Origin: a delta proteobacterium ML8_F1
GTDB lineage: Bacteria; Bacillota; Clostridia; Peptostreptococcales; Acidaminobacteraceae
DNA: 52,416 nt
NCBI GenBank assembly: GCA_002029975.1
Contig: LQBE01000008.1
Span: 21,501-73,916, forward strand
Direction of reading: 5' to 3'
The notes beneath the pieces are model-generated. The model was not told where the DNA came from, made no database searches, and worked only from the letters and a program-made list of their open reading frames with translations. Both the position numbers and the translations under genes were made by a program. Positions 1 to 52,416 of this stretch are shown in pieces (position 1 is the stretch's first letter; the number at the start of each line of letters is the position of its first letter).

Positions 1-29
1 GTTATTTAGGAAAACAGTAATGAAAATAC

Positions 30-58
30 TTTACAAAACAGCTGTTTTTTTATATACT
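30..58 (+). promoter_or_regulatory. Sigma-A-type promoter of the HesB-like selenoprotein gene, with palindromes
   Basis: TTTACA (30-35), a 17-base spacer and TATACT (53-58) make a good housekeeping promoter 31 bases before the start codon. The spacer contains a perfect 14-base palindrome, AAAACAGCTGTTTT (35-48), and a second inverted repeat TTGTA-N4-TACAA (60-73) sits around the expected transcription start. Either could be an operator; the regulator is unknown, the LysR gene at 412-1314 being one candidate. Confidence 0.6.
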
Positions 59-88
59 GTTGTAGCTGTACAAAAGGGAGGTGGGTCA

Positions 89-403
89 ATGAATATATTA
101 ACTAATAACGAAACAGCATTGGAAATCAGGAAAATTGTCGAGGCTCAGGCCGATCACCCGGACAATGTCAGAATCTATATCGCGGGGATGGGCTGATCTG
201 GTCCCAGTTTTGGATTAGCTCTGGATGAGCTAAAAGAGGAAGACTTGACTTTTGAATATGAAGGGGTTACTTTCGTCATGGAAGCCTATATCCATGAACA
301 ATTCGGTGACTTCAAGGTAGAATATCTCGGAGGAGGCTATCTGGTGGCCCCTGCCGAGCAGGAGCCTGCAGACTGCAGTTCCTGCGGTGGCACTTGTGGT
401 TAA
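89..403 (+). CDS. HesB/IscA-like selenoprotein, in-frame UGA read as selenocysteine
   Basis: A 104-residue protein is obtained if the TGA at 194-196 (codon 36) is read as selenocysteine. ATG at 89 follows a strong GGGAGGTG site. The residues around it read GMG-U-SGPSFGLALDE, the motif where HesB-like proteins carry their first conserved cysteine, so Sec stands in a Cys position. The C-terminus ends in a Cys cluster (C96, C99, C103). The frame stays open and protein-like on both sides of the TGA, and a bSECIS-like hairpin follows it at 215-233. HesB/IscA proteins bind Fe-S clusters or iron; members with Sec at this place are known from selenium-using anaerobes, but their exact role is not settled. 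The gene is monocistronic, with its own promoter and terminator. A conventional gene caller would miss it or split it. Confidence 0.88.
215..233 (+). promoter_or_regulatory. Bacterial SECIS-like hairpin
   Basis: A perfect 7-bp stem, TTAGCTC (215-221) with GAGCTAA (227-233), closes a 5-base loop TGGAT. Bacterial SECIS elements have a short stem, a small apical loop with a G among the first two loop bases, and lie roughly 16-37 bases after the UGA. Here the second loop base is G (223), 26 bases beyond the UGA. This is the expected SelB-binding signal. A weaker wobble-rich stem at 198-218 is an alternative fold. Confidence 0.75.
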
Positions 404-429
404 GCATTCATTTATGAATGCTTTTTTTT
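402..429 (+). terminator. Rho-independent terminator of the selenoprotein gene
   Basis: A perfect 10-bp stem, AAGCATTCAT with ATGAATGCTT, has a TT centre and is followed by a run of seven T. It overlaps the last codons of the convergent LysR gene. Confidence 0.85.
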
Positions 430-1314
430 ATGGGCCTGGGCCACTGCCAGGAAGGCCTTCGCCGCCGGACTCTGGGGCAGCCGTCCATGGGTGATGAGGG
501 CGATGCGTCTTTGGGGCAGGCTGAAATCCCCCTGCAGGATTGCCAGTCCCCGGCTGCTTGTATCCCCAATGACTCTACGGTCGGCAAAACCCACGCCAAA
601 GCCGGCCTGGACCAGGTCGATGATGAGGTCCAGACTGATGAGCTCTACTTCGGTGGTGATTTTCAGGTTCTTTTTTGCAAAATAGTCCTCGAGAAATCGC
701 CGGGTGCTGGTATTCTCCCTCAGGGAGACAAAGGGCAGGGCGGCAATCTCCCTGAGAGTATAGGAAGTCCTGTCATTTTCAAGAATTCTCCTGGAGGCGA
801 AGAAGACCTCATTCAAAGGATAGAAGTCCTGATAGTCGAACTGGGGATTTTCCCGGTGAAGCTCGTGGTTGACAAGTCCGACATCGAGGGTGCCCTCCAG
901 AAGGGATTCCTCTGTCTTGAGGGAGGGCTGGTTGTTGATCTGCAGCTTGATGCCGGGATAACGCCTGTGGAAATCCTCAAAAACCTCAATGAAATAGTGC
1001 TTGCACAGGGTATCGCTGGCGCCGATTCGCAGCTGGCCGGTTTCGAGATTCTGATGCTTTTGAAGATAGTGGTGGACCTTGTCGAATTCGCTGAAGATGA
1101 CCTCAAGATGCTGACAGAGCAGGAGGCCTTCCTCGGTGAGGGTGATGCCCCTGCCTTTTCTGAAAAAGAGCTTGACACCGAGGCTGTTTTCGAGGGATTT
1201 GATGGACTGGGATACTGAGGACTGGGTGACAAAGAGCTTGCGGGCGGCCTTGGTGAAACTCTCTTCCCTGGCCGCCTGGTAGAAGACCCGGTAGGGTTCT
1301 AAGGGGTAGTTCAC
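412..1314 (-). CDS. LysR-family transcriptional regulator
   Basis: A full-length 300-residue LysR regulator. The N-terminal winged helix-turn-helix (about residues 5-65) contains the typical run FTKAARKLFVTQSSVSQSI, followed by a linker helix and a periplasmic-binding-fold effector domain (about 92-295). The start is GTG at 1314, preceded by GGAG seven bases upstream. It is convergent with the HesB-like selenoprotein gene and divergent from purL, sharing an AT-rich 99-base region with the latter. LysR proteins usually control neighbouring or divergent genes in response to a small ligand. Purine control by LysR would be unusual, and a link to selenium or sulfur metabolism is suggested only by the selenoprotein next door. 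The effector cannot be read from the sequence. Confidence 0.9.
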   Translation of the reverse strand: MNYPLEPYRVFYQAAREESFTKAARKLFVTQSSVSQSIKSLENSLGVKLFFRKGRGITLTEEGLLLCQHLEVIFSEFDKVHHYLQKHQNLETGQLRIGASDTLCKHYFIEVFEDFHRRYPGIKLQINNQPSLKTEESLLEGTLDVGLVNHELHRENPQFDYQDFYPLNEVFFASRRILENDRTSYTLREIAALPFVSLRENTSTRRFLEDYFAKKNLKITTEVELISLDLIIDLVQAGFGVGFADRRVIGDTSSRGLAILQGDFSLPQRRIALITHGRLPQSPAAKAFLAVAQAHKKKHS

Positions 1315-1413
1315 ATTACCACTCCTAATGGAAAATATTAAAGATATTAATTATAATTATAATATAGGACGTGTTAGAATAAAAGTGACAATACGGTGAA
1401 ATGAGGGGAAAAA
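1315..1413. promoter_or_regulatory. Divergent LysR/purL intergenic region
   Basis: This AT-rich stretch carries overlapping TATAAT-like boxes (1352-1357 and 1358-1363) and nested dyads built on AATTATAATT, but no convincing -35 box for purL. LysR sites are often AT-rich dyads in such divergent regions. I see no purine riboswitch. The purL start is preceded by the site GAGGGG. Confidence 0.4.
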
Positions 1414-4400
1414 ATGAGCGATGTTCTGCGGATTTATGTGAAAAAACGAGAGGAATTTGACACTCACGGAATGAATCTCATGGAGGAAATGAGGGAAATC
1501 CTAAAGATTAGGGCCCAAAAGGTGTGGGTTTACCACGTCTATGACGTCCAGAATCTCACCCGGGAGGATTTTGATTTGGCTGTCCGGGAGATTTTGATGG
1601 AGGTCAACGTGGATGAAATCTTCGATGCTGTTGATTTTGAAGAGAATCAACGGGCCTTTCGGGTCCAGTACCTGCCGGGACAGTACGACCAGCGGGCTGA
1701 TTCTGCCATGGCATGCATCAAACTGCTCAAGCCCCATCTTGAACCCGTCGTCCAGTCCTCCACCCTCTATGTTTTTGAAGGCATTGATGGGGATGAGTTG
1801 CAGAAAATAAAAAAATATTTGATCAATCCGGTGGATTCCAGGGAGGTGCCCCTCGGGGTGCCAGAAAATCTGGGAATTTTCCTTGAGGAACCATCTAAAG
1901 TGCCCCCTATCCACGGCTTTATCTATAGAAACGACCGGGAACTCAAGACGCTTCTGGAAAGCTATGCGCTGGCCATGAGCCTTGAGGACCTCAAGAAAAT
2001 CCAGGAGTACTTTTTAAAAGAGGATCGGGATCCCACGGTTACCGAGCTTCGGGTCCTGGACACCTACTGGTCGGACCACTGTCGCCACACCACCTTCAAT
2101 ACAGAGATTGAAGAGGTGGACCTCAGTGCGAACAATTTGGAGGCCCTGGAGGAAACCTACCAGAGCTACCTTGCTTCCAGGAAGCAGCTTGAGCGGCATC
2201 TGAATCCCGATACCCTGATGGAGCTGGCCACGGTGAATCTCAGGCTGATGAAAAAGAAAGGGCTTTTGGATGATCTTGAAGTGTCTGAAGAAATCAATGC
2301 AGTGAGTCTCGTGGCTCCCAACCCTGAAAAGGACCTTCTGGTGATGTTCAAAAACGAGACCCACAACCATCCCACGGAAATAGAGCCCTTCGGCGGGGCG
2401 GCCACCTGCCTGGGGGGGGCGATCAGAGACCCCTTGTCTGGAAGGGCCTATGTCTATCAGTCCATGAGAATCTCCGGGGCTTCAGATCCCAGGACCCCCT
2501 TGGAGGAGACCCTGGCAGGGAAGCTGCCCCAAAGGGTCATTACCCGGGAGGCGGCAAGGGGTTTCAGTGCCTACGGCAATCAGATCGGGCTCAATACCGG
2601 CTTTGTGAAGGAATACTATCATCCGGGCTTTGCAGCGAAAAGAATGGAGGTGGGTTTTGTCATCGGCGCAACCCCCCTGGCGGATGTCACCCGAAAAAAA
2701 CCTTCTCCCGGAGATCTGGTGCTGCTTTTGGGCGGGGCTACCGGCCGGGACGGCATTGGCGGGGCCACGGGTTCTTCAAAAAGTCACGATATCCAGTCCA
2801 TTGAGATTTCAGGAGCCGAGGTTCAGAAGGGAAATCCTCCCATGGAAAGGAGAATCCAGAGGCTTTTTATGGATCCGAAGGTCAGCCGCAGCATCAAAAG
2901 AAGCAATGACTTCGGAGCCGGTGGAATCAGTGTCGCTCTGGGCGAAATTGCCGACGCCCTGGAGGTGGACCTTGACAAGGTGCCTAAAAAATACCAGGGG
3001 CTCGACGGGACGGAGCTGGCCATTTCAGAATCCCAGGAGAGGATGGCCGTGGTCATTGCTCCCCAAGACCTTGAGGCTTTTCTTGAAGCTTCAGCCAAAG
3101 AAAACCTGCCGGCCACGGTGGTGGCAAAGGTCACTGACAATCATCGCTTCAGGCTCCTCTGGCGGGGCGAGACCATCCTCGATCTGGACCGGGATTTTCT
3201 AGACGCCGGAGGAGCCGGGAGGAGAGCCCGGGTGAAGGTGGACCCCGTGAATCTTGAGGCCTATCCCCTCAAGGGAAGACCCCTTGATGAAAGGATTTTC
3301 CAAGACATCAACGCAGCCTCCCAGCGGGGCCTGGTGGAGCAGTTCGACAATTCCATCGGCCGGTGCAATGTTCTGTCCTTTTACGGCGGAAAGCATCTGG
3401 ACACCCCCATCCAGGGGATGGTTTCAAAGCTGCCTTTTTTGTCCGAGGACAATCCCCTGGTGAGCATCGTGACCCACGGATATGAACCGCTGGTGGCCCA
3501 GTGGAGTCCCTTCCACGGGGGGATGTACGCCGTGGTGGGCGCCCTGTCCAAGCAGGTGGCCCTCGGAGCTTCTTTGAAGCGGGTGAGACTGGCTTTTCAG
3601 GAGTACTTTGAAAGACTGGGAGACGATCCCAGCAGATGGGGCAGGCCCTTTAGTGCTCTTTTAGGCGCCAACCGGGTGCTGGATGCCTTTGATCTGGCCA
3701 GTGTCGGAGGAAAGGATTCCATGTCGGGAACCTTTGTGACCCAGTCGGATGAGAGAATTGATGTGCCGCCAACCCTTATCGCCTTCGGCGTCAGCCTTGG
3801 CTCGGTCCACAGGGTGATCTCACCGGAATTCAAGGGGGGCAGCCATGATATTCTGCTCTTCAGGGCACCGAAGCACCGGGACCATACCTTTGATCTGGAG
3901 GCAGTGAAGGCCATGTACCGTGAGGTGGAGTCCCTGATAGAAGAGGGCAAAGTCTATAGCGGGGCGGTCATAGAAAGTGAAGGACTCTACGGCGCACTGG
4001 CCAAGATGACTTTTGGCAATGAGGTGGGATGCCGGGTAGAGGCTCCCGGTGAAGAGGATTATTTCGCCTCAATCCTTCTGGAGGTTGACAAGGGGCTTCA
4101 AACGACCCTGGGTCTTGGCATTGGCGTCACACAGGAGGAAAAAACCCTTGATTTCGGGGGAGAGAAGCGCGCTCTAAGGAATCTGAAAACCCTGTGGGAG
4201 GCTCCTCTTGCCTCCGTATTCCCCACAGAGAAAAAGGTGGCACTCAAAAAAGCCAGCTTCGAATGCTATACGCCGCCAAAGCCTCCCAAGGGCGGAAAAA
4301 CCCCCGCCCCCCGGGTGTTTATTCCAGTATTTCCAGGGACCAACTGTGAATTTGACACCGCATACGGGTTTGAAAAAGCAGGGGGGAGGGTGAATACCCA

Positions 4401-5103
4401 GGTTTTCAGGAATCTCAGGCCCTCTGATATCGAGAACTCGATCCGTCAAATGGAAAAGGCCATCAGAAATTCTGAAATCATTGCCCTGGCCGGAGGTTTC
4501 TCAGCGGGGGATGAACCCGAGGGATCCGGGAAATTCATCGCTTCAGTGCTCAAAAACCCCAGAATAGCCGAGGCGGTGATGGACCTGCTTGAAAACCGGG
4601 ACGGACTCATCCTGGGCATCTGCAACGGTTTCCAGGCTTTGATCAAAACCGGGCTTCTCCCCTATGGCAGGATTCAAAGTCTCGACAAGAGGGACCCCAC
4701 CCTGACCTTCAATCCCATCGGCCGCCATGTGGCCCAAATGGTTTACACCCGGGTCAAGAGCCAGCTCTCACCCTGGCTGGCTTACGGTGACCCCGACAGA
4801 ATCTACACCACGCCGGTATCCCATGGGGAGGGTCGGCTGATACTTGGGGAGGACCATTTCAACAGGCTCAGGGAAAAGGGACAGATAGCCCTCCAGTATG
4901 TGACGCCCGGGGGGGAACCAGCGGAGGAGACCCGGTACAATCCCAATGCCTCCGACTACGGGGTGGAGGCTCTGAGCAGTGAGGACGGACGCATTCTGGG
5001 CAAGATGGGGCACACCGAACGCATCGGCCGGCAATTGGCCATCAACGTGCCGGACAAGGGGGATTTGAGACTCTTTGAGGCAGGGGTCCATTACTTCAAA
5101 TAA
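1414..5103 (+). CDS. purL: Phosphoribosylformylglycinamidine synthase, single-chain PurL
   Basis: A 1229-residue enzyme that converts FGAR, glutamine and ATP to FGAM (fourth step of purine synthesis). It is the single-chain form that joins a PurS-like N-terminal region, two AIRS-type synthase halves and a C-terminal class I glutamine amidotransferase, instead of separate PurS/PurL/PurQ. Visible landmarks are the PurL signatures LDTYWSDHCRHTTF and FKNETHNHPTEIEPFGG, and in the amidotransferase part (from about residue 970) the nucleophile Cys in GICNGFQ and the His/Glu of PVSHGEGRL. Length fits the clostridial single-chain family (about 1200-1260). It is followed by a 99-base gap with a new promoter, so it may be transcribed separately from purE-D. 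Confidence 0.97.
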   Translation: MSDVLRIYVKKREEFDTHGMNLMEEMREILKIRAQKVWVYHVYDVQNLTREDFDLAVREILMEVNVDEIFDAVDFEENQRAFRVQYLPGQYDQRADSAMACIKLLKPHLEPVVQSSTLYVFEGIDGDELQKIKKYLINPVDSREVPLGVPENLGIFLEEPSKVPPIHGFIYRNDRELKTLLESYALAMSLEDLKKIQEYFLKEDRDPTVTELRVLDTYWSDHCRHTTFNTEIEEVDLSANNLEALEETYQSYLASRKQLERHLNPDTLMELATVNLRLMKKKGLLDDLEVSEEINAVSLVAPNPEKDLLVMFKNETHNHPTEIEPFGGAATCLGGAIRDPLSGRAYVYQSMRISGASDPRTPLEETLAGKLPQRVITREAARGFSAYGNQIGLNTGFVKEYYHPGFAAKRMEVGFVIGATPLADVTRKKPSPGDLVLLLGGATGRDGIGGATGSSKSHDIQSIEISGAEVQKGNPPMERRIQRLFMDPKVSRSIKRSNDFGAGGISVALGEIADALEVDLDKVPKKYQGLDGTELAISESQERMAVVIAPQDLEAFLEASAKENLPATVVAKVTDNHRFRLLWRGETILDLDRDFLDAGGAGRRARVKVDPVNLEAYPLKGRPLDERIFQDINAASQRGLVEQFDNSIGRCNVLSFYGGKHLDTPIQGMVSKLPFLSEDNPLVSIVTHGYEPLVAQWSPFHGGMYAVVGALSKQVALGASLKRVRLAFQEYFERLGDDPSRWGRPFSALLGANRVLDAFDLASVGGKDSMSGTFVTQSDERIDVPPTLIAFGVSLGSVHRVISPEFKGGSHDILLFRAPKHRDHTFDLEAVKAMYREVESLIEEGKVYSGAVIESEGLYGALAKMTFGNEVGCRVEAPGEEDYFASILLEVDKGLQTTLGLGIGVTQEEKTLDFGGEKRALRNLKTLWEAPLASVFPTEKKVALKKASFECYTPPKPPKGGKTPAPRVFIPVFPGTNCEFDTAYGFEKAGGRVNTQVFRNLRPSDIENSIRQMEKAIRNSEIIALAGGFSAGDEPEGSGKFIASVLKNPRIAEAVMDLLENRDGLILGICNGFQALIKTGLLPYGRIQSLDKRDPTLTFNPIGRHVAQMVYTRVKSQLSPWLAYGDPDRIYTTPVSHGEGRLILGEDHFNRLREKGQIALQYVTPGGEPAEETRYNPNASDYGVEALSSEDGRILGKMGHTERIGRQLAINVPDKGDLRLFEAGVHYFK

Positions 5104-5143
5104 CGAACATTAAATAATATTGACTGATAAAGTACGGATTAAC

Positions 5144-5172
5144 TTGAACTATAACTGTTTGAAATATATAAT
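5144..5172 (+). promoter_or_regulatory. Sigma-A promoter for purE-purD
   Basis: TTGAAC (5144-5149), a 17-base spacer and TATAAT (5167-5172) lie 31 bases before purE. No purine riboswitch or obvious operator palindrome is seen in the 99-base gap. Confidence 0.7.
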
Positions 5173-5202
5173 TATGGCATAAAAAGTAGAGGAGTGTGAG
5201 TG

Positions 5203-5700
5203 ATGAAAGTCGGAGTGGTGATGGGTAGCGATTCGGATTTTCCCGTGGTGGTCAAGGCCCTGGACATACTCAAGGCCTTTGGAGTCAAGGTGACGGTAAG
5301 GGTGCTTTCCGCCCATCGGACCCCCAAGGAGGCCCTGGCCTTTGCCATGGGTGCGTCCCAGGAGGGTATCGAGGTGATGATTGCAGCTGCCGGCAAGTCG
5401 GCCCACCTCCCGGGGGTCATGGCGGCCATGACAACAGTACCGGTTATCGGTCTGCCGATTATGTCCTCAACCCTTGATGGACTGGATTCTCTTTTGAGTA
5501 TTGTCCAGATGCCCAAGGGAATTCCCGTGGCGACAGTGGCCATCAACGGCGGGGAGAACGCCGGCATTCTGGCGGTCCAGATCCTGTCGGTGAAATATCC
5601 GGAATTGGGAGAGGCCATGAAGCAGTATCGGGACCAGATGCAACTGGAAGTACTGGAAAAGGATGAGTCTATGGTGCAAAAAACCAGGGACTATCGATAG
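5203..5700 (+). CDS. purE: PurE, AIR carboxylase / N5-CAIR mutase
   Basis: A 165-residue PurE that yields CAIR, the substrate of PurC. ATG at 5203 fits the AGAGGAG site better than the in-frame GTG at 5200. The N-terminus has the MGSDSD loop that binds the ribotide phosphate, then SAHRTP with the catalytic-region His. The usual class I AGGAAHLPG motif reads AGKSAHLPG here. No purK is present in the window, so whether it takes N5-CAIR (class I with PurK) or AIR and CO2 directly is unclear. It is the first gene of the purE-C-F-M-N-H-D transcription unit and sits 11 bases before purC. Confidence 0.95.
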
Positions 5701-5711
5701 GAGGCCTGACA

Positions 5712-6416
5712 ATGGAAAACAGGGAATTGCTGTACGAGGGAAAGGCGAAAAAAATTTTCGCCACTAAGGACCCGGAGGTGGTTACGATTGAATACAAGGA
5801 TGATGCCACCGCTTTCAACGGGCAAAAGAAGGGGACAATCACCGGAAAGGGTGTCATCAACAACAAGATTTCAGCCCTGCTGTTCACCCTCCTGGAGGAG
5901 CAGGGAATCCCCACCCACTTCATGGAACGCATCAGTGACCGGGAGTCCCTGGTGAAAAGAGTGGAGATTATTCCCCTCGAAGTTATCATCAGGAATGTGG
6001 CGGCGGGTTCTTTCAGCAAGCGCTATGGTGTAGAGGAGGGAAGGGTATTCGAATTCCCCACCTTTGAATTCAGCTATAAGGATGACAGCCTGGGGGATCC
6101 GCTGATCAATGACAGCCACGCCCTGGTCATGGGCCTTGCCACGGAAACAGAAATTGCTCAGATCAGGGCCTATGCCTATGCTGTCAATGATATTCTCAAG
6201 GATTTTTTCGGAAAGCGGGGGATTGATCTGATTGACTTCAAGTTGGAATTCGGCCGGCTGGAGGGCCGGGTGGTTCTGGCGGATGAAATCTCTCCGGATA
6301 CCTGCCGGTTCTGGGACAGGGCCACCGGCAAGAAACTGGACAAGGACCGTTTCCGGCAGGATCTTGGGGAAATAGAGGATGCCTACGAAGAAATCATCTC
6401 AAGAGTTGAAAAATAG
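5712..6416 (+). CDS. purC: SAICAR synthetase
   Basis: A 234-residue phosphoribosylaminoimidazole-succinocarboxamide synthase that joins CAIR and aspartate with ATP use. It opens with [11 protein letters not shown], the ATP-binding start typical of PurC, and contains [15 protein letters not shown] and the C-terminal SPDTCRFWD motif. ATG at 5712 follows AGGAGG in the 11-base gap after purE. The length is normal for the family. It is the second gene of the operon; purF begins 13 bases downstream. Confidence 0.97.
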
Positions 6417-6429
6417 ACCGGAGGAAGAA

Positions 6430-7827
6430 ATGGATAAATTACACGAAGAATGCGGCGTCTTTGGCATCTATGACGCCCAGATCAGCAATCTTTCCAATCA
6501 GGTTTATTTCGGCCTGGTGGCCCTGCAGCACCGGGGACAGGAAAGTGCGGGCATTGCCATCCACAGTGGCAAGGCAATCAACTATCACAAGGGGATGGGT
6601 CTTGTCCAGGAGGTCTTTGACAAGGACAAACTCCTTGGTTTGGATGGGGACATCGCCATCGGTCATGTGCGCTATTCCACCACGGGGGAAAGCCATCTGA
6701 GCAATGCCCAGCCCCTGGTGGTGAGGTTCAGGGGAGGCAATATCGCCCTGGCCCACAACGGGAATCTCATCAACGCCCTTGAAATCAGAAATGAGATGGA
6801 AAAATCCGGTACGATTTTTCAGACCTCTATTGATTCCGAGGTCATCGCCAATCTGATTGCCACGGAGTACGACGGGGATATCAAAGAGGCTGTCCTCAAG
6901 GCGGTAAGGCAGGTGAAGGGGGCCTACGGCCTGGTCATCATTTTTAACGACACCCTTATCGGCGTGAGAGACCCCAACGGTCTCAGACCCCTGGTTCTGG
7001 GAAAAACGCGGGGCGGCTATGTCCTTTCCTCGGAAACCGCCGCCCTCGATGTGGTGGGGGCCACCTTTGAGCGGGATATCCAAAAGGGGGAGATTGTGCT
7101 TATCAATCAGGAGGGGTGCCATGTCGAGACCTTCGATGACACCGGCAGAAAAGCAATCTGTGCCTTTGAATATGTCTATTTTGCCCGACCCGACAGTATC
7201 ATGGACGGCAGAAATATCTACCAGACCCGACACAAGGCGGGAGAGATTTTGGCCGAAGAACATCCGGTAGAGGCGGATATCGTCATTGCGGTACCGGATT
7301 CCGGCATCCCCGCAGCCATCGGTTTTGCCAAGGCCTCCGGGATTCCCTACGATGTGGGTCTGATTAAGAACAAGTACATGGGCAGGACCTTCATTCAGCC
7401 GGACCCCAGTCTGAGGGACCTTTCTGTCAGGCTCAAGCTCAATGTCCTCAGAGACAATATCCGGGGAAAACGTCTGGTTCTCATTGACGATTCCATTGTC
7501 AGAGGGACGACCTCAAAAAGAATTATCAGTATGCTGCGGGAGGCGGGGGCTACCGAGGTCCATGTCCGGGTGAGTTCTCCTCCGGTGACCCATTCCTGCT
7601 ACTTTGGCATCGACACCCCCAGCAAGCGGCAGCTTGTGGGCTCGAGCATGAGTGTGGAGGAAATCAGCAGTCTCATCGGGGCCGATTCCCTGGGCTATAT
7701 TTCCATTGACGGGTTGGTGGAAGCTATCGGCAAGGGCTACGAACGGCTCTGTGTCGCCTGTTTCAATGGGCAGTATCCCATGGAGGTTCCCATGAGCGGC
7801 ACGAAATATGTCTTTGAGAAAATGTAG
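6430..7827 (+). CDS. purF: Amidophosphoribosyltransferase (PRPP to phosphoribosylamine), Fe-S type
   Basis: A 465-residue first-step enzyme of purine synthesis. I place the start at ATG 6430, behind GGAGGA; an upstream in-frame ATG at 6379 would overlap purC and lacks a site. The protein starts with a 7-residue propeptide before ECGVFGIYD, so Cys8 would become the N-terminal nucleophile of the Ntn glutaminase domain after cleavage. The phosphoribosyltransferase half has the PRPP loop VLIDDSIVRGTT. Four cysteines in ICAFEYVYF, HSCYFG and LCVACF match the 4Fe-4S ligands of the Bacillus subtilis enzyme, so an oxygen-sensitive cluster form is expected. Confidence 0.97.
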   Translation: MDKLHEECGVFGIYDAQISNLSNQVYFGLVALQHRGQESAGIAIHSGKAINYHKGMGLVQEVFDKDKLLGLDGDIAIGHVRYSTTGESHLSNAQPLVVRFRGGNIALAHNGNLINALEIRNEMEKSGTIFQTSIDSEVIANLIATEYDGDIKEAVLKAVRQVKGAYGLVIIFNDTLIGVRDPNGLRPLVLGKTRGGYVLSSETAALDVVGATFERDIQKGEIVLINQEGCHVETFDDTGRKAICAFEYVYFARPDSIMDGRNIYQTRHKAGEILAEEHPVEADIVIAVPDSGIPAAIGFAKASGIPYDVGLIKNKYMGRTFIQPDPSLRDLSVRLKLNVLRDNIRGKRLVLIDDSIVRGTTSKRIISMLREAGATEVHVRVSSPPVTHSCYFGIDTPSKRQLVGSSMSVEEISSLIGADSLGYISIDGLVEAIGKGYERLCVACFNGQYPMEVPMSGTKYVFEKM

Positions 7828-7840
7828 TGGAGGTGGCACA

Positions 7841-8863
7841 GTGACAAAAATCACCTACAAGGATGCCGGCGTCGATATCCACAAGGGATATGAGACGGTT
7901 CAGGGCATCAAAAGCATGGTCAAAGCGACCTACAACAAAAATGTTCTCACGGATCTGGGTGCCTTTGCAGGACTGTACGCCCTTGATCCCATGAAAGAGC
8001 CGGTGATTGTCACCGGAACCGACGGGGTGGGGACCAAGCTCAGAATAGCCCGGATGATGGACCGACACGACACCATCGGTGAGGATCTCGTGGCCATGTG
8101 TGTCAATGATGTGCTGTGCCACGGGGCCAAGCCCCTTGTTTTTCTCGATTACTTTGCCACGGGAAGGCTTGAACCTGAAAAGGCCAAGGAGGTCATCAAG
8201 GGAATCACCCAGGGTTGCCTCAAGGCCTCTATGGCCCTTATCGGCGGAGAGACTGCGGAAATGCCCGGCATGTATCAGGGTGGGGACTACGATCTTGCAG
8301 GCTTTGTCGTTGGGGTGGCCGAGAGGGAGAATCTCATTACCGGTGAGGGAATCCGGCCGGGACACAAGGTGATCGGCTTGTACTCCAGCGGTGTTCACAG
8401 CAACGGCTATTCCCTGGTGCGCAAGGTCTTCTTTGAAGAAGGGGACTATGATATCCATCAGGAGGTGCCCCTTTTAGGGGAGACTCTGGGAGAAGCCCTG
8501 CTGCGGCCCACCCTGATTTACGCCCCGGTAATTGAAAAGCTCATGGCAGGGGTAACCCTTGAGGGCATTGCCCATATCACCGGCGGCGGCTTTTTTGAAA
8601 ACATCCCCCGGGTGCTTCCCGGGGGGCTGAGTGTCGTGATCCAACCGGGCTCCTGGAGAATTCCTCCGATATTCGAGCTCATCCAGAGGGAGACTCAACT
8701 TGAAAGTGACGAGATGTTCGCCACCTTCAACATGGGCATCGGCATGGTGCTGGTCCTTGATGCCAGGGAGGTGGAGAAGGCCCTTGAAATCATTGATGAT
8801 TCGGGTTTCAGCGCCGCTCTCATCGGGGAAGTGGTCACCGGGGATTTTGGAGTGGGCATATGA
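7841..8863 (+). CDS. purM: Phosphoribosylformylglycinamidine cyclo-ligase (AIR synthetase)
   Basis: A 340-residue AIR synthetase closing the imidazole ring of FGAM. The start is GTG at 7841 behind GGAGGTG; the frame also runs back into purF. It begins TKITYKDAGVDIHKGYE as in typical PurM, followed by the ATP-binding GTDGVGTKLRIA, the MCVNDVLCHGAKPLVFLDYFATG block and GGETAEMPGMY. Size is that of the family (about 340-350). The stop overlaps the purN start by four bases (ATGA), indicating translational coupling. Confidence 0.97.
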   Translation: MTKITYKDAGVDIHKGYETVQGIKSMVKATYNKNVLTDLGAFAGLYALDPMKEPVIVTGTDGVGTKLRIARMMDRHDTIGEDLVAMCVNDVLCHGAKPLVFLDYFATGRLEPEKAKEVIKGITQGCLKASMALIGGETAEMPGMYQGGDYDLAGFVVGVAERENLITGEGIRPGHKVIGLYSSGVHSNGYSLVRKVFFEEGDYDIHQEVPLLGETLGEALLRPTLIYAPVIEKLMAGVTLEGIAHITGGGFFENIPRVLPGGLSVVIQPGSWRIPPIFELIQRETQLESDEMFATFNMGIGMVLVLDAREVEKALEIIDDSGFSAALIGEVVTGDFGVGI

Positions 8864-9432
8864 AACGGGTCGGTGTCATGGCTTCAGGCAACGGTTCGAA
8901 TTTCGAGGCGCTGCTCAAGGGAATCAAGGCCGAAGTGGTCCTGCTGCTGGTGAACAAAGACAACGCCTACGTGACTCAGAGGGCTGAAAGAAACGGGGTG
9001 CCGGTTGTCAATATCGGACTGGGCCATTTCAAGAGTCCCCGGGACCGGGACCAGAGGATTATCGGGGCGCTCAGGGAGCAGGCCGTTGATCTTGTGGTTC
9101 TGGCCGGCTACCTGGGGATTTTGAGCCCGGAGGTGATCAGGGCCTATCCCGGGAGAATTGTCAACATTCATCCCTCTCTGATTCCCAAATACGCCGGAAA
9201 GGGCTATTACGGCTCAAAGGTCCATGAGGCGGTCATCTTGAACAGGGAACCCTTCACCGGGGTCACCGTCCACTATGTGGATGAGGGCATTGACACCGGT
9301 GAGATTATTTCCCAGGAAAAAGTTCCGGTTCTTCCCACTGACACCCCGGATTCTCTGGGGAAAAGGGTGCTTGAAGTAGAGCACCGGCTTCTGGTGGAGA
9401 CAGTGAACCGGTTATTGGAGGCTTGGTCATGA
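8860..9432 (+). CDS. purN: Phosphoribosylglycinamide formyltransferase (folate-dependent)
   Basis: A 190-residue GAR transformylase that takes the formyl group from 10-formyl-tetrahydrofolate. Landmarks: the phosphate loop MASGNGSNFEALL at the N-terminus, NIHPSLIPKYAGKGYYG with the catalytic Asn-His, and TVHYVDEGIDTGEII with the catalytic Asp. It overlaps purM by ATGA at its start and purH by ATGA at its end. The formate-dependent alternative PurT is not present here. Confidence 0.97.
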   Translation: MKRVGVMASGNGSNFEALLKGIKAEVVLLLVNKDNAYVTQRAERNGVPVVNIGLGHFKSPRDRDQRIIGALREQAVDLVVLAGYLGILSPEVIRAYPGRIVNIHPSLIPKYAGKGYYGSKVHEAVILNREPFTGVTVHYVDEGIDTGEIISQEKVPVLPTDTPDSLGKRVLEVEHRLLVETVNRLLEAWS

Positions 9433-10931
9433 GAGCACTGATCAGTGTATCAAACAAGGAAGGCATTGTAGAGCTGGCCAGGCAGCTCAGGGCACTCAAG
9501 GTGGAGCTTGTTTCCACCGGGGGGACCTGTCAGCTGCTCAAGGATTCGGGAATCAAGGTCCAGAAGGTTTCGGAAGTCACGGGTTTTGAAGAAATCCTTG
9601 ATGGCCGGGTGAAAACACTGCATCCCAGGGTGCACGGCGGCATTCTGGCGGATCGTGACAATCCGGAGCATCTCAGGCAACTCAAGGCGAATCACATCGA
9701 GCCCCTGGATCTTGTCATTGTCAACCTCTATCCCTTCAGAGAGGTGGTTGAAGGAAAGCCCGCCTGTGATGAATTGATTGAGAATATCGACATCGGGGGG
9801 CCGGCAATGCTCAGGGCTGCCGCAAAAAACCACAAGCATGTGACGGTGGTGGTGGAGCCGGGGGACTATCAGCAGGTGCTCTCAGAGCTCAAGGCAGGAG
9901 GCGTGACCATGGCCCTGAGAAAAAAACTGGCAGTCAAGGCCTTTGAACATACCGCCAACTATGACACCCTCATTGGGGCCACCCTCAGGGACAGGATCCA
10001 CGAAGAATTTGAGCAGCACTACTTCAATTTTTCCTTCTCCGGATCACGACCCCTGAGATACGGCGAGAACCCCCATCAAGGGGCGGTCTATTACGGAGAA
10101 GCGCATCCCCTGGGATGCCTGCAGCTTTCAGGCAAGGAGCTGTCGTACAACAATCTCAACGATGTTTCCCGGGCTCTGGGTCTTCTCAGGGAATTCACCC
10201 TGCCCACCTCGGTGAATTTAAAACACGGCAACCCCTGTGGCGTCGCTTCGGCGGAAAATATTTCGCAAGCCTACCAAAAGGCCTATGAGGCGGATCCCGT
10301 GTCTGTTTTCGGAGGCATAGTGGCCCTTAACGGAAAAGTTGAAGAAGCCCTGGCCCGACAGCTCTACAGCACCTTCCTGGAGATTGTCATAGCGGAGGAA
10401 TTCTCTGACGGGGCTTTGAAGATACTTTCAGAGAAAAAAAATCTGAGGCTTCTGAAAAGTCGCGGCCACAGTCCGGTGGAATCCCGGGAAATCCGCTCAA
10501 TCCCCGGGGGAATACTGGTTCAGGAAAGGGATCAGTTTCTCCTGGAGAAATTCGAAGTGGTGACCCGGGAAAAACCCACTGTGGGGCTCATTGATGACCT
10601 GCACTTTGCTTACAAGGTGGTCAAGCATCAAAACTCCAACGCCATCTGCATTGCCAGTAATCTCAAAACCCTGGGTCTTGGCACCGGCCAGGTCAGCCGG
10701 GTCCAGGCCGTCAAAAACGCTCTGGAAATGGCTTTAGAGGATACAGAGGGGGCGGTCCTGGCCTCGGATGCCTTTTTCCCCTTCAGGGATGCGGTGGACA
10801 TGGCGGCACGAAAGGGCATCAAGGCCATCATTCAGCCCGGGGGTTCCCTTCGGGACAGGGAAATCATTGATGCCTGTGATGAACAGGGGATTGTGATGAT
10901 TTTTACAGGGCTGCGTCATTTCAAACATTAG
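9429..10931 (+). CDS. purH: Bifunctional AICAR transformylase / IMP cyclohydrolase
   Basis: A 500-residue enzyme for the last two steps to IMP. The N-terminal third (about 1-195) is the methylglyoxal-synthase-like cyclohydrolase with [16 protein letters not shown] and [14 protein letters not shown]. The rest is the AICAR formyltransferase with the [10 protein letters not shown] motif and a C-terminal [28 protein letters not shown] block. I use ATG 9429, which overlaps the purN stop and follows TTGGAGG; a TTG six bases upstream is in frame but less likely. Confidence 0.97.
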   Translation: [500 protein letters not shown]

Positions 10932-10941
10932 GAGGAAACCC

Positions 10942-12192
10942 ATGAGAATTATGATTCTAGGAAGCGGCGGAAGAGAGCATGCCATCGCTCTAGGTCTCAA
11001 GGCAAGTCCCGGACTGGAAAGGCTGTACTGTGTTCCGGGAAATCCGGGGATTGCCGAAGTCGCTGTCACGGCACCCATTGCCCTGGAAGACCACAAGGGA
11101 CTCCTGGCCTATGCCCGGGCCCAGCGCATCGATCTTGTAATCGTGGGGCCGGAACAGCCCCTGGTGGATGGCATTGCAGACCGATTCATGGAGGCGGGAA
11201 TCAAGGTTTTTGGTCCCACCAGCAAGGCGGCCCGGCTGGAGGGAAGCAAAATATTTTCCAAGGAATTCATGGTGCGACATGGCATCAGGACAGCACCCTA
11301 TGGGGTCTTTTCATCCAAGGAGGCCGCCCTCGACGGTCTCGAGGCGTTTACCTATCCTCTGGTGATCAAGGTGGACGGCCTGGCTGCAGGAAAAGGGGTT
11401 TTGATTCCCCGGAACCGGGAAGAAGCGGTGGCGGCCCTGATCCAGATTTTCGACGAGAGAAGGTTTTCCCAGGCCGGGGACAGGATCCTTGTGGAAGCCT
11501 TTGTCCAGGGATTTGAAGCGTCGATTCTGTGCCTGGTGGATCATGAGACCCTGATTCCCCTTGAAAGCGCCAGGGACTATAAAAAAGCCCTTGAAGGTGA
11601 CCAGGGGCTCAATACCGGGGGCATGGGCGCGATTTCTCCCAATGACACCCTGACCCCGGAGATCCAGGAACGCATCAAAGAAGAGGTTCTGGACAAAACC
11701 CTGAAGGGACTCAAGGAGGAGGGACTCAGCTACACCGGGGTCCTCTTCATCGGATTGATGATTGACGGGAATCATACGCCCCATGTTCTTGAATACAATG
11801 TCCGCTTTGGAGATCCGGAGACCCAGTCGGTGCTACCCCGGTTAAAGACAGATTTCATGCAGGTGGTGCAGGCCACGGTGGACAATCAACTCAGCGGTTT
11901 GGACCTTTCGTGGCGGGAGGAAATGGCCCTGACCGTCATTGTGGCTTCGGCGGGCTACCCTGAAAGCTATGAAAAGGGAGTGCCCATAGGGATAGAAGCC
12001 CTGGATGAAGGAATCGTGGTCTATCATTCCGGAACCCGCCTGGAGGCTGGAGAACTCGTCACTGCAGGGGGGCGGGTCCTGGGAATCACGGGTCTTGGCC
12101 TTTCTCTGGAGGAGCTCAGGGAGAAGGTCTACAGAAATCTTGAGGGCATTCACTTCAAGGGCATGCACTTCAGAAGGGATATCGGTCTTTAG
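10942..12192 (+). CDS. purD: Phosphoribosylamine-glycine ligase (GAR synthetase)
   Basis: A 416-residue ATP-grasp ligase joining phosphoribosylamine and glycine. It starts with MRIMILGSGGREHAIALGL, has the VGPEQPLVDG region, the ATP-grasp core VIKVDGLAAGKGV and the metal-binding EYNVRFGDPETQ. Length is normal. AGGAGG lies just before the ATG, in a 10-base gap after purH. It is the last purine gene of the cluster; purB, purA and guaA/B are not in the window. Confidence 0.97.
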   Translation: MRIMILGSGGREHAIALGLKASPGLERLYCVPGNPGIAEVAVTAPIALEDHKGLLAYARAQRIDLVIVGPEQPLVDGIADRFMEAGIKVFGPTSKAARLEGSKIFSKEFMVRHGIRTAPYGVFSSKEAALDGLEAFTYPLVIKVDGLAAGKGVLIPRNREEAVAALIQIFDERRFSQAGDRILVEAFVQGFEASILCLVDHETLIPLESARDYKKALEGDQGLNTGGMGAISPNDTLTPEIQERIKEEVLDKTLKGLKEEGLSYTGVLFIGLMIDGNHTPHVLEYNVRFGDPETQSVLPRLKTDFMQVVQATVDNQLSGLDLSWREEMALTVIVASAGYPESYEKGVPIGIEALDEGIVVYHSGTRLEAGELVTAGGRVLGITGLGLSLEELREKVYRNLEGIHFKGMHFRRDIGL

Positions 12193-12212
12193 CCTGGATT
12201 TTCAAATTCCTT

Positions 12213-12241
12213 TTGAATAAGAGACGCCTTATCGGTATAAT
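12213..12241 (+). promoter_or_regulatory. Sigma-A promoter for the cupin/phosphatase pair
   Basis: TTGAAT (12213-12218), a 17-base spacer and TATAAT (12236-12241) lie 23 bases before the cupin start. The small dyad TTCAAA-TTTGAA at the -35 side has no T-run, so a clear terminator for the purine operon is not seen. Confidence 0.65.
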
Positions 12242-12264
12242 GGAAAAAAAGGAGGTTGAAGGAT

Positions 12265-12612
12265 ATGATAGTAGGCCACGAAAAGGATCTTGAATATAAA
12301 ATCATGGTTGCTGAGGATGTCAAGGGTGCCGGAATGAAAAAACTGGTGGGTCCTGAAGAAGGATGGGAAAGTCATGTGATGCGCCAGGTGAATCTTGAAG
12401 CCAGGGGATATTCTCCGAAGCATCAGCACGACTGGCCCCATATCAATTATGTGCTCAAGGGGGAAGGGGTTATCTTCATAGAAGGCGAGGAGTACCCGGT
12501 GAAGCCAGGTTCCTATGCCTATATTCCCGCGGGCCGGCTCCATCAGTTCATCAACAGGACCGATGAGGAACTGAGCTTTATCTGCATTGTGCCGAAAGAG
12601 GGCCATTTATAG
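12265..12612 (+). CDS. Small single-domain cupin protein
   Basis: A 115-residue cupin. The beta-barrel motifs are visible: PKHQHDWPHINYVLKGEG (metal-site His pair in motif 1) and PGSYAYIPAGRLHQFINRT (third His, motif 2). ATG at 12265 is preceded by GGAGG nine bases upstream; an in-frame TTG at 12256 is less likely. Such small cupins bind a metal and act as dioxygenases, isomerases or ligand sensors; the substrate cannot be deduced. It is followed one base later by a histidine phosphatase gene, so the two are probably co-transcribed. Confidence 0.85.
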   Translation: MIVGHEKDLEYKIMVAEDVKGAGMKKLVGPEEGWESHVMRQVNLEARGYSPKHQHDWPHINYVLKGEGVIFIEGEEYPVKPGSYAYIPAGRLHQFINRTDEELSFICIVPKEGHL

Positions 12613-12613
12613 A

Positions 12614-13159
12614 ATGGTTTTTCACTTCATGAGGCATGGTCAGACAGACCACAATAAAGACGGGATTCTTCAGGGTCATCTCGACACCGCTCTCAATGAA
12701 AGGGGCAAAGCCCAGGTTTTTGAAGCGGTGAAGACCCTCAGGGCCCATGAATTTGATCTTGTCATCGCCTCTCCCCTGAAAAGGGCCTATGAAACCGGTA
12801 GAATCGTGGCGCAGGAGATTGACGCCCCTTTGCAGGTGAATCCCCATCTCAGGGAAAGGACCTTCGGAGAACTCGACGGGATGTCCTTTGCTCAAATCAG
12901 GACCCTGCACCCGGACTTCTGGGAGATTATCCGTCGGGATGACGGCAGAGTCACCCCGGGATGCGAGACCCTTGAGGAAGTGGAGCATCGGCTCAGGGCT
13001 TTCATCGAGGAGCTGCGGCCTCTGGGTCAGAGCAAAAAAATCCTGGTGGTTTCCCACGGGGCCACGGGTAGAATCCTCCATAAGCTCATCAACCGGGATG
13101 AGGCCTTTCATGAATTTGAAATAGAGAATTGCAAAATCATAGAATTTGAGCTAGACTGA
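12614..13159 (+). CDS. Histidine phosphatase family protein (phosphoglycerate mutase-like)
   Basis: A 181-residue member of the histidine phosphatase superfamily. The phosphohistidine motif is MRHGQTDHNKDG near the N-terminus, with the catalytic acid in LRERTFGELDG and the second His in VVSHGATGR. It lacks the length of a true cofactor-dependent phosphoglycerate mutase and resembles the broad GpmB/PhoE/CobC group, so a specific substrate should not be assumed. The start is taken as ATG 12614, right after the cupin stop; its ribosome site is weak, suggesting coupling to the cupin. Confidence 0.85.
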   Translation: MVFHFMRHGQTDHNKDGILQGHLDTALNERGKAQVFEAVKTLRAHEFDLVIASPLKRAYETGRIVAQEIDAPLQVNPHLRERTFGELDGMSFAQIRTLHPDFWEIIRRDDGRVTPGCETLEEVEHRLRAFIEELRPLGQSKKILVVSHGATGRILHKLINRDEAFHEFEIENCKIIEFELD

Positions 13160-13174
13160 ATGTCTCACCAAGTG

Positions 13175-13220
13175 AATAGGACAGTTCGAAAGCCTCCTGT
13201 CCAAAAAAATAAAACTAAGG
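13175..13220 (+). promoter_or_regulatory. PreQ1-I riboswitch
   Basis: A 6-bp stem GGACAG (13179-13184) with CTGTCC (13197-13202), a pyrimidine-flanked loop TTCGAAAGCCTC and an A-rich tail ending AAAACTAAGG (to 13220) match the compact preQ1-I aptamer, in which the tail folds back on the loop. It lies directly before queT and is followed by a terminator, so preQ1 should switch transcription off. Confidence 0.82.
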
Positions 13221-13235
13221 CATCCAAGGATTTTC

Positions 13236-13265
13236 AAGGCTGCCCGTAAAAGCAGCCTTTTTTCT
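13236..13265 (+). terminator. Terminator of the preQ1 riboswitch
   Basis: An 8-bp stem AAGGCTGC (13236-13243) with GCAGCCTT (13252-13259) is followed by TTTTTTCTTTT. It stands between the aptamer and queT and is the likely expression platform. Confidence 0.85.
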
Positions 13266-13290
13266 TTTGCCTCAAAAGGAGTAACGTCTG

Positions 13291-13752
13291 ATGATTGATA
13301 AAATGACCAAGATTGCCCTCACCGCCGCTCTATACGCAACACTGACCCTGGCCCTGGCCCCCATCAGCTATGGGAATATCCAGTTCAGGCTCTCGGAGGT
13401 TCTCACCCTGCTGGCCTTCTACAACCCGGTCTTCATTCCGGGAATCACCCTGGGGACCTTTATTGCCAATCTCTTCAGTCCCCTGGGAACAGTGGATGTG
13501 ATTTTTGGCACTCTGGCCACTTTTTTGAGTGTGGTCATGATCTCCCGCACCAGAAATTTCTACCTGGCGACCCTTTGGCCCACCCTTTTTAACGGGGTCA
13601 TTATCGGATGGGAGCTCAATCTGGTTTTCGGTCTGCCCCTGATGCTTTCCATGTTCCAGGTGGCCGCCGGAGAGTTTGTGGTGGTCTCCCTCCTCGGGAC
13701 CCTCATCTTCAAAAAGACCTTGAAAAACCATCGGTGGCTGCGGGAACAGTGA
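13291..13752 (+). CDS. queT: QueT-family queuosine precursor transporter (ECF S component)
   Basis: A 153-residue hydrophobic protein with about five to six membrane spans and the family start ALTAALYATLTLALAPISYGNIQFRLSEVL. QueT proteins are the substrate-binding S components of energy-coupling-factor importers for preQ1 or a related queuosine precursor; the shared ATPase/T module is encoded elsewhere. The preQ1-I riboswitch directly upstream supports the assignment. The site AAAGGAG precedes ATG 13291. No queuosine biosynthesis gene is adjacent, consistent with salvage. Confidence 0.92.
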   Translation: MIDKMTKIALTAALYATLTLALAPISYGNIQFRLSEVLTLLAFYNPVFIPGITLGTFIANLFSPLGTVDVIFGTLATFLSVVMISRTRNFYLATLWPTLFNGVIIGWELNLVFGLPLMLSMFQVAAGEFVVVSLLGTLIFKKTLKNHRWLREQ

Positions 13753-13811
13753 CACTGCCCGCGAATATATCCGGGGGATTTTCAGGGGAACCTCCCGCTG
13801 AAGACAAAAAA

Positions 13812-13820
13812 TGCTATAAT
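13812..13820 (+). promoter_or_regulatory. Extended -10 promoter before the DMT transporter
   Basis: TGC-TATAAT (13812-13820) is an extended -10 element, 31 bases before the GTG start. No good -35 box is seen. Confidence 0.5.
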
Positions 13821-13850
13821 AGAGACAAGAGACCATGAAGGAGGAAGACC

Positions 13851-14750
13851 GTGGGCGTTTTTCTGATGCTGCTGTCATCGCTATTTTTCACCCTGAGCAC
13901 TTTTTTTGGAAAGCTAGTGGCTAACACCACTGAAATGGATGCCATAATCACCTCCTTTGTGAGGTATTTTTTAGGCATGCTGGGTCTGGCAGTCTATATG
14001 AGACTCAAAGGAATTTCCTTCCGCCCGGTGAAGGCGGGGCCGGTCATCATAAGATCCCTGCTCAATGCCTCTGCTCTGATACTGCTGACGGGGTCGTTGA
14101 ATTTCACCACCATCACCAATGCCAACATGATCCATCTCACCTATCCGGTCTTCGTTTTTCTCTTTGCCCGGTTCATCACCGGCGAGAAACTGCGGCCCAT
14201 CGCTTTTTTTTATCTGTTTCTGATTCTGGTCGGGACCTATGTGGTTTCGGAACCAAACCTGGACCATATCAATGTGGGGGATCTCATTTCCTTCGCCTCG
14301 GCAATTTTTGCAGGGCTGGCCATTCTCTACCTCACCGAGGCGAGAAGAACAGACTCCACCATCACCATTTTATTCTATCTGATGTTCATCGGGACCCTGA
14401 TCAGCTTTCCCTTGATTGTCAAGGATCTCAAATACATAGCCTTTGACTCTTCAGGTATCGTGCTCCTGGCGGCGGGAGCGGGTTTTCTCGGGCAGCTGTT
14501 CACCACAGAGGGTTTCAAATATGTGGATTCACCCACGGGATCCATCCTTTCGTCGAGTCGCATGATCATGGCGGCCATCCTTGGTTATCTATTTTTGTCA
14601 GAACCCCTGAACCTTAGAATCATACTGGGGATAACCCTGATTCTTGCCGCCCTGGTAGGCGTCAGTGGCTACGGCGGTGTACTGAGGGAAAAATTCATGG
14701 GCAAGGAGCCTGAAAAAGCGGCCCGGGCGGAGGAAACCCCAAACGGGTAG
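13851..14750 (+). CDS. EamA/DMT-family membrane transporter
   Basis: A 299-residue protein with about ten membrane spans in two EamA repeats (about residues 1-135 and 148-278). The second repeat ends with the usual MIMAAILGYLFLSEPLNLRI stretch. The drug/metabolite transporter superfamily exports amino acids, metabolites or drugs; the substrate is unknown. The start is GTG 13851 with GGAGGA about seven bases upstream. The hydrophilic charged tail (after about 282) is cytoplasmic. Confidence 0.88.
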   Translation: MGVFLMLLSSLFFTLSTFFGKLVANTTEMDAIITSFVRYFLGMLGLAVYMRLKGISFRPVKAGPVIIRSLLNASALILLTGSLNFTTITNANMIHLTYPVFVFLFARFITGEKLRPIAFFYLFLILVGTYVVSEPNLDHINVGDLISFASAIFAGLAILYLTEARRTDSTITILFYLMFIGTLISFPLIVKDLKYIAFDSSGIVLLAAGAGFLGQLFTTEGFKYVDSPTGSILSSSRMIMAAILGYLFLSEPLNLRIILGITLILAALVGVSGYGGVLREKFMGKEPEKAARAEETPNG

Positions 14751-14895
14751 GTCTTCTGAAGGCAAAAAAAGCCCCAAAACCCCTGAAAGACTTCTCAGGT
14801 GGTGTAACCGGGGAGGTTTCGGTCCTAAAACGGGATGAAATTATTCTGTTTTTGAAGTATAATGGACACACAATAGATATTTTTGGGGGATTGAT
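14751..14895 (+). promoter_or_regulatory. Intergenic region with a possible promoter and small hairpins
   Basis: A TATAAT box (14858-14863) precedes the small membrane protein gene; the matching -35 (ATGAAA) is weak. The stretch also contains CCTGA/TCAGG (around 14790) enclosed by CCCC/GGGG runs, giving some RNA structure. There is no T-run terminator after the DMT gene that I can see, and I recognise no riboswitch. Confidence 0.35.
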
Positions 14896-15123
14896 ATGTA
14901 CAAATTTTACTCTTTTATCTTCTACGCAGGCATCGCGACATCTCTGTATAGCGGAATTGGACTCAAATTTGGACTCCTCGAAGAAACCGTTGCAGGGCTC
15001 TACGGAATCCTGGGACTCGTGGGGACGGGGCTGGGTTTTGCCGGAAGGAACTATATCTACAAAAAACAGGAACTCGAAAAGCAGATCAAGGCAAAAAAAG
15101 GGAAAAAGGTCAGTTCTCAGTGA
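14896..15123 (+). CDS. Small membrane protein of unknown function
   Basis: A 75-residue protein with a hydrophobic N-terminal segment (about 5-20), a second Gly-rich hydrophobic segment (about 33-50) and a strongly basic tail (KKQELEKQIKAKKGKK). The two spans with a positive end suggest a small inner-membrane hairpin protein. The gene has GGGGGA before its ATG, its own -10 box and a terminator overlapping its stop codon, which supports its being real. I do not recognise a family. Confidence 0.6.
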   Translation: MYKFYSFIFYAGIATSLYSGIGLKFGLLEETVAGLYGILGLVGTGLGFAGRNYIYKKQELEKQIKAKKGKKVSSQ

Positions 15124-15137
15124 ACTGGCCTTTTTTT
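15103..15137. terminator. Bidirectional terminator between the small membrane protein and alr
   Basis: GGTCAGTTC (15108-15116) pairs with GAACTGGCC (15122-15130), flanked by A5 on the left and T7 on the right, so it can stop transcription from both sides. It covers the last codons of the plus-strand gene. Confidence 0.85.
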
Positions 15138-15142
15138 GCGGG

Positions 15143-16291
15143 TTAAAGAATCTGGTTCAGGACCTGGGAGGGTTTTCCTCCCTCGTAGTAGACTCTGGGC
15201 ACCCTGGAACTGATCCGGGCGAGAATTTCATTCTTGTTGGTCCCGGCCAGGGCGGCCACCTCGGCCACAGGGAGGTTTTCCCCGAAGAGCACTGCCTCAT
15301 CCCCGGTCTTCGCCCCGTCAATTGCAGTGATATCCACCATCAGCTGGTCCATGCAGATGATGCCCACAATGGGGGCCTTGAGGCCTCTGATGAGGACATG
15401 TCCGCGATTGGAGAGATTCCTGGGGTACCCGTCACCGTAGCCCACGGGCAGGGTGGCGATGCGACGGCGCCCTCTGGCCCTGAAGGTGAAGTCGTAGCTC
15501 ACCCCTTCACCGGAATCCAGGACATTGATCTGGGATATTCTGCTTACAAAGCGGGCGACGGGTGACAAGTCCACGGCATCACTGTGGTAGGATTTCAGAC
15601 CGTAGAGGGCGGCCCCGGGTCGGATCATGTCCAGGCGGAAATCAGGGGAGTCAATGCCGGCGATGCTGTCGGCAATATGAACAAGGTCAAAGTCTGTCTC
15701 AAGGTCCTGGATGAAACGGGTGAAACGTTTCAGTTGCACGGCGTCATCCTCCGGGGAGGTCAGAGCCAGATGGGAGAAAATTCCCTCCACCTTGAGATTG
15801 GACAAGCCGAGGATTTGATGGATTTCCCGTCGGGAGACTTCATCGGGTTTGAAGCCCAGTCGATTGAATCCGGTGTTGACTTTAAGATGCACTCTGGGTT
15901 TGAGGCCCAGTTCCCCGCCGATTTTGTGCAGCAGCCGGGCCTGCTGCACACTGAAGAGGGTGAGAGTGATTTCCCGCAGGGCACCGGTCCTGAGGTAGGG
16001 GTCGGGGGTGTGTCCCATGACCAGGATTGCCGCTTTGGGGTTGTGGTCCTTGAGGGCCAGGGCTTCCAGGAGATTGGCGACGCCCAGGTAGCGAAGGCCT
16101 TCCTCCATGAGGGCATCTGAAACAGGGGCGGCTCCGAGGCCGTAGGCATTGGCCTTGACCACCCCGGTGACGGCAACGCCGGGTCCGATAAGGTTTTTGA
16201 TTGCCCTGAGGTTTCTCTTGAGGACATCGAGATCGATTTCGAGGAGGGTGTCCCTGAAAATCAGGGAGGGGTCATAGGGTTTTAAAAACAT
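15143..16291 (-). CDS. alr: Alanine racemase
   Basis: A 382-residue PLP enzyme interconverting L- and D-alanine for peptidoglycan. The PLP lysine lies in TGVVKANAYGLGA (about residue 45) at the start of the TIM barrel, and the second catalytic base Tyr in GEGVSYDFTF, followed by RRIATLPVGYGDGYPR and the CMDQLMVDIT region of the C-terminal barrel. ATG at 16291 follows AAAGGAG. It stands alone on the minus strand and is divergent from the M20 amidohydrolase. Besides wall synthesis it may serve use of D-alanine released by the peptidases downstream. Confidence 0.95.
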   Translation of the reverse strand: MFLKPYDPSLIFRDTLLEIDLDVLKRNLRAIKNLIGPGVAVTGVVKANAYGLGAAPVSDALMEEGLRYLGVANLLEALALKDHNPKAAILVMGHTPDPYLRTGALREITLTLFSVQQARLLHKIGGELGLKPRVHLKVNTGFNRLGFKPDEVSRREIHQILGLSNLKVEGIFSHLALTSPEDDAVQLKRFTRFIQDLETDFDLVHIADSIAGIDSPDFRLDMIRPGAALYGLKSYHSDAVDLSPVARFVSRISQINVLDSGEGVSYDFTFRARGRRRIATLPVGYGDGYPRNLSNRGHVLIRGLKAPIVGIICMDQLMVDITAIDGAKTGDEAVLFGENLPVAEVAALAGTNKNEILARISSRVPRVYYEGGKPSQVLNQIL

Positions 16292-16318
16292 TGTTTTCTC
16301 CTTTAGGGGTTTTAGTCA

Positions 16319-16347
16319 TTTACAAGCCCGGGACATTCTTATATCAT
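16319..16347 (+). promoter_or_regulatory. Sigma-A promoter of the M20 amidohydrolase gene
   Basis: TTTACA (16319-16324), a 17-base spacer and TATCAT (16342-16347) lie 32 bases before the ATG. Confidence 0.55.
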
Positions 16348-16379
16348 AATTGTAAAATACTGTCTTAAAGGGGTCAATC

Positions 16380-17570
16380 ATGGAATTAAGAGACAAGATC
16401 GAAGAGATTTTTGAGGAAGTTGTCGGCATCAGGCGCCGGATTCACCAGTATCCAGAGCTTGGATTTCAGGAGTACAGGACCCAGTCCCTGGTCATGGAGT
16501 CCCTTGAAGTCCTGGGCATAGAGCACCACCCAGTGGCCAGAACCGGGGTGCTGGGAATCATACGGGGCAAGGCACCCGGAAAAGTGGTTGCCCTGAGGGC
16601 GGATATGGATGCCCTGCCCCTGACAGAGGAGACCAAAGTCCCCTATGCTTCTAAAAACAAGGGTGTCATGCACGCCTGCGGCCATGACGCCCACACTGCC
16701 ATGCTCCTGGGTATTGCAAAAATCCTTGAGGCGATGAAGGAGGAATTTGAGGGGACAGTAAAACTCTTCTTTCAACCGGCAGAGGAAACCGATGGCGGCG
16801 CGGTGCCCATGATTGAAGCGGGGGTCATGGAAAATCCCCGGGTGGATTACAGTCTGGGTCTGCATGTCATGCCCCAGTATCCTGTGGGGGTGGTGGGGCT
16901 CAAGTATGGAAAAATGAATGCCTCCACCGACACGATTGAAATCAGAATCACCGGCAGGGGAGGGCACGGGGCCTATCCCCACCAGGCGGTGGATGCCATT
17001 GTGATCGCCGGACATGTGATTACCGCCCTTCAGTCGGTGGTGAGCCGCACTGTCTCTCCCCTGGATGCCGTGGTTTTGAGTTTTGGGAAAATTTCAGGGG
17101 GAACCGCAGAGAATATCATTGCCGCAGAGGTGGTTCTCACGGGAACCCTGAGGACCCTGGATGAAAAAGTTCGCAAAGAAGTCAAGGAGCGCCTCACAGG
17201 CCTTGTGGCCGACACCTGCAGGGCTCACGGGGGCAGGGGGGAAACCCGGGTGAAGGAGGGATACAATGCCCTGGTCAACGATGACGAGGTGGTCGATCTC
17301 ATCCGGCGCAATGCGGTTGACTATCTTGGTGAGTCAGGAGTGGTGATTGCCCGGGAGCCAAGTCTCGGGGCCGAGGATTTCTCCTTCTTTTTGAATCACA
17401 GCCGGGGAGCCTTCTTTGTCATCGGCTGCGGCAATGAAGAAAAAGGCATCCGCCAGGGACTGCACCACCCCGCCTTTGACCTTGATGAGGCGTGTCTGAA
17501 AACGGGAATCGCCCTTCAGGTGATGAATACCCTGTCCCTTCTGGGGGGGTCAATCCCTGAGAGTGGCTGA
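16380..17570 (+). CDS. M20-family amidohydrolase (N-acyl-amino-acid / aminoacylase type)
   Basis: A 396-residue metal-dependent amidohydrolase of the M20D type (hippurate hydrolase, N-acetyl-diaminopimelate deacetylase, aminoacylase group). Landmarks: RRRIHQYPELGFQEYRT at the N-terminus, LRADMDALPLTEE, metal ligands in HACGHDAHTAMLLG and QPAEETDGGA, the dimerisation domain GRGGHGAYPHQAVDAI and the C-terminal LHHPAFDLDE. Members cleave N-acyl or N-acetyl groups from amino acids or short peptides; the substrate is not determinable. No signal peptide, so cytoplasmic. Its 3' end overlaps the convergent LD-carboxypeptidase gene by 21 bases. Confidence 0.92.
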   Translation: MELRDKIEEIFEEVVGIRRRIHQYPELGFQEYRTQSLVMESLEVLGIEHHPVARTGVLGIIRGKAPGKVVALRADMDALPLTEETKVPYASKNKGVMHACGHDAHTAMLLGIAKILEAMKEEFEGTVKLFFQPAEETDGGAVPMIEAGVMENPRVDYSLGLHVMPQYPVGVVGLKYGKMNASTDTIEIRITGRGGHGAYPHQAVDAIVIAGHVITALQSVVSRTVSPLDAVVLSFGKISGGTAENIIAAEVVLTGTLRTLDEKVRKEVKERLTGLVADTCRAHGGRGETRVKEGYNALVNDDEVVDLIRRNAVDYLGESGVVIAREPSLGAEDFSFFLNHSRGAFFVIGCGNEEKGIRQGLHHPAFDLDEACLKTGIALQVMNTLSLLGGSIPESG

Positions 17571-18497
17571 TTCCAGAAATTCCACGGTTTTCATGTCGGC
17601 GTCTATCCGGACCTTCACCCCCAGGGGGATGGTGAACTGGGGGGAGACGTGTCCGGCTCTGAAATTGGTAAGAACGGGAAACTCGTAGGGTGCGAGGATC
17701 TCCTTGAAAATGGTGTCCAGGGGCAGGTCCACCTTGTCCTGGTAGCCGGTTTCCGCCCGGCAGCCATGAAAGGTGCCGAGGATGACTCCCGCCGCATCCT
17801 TGAATTTTCCGCTGAGCTCCAGGGACATCAGCATCCGGTCCATGACAGAGTGGTATTCGTGGACCTCCTCGATGAAGAGAATCTTCCCCCGGGTATCCAC
17901 CTCGTACTCAGAGCCCAGGGCTGCGGTGAGGAGGGAAAGATTCCCTCCCACAATCTCCCCGGTGGCAGAGCCGCCCTTCAAGGCACCCAGAGGTTCACCC
18001 GCCGGCGCTTCGTAAAGGCCCAGGGGGCTGTCACTCAGGAGATTCTTCTTCAACCACCCGAAGGTGTAGGGGTTGAAAGGATAGAGGGGAGTCTGGTTGT
18101 AGGCGGTGGGCCCGTGGAAGGTCACCAGGCCTGACAGGCGGTTGAGGGGGATATGCAGCCCGGTGATATCGCTGTAGCCCAAGAAGACCTTCGGATGGTG
18201 TTTAATCATTTCGAAATCGATTCTCCTGAGGAGCCTCGGGGTGCCGTAGCCTCCCCTCAGGGCGATAATGCCTTTGATGGCGGGATTCTCAAAGGCTGCA
18301 TTGACATCCTCTGCTCTTTGGAAGTCTTCTCCGGCCAGGTGGCCATGGCGCAGGTGACAACTGGGATAAAAGACCGGTTCAAGTCCCAGGGCCTCTACAG
18401 AGACCCTGGCCTTATCAAGGTTCGAGGCTAGAATCGGAGACGAGGGGGCGACGATGGCCACTTTATCCCCCGGCAATAAAGTTTTTGGCTTGATCAT
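17550..18497 (-). CDS. ldcA: Muramoyltetrapeptide LD-carboxypeptidase (family S66)
   Basis: A 315-residue serine LD-carboxypeptidase, a family that removes the terminal D-alanine from murein tetrapeptides during wall recycling. The catalytic triad can be placed by comparison with LdcA: Ser109 in GYSD, Glu at 210-211 in FIEEVHEYHS and His283 in RAGHVSP. The N-terminal LLPGDKVAIVAPSSP and RGGYGTPRLL are also typical. It has no signal peptide, consistent with cytoplasmic recycling; some family members instead act in microcin resistance. ATG at 18497 follows AAAGGAG. A sigma-54-like promoter lies upstream at 18542-18557. Confidence 0.92.
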   Translation of the reverse strand: MIKPKTLLPGDKVAIVAPSSPILASNLDKARVSVEALGLEPVFYPSCHLRHGHLAGEDFQRAEDVNAAFENPAIKGIIALRGGYGTPRLLRRIDFEMIKHHPKVFLGYSDITGLHIPLNRLSGLVTFHGPTAYNQTPLYPFNPYTFGWLKKNLLSDSPLGLYEAPAGEPLGALKGGSATGEIVGGNLSLLTAALGSEYEVDTRGKILFIEEVHEYHSVMDRMLMSLELSGKFKDAAGVILGTFHGCRAETGYQDKVDLPLDTIFKEILAPYEFPVLTNFRAGHVSPQFTIPLGVKVRIDADMKTVEFLESATLRD

Positions 18498-18541
18498 AGT
18501 AGCAATTCTCCTTTAAAAAAGTTATTCTGATAATAATACAA

Positions 18542-18557
18542 GCGAATTTCATGCCAA
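18542..18557 (-). promoter_or_regulatory. Sigma-54-like promoter for the LD-carboxypeptidase gene
   Basis: Read on the minus strand, TTGGCATGAAATTCGCTT contains TGGCAT and, exactly ten bases after the GG, a GC (-24/-12 pattern; consensus TGGCAC-N5-TTGC). The expected start is near 18530, about 33 bases before the gene. A sigma-54 activator is encoded 1.1 kb away and another such promoter precedes its downstream operon. The -12 box (TCGC) has one mismatch. Confidence 0.55.
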
Positions 18558-18571
18558 TAAAGGAGTGTCTC

Positions 18572-19579
18572 ATGAAAAACAAAAAAAACACACCGGACAG
18601 GTATCAAGGCCCTTCCCTGGTGGACGCCCATCTGGACCTTGGAGCCATTGTCTATGAGGGCAAGCGCCGGGGGGAAAAGCAGATTATCAAGAAACATTTT
18701 CTGGAGGATTTCAGAAACATCGGTCTCAAGCTGGTGGTGGGGGCTGTTTTTGTGGATTCCGTTTATATCCCTGAGAAGGCCCTGAGGGTTGCCGTCAATC
18801 AAGTGGAGGATGTTCTCCAGGAGATTGAGGAGAGCCCGGAGGATTTCATCCTGGTCAAGGACAAGACAAGTCTTGAAGCCTGCCTGGAGGGAAACCGGAT
18901 TGGAATCATTCTCTCCCTCGAGGGTGCGGATCCCCTTTACGACGACCTGGACCTCCTGAGGGTTTTTTTCAGACTCGGAGTCCGGGGGCTGGGACTCACC
19001 TGGAGTCGCCGCAACTATGCCGCCGACGGCAGCTTCTTCAGCCCCAGAATCCAGGGGAGGGTCGGAGGACTGACCCCCTTTGGCGTGGACTTGATCCGGG
19101 AAGCCGAGCACCTGGGAATGTTTCTGGATTACAGCCATCTCAATGACGAGGGGTTTGAAGATGCCCTGGCGTACTCCACGAAACCCTTCATTTTCAGTCA
19201 TTCCAACTCAAGGGTGCGGCATCCCTCCATGAGGAATATCTCCCACGAGATGATGAGGGCCCTCAGTGAAAGGGGCGGGGTCATCGGAATGAACGGGGTA
19301 CGCTCCCTCATCAGCGGCGAAAGAAGTCAGCATACCATCGAATACTTTGTGGACCATTTCGAGGACACCTTGAAGGTGGTGGGGTATGACCACGTGGGGC
19401 TGGGACTGGATTTTTGCAATCTCATCATGCCCAGGGAATATCCCGTGGACCTGCTGGAAAATCACGGTGAAATTCCCCTTGTGGCCGGGGAACTCATGAA
19501 GCGGGGACACCGCATCGAGGATATTGAAAAGATTTTGGGAGGCAATTTCATTCGATTCTTTAAAAAGCATTGGGAGTAG
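18572..19579 (+). CDS. M19-family (renal-type) dipeptidase
   Basis: A 335-residue membrane-dipeptidase-like zinc enzyme, here without signal peptide and so probably cytoplasmic. The binuclear metal site is visible: the HLD of LVDAHLDLG, the bridging Glu of LSLEGADPL, and His in FSHSNSRVRHPSMRN. Bacterial M19 enzymes cleave dipeptides and often accept a D-residue at the C-terminal side. I use ATG 18572 (site AAAGGAG, eight bases upstream) over an in-frame ATG at 18551. The sigma-54 regulator gene follows after six bases, so the two form an operon. Confidence 0.93.
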   Translation: MKNKKNTPDRYQGPSLVDAHLDLGAIVYEGKRRGEKQIIKKHFLEDFRNIGLKLVVGAVFVDSVYIPEKALRVAVNQVEDVLQEIEESPEDFILVKDKTSLEACLEGNRIGIILSLEGADPLYDDLDLLRVFFRLGVRGLGLTWSRRNYAADGSFFSPRIQGRVGGLTPFGVDLIREAEHLGMFLDYSHLNDEGFEDALAYSTKPFIFSHSNSRVRHPSMRNISHEMMRALSERGGVIGMNGVRSLISGERSQHTIEYFVDHFEDTLKVVGYDHVGLGLDFCNLIMPREYPVDLLENHGEIPLVAGELMKRGHRIEDIEKILGGNFIRFFKKHWE

Positions 19580-19585
19580 TGATTT

Positions 19586-21424
19586 ATGGGAGACCTGCTG
19601 AAAAACAACAATCTGCTTCAAATTCTTGAAGAGGGGATTATCGTGGTCAACCGGGATTTTGTAGTGGAATATGTCAATCCCAAGGCCAAGGAAATCCTCG
19701 GCCTCTACTACGGAGAAACCGCGACACCCCACGATGCAGGGGTCATCGAACCGGGAGATATTGTAATCCTTGGAAACAATCGCATGGGTTGCGATGACGG
19801 TTTTCTCGAGAAGGAGGACCTGAAATGTCTGGGTATCAGGGAAAAGGACCTGCTTCCCGGGGATGCCTTCATTGCCGCGGGTTCTTTTTTAGACCCCAGA
19901 ACCAAGCCCTTTTACCGGGTTTTCAAGACCTCGGGCTCCCAGGTGGTGTACCGGCTGGCAGGGAAAATCAAGGGAATCGACCTTGCCGTGGAGATTGACG
20001 AGGAAAACAAGGCAATTACCGTGGACACCCCCTTGGGATCCTACAGTATGAAATTTTTCTACTGCATCGGCTTTGCCGTGGTTCTGAGCGCAAAGACCTT
20101 CAAGCCCAAATTCCACCAGCAGCGGGGTTATTCCTACCGCGGGGAGTCCCTGAAGGATCTGCTTGGGGGGAGACCCTTCCACGAAAAAAAGGGGTACCGG
20201 ACTGAGGTGGATATTCTGGGAACCCGGCTGGATGCTTTTCCGGGGCACGGGGATATCTACCAGTGGATTTCACAGGCCTTTGAAACGGGCAAGGGAATCA
20301 AGGGCAGAATCATTGAAATCAACAAGATTCCTCTTCTGAGCAGCATCGCCCTGTTTGAAGAAGGGGCCATGGTCCGCATCGAGAACATCCAGGAGATCGA
20401 GGATGTCCTCAGGTTCCGCAACCAGGCCTTTGACAACCTCATCAAGCGGGAGGACTTTATACGGAGCAGGCTCGACAGCGACCGGGAGGACCCTTTCAAG
20501 CGGATCACCGGCAACAGTGTGGCGGTTAGCAAGGTCAAGCACCTTGCCTACAAGGCGGCCACCGCCCAGACCACGGTGCTCCTTACCGGGGAAAGCGGCA
20601 CCGGGAAAAGTCTTTTCGCCTCGGAAATCCATGATAAAAGCGGTCGGGAAGGCCCCTTTATCCATGTGAACTGTGGTGCGATTCCGGACAATCTGTTCGA
20701 AAGTGAACTCTTCGGCTATGTCAGGGGTTCCTTCACTGGGGCTTCCAACCAGGGGAAAACCGGCTATTTCGAGGCCGCGGCGGGAGGGACTATTTTTCTG
20801 GATGAAATTGCCGAAGTGCCCATCCACATCCAGTCGAAACTCCTCCATGTGCTGCAGGAAAAACAGTTTTACAGGATTGGCATGCCCCATCCCTCAAAAA
20901 CCGATGCCAGGGTGATTGCCGCCACCAATGCCGATCTGGAAAAGGCGGTCCGGGAGGGTAAATTCCGCAAGGACCTCTACTACCGGATCAATGTATTCCC
21001 CATTGAGCTGCCGCCCCTGAGAAAACGCAAGCAGGATCTTCCCGGGTTGATTCTCGAGCTGAGCCGCGCCATCAGCCGTCGCTACGGCTCCGTTGAAAAG
21101 CAGTTTTCAGGCAACGCTCTGGAAAAGCTTTTGAACTACGACTGGCCGGGAAATATCCGGGAGCTGGAGAATGTCATCGAGCGGGCGGTGATTATCTCCG
21201 ACGGGGCCATTGTCTATCCGGAGCACATTGATATCTCCCAGGACCAGATGGCCTACTATCTCAAGGATATTCTGGAAATCACCGAGAAAAAAACCATCCT
21301 TGAAACCCTGGAAGCTTGCAATTATTCCAATAAGATCACCATGAGAAAGCTGGGGATTTCAAAATCCGCCTACTACGACAAGCTCAAGAAATACGGGATT
21401 GATCCCCTGAAAGGACCAGAATGA
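19586..21424 (+). CDS. Sigma-54-dependent transcriptional activator (PAS, AAA+, HTH)
   Basis: A 612-residue bacterial enhancer-binding protein. A short PAS-like segment at the N-terminus (about 8-40) is followed by a region of about 220 residues I cannot name, with EPGDIVILGNNRMGCDDG and LPGDAFIAAG. The AAA+ domain (about 300-540) has Walker A GESGTGKS (about 336), the sigma-54-contacting loop GSFTGA (about 383), Walker B GTIFLDEI and arginine-finger region. The C-terminus holds a Fis-type helix-turn-helix (TMRKLGISKSAYYDKLKKYGI). It probably senses a small molecule and activates the sigma-54 promoter before the peptide transporter at 21499 and perhaps that of ldcA. Confidence 0.93.
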   Translation: MGDLLKNNNLLQILEEGIIVVNRDFVVEYVNPKAKEILGLYYGETATPHDAGVIEPGDIVILGNNRMGCDDGFLEKEDLKCLGIREKDLLPGDAFIAAGSFLDPRTKPFYRVFKTSGSQVVYRLAGKIKGIDLAVEIDEENKAITVDTPLGSYSMKFFYCIGFAVVLSAKTFKPKFHQQRGYSYRGESLKDLLGGRPFHEKKGYRTEVDILGTRLDAFPGHGDIYQWISQAFETGKGIKGRIIEINKIPLLSSIALFEEGAMVRIENIQEIEDVLRFRNQAFDNLIKREDFIRSRLDSDREDPFKRITGNSVAVSKVKHLAYKAATAQTTVLLTGESGTGKSLFASEIHDKSGREGPFIHVNCGAIPDNLFESELFGYVRGSFTGASNQGKTGYFEAAAGGTIFLDEIAEVPIHIQSKLLHVLQEKQFYRIGMPHPSKTDARVIAATNADLEKAVREGKFRKDLYYRINVFPIELPPLRKRKQDLPGLILELSRAISRRYGSVEKQFSGNALEKLLNYDWPGNIRELENVIERAVIISDGAIVYPEHIDISQDQMAYYLKDILEITEKKTILETLEACNYSNKITMRKLGISKSAYYDKLKKYGIDPLKGPE

Positions 21425-21428
21425 TGGA

Positions 21429-21464
21429 CGGGTTTTCCGAAAAAAAGGAAAACCCGCTTTTTTT
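21429..21464 (+). terminator. Terminator after the sigma-54 activator gene
   Basis: A perfect 10-bp stem, CGGGTTTTCC (21429-21438) with GGAAAACCCG (21447-21456), is followed by seven T. It separates the activator transcript from the transporter operon. Confidence 0.92.
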
Positions 21465-21498
21465 AGCCCTTGAATCCCCGCAATGGCGCCTTGAAAGT

Positions 21499-21515
21499 TG
21501 GCATTCAAATTGCAA
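21499..21515 (+). promoter_or_regulatory. Sigma-54 promoter of the peptide transporter operon
   Basis: TTGGCATTCAAATTGCAA fits the -24/-12 consensus: TGGCAT, GG at 21500-21501, then GC at 21512-21513 in TTGCA with exactly ten bases between. The start point would be near 21525, about 43 bases before the lipoprotein gene, whose site AGGAGG is strong. The activator gene ends just upstream. Confidence 0.85.
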
Positions 21516-21567
21516 TAAGCATAGGCAGCACGCTTCGCAGGAAGAAAATAAAAAACAGGAGGTAATT

Positions 21568-23211
21568 ATGAAAAGAAAACTGAGTTTGCTGCTTGTGGCC
21601 CTGTTGGTGATGGCCTTCATCTTCTCAGGATGCTCCAGTTCTCAAGAGCCCCAGGAGGAAGAACCGCCAAAGGAAATTGTCACTTTGAGAATCGGCGCCA
21701 AGACTGAACCGGATTCAACCAGTCCCCTGATTGCCACACTTTCCGCCTATGACATCATTGACAACCTGGTATACGACGACCTTATTGAATATGATGATGA
21801 CCTCAATCCAGTGGGTTCCCTGGCGGAGTCCTGGACCGTCAGCGATGACGGCCTCGAGTGGACCTTTGTCCTGAAGGAGGGAATCAAGTGGTTTGACGGA
21901 GAGGATTTCACTGCGGACGACGTGGTATGGACCTATAATGCCCTGGTCAACGGGGAGTTTCCCCAGAGTGTCCAGCTGGCCGGGGTCACTCAGGCGGAAA
22001 AAGTCGACGACTACACCGTCAAGGTAGTCACGGAAGCGCCCAAGGCGGACATGGAAGCGGCCAGGGTGTCAATCCTTCCTGAACATATCTATTCCGAATA
22101 CGCTCTTGAGGAACTCAATAGCTTTGCCGAGGAATTTCCGGTAGGAACGGGACCCTTTGAAATGGTAGAGTGGGAACCGGGACAGTTTATCAAATTCAAG
22201 GCCAATGAGGACTACTTTGCCAGTGCCCCTCAAATAGACGAGATAGTCTATGTCTTCTTTGCCAACGACGATACCCTCACCCAGGCCCTGACAGTGGGTG
22301 AAGTGGATGCCGTCACGGCCGTGGCGACGACACAAATCGATACCCTCAAAGCGGATGAGAACATTGAAGTGATTCAAGCCCTGGGCAGGAACTTCACCCA
22401 GCTGGGCTTCAACTGCTGGGAGGCCGAGGAATCCCTGGGCAATCCCCTGGTGCTTGACCCGGCCATCCGTCTCGCCACTGACTGGGCCCTGGACAAGGAA
22501 GAAATCGTCGCCATCGCCCTGAACGGTCTGGGAACCCCGGGAACTTCCCTGATTCCACCTTCAGTGGGAGAATGGCACTGGGAGCCCGGCGAGGAACGCC
22601 ACTCCTACAATCCTGAAAAAGCCAGGGAAATTCTTGAAAACGCCGGCTACACCGACACCGACGGAGACGGTATCCGGGAGGACAGCGAGGGGAACAAGCT
22701 GGACTTCAGGTTCGCTGTAATCTCCAGCTACGGAGAAGCCTACGTGAAAGCTTCTGCCATCATTCAGAAGAATCTCCAGGACATCGGCATCAACACCACC
22801 ATCACTCTGATGGACGGCGGCGCCCAGTCGGACCTCATCTATGAAGAGAACTTCGATACGGACATGTTCATCTGGGGCTGGGGCACAGAGCTGGATCCAA
22901 GTCTCAAGCTGTCGGTACTTCTGACGGAGCAGGTGGGCAAAAGAAGCGACGCATTTTATTCCAATGAAGCCTACGATGCCCTCTATCAAGAGCAGCTCGT
23001 AGAGGTAGACCGTGAAAAGCGTGTTGAAATCGTCCATGAAATGCAAAAAATCATCTATGAGGAAGCCCCCTATGTCATCCTGTACAACAAGGATTCCATA
23101 GAGGCCTATCGTACGGATAAATTCGAGGGATGGACCCGGGTGCCCTCAGAAATCGGCACCACCATCACCCAGGTCAACAAATCCAATTTCCTCAGCGTGA
23201 AGCCAAAATAA
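21568..23211 (+). CDS. Peptide ABC transporter substrate-binding lipoprotein
   Basis: A 547-residue SBP_bac_5 family binding protein. The real start is ATG 21568 behind AGGAGG; the frame stays open further upstream through the terminator and promoter. Residues 1-22 form a lipoprotein signal (basic KRK, hydrophobic core, lipobox FSGC), so the mature protein is anchored outside the membrane. The family start LRIGAKTEPDSTSPLIATLSAYDIIDNLVYDDLIEYDDDL is split here only by position; LAESWTVSDDGLEWTFVLKEG follows. It is the first gene of a five-gene transporter set plus hydrolase controlled by the sigma-54 promoter at 21499. Confidence 0.95.
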   Translation: MKRKLSLLLVALLVMAFIFSGCSSSQEPQEEEPPKEIVTLRIGAKTEPDSTSPLIATLSAYDIIDNLVYDDLIEYDDDLNPVGSLAESWTVSDDGLEWTFVLKEGIKWFDGEDFTADDVVWTYNALVNGEFPQSVQLAGVTQAEKVDDYTVKVVTEAPKADMEAARVSILPEHIYSEYALEELNSFAEEFPVGTGPFEMVEWEPGQFIKFKANEDYFASAPQIDEIVYVFFANDDTLTQALTVGEVDAVTAVATTQIDTLKADENIEVIQALGRNFTQLGFNCWEAEESLGNPLVLDPAIRLATDWALDKEEIVAIALNGLGTPGTSLIPPSVGEWHWEPGEERHSYNPEKAREILENAGYTDTDGDGIREDSEGNKLDFRFAVISSYGEAYVKASAIIQKNLQDIGINTTITLMDGGAQSDLIYEENFDTDMFIWGWGTELDPSLKLSVLLTEQVGKRSDAFYSNEAYDALYQEQLVEVDREKRVEIVHEMQKIIYEEAPYVILYNKDSIEAYRTDKFEGWTRVPSEIGTTITQVNKSNFLSVKPK

Positions 23212-23221
23212 TATGAATTCT

Positions 23222-23250
23222 GGGGATAGAGAAGAGCCTTCTCTATCCCC
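23222..23250 (+). repeat. Intercistronic hairpin between binding protein and permease genes
   Basis: A perfect 12-bp stem, GGGGATAGAGAA (23222-23233) with TTCTCTATCCCC (23239-23250), has a 5-base loop and no T-run. Such hairpins often protect the upstream message or cause partial termination, giving more binding protein than permease. Confidence 0.75.
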
Positions 23251-23277
23251 ACCTTAAAAAGGTGTGATGATGACTTC

Positions 23278-24249
23278 ATGAATATCAATTATGTCCTTAG
23301 AAAGCTCTTCCATTCTCTGATTACGGTCCTGATTGTAATTACCATCAACTTTTTTCTCTTTCGCATCATGCCGGGAGATCCCTTTGCCATGATTGCCAAG
23401 GCGGGAAACCTGTCGGCGGAGTACAAGGAATCCCTCAGTGCCCTTTACGGCTTTGACGAAGCATTCCACATTCAGTATCTGAAATATCTGAGACAGCTTT
23501 TCTCCTTTGATTTCGGACTGAGTTTCAAATACAGAAAACCCGTGCTGGAGGTCATCGGCAACAGGCTGGTGGCAACACTCCTTCTGGCCTTTTTCGCCCA
23601 GATATTCGCCATCGTAGCCGGTGCTGTCATCGGAACGATTTCCGCTGCCTTCCGGGGCAGGAAAATCGATGTGATGGCCCTGGGTTTCGCTCTACTGGTG
23701 TATGCCATTCCCGCCTTCTGGCTGGGAATTGTCCTGGTCCTGTTCTTTTCTGTCAAACTGGGGGCCTTCCCCCTCAACGGCATGGTGGTGGCCGGGATGA
23801 CCCACCCCACCACCTGGGCCTATGTCATGGATGTCGGACGGCATCTTGTCTTGCCGGTGATTACCATGGGCATGGCCATCATGGGGGGATATGCCATTAT
23901 CATGCGGGGATCCCTGCTGGATGTTTTCACAGAGGATTATATCACCACCGCCCGGGCAAAGGGTTTCAAACGCAGGGATATTGTAATCCATCACGCCCTC
24001 CCCAATGCCCTTTTGCCCATGGTTACCGTAATCGCCATCAATATGGGATTCATGATCAGTGGTGCGATTCAGACTGAAACCGTCTTCAGCTGGCCGGGAA
24101 TTGGTCGCCTGGTTTATGAGGCCCTGATGGCCAGGGACTACCCGGTACTCCAGGGGGCTTTTCTCATCATCAGTATCACTGTGATTCTGGCCAATCTGAT
24201 CGCTGATATCCTCTACGGATATCTCGACCCGCGAATCAAGTACGACTAA
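23278..24249 (+). CDS. Peptide ABC transporter permease, DppB/OppB type
   Basis: A 323-residue inner-membrane permease with six spans. It starts INYVLRKLFHSLITVLIVITINFFLFRIMPGDPF, the typical first span and periplasmic loop of DppB/OppB. The EAA loop that contacts the ATPase reads DYITTARAKGFKRRDIVIHHALPNALLP (split over about residues 221-248). The ribosome site (AAAGGTG) is weaker than that of the binding protein gene. It pairs with the DppC/OppC-type permease that begins 11 bases downstream. Confidence 0.93.
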   Translation: MNINYVLRKLFHSLITVLIVITINFFLFRIMPGDPFAMIAKAGNLSAEYKESLSALYGFDEAFHIQYLKYLRQLFSFDFGLSFKYRKPVLEVIGNRLVATLLLAFFAQIFAIVAGAVIGTISAAFRGRKIDVMALGFALLVYAIPAFWLGIVLVLFFSVKLGAFPLNGMVVAGMTHPTTWAYVMDVGRHLVLPVITMGMAIMGGYAIIMRGSLLDVFTEDYITTARAKGFKRRDIVIHHALPNALLPMVTVIAINMGFMISGAIQTETVFSWPGIGRLVYEALMARDYPVLQGAFLIISITVILANLIADILYGYLDPRIKYD

Positions 24250-24260
24250 GGAGGATCCCT

Positions 24261-25142
24261 ATGACCTACCGACGAGAAGATTTTGAACTGCACAAAAAGA
24301 ATTTCAAAAATTTCATTACCCTTTTCAAGGGCAATCCCATGGGGATCATCGGATTTTACATCATTGTGTTTTTTCTGGTGGTGGCCCTGGTCGGGCCCAT
24401 CCTGTACCACTACAATCCGCAGGATTTCAATAGTGCTCATATGATTGAGGCACCCTCAAGGCAGTTTGTCCTGGGAACCGACGACATGGGCAGAGATATC
24501 CTCGGCGCCCTGATTTATGGCTCCAGAGTCTCTCTCATGATCGGGGTTTTCGCCACTTTGATTTCAGTCTTCATCGGAACCCTTGTGGGACTGGTTTCAG
24601 GTTTCATCGGGGGGAGGCTTGACAGTGTGCTGATGCGTTTCACCGACGGATTCATGGTGTTGCCGAAGCTGCCCCTGATTATGATTCTGGCGGCACTGCT
24701 GGGATCAAGTACCCGCAATATCATCATTGTTCTGGGTCTGACCAGCTGGACCGGCACCGCCCGTCTGGTCAGGTCCCAGACCCTTTCGGTGAAGCAGCGG
24801 GCTTTCATAGAGCGGGCCTTTGCGGTGGGAGCGGGCAGAGTCTATATCATGCTCAGGCACGTCCTGCCCAATGTGTTTCCCCTGGTGTTTTCCAATACCA
24901 TTCTGGTGACCGCCACGGCAATCCTCACAGAGACCACCCTCAGTTTTCTGGGCCTGGGCAATCCCATGGTCCCCAGCTGGGGACAGATTCTCAGGGGGGC
25001 TTTCACCTCCGGAGCCGTGAGCATCGGTGCCTGGTGGTATTTTATTCCCGCAGGCCTCGCAGTGATTGTCCTGGTGCTGGGATTTACTTTTCTGGGGTAC
25101 TCCTTTGATGAAATTCTCAATCCAAAGCTGAGGAGTCGATAA
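24261..25142 (+). CDS. Peptide ABC transporter permease, DppC/OppC type
   Basis: A 293-residue permease with six spans. The N-terminal cytoplasmic segment is followed by the first span (about 31-53), the LGTDDMGRDILGALIYGSRVSL motif typical of DppC/OppC and an EAA loop, AFAVGAGRVYIMLRHVLPNVFP. GGAGGA precedes its ATG. The downstream ATPase gene starts one base after the stop. Together with the gene before it, it forms the heterodimeric membrane pore. Confidence 0.93.
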   Translation: MTYRREDFELHKKNFKNFITLFKGNPMGIIGFYIIVFFLVVALVGPILYHYNPQDFNSAHMIEAPSRQFVLGTDDMGRDILGALIYGSRVSLMIGVFATLISVFIGTLVGLVSGFIGGRLDSVLMRFTDGFMVLPKLPLIMILAALLGSSTRNIIIVLGLTSWTGTARLVRSQTLSVKQRAFIERAFAVGAGRVYIMLRHVLPNVFPLVFSNTILVTATAILTETTLSFLGLGNPMVPSWGQILRGAFTSGAVSIGAWWYFIPAGLAVIVLVLGFTFLGYSFDEILNPKLRSR

Positions 25143-25143
25143 T

Positions 25144-26127
25144 ATGAACAATGACAGGATATTAGAGGTCAGGGACCTTAAAACCTATTTCAAGATTCGG
25201 GAAGGAATTGTGAAAGCCGTGGACGGGGTGAGCTTCACCCTGGAAAAGGGGGAATCTCTGGGACTTGTCGGGGAGTCCGGCTGTGGCAAAACCACTACCG
25301 CCCTCTCCATTATCAAGCTTCTCTCGGACAATGGCTATATCGAGTCGGGAGAGATTGTCTTCAAGGGGATAAACCTTGCCCACATGACCGAGGAGGAAAT
25401 CCTCACCCACCGCTGGAAGGACATCTCCATGATTTTCCAGGGGGCCATGAATTCCATGAATCCCGTAATGAAAATCAGCCAGCAGATAACAGAGGTCATC
25501 AGGCTCCACGAGCCCCAGGTTACCCTGGAGGAGGCTAGGAAACGGGTGAGGGAGCTTTTCAAACTGGTGAATCTCGACCCGGGACTCATGGACTCCTATC
25601 CCCATGAGTTCAGTGGCGGTATGCGACAACGGGCCATCATTGCCATGTCCCTGGCTCTGAATCCCTCCCTGATCATAGGGGATGAACCCACCACTGCCCT
25701 GGATGTGATGGTCCAGGCCCAAATCATCGACTTGATCAATGATTTGAGAAAAAAACTGGGGATGAGCATGATCATGATCACCCATGATCTTTCCATTATT
25801 GCTGAAACCTGTGACCGGGTGGTGGTCATGTACGGGGGCAAGGTGGCTGAAATAGGTCCCGTAGAGGAGATTATCCGTAACTACAGGCATCCCTATACGG
25901 AAAAGCTGATCAAGGCATTTCCCAATATCTACGGTGAGCGGGAGATGGTGGCCTCGATTCCCGGGGTTCCCCCCAATCTCATTGATCCGCCTAAGGGCTG
26001 TCTCTTTGCCCCCAGGTGTCATCGGAAAATCGGGAAAATATGTGATGAGGTAGCGCCGGAACTGAAGGCGGTTTCCAGGGACCGTCATTTCGTCGCCTGT
26101 CATTTGTGGGGGGAAGGCCATGAGTAA
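25144..26127 (+). CDS. Peptide ABC transporter ATPase, DppD/OppD type
   Basis: A 327-residue ATP-binding subunit. Walker A is GESGCGKTTT (about residue 40), the ABC signature FSGGMRQRA (about 158), Walker [13 protein letters not shown], and the H-loop MITHDL. The C-terminal oligopeptide-transporter extension has PKGCLFAPRC and further cysteines (CHRKIGKIC, HFVACHLW), the pattern linked to an Fe-S cluster in DppD-type ATPases. It overlaps the DppF/OppF gene by eight bases. Confidence 0.93.
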   Translation: MNNDRILEVRDLKTYFKIREGIVKAVDGVSFTLEKGESLGLVGESGCGKTTTALSIIKLLSDNGYIESGEIVFKGINLAHMTEEEILTHRWKDISMIFQGAMNSMNPVMKISQQITEVIRLHEPQVTLEEARKRVRELFKLVNLDPGLMDSYPHEFSGGMRQRAIIAMSLALNPSLIIGDEPTTALDVMVQAQIIDLINDLRKKLGMSMIMITHDLSIIAETCDRVVVMYGGKVAEIGPVEEIIRNYRHPYTEKLIKAFPNIYGEREMVASIPGVPPNLIDPPKGCLFAPRCHRKIGKICDEVAPELKAVSRDRHFVACHLWGEGHE

Positions 26128-27124
26128 TCTTGTCGAACTAAAAAATCTGAAGATTCATTTCCAGATCAGATCAAACTTCTATGAAGAGGTGATCAGAGGC
26201 CGCAAAAGAATCATCAAAGCCGTGGACGACATCAATCTCGTCATTAAAAAGGGAGAGATTTTCTCTTTGGTTGGAGAGTCAGGGAGTGGCAAAACCACGA
26301 CGGGCAGGGGAATTCTGCAGCTTGTCAAAAAAACCGATGGGGAGATTCTGTTTGACTCCCAACCCATTGACTCCAGAAACAGCGGCTATATGCGGCGCTT
26401 CAGGGAGCGGGCCCAGATGATTTTTCAGGACCCCTATCAATCCTTGAATCCCAAGTTTACCGTCAGGGATATTGTGGCGGAGCCCCTGCAGCTCATGGGC
26501 AGGAGTCTCAGTGCCGGGGAGCAGGAGGACAGGGTCATTGAAGCCCTTGAATTTGCAGGACTCAAGCCCGGCAGGGAGTTTCTCCTGCGCTATCCCCATG
26601 AAATCAGCGGCGGGCAGCGCCAGAGGGTGTCCATTGCCACCTGCTTCATTATGGACCCGGATTTCATTGTCGCCGATGAACCGGTATCCATGCTTGACGC
26701 TTCTGTAAGAGCTGATATTCTCAAACTCTTTGTGGCAATGAAAGCCCAGAAGAACACGTCAATCCTCTTTATCACCCATGATCTTTCCCTGGCCTGGCTG
26801 ATTTCTGACAGAATTGCCATCATGTACCTGGGAAAGATTGTTGAAATCGGAAGCGCCCACCTGATTGCAGGTGGGGCCCTCCATCCCTACGCCCAGGCCC
26901 TGACCAGCGTGCTGACGGTGGTGGGCAGCGATATTAAAAGAAAGCGAATCGTATTGGAGGGGGAGACCCCCTCCCCCATGAACATCCCCCCAGGCTGCCG
27001 ATTCCACACCAGGTGTCCCCATGTCAGGGAAAAATGTCTTGTGGAGGAACCAAAGCTCCTTGAAAATGAACCGGGGCATTTTGTGGCTTGTCATTACCCG
27101 AGACCGATTGAATCCATCACGTAA
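26120..27124 (+). CDS. Peptide ABC transporter ATPase, DppF/OppF type
   Basis: A 334-residue ATP-binding subunit paired with the preceding one. Walker A is GESGSGKTTT, the signature is ISGGQRQRV and Walker B FIVADEPVSMLD. The C-terminus has the PPGCRFHTRCPHVREKC and HFVACHYP cysteine pattern of the oligopeptide subfamily. It begins inside the end of the preceding gene, showing translational coupling. It is followed by the beta-lactamase-fold hydrolase after 11 bases. Confidence 0.93.
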   Translation: MSNLVELKNLKIHFQIRSNFYEEVIRGRKRIIKAVDDINLVIKKGEIFSLVGESGSGKTTTGRGILQLVKKTDGEILFDSQPIDSRNSGYMRRFRERAQMIFQDPYQSLNPKFTVRDIVAEPLQLMGRSLSAGEQEDRVIEALEFAGLKPGREFLLRYPHEISGGQRQRVSIATCFIMDPDFIVADEPVSMLDASVRADILKLFVAMKAQKNTSILFITHDLSLAWLISDRIAIMYLGKIVEIGSAHLIAGGALHPYAQALTSVLTVVGSDIKRKRIVLEGETPSPMNIPPGCRFHTRCPHVREKCLVEEPKLLENEPGHFVACHYPRPIESIT

Positions 27125-27135
27125 AGGAGACCCTC

Positions 27136-27978
27136 ATGGAAAAACTTTCACTAGAAGCCAGACTCAGGGCTGAAGTGGTCAGCTTCAGCGGTCATGCAAG
27201 CTTTTATGCCAACGATTTCAAAGGAAATGTGATAGCCGTCAACGCCCATGAGCAGTTTGAGGCGGCCAGCGCCATCAAAGTGTTCATTCTTGCCGAGTTC
27301 TTCAGACAGGTCCATGAAGGAAGGCTGGACAGGCTTCGGCTCCTGACCTACGACAAAGAGAATTTTGTCACCGGCAGCGGTCTCCTACGGCACCTCGAAC
27401 CCGGTACCGCTCTGTCGGCGGAGAATCTGGCCCGGATGATGATTATCATCAGTGACAATATCGCTACCAATATGCTGATTGATCTTCTGGGGCTTGAAAA
27501 CATCAACCGGACTATTGAGTCCCTGGGTTTCACCAGTACCACCCTGCACAACAAAATTGACTTTGACCGCTACGAAAGGCTGGGAACCACCACTCCCAGG
27601 GATTACGGTGTCTATTTCGAGAAACTCCGGGAGGGGCTGCTCATTGCGCCGGAGATTTCCCGGGAGATGCTGGATGTCTTTAAAAAACAGCAGTACAACC
27701 GGATGCTCACCAAGGATTTTCCCCAGTACTATCTGGATTCGGAGGACACGGGGGATGAGGAGCTGATTGCCGTTGCTTCCAAAAGCGGCTCCATGGATGC
27801 GGCGAGAAATGACGGCGGCATTGTCTTCACCCCCTACGGCAGTTATGTCATTGTCATCTTCACCAAGCATTTCAAGGATCCCCTGTATTACAACGACCAT
27901 GAATCCTATATCTACGGCGCCAGGGCGTCACGACTCATTTTCAACCAGTATCTTGCCCTCAAGGGGAAATTCGAATAA
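27136..27978 (+). CDS. Cytoplasmic beta-lactamase-fold serine hydrolase
   Basis: A 280-residue protein of the class A beta-lactamase / penicillin-recognising fold. All three serine-site motifs are present: SAIK (Ser45, Lys48), SDN (106-108) and KSG (216-218). There is no signal peptide, unlike true beta-lactamases. The omega loop is shortened: the ExxLN motif holding the deacylating Glu is absent and TTP (152-154 region) comes soon after the SDN lobe. It is the last gene of the sigma-54-controlled transporter operon, with AAAGGAG before its ATG. I infer a cytoplasmic peptidase or amidase acting on imported peptides, perhaps with D-residues; antibiotic resistance is unlikely. Confidence 0.85.
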   Translation: MEKLSLEARLRAEVVSFSGHASFYANDFKGNVIAVNAHEQFEAASAIKVFILAEFFRQVHEGRLDRLRLLTYDKENFVTGSGLLRHLEPGTALSAENLARMMIIISDNIATNMLIDLLGLENINRTIESLGFTSTTLHNKIDFDRYERLGTTTPRDYGVYFEKLREGLLIAPEISREMLDVFKKQQYNRMLTKDFPQYYLDSEDTGDEELIAVASKSGSMDAARNDGGIVFTPYGSYVIVIFTKHFKDPLYYNDHESYIYGARASRLIFNQYLALKGKFE

Positions 27979-27980
27979 GA

Positions 27981-28011
27981 AAAAGGTCATCTGTCGAAGA
28001 TGACCTTTTTT
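27981..28011. terminator. Bidirectional terminator between the peptide operon and znuB
   Basis: AAAAGGTCATC (27981-27991) pairs with GATGACCTTTT (27999-28009) over a 7-base loop, with T-runs on both strands. The stop codon of znuB lies in it. Confidence 0.9.
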
Positions 28012-28799
28012 GTCAAAAAAACAAGGACATAGGCAAAGACGCTGATGAGGACGATGGAGGCTCCGGAAGGAATGCTGGTATAGTAGGAGATCCACAGTCC
28101 CGTGAGACTGAAGAGCAGGCCCAGACCCATGGAACTCAGAATCAGCCGGCTGAAGGATCGGGCGTAAAACCTTGAAATGGACGGGGGAATGGTGAGAAGG
28201 GCCATGATCAGAATGATTCCCACGAGCTTGATCAGGGCGACAATGGAAAGGGCGATGAGAAAATAGAGGATATAATCCATCCAGAGGGTTTTGATTCCCA
28301 TGATAAAGGTGAACTCCCCATCGAAGAGATAGGCCTTCCAGATATTGTAGAAGGAGAGGAGTACCGTCAGTACCAGGGCGGTGACGACTATCATCACATT
28401 GAGGTTGGTCTTTGAGATGGTGAGGATGTTTCCAAAGAGATAGGAGTTCATGTCCGGGGGATAACCCGGAGTGAAGGCAATGAAGAGAATCCCCAGGGCC
28501 ATCCCGAAGGACCAGAGCATGGCGGTGAGGTTTTCACTGCCGGTATCGCTTTTTCGGTCGATGGTGGGCACGAGTATGGAGGCGAAGGTAGAGAACATAA
28601 AAGCACCGTAGATGGGCTCGAATCCCAGCATGTAGCCAAGGCCGATGCCGCCGAAGGAGGCATGGGCGATGCCGCTTGAAAGCATCAGCCATTTCTTTTC
28701 AACGATGATGGAGCCGATGATTCCAGTGAGTATGCTGGCCAGAAGGGCGCCCCACAGGGCGTTTTGCATGAACTGGTAGGAAACAATGGCATTAATCAT
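27987..28799 (-). CDS. znuB: Zinc ABC transporter permease
   Basis: A 270-residue metal-importer permease of the ZnuB/MntB (ABC-3) family with about eight spans. The start MINAIVSYQFMQNALWGALLASILTGIIG is typical; the SSGIAHASFGGIGLGY motif near residue 50 is the family's conserved block. I place the start at 28799, with GGGAGG eight bases upstream, overlapping the end of znuC; the frame extends 12 codons further but without a site. It is the third gene of znuA-znuC-znuB. Confidence 0.92.
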   Translation of the reverse strand: MINAIVSYQFMQNALWGALLASILTGIIGSIIVEKKWLMLSSGIAHASFGGIGLGYMLGFEPIYGAFMFSTFASILVPTIDRKSDTGSENLTAMLWSFGMALGILFIAFTPGYPPDMNSYLFGNILTISKTNLNVMIVVTALVLTVLLSFYNIWKAYLFDGEFTFIMGIKTLWMDYILYFLIALSIVALIKLVGIILIMALLTIPPSISRFYARSFSRLILSSMGLGLLFSLTGLWISYYTSIPSGASIVLISVFAYVLVFLTKKVIFDR

Positions 28800-29547
28800 G
28801 GGAATGACCTCCCAGGGGATGCTCGGGGAAGACACGATGAGGCACGCCGTGGGCGATCAGGTCCACCGGGCAGCCGTAGATATGGTTCAGGGAGGCCTCG
28901 GTGATCTTGCCGTCTTCATGGAATTCCATGGTGACATTGAGACAGGCGATGGCGTCGATGTAGCTTGAAACACTCCCCATGTCGTGGCTGATGAGGATAA
29001 TGGTTTTTTCTCCCTTGAGACGGTTGAGAATACCGTAGATTTCAGTTCTCGATTCAGCATCGATGCTTGAAGTCGGTTCATCAAGAATCAGGATGTCGGG
29101 GTCGGTCATCAGGGCTCTGGCCAGGAGAACCTTCTGCATCTGTCCTCCTGAGAGCTGGGAAATCTGCCGGTCATGAAGAGCTTCAATCCCCAGCAGTGCC
29201 ATGAGTTCATGGGAACGGGCCTTGTCCTCGGGGGAGTAGCGGTGGAAGAGGGGGGATTTCCCGGAAAGGCTCCCCATGAGAACCACCCGGCAGACAGTGA
29301 TGGGGAAACGGCGTTCAAAGGAATTGAACTGGGGGACGTAGCCCACGGGTTTTTCCGAGTTGATTTTCAAAGTCCCTTCCCCGGGCTTGATGAGGCCCAG
29401 AAGAACCTTGATGAGGGTGGTTTTTCCACCCCCGTTGGGACCGATGACACTGAGAAAGCTCCCCTGCTCAACGTCAAAGGAGACATCCTCCAGGGCTTTG
29501 ACTTTGCCGTAGGAGACACTGAGATGCTCTACTTGTATGATTTTCAT
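28792..29547 (-). CDS. znuC: Zinc ABC transporter ATPase
   Basis: A 251-residue ABC ATPase energising the ZnuB permease. Walker A is GPNGGGKTTLIK, the signature LSGGQMQKV, Walker B ILILDEPTSSID and the H-loop LISHDMG. The QFNSFERRFPITVCRVVLMG Q-loop stretch is typical of metal importers of this family. The gene follows znuA by 19 bases and overlaps znuB by eight, so all three are co-transcribed from the promoter at 30518-30546. Confidence 0.93.
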   Translation of the reverse strand: MKIIQVEHLSVSYGKVKALEDVSFDVEQGSFLSVIGPNGGGKTTLIKVLLGLIKPGEGTLKINSEKPVGYVPQFNSFERRFPITVCRVVLMGSLSGKSPLFHRYSPEDKARSHELMALLGIEALHDRQISQLSGGQMQKVLLARALMTDPDILILDEPTSSIDAESRTEIYGILNRLKGEKTIILISHDMGSVSSYIDAIACLNVTMEFHEDGKITEASLNHIYGCPVDLIAHGVPHRVFPEHPLGGHSHD

Positions 29548-29566
29548 AGAGAATCCTCATTTCTGG

Positions 29567-30472
29567 TCAATAAACTGATTTGAAGGCGTCAATGGCCTCT
29601 TTCAAGCTCTCGACATAGTCCGGAGACAGGGGGGTCAGCATCTTGGTGACGCCGTCAAGCTCCCTGGCCACAGTTTCGGCCTGTTCAGAGTCGAACTCCG
29701 CCTGATAGAAGATGACCCGGATATTGTTTTCCCTGGCATAGGAGATAATCTGCTCAATCCCCTTGGCAGTCTCTTCCTTGCCGTCGTCTTCGATGGCCAG
29801 CATTTCAAAGCCGTAATCCTCGGCGAAATAGCCGTAGGAAGGATGATACATGATAAAGGCGCGGTTGGGGAGGGCGGCTGTTTCTTCGAGTATATACTCA
29901 TGGAGGGATTCAAGCTCCCCAAGGTAGGCATCCCTGGAAGCCTCGAAAGCCTCCCGGTGCTCGGGATGGTCCGCCACCAGGGTATCGGTGATGACCCGCA
30001 GCATTTCCATGACCCTCAGGGGCGAAAGCCAGATGTGGGGGTCTCTGCCCTCGTGGTCGTGCCCCTCCTCTTCCTCCTCGTGGTCTTCCTCGTGGTCCTC
30101 CTCGAAGTAACGCTCGGGATAGGTTTCGGCCACGAGCTCATTGACCATGACCAGCTGAACCTCCTCATTGAATTCTGAAATCTTGGGGAGAATATTGGCG
30201 ACCTCTGTGGGGACGGCAATGGAGAAATAATACGCCGCCTGGCTGATTTTCAGCATTTCGTCAGGGGTGGGCTGATAGCTTGCCGGTGAGGCGCCCGGGG
30301 GGACAATGGCCACCACCTCGTAGGTATCGCCCACAATGTTCTCAATAAAGGTTTTAGTCGGGACAATGGAAGTGATGATGACAGGTTTTTGCGTTGCTTC
30401 AGGCTGTGAGCACCCGGTAAAAGCGGTCACTGCCATGATGGTCAGGATCAGTAACAGAATGATTTTTTTCAT
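29567..30472 (-). CDS. znuA: Zinc ABC transporter substrate-binding lipoprotein
   Basis: A 301-residue cluster A-I metal-binding lipoprotein. ATG 30472 follows AGAGGAGG; residues 1-20 form a lipoprotein signal with lipobox FTGC. A His/Glu-rich loop (EEDHEEDHEEEEEGHDHEG, about 120-140) marks zinc-specific members. Two expected His ligands are present, in GRDPHIWLSP and MYHPSYGYF. The first ligand position, usually His in PPGASPHxY, reads PPGASPASY, so that His is missing. Some related proteins use another residue or the loop here, but zinc specificity is inferred mainly from the loop and the Zur gene next door. Confidence 0.92.
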   Translation of the reverse strand: MKKIILLLILTIMAVTAFTGCSQPEATQKPVIITSIVPTKTFIENIVGDTYEVVAIVPPGASPASYQPTPDEMLKISQAAYYFSIAVPTEVANILPKISEFNEEVQLVMVNELVAETYPERYFEEDHEEDHEEEEEGHDHEGRDPHIWLSPLRVMEMLRVITDTLVADHPEHREAFEASRDAYLGELESLHEYILEETAALPNRAFIMYHPSYGYFAEDYGFEMLAIEDDGKEETAKGIEQIISYARENNIRVIFYQAEFDSEQAETVARELDGVTKMLTPLSPDYVESLKEAIDAFKSVY

Positions 30473-30487
30473 CGTAGCGGCCTCCTC

Positions 30488-30546
30488 TTGCAAGTAGCTT
30501 GCAAATAGTATATAATCATATTACTTAAAAACCAACTCTTTGTCAA
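30488..30546. promoter_or_regulatory. Divergent znuA/zur promoters sharing a 7-3-7 operator
   Basis: Two facing promoters interlock. Plus strand (zur): TTGCAA (30488-30493), 17 bases, TATAAT (30511-30516). Minus strand (znuA): TTGACA (30546-30541), 17 bases, TAATAT (30523-30518). The perfect inverted repeat TTGCAAG-TAG-CTTGCAA (30488-30504) covers the -35 of zur and lies just downstream of the znuA start, where one bound repressor dimer could block both. It differs from the usual Fur/Zur AT-rich box. Confidence 0.75.
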
Positions 30547-30556
30547 CGGAGGTTTT

Positions 30557-30964
30557 ATGGAATATTCAGCCCTGCTTAAAGAACACGGTATCCAGGTCAC
30601 CAAGCATCGAATTGAAATCATTGCCCTGCTCAAGGAGAATGAAACCCGGTTTATCGGCATCGATGAGATTCAGGCCAGGGTGGGCAGTGATTTCTCCACC
30701 GCCTATCGGGCTCTGGAGCTTTTCAATGAAAAGGGGATCATTGCCAGGACCAAAATTGAAGAAAAGCTCTACTATTCCTTCCGCTGCCAGAAAAGAGGTT
30801 TTCATCACCACTTGATCTGTGTCAAATGCGGACGCAAGGTGGACCTCGATTTTTGTCCTGTCAGGAGTCTTGAAGAGCGGTATCGGGGAATCGGTTTCAG
30901 TTCCTTTGAACACATCCGGGATTTTTTTGGCATCTGCGAGGCCTGCCAGGACAAGCTGCCCTGA
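30557..30964 (+). CDS. zur: Fur-family metalloregulator, probably Zur
   Basis: A 135-residue Fur-family repressor. The N-terminal winged helix spans about residues 1-80 (TKHRIEIIALLKEN, STAYRALELFNEKGII); the dimerisation domain carries HHHLICVKCGRKVDLD and, at the end, ICEAC, the two CxxC pairs that hold the structural zinc. Family members respond to Fe, Zn, Mn, Ni or peroxide; the divergent zinc importer genes make Zur most likely. It probably represses itself and znuACB through the shared operator at 30488-30504. GGAGG precedes ATG 30557. Confidence 0.88.
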   Translation: MEYSALLKEHGIQVTKHRIEIIALLKENETRFIGIDEIQARVGSDFSTAYRALELFNEKGIIARTKIEEKLYYSFRCQKRGFHHHLICVKCGRKVDLDFCPVRSLEERYRGIGFSSFEHIRDFFGICEACQDKLP

Positions 30965-31193
30965 AGCGGGAGTTGAATCCATCCAGTTTTTTGCCTTGAG
31001 GAGAGATGTCCCATCCTCCGGGGGCCCTACCGGGCTGGGCCGATTCAAACCATTGCCATGACCGGCCGGTTTTGATATGATAAAGTCAGCTGCAGGAGGC
31101 GCCTGACTGGACCGACGGGTTTACGGTTGGCAGGGAATTTCCTTCACAACACTGTATACAGTCTAATTCTACTATTGGTCAAGGATGTGAAAT
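30965..31193 (+). promoter_or_regulatory. Leader region of the AEC transporter gene: promoter and palindromes
   Basis: A promoter TTGCCA (31053-31058)-N17-TATGAT (31076-31081) is visible. Upstream, GAGGA/TCCTC and GGCCC (31023-31027)/GGGCC (31037-31041) hairpins lack T-runs. Downstream of the promoter the leader can form AGTCAG/CTGACT and contains a perfect palindrome, ACTGTATACAGT (31151-31162). No known riboswitch is recognised. Confidence 0.5.
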
Positions 31194-32141
31194 ATGCTGC
31201 AGATTTATTATGCCTTCAGTGTCGTCTTTCCCCTGATTGCCATCATGGGAATCGGCTATGGCCTGGGGATTCACGGTTTTTTGAGTACTGAGTACACCAC
31301 AGTGGCCAATAAACTGGTCTTCAAGGTGCTTTTGCCCGTGCTTCTTTTCTACAATCTCTACAAGAGCGAGGTTTCAATCATGGACCAGTCCGCCATGATT
31401 TTTTTTGTGAGCGTGGCGGTCCTTGTACTGATTGCCGTCCTCTACCTCGCAGTGCCGGGATTTGTCAGAGACGACCATCGGCGGGGGGTTGTAATCCAGG
31501 CCGTCTACCGGAGCAATTTTTTGATTATTGCCGTGCCTGTCATCGAGAGTGTTTACGGGGCCTCAGGTACGGTATCGGCCATTTTGCTCAATGCGGTCCT
31601 CAGTCCCCTGTTCAATGCCACGGCGGTGGTGGTCCTCACCCTTTACGCCACGGCGGGCCAGGGCGGCGGCGGTTCCGGTAGAATCCTCCGGAGCATTCTC
31701 ACCAATCCTCCCATCATCGGCACCGTGGCGGGCATTCTCTTCCACTCTGCCAAAATTGTGCTTCCCGGCTTTGTGGAGACCACCCTCGCCCTGATTTCCC
31801 AGGCGGTCATCCCGGTGGCTCTTTTGACCCTGGGATCCTCTTTCAGATTTCGAAACGCCCGGCAAAACCGCCGGATACTTGCAGGGGTCATGGCAGTGAA
31901 GTTTCTTCTGGTTCCCCTGGTCATTGGCTTTGCAGCCTTTCTGCTGGGCTTCAGACAGCTGGAACTGCTATCCATCCTCATGGTTTTTGTTTCGCCCGTA
32001 GCCATCCTCAGCTATGTGATGACCCAGGAGTTCGGCGGGGATTCAGAGCTTGCCGGTCAACTGGTGGTCTTTTCCTCAGTGGTCTCCATGTTTGCCATTT
32101 TTGCCCTGATTGTCATTTTGAAAACCCTGGCCCTCCTGTGA
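31194..32141 (+). CDS. AEC-family (auxin efflux carrier-like) transporter
   Basis: A 315-residue membrane protein with about ten spans in two five-helix halves, as in the AEC/MleP family. The first half has GIGYGLGIHGFLSTEYTTVANKLVFKVLLPVLLFYNL, typical of the family start; the second half (about 170-315) repeats the fold with PPIIGTVAGILF and LASISQAVIP-like LALISQAVIPVALLTLGSSF. Bacterial members move malate, other dicarboxylates or amino acids, but the substrate is unknown here. It stands alone with a 110-base leader; its ribosome site (AAGGATG) is weak. Confidence 0.88.
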   Translation: MLQIYYAFSVVFPLIAIMGIGYGLGIHGFLSTEYTTVANKLVFKVLLPVLLFYNLYKSEVSIMDQSAMIFFVSVAVLVLIAVLYLAVPGFVRDDHRRGVVIQAVYRSNFLIIAVPVIESVYGASGTVSAILLNAVLSPLFNATAVVVLTLYATAGQGGGGSGRILRSILTNPPIIGTVAGILFHSAKIVLPGFVETTLALISQAVIPVALLTLGSSFRFRNARQNRRILAGVMAVKFLLVPLVIGFAAFLLGFRQLELLSILMVFVSPVAILSYVMTQEFGGDSELAGQLVVFSSVVSMFAIFALIVILKTLALL

Positions 32142-32159
32142 TGACCCGGGAAATTCCTG

Positions 32160-32188
32160 TTGATTATCTGAAGCAGTTGTGATACGAT
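32160..32188 (+). promoter_or_regulatory. Promoter of the FMN riboswitch / ribU transcript
   Basis: TTGATT (32160-32165), 17 bases, TACGAT (32183-32188) place the start near 32195, just before the aptamer. Confidence 0.55.
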
Positions 32189-32206
32189 TACCCTGAAAAT
32201 AATAAG

Positions 32207-32317
32207 TTCTTCAGGGCAGGGTGAAATTCCCTACCGGCGGTACAGCCCGCGACCCTCTTACCCAAGAGGCTGATCTGGTGAGATTCCAGAGCCGACAGTA
32301 TAGTCTGGATGGAAGAA
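32207..32317 (+). promoter_or_regulatory. FMN riboswitch (RFN element)
   Basis: The closing stem TTCTTC (32207-32212) with GAAGAA (32312-32317) encloses the conserved blocks AGGGCAGGGTGAAATTCCC, TACCGGCGGT, AGCCCGCGA and, at the 3' side, GAGATTCCAGAGCCGACAGT and GTCTGGATGG. It precedes the riboflavin transporter gene ribU, a known target. The terminator at 32351-32376 is the likely output. Confidence 0.97.
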
Positions 32318-32350
32318 GAGACTTTTTTTGAATTCTTTCTTATGGACCTG

Positions 32351-32376
32351 ATGAGGCTGTTATGTCTCATTTTTTT
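32351..32376 (+). terminator. Terminator controlled by the FMN riboswitch
   Basis: ATGAGGC (32351-32357) pairs with GTCTCAT (32364-32370), including one G-U pair, followed by six T. It lies between the aptamer and the ribU ribosome site. Confidence 0.75.
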
Positions 32377-32407
32377 GTGCTCTGAAGTAGGAAAGGAGAA
32401 CATTATT

Positions 32408-32989
32408 ATGTCACAAAAGTCACAACTGGGCACCATGATCAAAATTTCTCTGATGGGGGTCATTTCTTTAATCATCATGTTTTTCGAAATTTCCCTGCCG
32501 ATTTTCCCGAGTTTTTTAAAAATCGACCTCAGTGATATTCCGGCTCTCATCACGGGTTTCGCCCTGGGTCCACTGGCAGGGGTCCTTGTGGAACTCATCA
32601 AGAATCTCCTGCATCTTTTCAGGACGTCCACCGGAGGCATCGGGGAGCTTGGCAACTTCTTAGTGGGTGCGGCCTACGTCTGGCCCGCCGCCTTCTATTA
32701 CAAGCGGCACAAAAGCAAAAAAGGGGCCCTGACGGGGATGGCAATCGGAACCCTCGCCATGGGCGTCATGGGGGGGCTTGCCAACTATTTCATTCTCCTG
32801 CCCTTCTATGAAACCTTCATGCCCATTGAACTGATTGTGGACATGGCGGCGGCGGTGAACCCCTATGTGGTGGATCTGAAAACCCTGATTTACTATACCA
32901 TCGTGCCCTTCAATCTCATCAAGGGTGTGCTTATCGCCCTGGTGACGCTGCCCCTGTACAAGAAAATCTCCAGGGTGCTCCACGGCTAG
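32408..32989 (+). CDS. ribU: Riboflavin transporter RibU (ECF S component)
   Basis: A 193-residue S component with about six spans. The start is ATG 32408 behind AAAGGAG; the frame runs further back through the riboswitch terminator but that part is not coding. The sequence FPSFLKIDLSDIPALITGFALGPLAGVLVELIKNLLH is typical of RibU; the protein binds riboflavin and uses an ECF module encoded elsewhere. The FMN riboswitch upstream supports the function. A flavoprotein gene follows after 33 bases, probably on the same transcript. Confidence 0.95.
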   Translation: MSQKSQLGTMIKISLMGVISLIIMFFEISLPIFPSFLKIDLSDIPALITGFALGPLAGVLVELIKNLLHLFRTSTGGIGELGNFLVGAAYVWPAAFYYKRHKSKKGALTGMAIGTLAMGVMGGLANYFILLPFYETFMPIELIVDMAAAVNPYVVDLKTLIYYTIVPFNLIKGVLIALVTLPLYKKISRVLHG

Positions 32990-33022
32990 CCGACACACAA
33001 GAATACCAAAGGAGTTTTTGCC

Positions 33023-34216
33023 ATGTGGGATGTAATCATCGTCGGTGCCGGTCCCAGCGGTCTGATGGCGGGGGTGACCCTTGAGAAGGATCTGAAGGTC
33101 CTGATTATTGAGAAAAACGAGATGCCGGGCAAAAAGCTTCTGGCCTCCGGTGGGGGAAGATGCAACCTCACCCATACCGGTGAGCTTAACAACCTGTTTC
33201 CAAGGTACAATGCCCGGGGGCGCTACATCAAAAGGGCCCTGAGTCTCTTCGACAACCGGGCGCTGATGGATTTTTTCACCACAAAGGGCCTGAGCCTCAC
33301 CGTGGAAGAGGGAGGCAGGGTTTTTCCCGCATCTTACAGGGCGCGGGATGTTCTGGAAGTCTTTCTAAGAGAGCTGAGAATCTTAAATAGAAGACCCAGG
33401 ACCGGGGTGAAGCTCAGGGATTTCAAAAGGAGTGACACCGGCTTCACCCTCATCACCGACGGGGAGACCTTAAAAAGCCGGTATCTTGTCCTGGCCACCG
33501 GCGGCATCACCTATCCCACCCTCGGGACCACTGGAGAGGGCCATGCCCTGGCGAGGGCCACGGGTCATGAGCTGGTCCCCACGGGCTACGGATTATCCAG
33601 CATCAGGACCCTGCCCGGGGATTTCAAGACCCTTCAGGGCTTGTCCCTGAAGGCTGTGAAATTTCATCTGTACAAAAATTCGAAAAAATTCAACACCTAC
33701 CGGGGGGACCTGCTTTTCACCCATGAAGGACTCAGTGGACCCGGAATCCTCAGTGCCTCCCGGGACTTCGCCGTCGGGGACACCCTCCATCTTGACCTTG
33801 AACCGCCGGAGGACCTTTTCAGGGGTTCGAGGAACTGTCTCAATTCAATGAAGGAAATTATTCCCGCCTCCCTGGGGGCCTGGATTCTTGAGAATTCCGG
33901 GATTGGGGAGAAGGCTTTTTTCAATCAGCTGGGCAAAAAAGAAAAAACCGCTCTTTTGAAGAATCTCAGCGACGGGGTGTATACGATTCTTGAAATCGGA
34001 GGACCCTTTAAAAGCATGGTGACCACCGGGGGCGTCTCCTTCAAGGATGTGAGTCTGAAAACCCTGGAATCCAGAAAGATACCGGGTCTTTACTTTGCCG
34101 GAGAAGTGCTGGATGTGGACGGCGAATCCGGCGGTTACAATCTCCAGGCCGCCTTTTCCATGGGGCACCTGGTGGCTGAGACCCTGAATCAGCGACTGAA
34201 ACCTCTTTGTGATTGA
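33023..34216 (+). CDS. FAD-dependent oxidoreductase, HI0933/BaiN-like
   Basis: A 397-residue flavoprotein. The Rossmann FAD motif VIIVGAGPSGLMAG is at the N-terminus, followed by GKKLLASGGGRCNLTHTGE (typical of the HI0933/YhiN/BaiN family), LVLATGGITYPTLGTTGEGHALA, and at the C-terminus GVSFKDVSLKTLESRKIPGLYFAGEVLDVDGESGGYNLQAAF. The family includes poorly characterised dehydrogenases, one group linked to bile-acid metabolism; no specific substrate can be given. AAAGGAG precedes the ATG. It lies behind ribU and may share FMN-riboswitch control. Confidence 0.9.
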   Translation: MWDVIIVGAGPSGLMAGVTLEKDLKVLIIEKNEMPGKKLLASGGGRCNLTHTGELNNLFPRYNARGRYIKRALSLFDNRALMDFFTTKGLSLTVEEGGRVFPASYRARDVLEVFLRELRILNRRPRTGVKLRDFKRSDTGFTLITDGETLKSRYLVLATGGITYPTLGTTGEGHALARATGHELVPTGYGLSSIRTLPGDFKTLQGLSLKAVKFHLYKNSKKFNTYRGDLLFTHEGLSGPGILSASRDFAVGDTLHLDLEPPEDLFRGSRNCLNSMKEIIPASLGAWILENSGIGEKAFFNQLGKKEKTALLKNLSDGVYTILEIGGPFKSMVTTGGVSFKDVSLKTLESRKIPGLYFAGEVLDVDGESGGYNLQAAFSMGHLVAETLNQRLKPLCD

Positions 34217-34254
34217 CAAGTATTCTCACTTGTATTAAAATGATAGTGAGAATA
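34213..34254 (+). promoter_or_regulatory. feo promoter with flanking inverted repeat
   Basis: TTGACA (34213-34218)-N17-TAAAAT (34236-34241) is a strong promoter. A perfect 10-bp inverted repeat, TATTCTCACT (34221-34230) and AGTGAGAATA (34245-34254), brackets the -10 box. The half-site TGAGAAT resembles Fur-box halves, so iron-dependent repression is likely, but DtxR-type control is possible. Confidence 0.7.
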
Positions 34255-34278
34255 GATATCACCTAAGGAGTGTTGTCC

Positions 34279-34500
34279 GTGGCATTAGTCGAAGTCAATA
34301 AAGGAATCAAGGTCGTCCTCAACAATATCGCCTACGGAGCGTCATTGAAAAGGAAACTCCAGGATATGGGTCTGACTCCGGGAGTGGAATTCACTGTGAT
34401 TTCAAAAACCAGTCATGGACCGCTGATCATAGAACTCAGGGGCGCTCGGGTGGCCCTTGGAAGAGGGATTGCCGAGAAGATAGACGTATCAATAGCATAG
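34279..34500 (+). CDS. feoA: FeoA, ferrous iron transport accessory protein
   Basis: A 73-residue SH3-like cytoplasmic protein. The motif LKRKLQDMGLTPGVEFTVI, then GPLIIELRGARVALGRGIAEKIDV, is that of FeoA, which helps FeoB. The start is GTG 34279, eight bases after AAGGAG; in-frame GTG 34270 sits on the site itself. Its last codons form the left arm of a terminator before feoB. Confidence 0.9.
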   Translation: MALVEVNKGIKVVLNNIAYGASLKRKLQDMGLTPGVEFTVISKTSHGPLIIELRGARVALGRGIAEKIDVSIA

Positions 34501-34521
34501 ACGAATCTATGCTATTTTTTT
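34491..34521 (+). terminator. Terminator between feoA and feoB
   Basis: AATAGCATAG (34491-34500) pairs with CTATGCTATT (34507-34516) over a 6-base loop, followed by seven T. It stands inside what should be one operon, so it probably reduces feoB expression relative to feoA. Confidence 0.85.
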
Positions 34522-34592
34522 AGTACCTGACCAACCAATCAAGAAAGGAAAGCGGTCCGCAGCATCTCAGGACCCGGTGACACGTAAACACT

Positions 34593-36518
34593 ATGACTGA
34601 CAGACACGTTGCCCTTGTGGGCAATCCCAATTCAGGAAAAACCACCCTCTTCAACCGGCTGACGGGTGCCAATCACTATGTTGGCAACTGGGCCGGTGTC
34701 ACTGTTGAAAAAAAAGAGGGCTTCACCACCTACAAGGGGCACCGGCTCCACATCATCGACCTGCCGGGGAAGTACAGCCTCAGCGCCTACTCCCTGGAGG
34801 AAAAGATTGCCAGGGATTACCTGCTGGAAGAAAAGCCCGAGGTGGTCATCAACCTGGTGCCGGCGGCAAACCTCGAGCGGAATCTCTACCTGACCCTGCA
34901 GCTTATTGAAATGGAGCTGCCGGTGATTCTCGCTGTCAACATGATAGACGAACTGGAACAAAAGGGCCTGAAGATTGACTTTGAAGCGCTTCAGGAGGCT
35001 CTGGGCATCAGGGTTGTCCCCATCTCTTCTGCCAGGAACCAGGGCATTGACACCCTCCTGGACGAAGTCATCCAATTTGAACCCTATCCGGAATTTCGCC
35101 AGTTCACCTATTCAGAGGTGGTGGAAAAGGCCCTCGATCAGCTGGGGGATGAACCCAGGTGGCAGCGGATAAAAATGCTGGAAAAGGACCTGGAGATACC
35201 ACCGGAGCATCCGGCGGAGGACTATCTTCTGGAGGAAACGGTCATCAAGGAACGCTACGAAATCATCAACCGGCTGCTTGAGAAGGTGATTTTCAGGGAG
35301 AAAAGCTACCGCTCTCCCTCGGATGCCATTGACAAAGTCCTTCTCAACAAATATCTGGGGCTGCCGATTTTTGCCCTGGTAATGGCCCTGGTATTCTATA
35401 TGACCTTTTCCATAGGCAATATTTTCGTGGATATTTTGGACGAATTTTTCAGTGTGACCCTCTCCGGCGGGGTGGCCGGTCTCTTTGAAAGACTGGATGT
35501 CTCCCCCTGGCTGCTGAGCCTGGTGAGTGACGGCATCATCGGCGGGGTCGGCGGAGTACTCACCTTTTTGCCCAACATCGCCATTCTCTTTGTTTTCATA
35601 TCCCTGCTCGAGGACTCCGGTTACATGGGACGCGCCGCCTATCTCATGGACAAGTGGATGCAGAAGGTGGGACTCAACGGCAAGTTTTTCATTCCCATGC
35701 TTCTGGGCTTCGGCTGCAATGTCCCGGCCATCATGAGCACCAGGACCCTGGAAAATCCCAAGGACCGGCTGGTGGCCATTCTGATCAATCCCTTCATGTC
35801 CTGCGGGGCCCGGTTTCCTGTCTACGTTCTTTTTGCCAGTGTGTTTTTTGCAGGCTATGAATTCATGGTGGTGCTCTCCCTCTATCTTCTGGGAATTCTA
35901 GTGGCGGTTTCGGTGGCTTACCTCTTCAGGAAAACCATCCTCAAGGGAGAGGAAAGCTTTCTGGTACTTGAAATTCCAGACTACAGGATTCCCCGGATGA
36001 GAAACCTGGTGCTCCACGTCTGGGAGCGGGTAAAGGACTATCTGGTGAAGGCGGGTACGGTCATTTTCGCTGCTTCAATCATCCTGTGGTTCCTTCTCAA
36101 TTACAATTTCACCGGGGGGGTGGCCCTGGTGGACAGTTTCGGCGCCATGATAGGCAGGGCAATCGCTCCGGTCTTTTCCCTGGCGGGCTTCGGTAACTGG
36201 CAGTCGGCCCTTTCCCTGCTCTCGGGTATTTTTGCCAAGGAGATTGTGGTGTCGAATACGGCCATTATCTACGGTCTGGGAGAGGCGGCGAGCCTGAGGG
36301 ATCTTGGCGGCGCCCTGGCTGCGAATTTCACCCCTTTGAGCGCCTATGCCTTTTTAGTCTTTGTGCTGCTGTACACCCCCTGTGTGGCCGTGATCGGGGT
36401 CATCAAAAGAGAAACCAATTCCTGGTTCTGGATGTTTTTCAGTCTGGGTTACCAGCTTGTGATTGCCTTTGCTCTGTCCGCAGCGGTGTACCAGCTGGGC
36501 AGCCTTTTTGCAGGATAG
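34593..36518 (+). CDS. feoB: FeoB, ferrous iron transporter with G-protein domain
   Basis: A 641-residue Fe(II) permease. The N-terminal G domain has G1 GNPNSGKTT, G2 region NWAGVTVEKKEG, G3 DLPGKYSL, G4 NMID and G5 SSARNQG, followed by a helical regulatory segment. The membrane part (from about 255) contains two gate repeats with the conserved Cys in GFGCNVPAIMSTR and SCGARFPVYVLF. Length is near the usual 650-700. No good ribosome site precedes ATG 34593 (only GGTGA, 13 bases away), and a terminator lies upstream, so expression may be limited. Confidence 0.95.
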   Translation: MTDRHVALVGNPNSGKTTLFNRLTGANHYVGNWAGVTVEKKEGFTTYKGHRLHIIDLPGKYSLSAYSLEEKIARDYLLEEKPEVVINLVPAANLERNLYLTLQLIEMELPVILAVNMIDELEQKGLKIDFEALQEALGIRVVPISSARNQGIDTLLDEVIQFEPYPEFRQFTYSEVVEKALDQLGDEPRWQRIKMLEKDLEIPPEHPAEDYLLEETVIKERYEIINRLLEKVIFREKSYRSPSDAIDKVLLNKYLGLPIFALVMALVFYMTFSIGNIFVDILDEFFSVTLSGGVAGLFERLDVSPWLLSLVSDGIIGGVGGVLTFLPNIAILFVFISLLEDSGYMGRAAYLMDKWMQKVGLNGKFFIPMLLGFGCNVPAIMSTRTLENPKDRLVAILINPFMSCGARFPVYVLFASVFFAGYEFMVVLSLYLLGILVAVSVAYLFRKTILKGEESFLVLEIPDYRIPRMRNLVLHVWERVKDYLVKAGTVIFAASIILWFLLNYNFTGGVALVDSFGAMIGRAIAPVFSLAGFGNWQSALSLLSGIFAKEIVVSNTAIIYGLGEAASLRDLGGALAANFTPLSAYAFLVFVLLYTPCVAVIGVIKRETNSWFWMFFSLGYQLVIAFALSAAVYQLGSLFAG

Positions 36519-36527
36519 GAGGGACCC

Positions 36528-36719
36528 ATGGGAGTGATGGTGACCGCAGGCATCGCCCTGGTGATCGGTCTGTATTTTTTCAAGGTGGTCGGCGGCGCTC
36601 TCGGAGGTTTGAAACGGGGAACACCGCAGGCCTGCAGGGAATGCAGTGCCCAGGGCTGCCCCTTTGGAGCCAAGGAAAGCTCCGGTCGACCTATTGACAA
36701 AAGCTGCAATAATCGGTAG
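36528..36719 (+). CDS. FeoB-associated Cys-rich small membrane protein
   Basis: A 63-residue protein with one N-terminal span (about 3-27) and a short tail with CRECSAQGCPFG and a further Cys near the end. This matches the small FeoB-associated Cys-rich proteins that often follow feoB in Firmicutes; their role may be iron or redox sensing at the transporter. AGGAGG precedes the ATG nine bases after feoB. The asnA promoter begins inside its last codons. Confidence 0.85.
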   Translation: MGVMVTAGIALVIGLYFFKVVGGALGGLKRGTPQACRECSAQGCPFGAKESSGRPIDKSCNNR

Positions 36720-36722
36720 GAT
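36694..36722 (+). promoter_or_regulatory. Promoter of the asnA leader
   Basis: TTGACA (36694-36699), 17 bases, TAGGAT (36717-36722). The start near 36729 gives a leader of about 235 bases before asnA. Confidence 0.65.
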
Positions 36723-36732
36723 GTCAGCAGAC

Positions 36733-36934
36733 AAGGCTCCAGGACAGGGAGTTTCGAGTCCGCTCTCGGGCAATTTTTCAAAGGAACCAGGGCGACTTAG
36801 CTGCCCTGGCTTTTCCGGGGAAAATCAGGAATCTGCCCCGGGATCCACCAGCGGACATCAGTCAGTGCCTTGGTTGAACCGGCAATGCGAAATCCCTTCG
36901 CCTCTTGAATGTCCCGGGAGTCCGAAGGTTTTTT
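36733..36934 (+). ncRNA. Structured asnA leader with attenuator, class not recognised
   Basis: AAGGC (36733-36737) can pair with GCCTT (36867-36871), enclosing hairpins CCAGGGC/GCCCTGG (36787-36809) and CCGGGG/CCCCGG (36815-36841). Behind it, two hairpins exclude each other because they share TTCG: GCGAA/TTCGC (36887-36901) and the terminator CCTTCG/CGAAGG (36895-36928) with six T (to 36934). This is the layout of a transcription-attenuating riboswitch or T-box, but the conserved T-box sequence is not found. The ligand or signal is unknown. Confidence 0.6.
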
Positions 36935-36962
36935 CTTTGAAAAAAAACAGGAGGTTTTCACC

Positions 36963-37964
36963 ATGAGCCACACGACTATCCCCAAGGGGTATCAACCAAA
37001 GCTCAATCTGATTGAGACTGAAATCGCCATCAAGAAGCTCAAGGAGCATTTCCAGGATGCCCTGAGCCAGGAACTGAGACTTCTGAGGGTTTCAGCACCC
37101 ATGTTTGTAGAGGCGGCCACGGGACTCAATGACAATCTCAACGGCTTTGAAACCCCGGTCTCCTTTGAGTTCGATTCCAAGAGGATTGAAATTGTCCACT
37201 CCCTGGCCAAGTGGAAACGCATGGCCCTTTTTCGCTATGGCATCGGTCCGGGGGAAGGACTCTACACCGATATGAATGCCATCCGCAAGGATGAATCACT
37301 GGACAATATCCACTCCATCTATGTGGACCAGTGGGACTGGGAAAAGGTCATCGACAAGTCGGACCGGACGGAGGCCAAGCTCAGGGAGATTGTGCACAGA
37401 ATCTACAAGGTCTTTAAAAGTACTGAGGACTACATCGTGGGGGAGTACCCTGTGTTGTCCAGGAATCTGCCTGAAGAGATCGCCTTTGTCACTACCCGGG
37501 AACTTGAGGCCCGTTTTCCCGGGATGACCCCCAAGGAACGGGAGGACCGCATTGCCAAGGAGAAAAAAGCGGTCTTCATTATGAAAATCGGTGGCGCTCT
37601 GGCATCCGGCGAGCCCCACGACGGCAGGGCCCCGGACTACGATGACTGGGAGCTCAATGGGGACATTATCTTTTACAATCCCGTCCTTGGCAAGGCTTTG
37701 GAGCTCAGTTCCATGGGGATCCGGGTGGACGAGGAGACTCTTGTCAAGCAGCTGGAAATCGCCGGAGCCACGGACCGCAGGGAAATGGCCTTTCACCGGA
37801 TGCTGCTTCAAAAGAAACTGCCCTACACCATTGGCGGAGGTATCGGTCAATCCAGAATCTGCATGTACTTTTTGCAAAAGGCCCATATCGGAGAGGTCCA
37901 GGCGAGTTTCTGGGATGAAAAGACTCTGAGAATCTGTGAGCAGGCCGGCGTCAAACTTCTATGA
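36963..37964 (+). CDS. asnA: Aspartate-ammonia ligase (asparagine synthetase A)
   Basis: A 333-residue ammonia-dependent asparagine synthetase, related to class II aminoacyl-tRNA synthetases. ATG 36963 follows AGGAGG; the frame also runs 18 codons upstream through the terminator. Landmarks: VSAPMFVEAATGLNDNLNGFE, VHSLAKWKRMALFRYG, GLYTDMNAIRKDE, VDQWDWEKVI and the C-terminal motif-3-like YTIGGGIGQSRICM. It makes asparagine from aspartate, ammonia and ATP in the cytoplasm. It stands alone between a long leader and a terminator. Confidence 0.96.
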   Translation: MSHTTIPKGYQPKLNLIETEIAIKKLKEHFQDALSQELRLLRVSAPMFVEAATGLNDNLNGFETPVSFEFDSKRIEIVHSLAKWKRMALFRYGIGPGEGLYTDMNAIRKDESLDNIHSIYVDQWDWEKVIDKSDRTEAKLREIVHRIYKVFKSTEDYIVGEYPVLSRNLPEEIAFVTTRELEARFPGMTPKEREDRIAKEKKAVFIMKIGGALASGEPHDGRAPDYDDWELNGDIIFYNPVLGKALELSSMGIRVDEETLVKQLEIAGATDRREMAFHRMLLQKKLPYTIGGGIGQSRICMYFLQKAHIGEVQASFWDEKTLRICEQAGVKLL

Positions 37965-37968
37965 AGCT

Positions 37969-37996
37969 GAGGGTCCCACCTTGTGGGACCCTCTTT
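37969..37996 (+). terminator. Terminator after asnA
   Basis: An 11-bp stem GAGGGTCCCAC (37969-37979) with GTGGGACCCTC (37983-37993) has a 3-base loop; the T-run is short (TTTGTAT). Confidence 0.7.
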
Positions 37997-38009
37997 GTAT
38001 TGATATAAT
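37981..38009 (+). promoter_or_regulatory. Promoter of pcrA-ligA
   Basis: TTGTGG (37981-37986), 17 bases, then TGA-TATAAT (38001-38009), an extended -10. It overlaps the asnA terminator. Confidence 0.55.
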
Positions 38010-38044
38010 AGTGGGGTACAAAATAAATGACAAAGGTGCGTTAT

Positions 38045-42197
<4,153 letters not shown>

Positions 42198-42234
42198 AGG
42201 TGTTTTTTCAAATTCAATGTTACGTTTTTTTAAC

Positions 42235-42258
42235 AGAGAGGGAGACCTCTCTTTTGTT
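42235..42258 (+). terminator. Terminator after ligA
   Basis: AGAGAGG (42235-42241) pairs with CCTCTCT (42246-42252) over GAGA, followed by TTTGTTG. A TATAAT box at 42269-42274, without a clear -35, is the likely promoter of the following opp genes. Confidence 0.7.
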
Positions 42259-42329
42259 GTATTTGGGATATAATTGAAGTAACATGGTTTCCGTAAACTC
42301 AAGACGGTTCAAAAGAGGAGTGATTCTAT

Positions 42330-43250
42330 TTGGCATCCTATTTATTGAAACGAATCTTTGCGATGGTGATTACCCTCTGGTTTGTCATCACCATCACCTT
42401 TTTTCTGATGCATGCCATCCCGGGCGGCCCCTTTTCCTCGGAAAAGCAGCTGCCTGAAGAGGTCCTCGAGGCTCTGAATGAAAAATACAACCTCAACGAT
42501 CCCCTGTACAAGCAGTATTTCGATTATCTGAAGGGGGTGCTGGTTTTTGACTTCGGACCTTCCTTCAAGCGGGTAGGCGTCATGGTGAATGACCTGATCT
42601 ACTCGGGATTTCCAGTCTCGGCGAAGGTAGGGGGGGTAAGCATCCTGATGATTGTCCTGATGGGGATTCCCCTGGGCATCATTTCAGCCCTCAAGCAGAA
42701 TTCCCTGACGGATTATATTGTCACCATCATGGCCACCATCGGGGTGGCTGTGCCTAGCTTTGTGATTGCCACTGTCATTATCTATGTCTTCAGCTCCCGT
42801 CTGGGTTTTCTGCCCTCCCACGGACTCACCACCTGGAGGCATTATGTGGGACCGGTGATTTCCCTCAGTGGATTTTCCCTGGCTTTTGTCGCCCGGCTCA
42901 CCCGCTCAAGCATGCTCGAAGTGATGCAGCAGGACTACATCAGAACCGCCAGGGCCAAGGGTCTTGATGAAGGGGTGGTGATTTTCAAGCACGCCCTCAA
43001 AAACGCCCTGATTCCGGTGGTGACCTATATGGGACCCATGATAGCCGCTATCCTCACCGGATCCTTTGTCATCGAAAGAATCTTTGCCATCCCCGGTATG
43101 GGCAAGCATTTTGTGGAGTCCGTAGGGAACCGGGACTATACGGTCATCATGGGAATCACTATTTTCTACGCTTTTTTCGCCATTGTCATGATCCTTGTGG
43201 TCGATATCCTCTACGGACTGATCGATCCCAGAATAAAATTCTCAGACTAG
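42330..43250 (+). CDS. oppB: Oligopeptide ABC transporter permease
   Basis: A 306-residue six-span permease. The first span and loop read ASYLLKRIFAMVITLWFVITITFFLMHAIPGGPF (about residues 2-35), typical of OppB. The EAA loop is DYIRTARAKGLDEGVVIFKHALKNALIP (about 201-228). The start is TTG 42330 with AGAGGAG about ten bases upstream; no ATG or GTG fits. It is the first gene of oppB-C-D-F and lies nine bases before oppC. The unit is separate from the sigma-54-controlled transporter at 21568-27124. Confidence 0.93.
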   Translation: MASYLLKRIFAMVITLWFVITITFFLMHAIPGGPFSSEKQLPEEVLEALNEKYNLNDPLYKQYFDYLKGVLVFDFGPSFKRVGVMVNDLIYSGFPVSAKVGGVSILMIVLMGIPLGIISALKQNSLTDYIVTIMATIGVAVPSFVIATVIIYVFSSRLGFLPSHGLTTWRHYVGPVISLSGFSLAFVARLTRSSMLEVMQQDYIRTARAKGLDEGVVIFKHALKNALIPVVTYMGPMIAAILTGSFVIERIFAIPGMGKHFVESVGNRDYTVIMGITIFYAFFAIVMILVVDILYGLIDPRIKFSD

Positions 43251-43259
43251 GAGGTCTCC

Positions 43260-44459
43260 ATGTCCAATCAAAAAACTGATGACAACCGTTTTGAACCCGT
43301 GGATATGTCCCTCCACGAATTGGAACTGATTTCAAGACAGAGTCTGACCTACTGGCAGGATGCCTGGAGAAGACTCAAGAAAAACCATTTGTCCATGCTG
43401 GGCCTCACCGCCATCATTCTCATGACGCTTCTGGCCCTTTTCGGTCCCCTGTTTTCAAAATTCTCCTATTCCGACCAGTCCCTGGAGCTGGGAAACATTC
43501 CGCCGAGTCTTGAGATTTACCGGATTGATGACAGCCATTATTTTTACATGAACAAGGAGTACAAACTCATCGAAGCAACCCGGGAGGGGGAGGTGCTCTC
43601 CCGCCTTATACCCGTTGAGGACAATATTTTCGAAAAGTACAGGCTCTATGAAATCGGAGACAAGCAGGTGAAGGTGGATTATTCCCTGGCGGCCGCGGCT
43701 TCAAAATCAGAAGATCCAAATGCGCTGAAGTTCGCCATCACTGTTGACGGTCAACCCGTGGAATTCATTGACGAGGTCCGCAATCAAACCTACTGGTTCG
43801 GTTCTGACAATCTCGGCAGGGATTTGTTCACCCGGGTGCTCTACGGGGCCCGGATATCCCTTTTGATCGCCCTGGTGGCCACCCTGGTGAATTTTTTCAT
43901 CGGGGTAATCTACGGTGGTATTGCCGGTTTTGCCGGGGGACGGGTGGACAACCTCATGATGCGGGTGGTGGATGTCATCGCCACTGTACCCCTGCTCCTG
44001 TATGTCATTCTTCTGATGGTTATTTTCGAACCGGGACTCAAAACCATCATGATTGCCATCGGCACCGTCTACTGGGTGAATATGGCCAGAATTGTCAGAG
44101 GCCAGATTCTGGCCATCAAAGAGCAGGAGTTTGTCCTGGCTGCCAGGACCCTGGGGGCAAGTTCAAGCCGCATCCTTTTTAGACATCTGATTCCAAACAC
44201 CATGGGACCGATTATTGTGGCCCTGGCGATGATGATACCCAGTGCTATCTTCACCGAGGCTTTCCTGAGTTTTATCGGTCTGGGAGTCAGCGCTCCCATG
44301 GCCTCCTGGGGAACCCTCGCCAATGACGCAGTTTCAGGCCTGAGAACCTATCCCTACCAGCTGTTTTATCCGGCACTTTTTATTTCTGTGACAGTGCTGG
44401 CCTTCAACTTTCTGGGAGACGGCCTCAGAGACGCCCTCGACCCACGACTGAGAAAATAA
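43260..44459 (+). CDS. oppC: Oligopeptide ABC transporter permease with enlarged external loop
   Basis: A 399-residue permease, about 100 residues longer than the paralogue at 24261. The extra part is a hydrophilic segment after the first span (about residues 70-175, starting near SLEIYRIDDSHYFYMNKEYKL), which would be external. The GSDNLGRDLFTRVLYGARISL motif and the EAA loop AARTLGASSSRILFRHLIPNTMGP are normal. Such insertions are known in some OppC proteins and may contact the binding protein. AGGAGG precedes its ATG. Confidence 0.93.
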   Translation: MSNQKTDDNRFEPVDMSLHELELISRQSLTYWQDAWRRLKKNHLSMLGLTAIILMTLLALFGPLFSKFSYSDQSLELGNIPPSLEIYRIDDSHYFYMNKEYKLIEATREGEVLSRLIPVEDNIFEKYRLYEIGDKQVKVDYSLAAAASKSEDPNALKFAITVDGQPVEFIDEVRNQTYWFGSDNLGRDLFTRVLYGARISLLIALVATLVNFFIGVIYGGIAGFAGGRVDNLMMRVVDVIATVPLLLYVILLMVIFEPGLKTIMIAIGTVYWVNMARIVRGQILAIKEQEFVLAARTLGASSSRILFRHLIPNTMGPIIVALAMMIPSAIFTEAFLSFIGLGVSAPMASWGTLANDAVSGLRTYPYQLFYPALFISVTVLAFNFLGDGLRDALDPRLRK

Positions 44460-44471
44460 GGAGGAAGACTC

Positions 44472-45467
44472 ATGGAAAAACACTTGCTTGAAGTCACCAA
44501 TATGAAAACCTCCTTTTTCACCCATGTGGGGGAGGTTCAGGCCGTCCGGGGGATTGATTTTCACATCAAACCCGGCGAAGCCCTGGGCATCGTCGGAGAA
44601 TCCGGCTCGGGAAAATCGGTCACGGCAATGTCCATCATGGGGCTGCTTCAGTATCCCGGAAAGGTCAAGGAAGGACAGATTGTCTTCAACGGAGAGGACC
44701 TGGTCAAAAAATCCCAGCGCTACATGATGGGTGTCCGGGGGAATCAGATCGCCATGATTTTCCAGGACCCCATGACCTCTTTGAACCCGGTGTATACCAT
44801 CGGAGACCAGATTATAGAGGCCATTGTCCGCCATCAGAAAATCAGCAAGAAAGCGGCCAGAATCAAGGCTGTTGAAATGCTCAGACTCGTGGGGATTCCA
44901 TCGCCGGAGAGGCGCATTGACAATTATCCCCATGAATTCAGCGGCGGTATGCGCCAAAGAGCCATGATTGCCATTGCGCTTTCGTGTGAACCCGCACTCC
45001 TGATTGCGGATGAGCCCACCACCGCTCTGGATGTCACCATACAGGCCCAGATTCTGGAACTGATCAAGGATCTCAGAGAAAAGCTCGACACTTCGGTGAT
45101 TCTGATCACCCATGACCTGGGGGTTGTCGCCGATGTCTGTTCCAGGGTAATCGTCATGTACGGCGGTCTGATCATGGAGGAGGGCAGCGGCCATGAGATT
45201 TTCTATAGGCCCAGACATCCCTATACGGCGGGACTCCTGCAATCAGTGCCACGGATGGATATTGCAGAGAAAAAACGACTCAAGCCCATACCGGGGACGC
45301 CCCCCGACCTGGTGAATCCTCCCGGAGGCTGTCCCTTTGCCGCCAGGTGCCCCCACACCATGAGAATCTGTCTGGAAGAGATGCCCCGGCACACCGTGCT
45401 CTCAGAGACCCATCGGGCCGCCTGCTGGCTTCTTGACAAAGCAAACGCCGAAAGGGGAGATGAGTGA
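44472..45467 (+). CDS. oppD: Oligopeptide ABC transporter ATPase
   Basis: A 331-residue ATPase. Walker A is [13 protein letters not shown], the signature [12 protein letters not shown], Walker [15 protein letters not shown] and the H-loop LITHDLG. The C-terminal extension has [18 protein letters not shown] with the subfamily cysteines. AGGAGGA lies before the ATG, 12 bases after oppC. The end overlaps the oppF start region. Confidence 0.94.
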
Positions 45468-46488
45468 TTTGGCTGAAAAAACAAAAATCTTCGAGCCCCT
45501 CATCGAAGTGAGAAACCTCACGAAATACTTTGAAATCAACCGCGGATTCCTCGGGGGCAACAAAGAATACGTTCAAGCGGTGGACGGGGTGAATTTCACC
45601 ATTGGCAAGGGGGAGACCCTGGGACTGGTGGGGGAATCCGGCTGTGGAAAATCCACCACCGGCAGGACCCTGATCCGACTCTACAGGCCCACAAAAGGGG
45701 AGATTATCTACGACGGGGTGGATATCGGAGGTCTGAGTCAAAATGAGCTCAAACCCTATCGTCGGAAAATGCAGATGATTTTTCAAGATCCCTACGCTTC
45801 ACTGAATTCCCGGATGACGGTGGGGGACATTATCGGCGAATCCATGGAGATTCACCATCTGGCCAGGGGTCAGGAAAGACAAAACAAAATTTTTGAACTT
45901 CTGGACCGGGTGGGGCTCAACAAGGACCATGCGAGCCGTTATCCCCATGAGTTCAGCGGTGGCCAGCGGCAAAGAATCGGCATAGCCAGAGCTCTTGCGG
46001 TGGACCCGGAGTTCATCATCTGCGATGAGCCTATTTCCGCCCTGGATGTCTCTATCCAGGCCCAGGTGGTCAACATGCTGGAGGACCTTCAAAGGGAACT
46101 GGGATTGACGTATCTTTTCATTGCCCATGATTTATCCATGGTGAAGCATATTTCTGACCGCATCGGGGTCATGTATCTGGGCAAGCTGGTTGAAATCGCC
46201 AACCGCAATGAGCTCTACGACGATCCGCTACACCCCTATACCCAGGCCCTGCTGTCAGCCATACCGATTCCCGACCCGGAGATTTCAAAGCAGTCCAGAA
46301 GAATTATTCTCGAGGGGGACGTGCCCTCTCCCATCAATCCCCCCTCAGGGTGCCGGTTCAGAACCAGGTGCGCCTACGCCTTTGACAAATGTGCTGAACA
46401 AGAGCCGGAAATCACTGAGGTGAAGCCCGGACATTTTGTGGCCTGCCATCTGGTGGATGCCTCAAAGACCGGAGAGGGAACTGAATGA
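45460..46488 (+). CDS. oppF: Oligopeptide ABC transporter ATPase
   Basis: A 342-residue ATPase partner of OppD. Walker A is [13 protein letters not shown], the signature [12 protein letters not shown], Walker [15 protein letters not shown] and the H-loop FIAHDLS; the C-terminus has [17 protein letters not shown] and HFVACH. I list ATG 45460, which overlaps the oppD stop; TTG 45469 is better spaced from the GGGGAG site and may be the real start. The binding protein gene oppA follows after a gap of 191 bases with its own promoter. Confidence 0.93.
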
Positions 46489-46545
46489 GGGGTCGGAGGG
46501 ACACAGCCATAAAAATAAATTTATATGTCTGAAAAACCAGTCAAA

Positions 46546-46578
46546 CAGCGGTTTTTCCCTTTCGAAAGGAAGCCGCTG
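46546..46578. repeat. Long hairpin after oppF
   Basis: CAGCGG (46546-46551) pairs with CCGCTG (46573-46578), and inside it CCTTTCGAAAGG (46558-46569) is self-complementary. There is no T-run, so this may stabilise the oppF message end or act as a weak terminator. Confidence 0.55.
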
Positions 46579-46587
46579 CAAAAGTCT

Positions 46588-46630
46588 CAAACAATTATTG
46601 TTTGATTAAACCCCCGGGAAGGTTTATAAT
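46588..46630 (+). promoter_or_regulatory. oppA promoter with palindromic operator candidate
   Basis: TTGATT (46602-46607), 17 bases, TATAAT (46625-46630) form a strong promoter. A perfect 17-base palindrome, CAAACAATTATTGTTTG (46588-46604), touches the -35 box, a place where a repressor or activator could act. I do not recognise the site. Confidence 0.7.
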
Positions 46631-46679
46631 GACGTATGACCCCAAAGGTCTGAAGAATATAGAAATGGAGGGGATTTTA

Positions 46680-48242
46680 TTGTTTAAAAAGAAAATGGCA
46701 TGGCTGTTGGTCTTAGTGATGGTAGGGGCTAGTCTGGCCGGTTGTTCTTCGCCCGCTGAGGAAGCTCCTGAGAAGGTTTTGGTCTGGAACATCGGTTCAG
46801 AGCCCAAAACCATTGATCCAGGTCTCAATGCGGCCTCTGATGGCGGCGATGTGATCAACCAGTTGTTCGAGGGACTGATGCGTGAAGTCGGCGGAAGTCT
46901 CGAGCCCGGCATGGCCGAGAGTTATACTGTTTCTGACGATAAGCTGGTATACACTTTTGTCCTGAGGGATGCAAAATGGTCGGATGGCGAGCCGGTTACG
47001 GCCTATGATTTCGAATACTCATGGGCACGGGTTCTCGACCCGGAAACGGCCTCCGAATACTCCTGGATTTTTGATGAAGCCCGCGTGGCAAGTTTCAAGG
47101 CCCTGGACGAGAAGACCTTTGAAGTGACTTTGGCCGACCCGGCGCCTTATTTCCTGGGACTGACGGCTTTCTTCACCTTCATGCCCGTCAGAGAAGATGC
47201 CGTGACTCAGGGAGCCGACGGTGCCTGGGCGATCAATCCCGAAGTGGCTGTAGCCAATGGTCCCTTCAAACTGACGGAGTACACCACCGGCGACAGACTG
47301 GTGCTTGAAAAGAACGAGAACTACTGGAGAGCCGATGAGGTGAAAATCGATAAGATTGAAGGTTTGATGATTGTCGACCTCACCACCTCTTTGACCGCCT
47401 ATGAATCCGGAGAAGTCCATGTCATCGACGCTATGCCCGCCGAGGAGCTTCCCCGACTGATGGCAGAGGATGAGACCCTGTATATCCTGCCCATGGACGG
47501 TGTGTACTATTACGCCTTCAATGTGGAAGTGGAACCCCTGGACAATCCCCTGGTCAGAAAAGCCCTGAGCTATGCCATTGATCGTGAAGCGATTGTGGAT
47601 GTGCTCAACGGTGGACAAATCCCGGCGACCAACATGGTTTCCCCCGCTTCCTACGACGACAAGGGCAATGTCTTCAGTGAGGAAACCGGAGACTACACTC
47701 CCGTCGGTTCTGAGGGCATTGAAGAAGCCAAGGCGCTTCTGGCTGAAGCCGGCTATCCCGGTGGCGAAGGCTTCCCGGAACTGGAGCTCCTATACAACAC
47801 CAACGATGACCATAAGATGATTGCTGAAATTCTTCAGGAAATGTGGAAGACCAATCTTGGAATCAATGTGACCCTGGCCAATCAAGAATGGGCCGTCTTC
47901 CAGGATACCCGTCGAGAGGGCGGTTTTGAAATGGCCAGAGGCGGTTGGATCGGGGACTACTCAGACCCCATGACCTATCTCGGCATGTTCCTCTCCGAGT
48001 CTCCCATGAACTACTCCAGGTGGAAGAGTCCTGAGTACGACGCCCTTTTGAATGAGGCGAAAACCTCAGAGCCCGCCAAGCGCTTCGAGCTGCTCTACGA
48101 AGCCCACCGGCTCATGATGGAGGATCACGCCTACATGCCTGTCTACATCTACACGGATCCCCTCATGGTATCCGATGCTGTGACCGGTTGGGAAAAAACC
48201 ACCAGGAATGTTTTCTGGTTCGGATTTGCAGATATCCAGTAG
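46680..48242 (+). CDS. oppA: Oligopeptide-binding lipoprotein
   Basis: A 520-residue SBP_bac_5 protein. The start is TTG 46680 behind GGAGGGG; upstream in-frame ATGs lack spacing to a site and would precede the signal peptide. Residues 1-22 form a lipoprotein signal ending in SLAGC. The mature start LVWNIGSEPKTIDPGLNAASDGGDV and the block DAKWSDGEPVTAYDFEYSW are typical of OppA. It supplies peptides to OppBCDF, and its separate promoter allows a higher level than the membrane parts. Confidence 0.93.
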   Translation: MFKKKMAWLLVLVMVGASLAGCSSPAEEAPEKVLVWNIGSEPKTIDPGLNAASDGGDVINQLFEGLMREVGGSLEPGMAESYTVSDDKLVYTFVLRDAKWSDGEPVTAYDFEYSWARVLDPETASEYSWIFDEARVASFKALDEKTFEVTLADPAPYFLGLTAFFTFMPVREDAVTQGADGAWAINPEVAVANGPFKLTEYTTGDRLVLEKNENYWRADEVKIDKIEGLMIVDLTTSLTAYESGEVHVIDAMPAEELPRLMAEDETLYILPMDGVYYYAFNVEVEPLDNPLVRKALSYAIDREAIVDVLNGGQIPATNMVSPASYDDKGNVFSEETGDYTPVGSEGIEEAKALLAEAGYPGGEGFPELELLYNTNDDHKMIAEILQEMWKTNLGINVTLANQEWAVFQDTRREGGFEMARGGWIGDYSDPMTYLGMFLSESPMNYSRWKSPEYDALLNEAKTSEPAKRFELLYEAHRLMMEDHAYMPVYIYTDPLMVSDAVTGWEKTTRNVFWFGFADIQ

Positions 48243-48250
48243 GATTTTTA

Positions 48251-48284
48251 AAGCCCTCTGATGAACGAATCAGAGGGCTTTTTT
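48251..48284 (+). terminator. Terminator after oppA
   Basis: A perfect 12-bp stem, AAGCCCTCTGAT (48251-48262) with ATCAGAGGGCTT (48269-48280), is followed by six T. Confidence 0.94.
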
Positions 48285-48316
48285 CATTAAATTTTTATTG
48301 CAACAATCAAATCTTA

Positions 48317-48345
48317 TTTATATGAGAGCTGAAAAATGATAAAAT
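48317..48345 (+). promoter_or_regulatory. Probable promoter of the amidase gene
   Basis: TTTATA (48317-48322), 17 bases, then TGA-TAAAAT (to 48345), an extended -10. An alternative, TTGCAA (48298-48303)-N17-TATGAG, lies just upstream. Confidence 0.45.
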
Positions 48346-48380
48346 AACGAAGACCAAATACCTTAAAAAAGGATGGAAAT

Positions 48381-50423
48381 ATGAATAAAAAAAGGATACT
48401 GCTTCTGATCATCCTGACCCTTTTGTTTTCAGGGAGCGCCTTTGCAGAGTACCTCGAGAATGAGGTCATTGGCGCCTATGACGGTCTTCTTGGGAGGAAT
48501 CGCGAGTTCATGATTGTCAATCTGATTATGAACGGTGAAGACGTCATCCCCGATGTCCCCGGAATCCTCTATGAAAAGGACGGAGCCACCAGGACACTGC
48601 TCCCCCTCAGGGTGATCAGTGACAGGATGGGGGCCACGGTAGATTGGGACGGCATCAAGCAGCAGGTGACAATCGTCTACGAGGGGAAGGAAATCATCCT
48701 GAGCATCAATTCCCCCCATGCCCTGGTCAACGGCGTTCAAAAGGAACTGCCCGACGGGATTGCTCCCATCATCATAGAGTATCTTGGCAATGGCAGGACC
48801 CTGGTGCCCGCCAGGTTCATCTCGGAAGAATTCGGAATGGACGTGGAATGGGTTCAAGAGACCCGCAGTGTGATTATCAACAAGGAGAAGCAGGAGGTCT
48901 CTGAGGTCTACTTCACCATGGCCAACCGCTTTCCCCAGGTGCGCATTAAAACCTCCGGGGAGGTCAAGACCAGTGATTTCTATATTGAAAAACCCGATGA
49001 AAACGATGAACTCGTGGTCGATATCATCAATACGGAGCTCTCAGACAATTTCAGCGATGAGTTTGTTCCCGTCAACCTCCTTTACTATGACAGCATCCGG
49101 GTGTCCAGCTATGAAAAAGGGACCAGGAATACCAGACTGTCCATCAGTCTGGAGGACACCAGGGGCTACGATATTTTCTACGACAAAGGTTCAGAAGAAC
49201 TGGTGGTCCAGTTCATCAACAGTGTGGACCTGATTTACACGGAAGAGATTTACGGGGTGGATGCCGTGGTGATTCATACCCAGGAGGATCCCGCCTACAA
49301 TGTCAGTTTCCTGGGGAACAAGATTATCATCGATGTAATGAATTCTCTTTTCCGCTACAACGGGGGAAACTACGGTTCAGATCCCAGTGACTCATCCCTT
49401 GTCAATTCCATCGCCTATTCCCAGTTCGACGCCAGCAAGGAATACGGGCCCGATGAAATGGTGTCGCGGATTGTCATCAACCTGAACCAGGAGACCACCC
49501 CTGACGAAGTCTATGTGGAGCATGAGGACCACAATATCTTTGTCTATATTGCGGGTGACCCCTTGAACGGCTTTGACTACTACAAGGTCGCCCAGGATTC
49601 TGCCCAGCTGAGTCTGACCTTCGAGCAGAGCGCCACGGTGGAGACCCGGAAGCTTTCCGGGAATGTCTTGAGGCTGGAAGCGGCGGACCACCTGATCAGC
49701 GTGGAGGAACTTGAAATCCTCATAGACGACGGTATTGTCGAAGCCTTTGACATCACAAGGGACTCGGGACGTTACCTTATTGATGTCGCCATGGCGGACG
49801 ATACGGAATATGAGATTCTGGGCAACGGTTCCAAGAGCCTGTATGTGAATTTCTTCAATATCAATCTTTCCAACTCCAAATACAAGGACACCCTCATTGT
49901 CATCGACCCCGGCCACGGCGGCAATGATCCCGGCGCCATCGGCTATACCGGCACCCATGAAAAGGTTCAGGCTCTCAGAGCCAGCTACATGCTCCAGCGG
50001 GAGCTCGAAAAGGAAGGCTTCAAGGTGTATCTCACCCGGAGCAACGACCGTTATATCAACCTGTATGAAAGAGCCAACCTTGCCAATGAAATCGGCGCAG
50101 ACCTCTTTATCAGCATGCACTTGAATGCCCATACCAGGTCATCGGTCAACGGGGTGGAGGTGCTCTACAGTCCCTACAGCAGCAAGGGGAGCAACCTGGC
50201 ATCCAGCATACAGACTCAGCTGGTCAGGTCCCTGGGGGCGGTCAATCGCGGCATTGTGCCCCGACCCAATCTCATTGTACTGAGGGAGACTAAGATGCCG
50301 GCGGCTCTAGTGGAAATCGGGTTCCTTTCCAATCCCGACGAGGAAAAGCTCCTGCTTCAGGACAGCTACCTCAACAAGGCGGCCTCGGCTATCAAAAACG
50401 GCATTATCAACTTTCTCGACTGA
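48381..50423 (+). CDS. Secreted N-acetylmuramoyl-L-alanine amidase (Amidase_3)
   Basis: A 680-residue cell-wall hydrolase. Residues 1-22 are a cleavable signal peptide (KKR, hydrophobic core, AFA). A copper-amine-oxidase-N-like domain follows (about 45-170; LLPLRVISDRMGATVDWD and TLVPARFISEEFGMDVEW), then AMIN-type repeats (about 175-490) that can bind the wall. The C-terminal catalytic domain (about 500-680) has the zinc ligands: His in VIDPGHGGNDPGA, Glu in YERANLANEIGA, His in SMHLNAH, and the catalytic Glu in ALVEIGFLSN. It cleaves the bond between MurNAc and the stem peptide. It probably acts in division or growth; its products could feed the peptide importers in this window. Confidence 0.95.
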   Translation: MNKKRILLLIILTLLFSGSAFAEYLENEVIGAYDGLLGRNREFMIVNLIMNGEDVIPDVPGILYEKDGATRTLLPLRVISDRMGATVDWDGIKQQVTIVYEGKEIILSINSPHALVNGVQKELPDGIAPIIIEYLGNGRTLVPARFISEEFGMDVEWVQETRSVIINKEKQEVSEVYFTMANRFPQVRIKTSGEVKTSDFYIEKPDENDELVVDIINTELSDNFSDEFVPVNLLYYDSIRVSSYEKGTRNTRLSISLEDTRGYDIFYDKGSEELVVQFINSVDLIYTEEIYGVDAVVIHTQEDPAYNVSFLGNKIIIDVMNSLFRYNGGNYGSDPSDSSLVNSIAYSQFDASKEYGPDEMVSRIVINLNQETTPDEVYVEHEDHNIFVYIAGDPLNGFDYYKVAQDSAQLSLTFEQSATVETRKLSGNVLRLEAADHLISVEELEILIDDGIVEAFDITRDSGRYLIDVAMADDTEYEILGNGSKSLYVNFFNINLSNSKYKDTLIVIDPGHGGNDPGAIGYTGTHEKVQALRASYMLQRELEKEGFKVYLTRSNDRYINLYERANLANEIGADLFISMHLNAHTRSSVNGVEVLYSPYSSKGSNLASSIQTQLVRSLGAVNRGIVPRPNLIVLRETKMPAALVEIGFLSNPDEEKLLLQDSYLNKAASAIKNGIINFLD

Positions 50424-50452
50424 TACCCTGACACAGGGACAAGGAGTGACCT

Positions 50453-51160
50453 ATGCGAATCAACCGGAACAAGGATGAAATAAGACCAGTGGTGATTACT
50501 GACCGATATCTGAAGGATCCCGAGGGCAGTGTCCTCATAGCCATGGGTGACACCAAGGTCATTTGCACGGCCATGGTGGAGGAGAAGGTGCCTGGATTTC
50601 TCAAGGGAACCGGAAAGGGGTGGGTCACCGCAGAGTATGCCATGCTGCCGGGTTCCACCCAGACAAGAAAATCCAGAGGCCAGTTCAAGGTGGACGGCCG
50701 AAGCACTGAAATCCAGCGCCTGATCGGGAGATCCCTGCGCAGTGTGGTGGATCTTGAGAAACTCGGAGAAAGAACGCTTTGGATTGACTGTGATGTGATC
50801 CAGGCTGACGGTGGCACCCGGACCGCCGCCATTACCGGGGCCTATGTGGCCATGGTGCAGGCCATGAAGACGCTTGTGGACAGGGGACTCCTTGAAGAGG
50901 TCCCTGTGAGGGCCTATGTGGCCGCTGTCAGTGTGGGAAGGGTCGACGGTGAAATCTGTCTTGACCTGGAGTATTCCGAGGATGTCATCGCCCAGGTGGA
51001 CATGAACCTGGTCATGACGGACCAGGGAGAGTTTATCGAAATCCAGGGAACGGGTGAAGACAGGCCCTTCAGCTCCCAGGATTTGGGCGAGATGCTGGCC
51101 TACGGACAAAAGGGAATCGACGCCCTGATTGCCGTGCAAAAAAAAATCATTGAAGAATAG
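50453..51160 (+). CDS. rph: RNase PH
   Basis: A 235-residue phosphate-dependent 3'-5' exoribonuclease that trims tRNA precursors. The family start is [47 protein letters not shown] is split here over about residues 64-100, and the phosphate-site arginines lie in it. [24 protein letters not shown] follows. AAGGAG precedes ATG 50453. The downstream nucleotide pyrophosphatase gene is a frequent partner of rph. Confidence 0.95.
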
Positions 51161-51169
51161 GATGTAGAA

Positions 51170-51763
51170 ATGGATAAAGTAATTCTAGCTTCCAGCAATC
51201 CCCATAAACTGCTGGAAATCAAAGCAATACTAAAGGACTTCGGGTACGCCCTTTATACCGCTGAAGAGATGGGATTCACCGGTGAAATCATTGAGGATGG
51301 CACAACCTTTGAAGAAAACTCCTATATCAAGGCCAAAACCGTCCAGGAAGCCCTGGGGGAGATTACCATCGCCGATGATTCAGGTCTCATGGTGGATGTC
51401 CTGGACGGAGACCCGGGGGTCTTTTCAGCCCGGTATGCCTCAGAGGATGCCGACTATGCCATGAATAATCTCAAGCTCCTCAGCTCTTTGGAGGGAACTC
51501 CTTTCCTTGAACGCAAGGCCCGTTTTGTCAGTGTCATTACCATGCTCTTCAAAAGCGGTGAAAAAATAGTCTGCCGGGGGGAAATGGAGGGGTTCATTGC
51601 CCTTCAGGAGGCCGGTGAGAATGGTTTCGGCTACGATCCGCTCTTTTATCTGCCTGTGCACAAAAAAACCTTTGCCGAGCTTGACACCGAAGAGAAGAAT
51701 CGCATTTCCCACCGGGCAAAGGCCTTAGAGGCTTTAAAAGAGGCTCTGAGTCAGAGAAAATGA
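51170..51763 (+). CDS. rdgB: XTP/dITP pyrophosphatase (RdgB/HAM1 family)
   Basis: A 197-residue housecleaning enzyme that hydrolyses XTP, ITP and dITP, keeping them out of nucleic acids. Landmarks: ASSNPHKLLEIKAIL at the N-terminus, DGTTFEENSYIKAKT, ADDSGLMVDVLDGDPGVFSARYA split over about 65-84, GFGYDPLFYLP and KNRISHRAKAL at the end. It overlaps the following phosphodiesterase gene by four bases (ATGA). The order rph-rdgB-yfcE-like is common in Clostridia. Confidence 0.95.
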   Translation: MDKVILASSNPHKLLEIKAILKDFGYALYTAEEMGFTGEIIEDGTTFEENSYIKAKTVQEALGEITIADDSGLMVDVLDGDPGVFSARYASEDADYAMNNLKLLSSLEGTPFLERKARFVSVITMLFKSGEKIVCRGEMEGFIALQEAGENGFGYDPLFYLPVHKKTFAELDTEEKNRISHRAKALEALKEALSQRK

Positions 51764-52227
51764 GATTTCTGGTAGTTTCAGACACCCACGGCGATACCCT
51801 GAAACTGAAAAAAGCCCTGGAAAGGGAAGGTCCCCTGGATGCTGTAATCCATCTGGGGGATTTCAGCAGGGATCTGGAGTCAGTCGGGTTCAAAGGCTCC
51901 AGGCTGTCGGTTCGGGGCAATACTGACAAAGATGCCAGGGCTCCCCTGGAAAGACTTGTGGAGCTGGGGGGCAGGCGGGTCTGGATGGTTCACGGCCACC
52001 AGTACGGGGTCAAAGGCCACCTGGACCGGCTGGTTTATCGCGCCCTGGAACTACAGGCCGACATCGCGCTCTTCGGCCACACCCATCAGGTCCTTGTCGC
52101 CCGGGAAGAGAATCTGACTGTTTTCAATCCGGGATCTTTGTCTCTTCCCCGGGACCATGTCCTGGGATCCTATGGGATTTTGGAGATTGAAGGGGACTGT
52201 GTGCAAACCAAAATCTTTCGAATTTAA
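51760..52227 (+). CDS. YfcE/MJ0936-type metallophosphodiesterase
   Basis: A 155-residue calcineurin-like phosphoesterase. The binuclear metal motifs are all present: SDTHGD, IHLGDFSRD, RGNTDKD, VHGHQYG and FGHTHQ, followed by FNPGSLSLPR. Family members hydrolyse phosphodiesters in the test tube; the natural substrate is unclear. It is translationally coupled to rdgB and ends the rph operon before the tRNA genes. Confidence 0.92.
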   Translation: MRFLVVSDTHGDTLKLKKALEREGPLDAVIHLGDFSRDLESVGFKGSRLSVRGNTDKDARAPLERLVELGGRRVWMVHGHQYGVKGHLDRLVYRALELQADIALFGHTHQVLVAREENLTVFNPGSLSLPRDHVLGSYGILEIEGDCVQTKIFRI

Positions 52228-52239
52228 GGGATTAATCTG

Positions 52240-52268
52240 TTGACTTGAAAAATCAATTCAAGTATAAT
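52240..52268 (+). promoter_or_regulatory. Promoter of the tRNA genes
   Basis: TTGACT (52240-52245), 17 bases, TATAAT (52263-52268), 16 bases before tRNA-Pro. Confidence 0.85.
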
Positions 52269-52284
52269 TGATTTTGTCAGTTAA

Positions 52285-52361
<77 letters not shown>

Positions 52362-52367
52362 CCATTT

Positions 52368-52416
52368 GCGGGTGTAGCTCAATGGTAGAGCCCTAGCCTT
52401 CCAAGCTAGTTATGAG
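52368..52416 (+). tRNA. tRNA-Gly (anticodon UCC), cut by the window end
   Basis: The acceptor arm start GCGGGTG, the D arm AGCTCAATGGTAGAGC and the anticodon arm CTAGC/GCTAG with loop CTTCCAA (anticodon TCC) are present; the T arm and 3' end lie beyond the window. Confidence 0.93.

Follow-up and report, generated by a model that had tools for sequence, protein, structure and literature searches.

The window analyzed here, 52,416 nucleotides of contig LQBE01000008.1 (positions 21,501 to 73,916; G000:C8:21501-73916), comes from the assembly of delta proteobacterium ML8_F1 (GCA_002029975.1), which GTDB places in the Acidaminobacteraceae. On its plus strand lies asnA (36963-37964), which encodes aspartate--ammonia ligase (TIGR00669, 330 bits) and is preceded by the ribosome binding site AGGAGG (36949-36954); its neighbors are feoB and a small cysteine-containing open frame on one side and a pcrA-like helicase gene on the other. 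This is the sole asparagine synthetase gene that we found: no asnB-type domain (PF00733) was detected in the genome, whose assembly is 98.84% complete. AsnRS is present. AsnA is conserved about as well as its counterpart in a sister species, with 254-261 identities to three outgroups compared to 259-265 for the sister protein; these counts suggest that it evolves little faster. Given this, and given the lack of an asnB-type domain, AsnA seems to be needed by the cell. Elsewhere in the window there is an FMN riboswitch (32203-32324; 120 bits, Rfam).

A sigma-70-like promoter lies upstream of asnA on the plus strand (36694-36722), with TTGACA (36694-36699) and TAGGAT (36717-36722) separated by a 17-nt spacer. 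Ten of the 12 bases agree with the consensus and the block is similar to that of the sister leader, bearing out a preliminary description of this DNA, made from the letters alone, that had called the promoter strong. Transcription would start near 36729. An open frame of 106 codons (36646-36966) runs through the leader and overlaps the asnA start as ATGA. Leader-peptide attenuation was considered and rejected; none of the three frames of 36728-36962 has a cluster of Asn codons.

At the 3' end of the leader, the same description had proposed two mutually exclusive hairpins that share TTCG, the second of them a terminator, and this is what we find. The first is a 15-nt hairpin, GCGAA-ATCCC-TTCGC (36887-36901, plus strand), recognized by alignment to the sister leader and by folding as a remnant of helix A2, part of the antiterminator of a T-box. 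The second is an intrinsic terminator (36895-36934, plus strand) in which CCTTCG pairs with CGAAGG (6+6 bp) ahead of six T residues. The TTCG at 36897-36900 belongs both to the small hairpin and to the 5' arm of the terminator, and the two cannot coexist, as is the case for helix A2 and the terminator in T-boxes. The terminator has a predicted energy of -13.4 kcal/mol, compared to -12.5 kcal/mol for that of the sister, and it is weaker than this in 7 of 30 relatives; 83 of 2000 shuffled versions of this stem-loop fold as well. It stands 28 nt upstream of the asnA start codon, and a promoter cannot fit in between.

Searches for a T-box in the leader

A T-box had been expected at asnA, and the family bears this out: with the Rfam model, 14 asnA loci of the family were scanned and 12 have one, 11 with scores above the gathering threshold. 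None is seen at the locus of the window (L024) or at L052 (G005), where just 225 upstream bases are available. Of 16 asnA loci in the rest of the order, 11 have a T-box. These 30 loci, including the window's own, were taken from asnA matches; seven further matches were not taken as loci, five in the family (G030, G036, G033, G024, and G006), which are more distant at 53-58% identity, and two in the order (G045 and the partial G040). With T-boxes at so many family and other-family loci, a T-box at asnA is most simply the ancestral state.

In the leader itself, a T-box covariance search, the check proposed in the preliminary description, gave no significant match. With the Rfam T-box model (RF00230), there is no match at the gathering score, none at E<=10 in 36600-37050, and, for L024, none at E<=0.01. 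That the search is effective in this genome is shown by the 18 T-boxes it finds elsewhere there, five of them above the gathering score. As for other Rfam families, the only matches were two to lncRNAs with E values of 4-7, which we take as chance.

We also built covariance models of the two halves of the T-box from asnA leaders. A T-box regular expression matches 37 of 108 other asnA loci (L054, on the same contig as L025, was excluded), and L031, missed by the expression but found by Rfam, brings the number to 38. Of these, 31 were used for alignments (L062, L064, L076, L080, L082, L100, and L106 were left out), and each model alignment holds 30 sequences: L059 was dropped from the 3' alignment and L111 from that of stem I, the ends of both not having been properly located. 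With the stem I model, the best score in the leader is 3.2 bits (E 0.85). Applied to the 18 T-boxes of the same genome, most of which serve other amino acids than the model does, it gives 81 bits for the aspS2 T-box (L004), E values below 0.01 for 10, and weaker scores, down to 9.1 bits (L016), for six; two are missed (L014 and L017). L025 is one of the model's own sequences. The AGUA motif (AGTA in the DNA) does not occur on either strand of the leader, and no specifier domain is detectable; in 30 of 30 aligned relatives the specifier is AAC.

The 3' domain retains recognizable pieces of a T-box. The defining features of T-boxes that we applied as membership criteria come from the available portion of a review (PMC7583486). 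A remnant of the T-box bulge, CGGCAAT (36880-36886, plus strand), aligns with TGGCAAC in the sister; CGGC (36880-36883) stands where the sister bulge has TGGC and is not of the form UGGN, and the base expected to pair with A76 of the tRNA is a C. TGG is kept in all 18 other T-boxes of the genome (15 by motif, L007 and L009 by eye, and L018 as well). Helix A1 is absent: as read from the alignments, GAAC replaces the AGAG of the sister and is unable to pair with CTCT. The 3'-domain model scores the remnant at 10.2 bits (E 2.2, the second of seven hits, which is chance level) and each of the 18 T-boxes of the same genome at 17.7-60.6 bits, every one at its proper place; by this comparison the 3' domain is altered. 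T-box elements, which the preliminary description had also failed to find, are not found in the leader by Rfam, by the stem I model, or by inspection of the bulge and helix A1.

These results bear on whether the leader is still a working, extremely diverged T-box that binds tRNA-Asn. The conserved position at the gene, the A2 hairpin, and the terminator all fit, and three of the four bulge bases remain complementary to GCCA. However, with no stem I seen by the model, no AGTA on either strand, CGGC in place of UGGN, and a helix A1 that cannot form, we consider this very unlikely.

Comparison with the sister leader

The sister genome (G001, JAGYOH010000008.1) is the sole other genome compared from the genus, and its AsnA shares 292 of 333 residues (88%) with that of the window. 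Its asnA leader is a canonical T-box (98.3 bits, Rfam) with an asparagine codon in GAACATCCC. Aligned with it, the promoter block of the window (36694-36734) has a local score of 39 (shuffle maximum 30); with 500 shuffles each, none of 36690-36735 and one of 36690-36745 score as high. At the other end, the block at 36880-36935 scores 61 (shuffle maximum 28), and 0 of 500 shuffles reach the score of 36881-36934. Both the promoter end and the antiterminator/terminator end of the leader therefore resemble the sister T-box leader beyond chance. At 36881-36911, a block picked after the alignment was seen, 28 of 30 aligned bases are identical, whereas fourfold sites of asnA are identical at 75 of 125 positions (60%); this difference suggests that the block is under constraint, or was so until recently.

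Between these ends the similarity is lost. In the sister, it ends on the promoter side at 310 nt before asnA, at the beginning of the T-box, and starts again at 137 nt before asnA, past the stem II region and ahead of stem III. By the block tests and the stem I model, the segment at 36735-36826 (plus strand), which takes the place of stems I and II of the sister T-box, has no detectable homology to the sister leader over at least 92 bases. The middle block at 36735-36840 has a local score of 25 compared to a shuffle mean of 24, and 196 of 500 shuffles reach it. Weak similarity returns at 36827-36856 (15 of 500 shuffles reach the score of the block at 36816-36855), with little more up to 36880.

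Fifteen pairs of orthologous T-box leaders from the two genomes, matched through the proteins encoded downstream, show 72-91% identity over ungapped columns and local scores of 164-510. For the asnA leaders the identity is 68%, the alignment has many gaps, and the local score is 51, where shuffles reach at most 27. We infer that stem I was lost through replacement or deletion rather than by slow drift alone.

An origin from a T-box at the orthologous position is visible in the block tests, in the alignment, and in the distribution of T-boxes among relatives, and it is invisible to profile models. We think it probable that the ancestor of this leader was a canonical T-box for tRNA-Asn and that, in this lineage, the half that binds the tRNA was replaced or eroded away. 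The claim of descent depends on a pairwise comparison with a single sister species; the Rfam and 3'-domain models see the remnant no better than chance.

The segment without homology comes from a single genome, as would be the case if 100-150 bases had been misassembled into an otherwise canonical T-box. However, the bulge, helix A1, and the terminator, which such a segment would not include, have changes that resemble ordinary divergence, and at E<=1 nothing else in the genome matches the middle of the leader; an assembly artefact is, in our judgment, highly improbable.

Structure and relatives of the middle of the leader

Inside the non-homologous segment there is a strong hairpin, GGAACCAGGGCG...UGCCCUGG CUU UUCC (36783-36816, plus strand, -18 kcal/mol). 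The 71-nt tile that contains it (36757-36827) has the seventh lowest z among the 1,454 plus-strand tiles of the window. We judged the strength of the hairpin region by this ranking and not by a single mononucleotide z, which is -4.3 for 36780-36850, or -3.4 with another shuffle set. Local folds with z stronger than that of the asnA leader tile occur in the window at 23185-23291, 48241-48311, 15085-15155, and 27973-28043.

Taken whole, the leader is no more stably folded than its dinucleotide shuffles (z -0.76); with mononucleotide shuffles z is -2.49. The closing stem that the preliminary description had drawn around a multi-hairpin region, AAGGC (36733) with GCCTT (36867), is indistinguishable from chance. 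There are 18 distant 5-bp complementary pairs in the leader, where 100 shuffles average 9.6 and reach 19 at most, and with so many pairs any single one of them is little informative.

We also asked if the middle could be a piece of a T-box, forward or inverted, and rejected this, the best matches to 49 T-box leaders being not clearly better than those of shuffles. In four settings, 4, 19, 41, and 54 of 60 shuffles reach the matches; the closest case is the inverted segment at 36735-36826 (4 of 60).

Two stretches of the leader (36837-36843 and 36762-36769) are complementary to the 3' side of the terminator and could open it, and in the predicted ensemble of the full leader the terminator has a probability of only 0.13. 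These observations are consistent with a repurposed attenuator, in which the T-box platform was kept and the sensor was replaced by another domain (36735-36880, with the hairpin at 36783-36816) that opens the terminator on another signal, RNA or protein. So too are the rank of the hairpin tile, the mononucleotide z of the whole leader, and the presence of a terminator of sister strength before an intact asparagine synthetase gene that is the only one found. However, the terminator probability ranges between 0.003 and 0.99 depending on which 5' end is chosen, and 45% of 300 dinucleotide-shuffled 5' parts give a probability as low or lower, so that we reject a 5' part tuned to open the terminator; the dinucleotide z of the leader likewise tells against repurposing, and blastn, an insensitive search, found no second member and hence no covariation evidence. 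We regard repurposing as doubtful, a swapped sensor being possible but unsupported. The more specific case, in which an unrelated structured domain took the place of the half that reads the tRNA, the antiterminator and terminator were kept, and asnA came under a signal other than tRNA-Asn charging, strikes us as unlikely.

Searches for further members of the leader covered 41 family genomes and 393 genomes of the order by blastn, with the best two candidates scored per genome in the order; no second member was found in either set, and both searches also missed the homologous sister leader. The one match in the order besides the window itself, in G108 (L177, around 1501-1552), covers 55 bases at 78% identity to 36875-36929 (E 3.9e-4 per genome); it lies in what reads as a UvrD/Rep-type helicase frame, has no Rfam match there, and we take it as chance because about 0.15 such hits are expected across 393 genomes. 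Within the genome itself, the search for another copy of the leader gave, at E<=1, only four matches, each 19-23 bases long and close to the leader's 3' end. A scan of viral contigs for asnA yielded nine loci, and no relatives of the leader were found in phage records.

The form of the leader is that of an attenuator, as it would be in a new riboswitch class unrelated to T-boxes. Its 3' end, though, is like the antiterminator and terminator of the sister T-box (0 of 500 shuffles), and such a class is barely credible; beyond the one strong hairpin, a new RNA class is without support. The preliminary description had left the choice between a divergent T-box and a new class. T-box descent is supported, both ends of the leader being like those of the sister, and a working variant is not, as the specifier domain, the UGGN bulge, and helix A1 were sought without success.

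Consequences for asnA and relation to known systems

Without a specifier, a bulge, and helix A1, tRNA-Asn should be unable to hold the antiterminator. If the leader is indeed a T-box that lost its tRNA-binding half, uncharged tRNA-Asn would no longer stabilize the antiterminator, and asnA would be expressed through incomplete termination at the retained terminator. Expression would then be more or less constitutive and uncoupled from tRNA-Asn charging. Two observations strain this explanation: a working terminator behind a dead sensor would be expected to shut asnA off, but AsnA is conserved about as in the sister; and the terminator is undecayed.

The loss of control over asnA may be tolerable if there is a second route to Asn-tRNA that is still under T-box control. 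On another contig, a full Asn T-box (L004, G000:C15:40093-40343, minus strand, 98.6 bits) precedes aspS2 (L170, G000:C15:38744-40021, minus strand), which encodes a probable non-discriminating AspRS; the best NCBIfam match of its first 42 residues is aspartate--tRNA(Asn) ligase. About 1.8 kb further on the same strand lies gatB (L163, G000:C15:36082-36936, minus strand). With a probable aspS2 under an Asn T-box and gatB on one contig, the cell may have such a second route. A two-codon T-box reportedly occurs at an operon of this kind in a Clostridium. The sister has the same aspS2 T-box, yet kept the T-box at asnA.

The locus offers a concrete case in which the sensor of a riboswitch was lost and its terminator kept before an apparently needed gene, with an intact sister copy for comparison, and it makes testable if the remnant is dead, leaky, or repurposed. 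If it is repurposed, nature would here have exchanged the sensor on a T-box platform. More generally, an attenuator that appears to be of unknown class can prove to be a broken member of a known one.

Classical leader-peptide attenuators combine mutually exclusive hairpins with a terminator; the asnA leader is like them in this respect and differs in having no cluster of Asn codons. In the available portion of their study, Wels et al. (2008, PMC2494555) describe the evolution of T-boxes by duplication and divergence, report that no T-boxes were found upstream of amidotransferase genes, and note one degenerated T-box, in an MFS transporter family. The asnA leader resembles that case, a T-box region that is not intact before a gene of a T-box-regulated family; no replacement of the sensor is described in that portion. 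In searches of the open PMC literature, judged by title and the start of the abstract, no paper on a T-box at asnA with a lost sensor and a kept terminator came up.

The closest known system is the asparagine-specific T-box (RF00230) at asnA in the sister. Unlike it, the leader in the window has no stems I and II and no AAC specifier, its stem III is not recognizable, CGGC stands for TGGC, helix A1 is lost, and the distance from the -35 box to the start codon is 81 nt shorter (269 compared to 350). What the two have in common is their orthologous position, the promoter block, the terminator, and the A2 hairpin whose TTCG is shared with the terminator, within a stretch of nearly identical bases (36881-36911).
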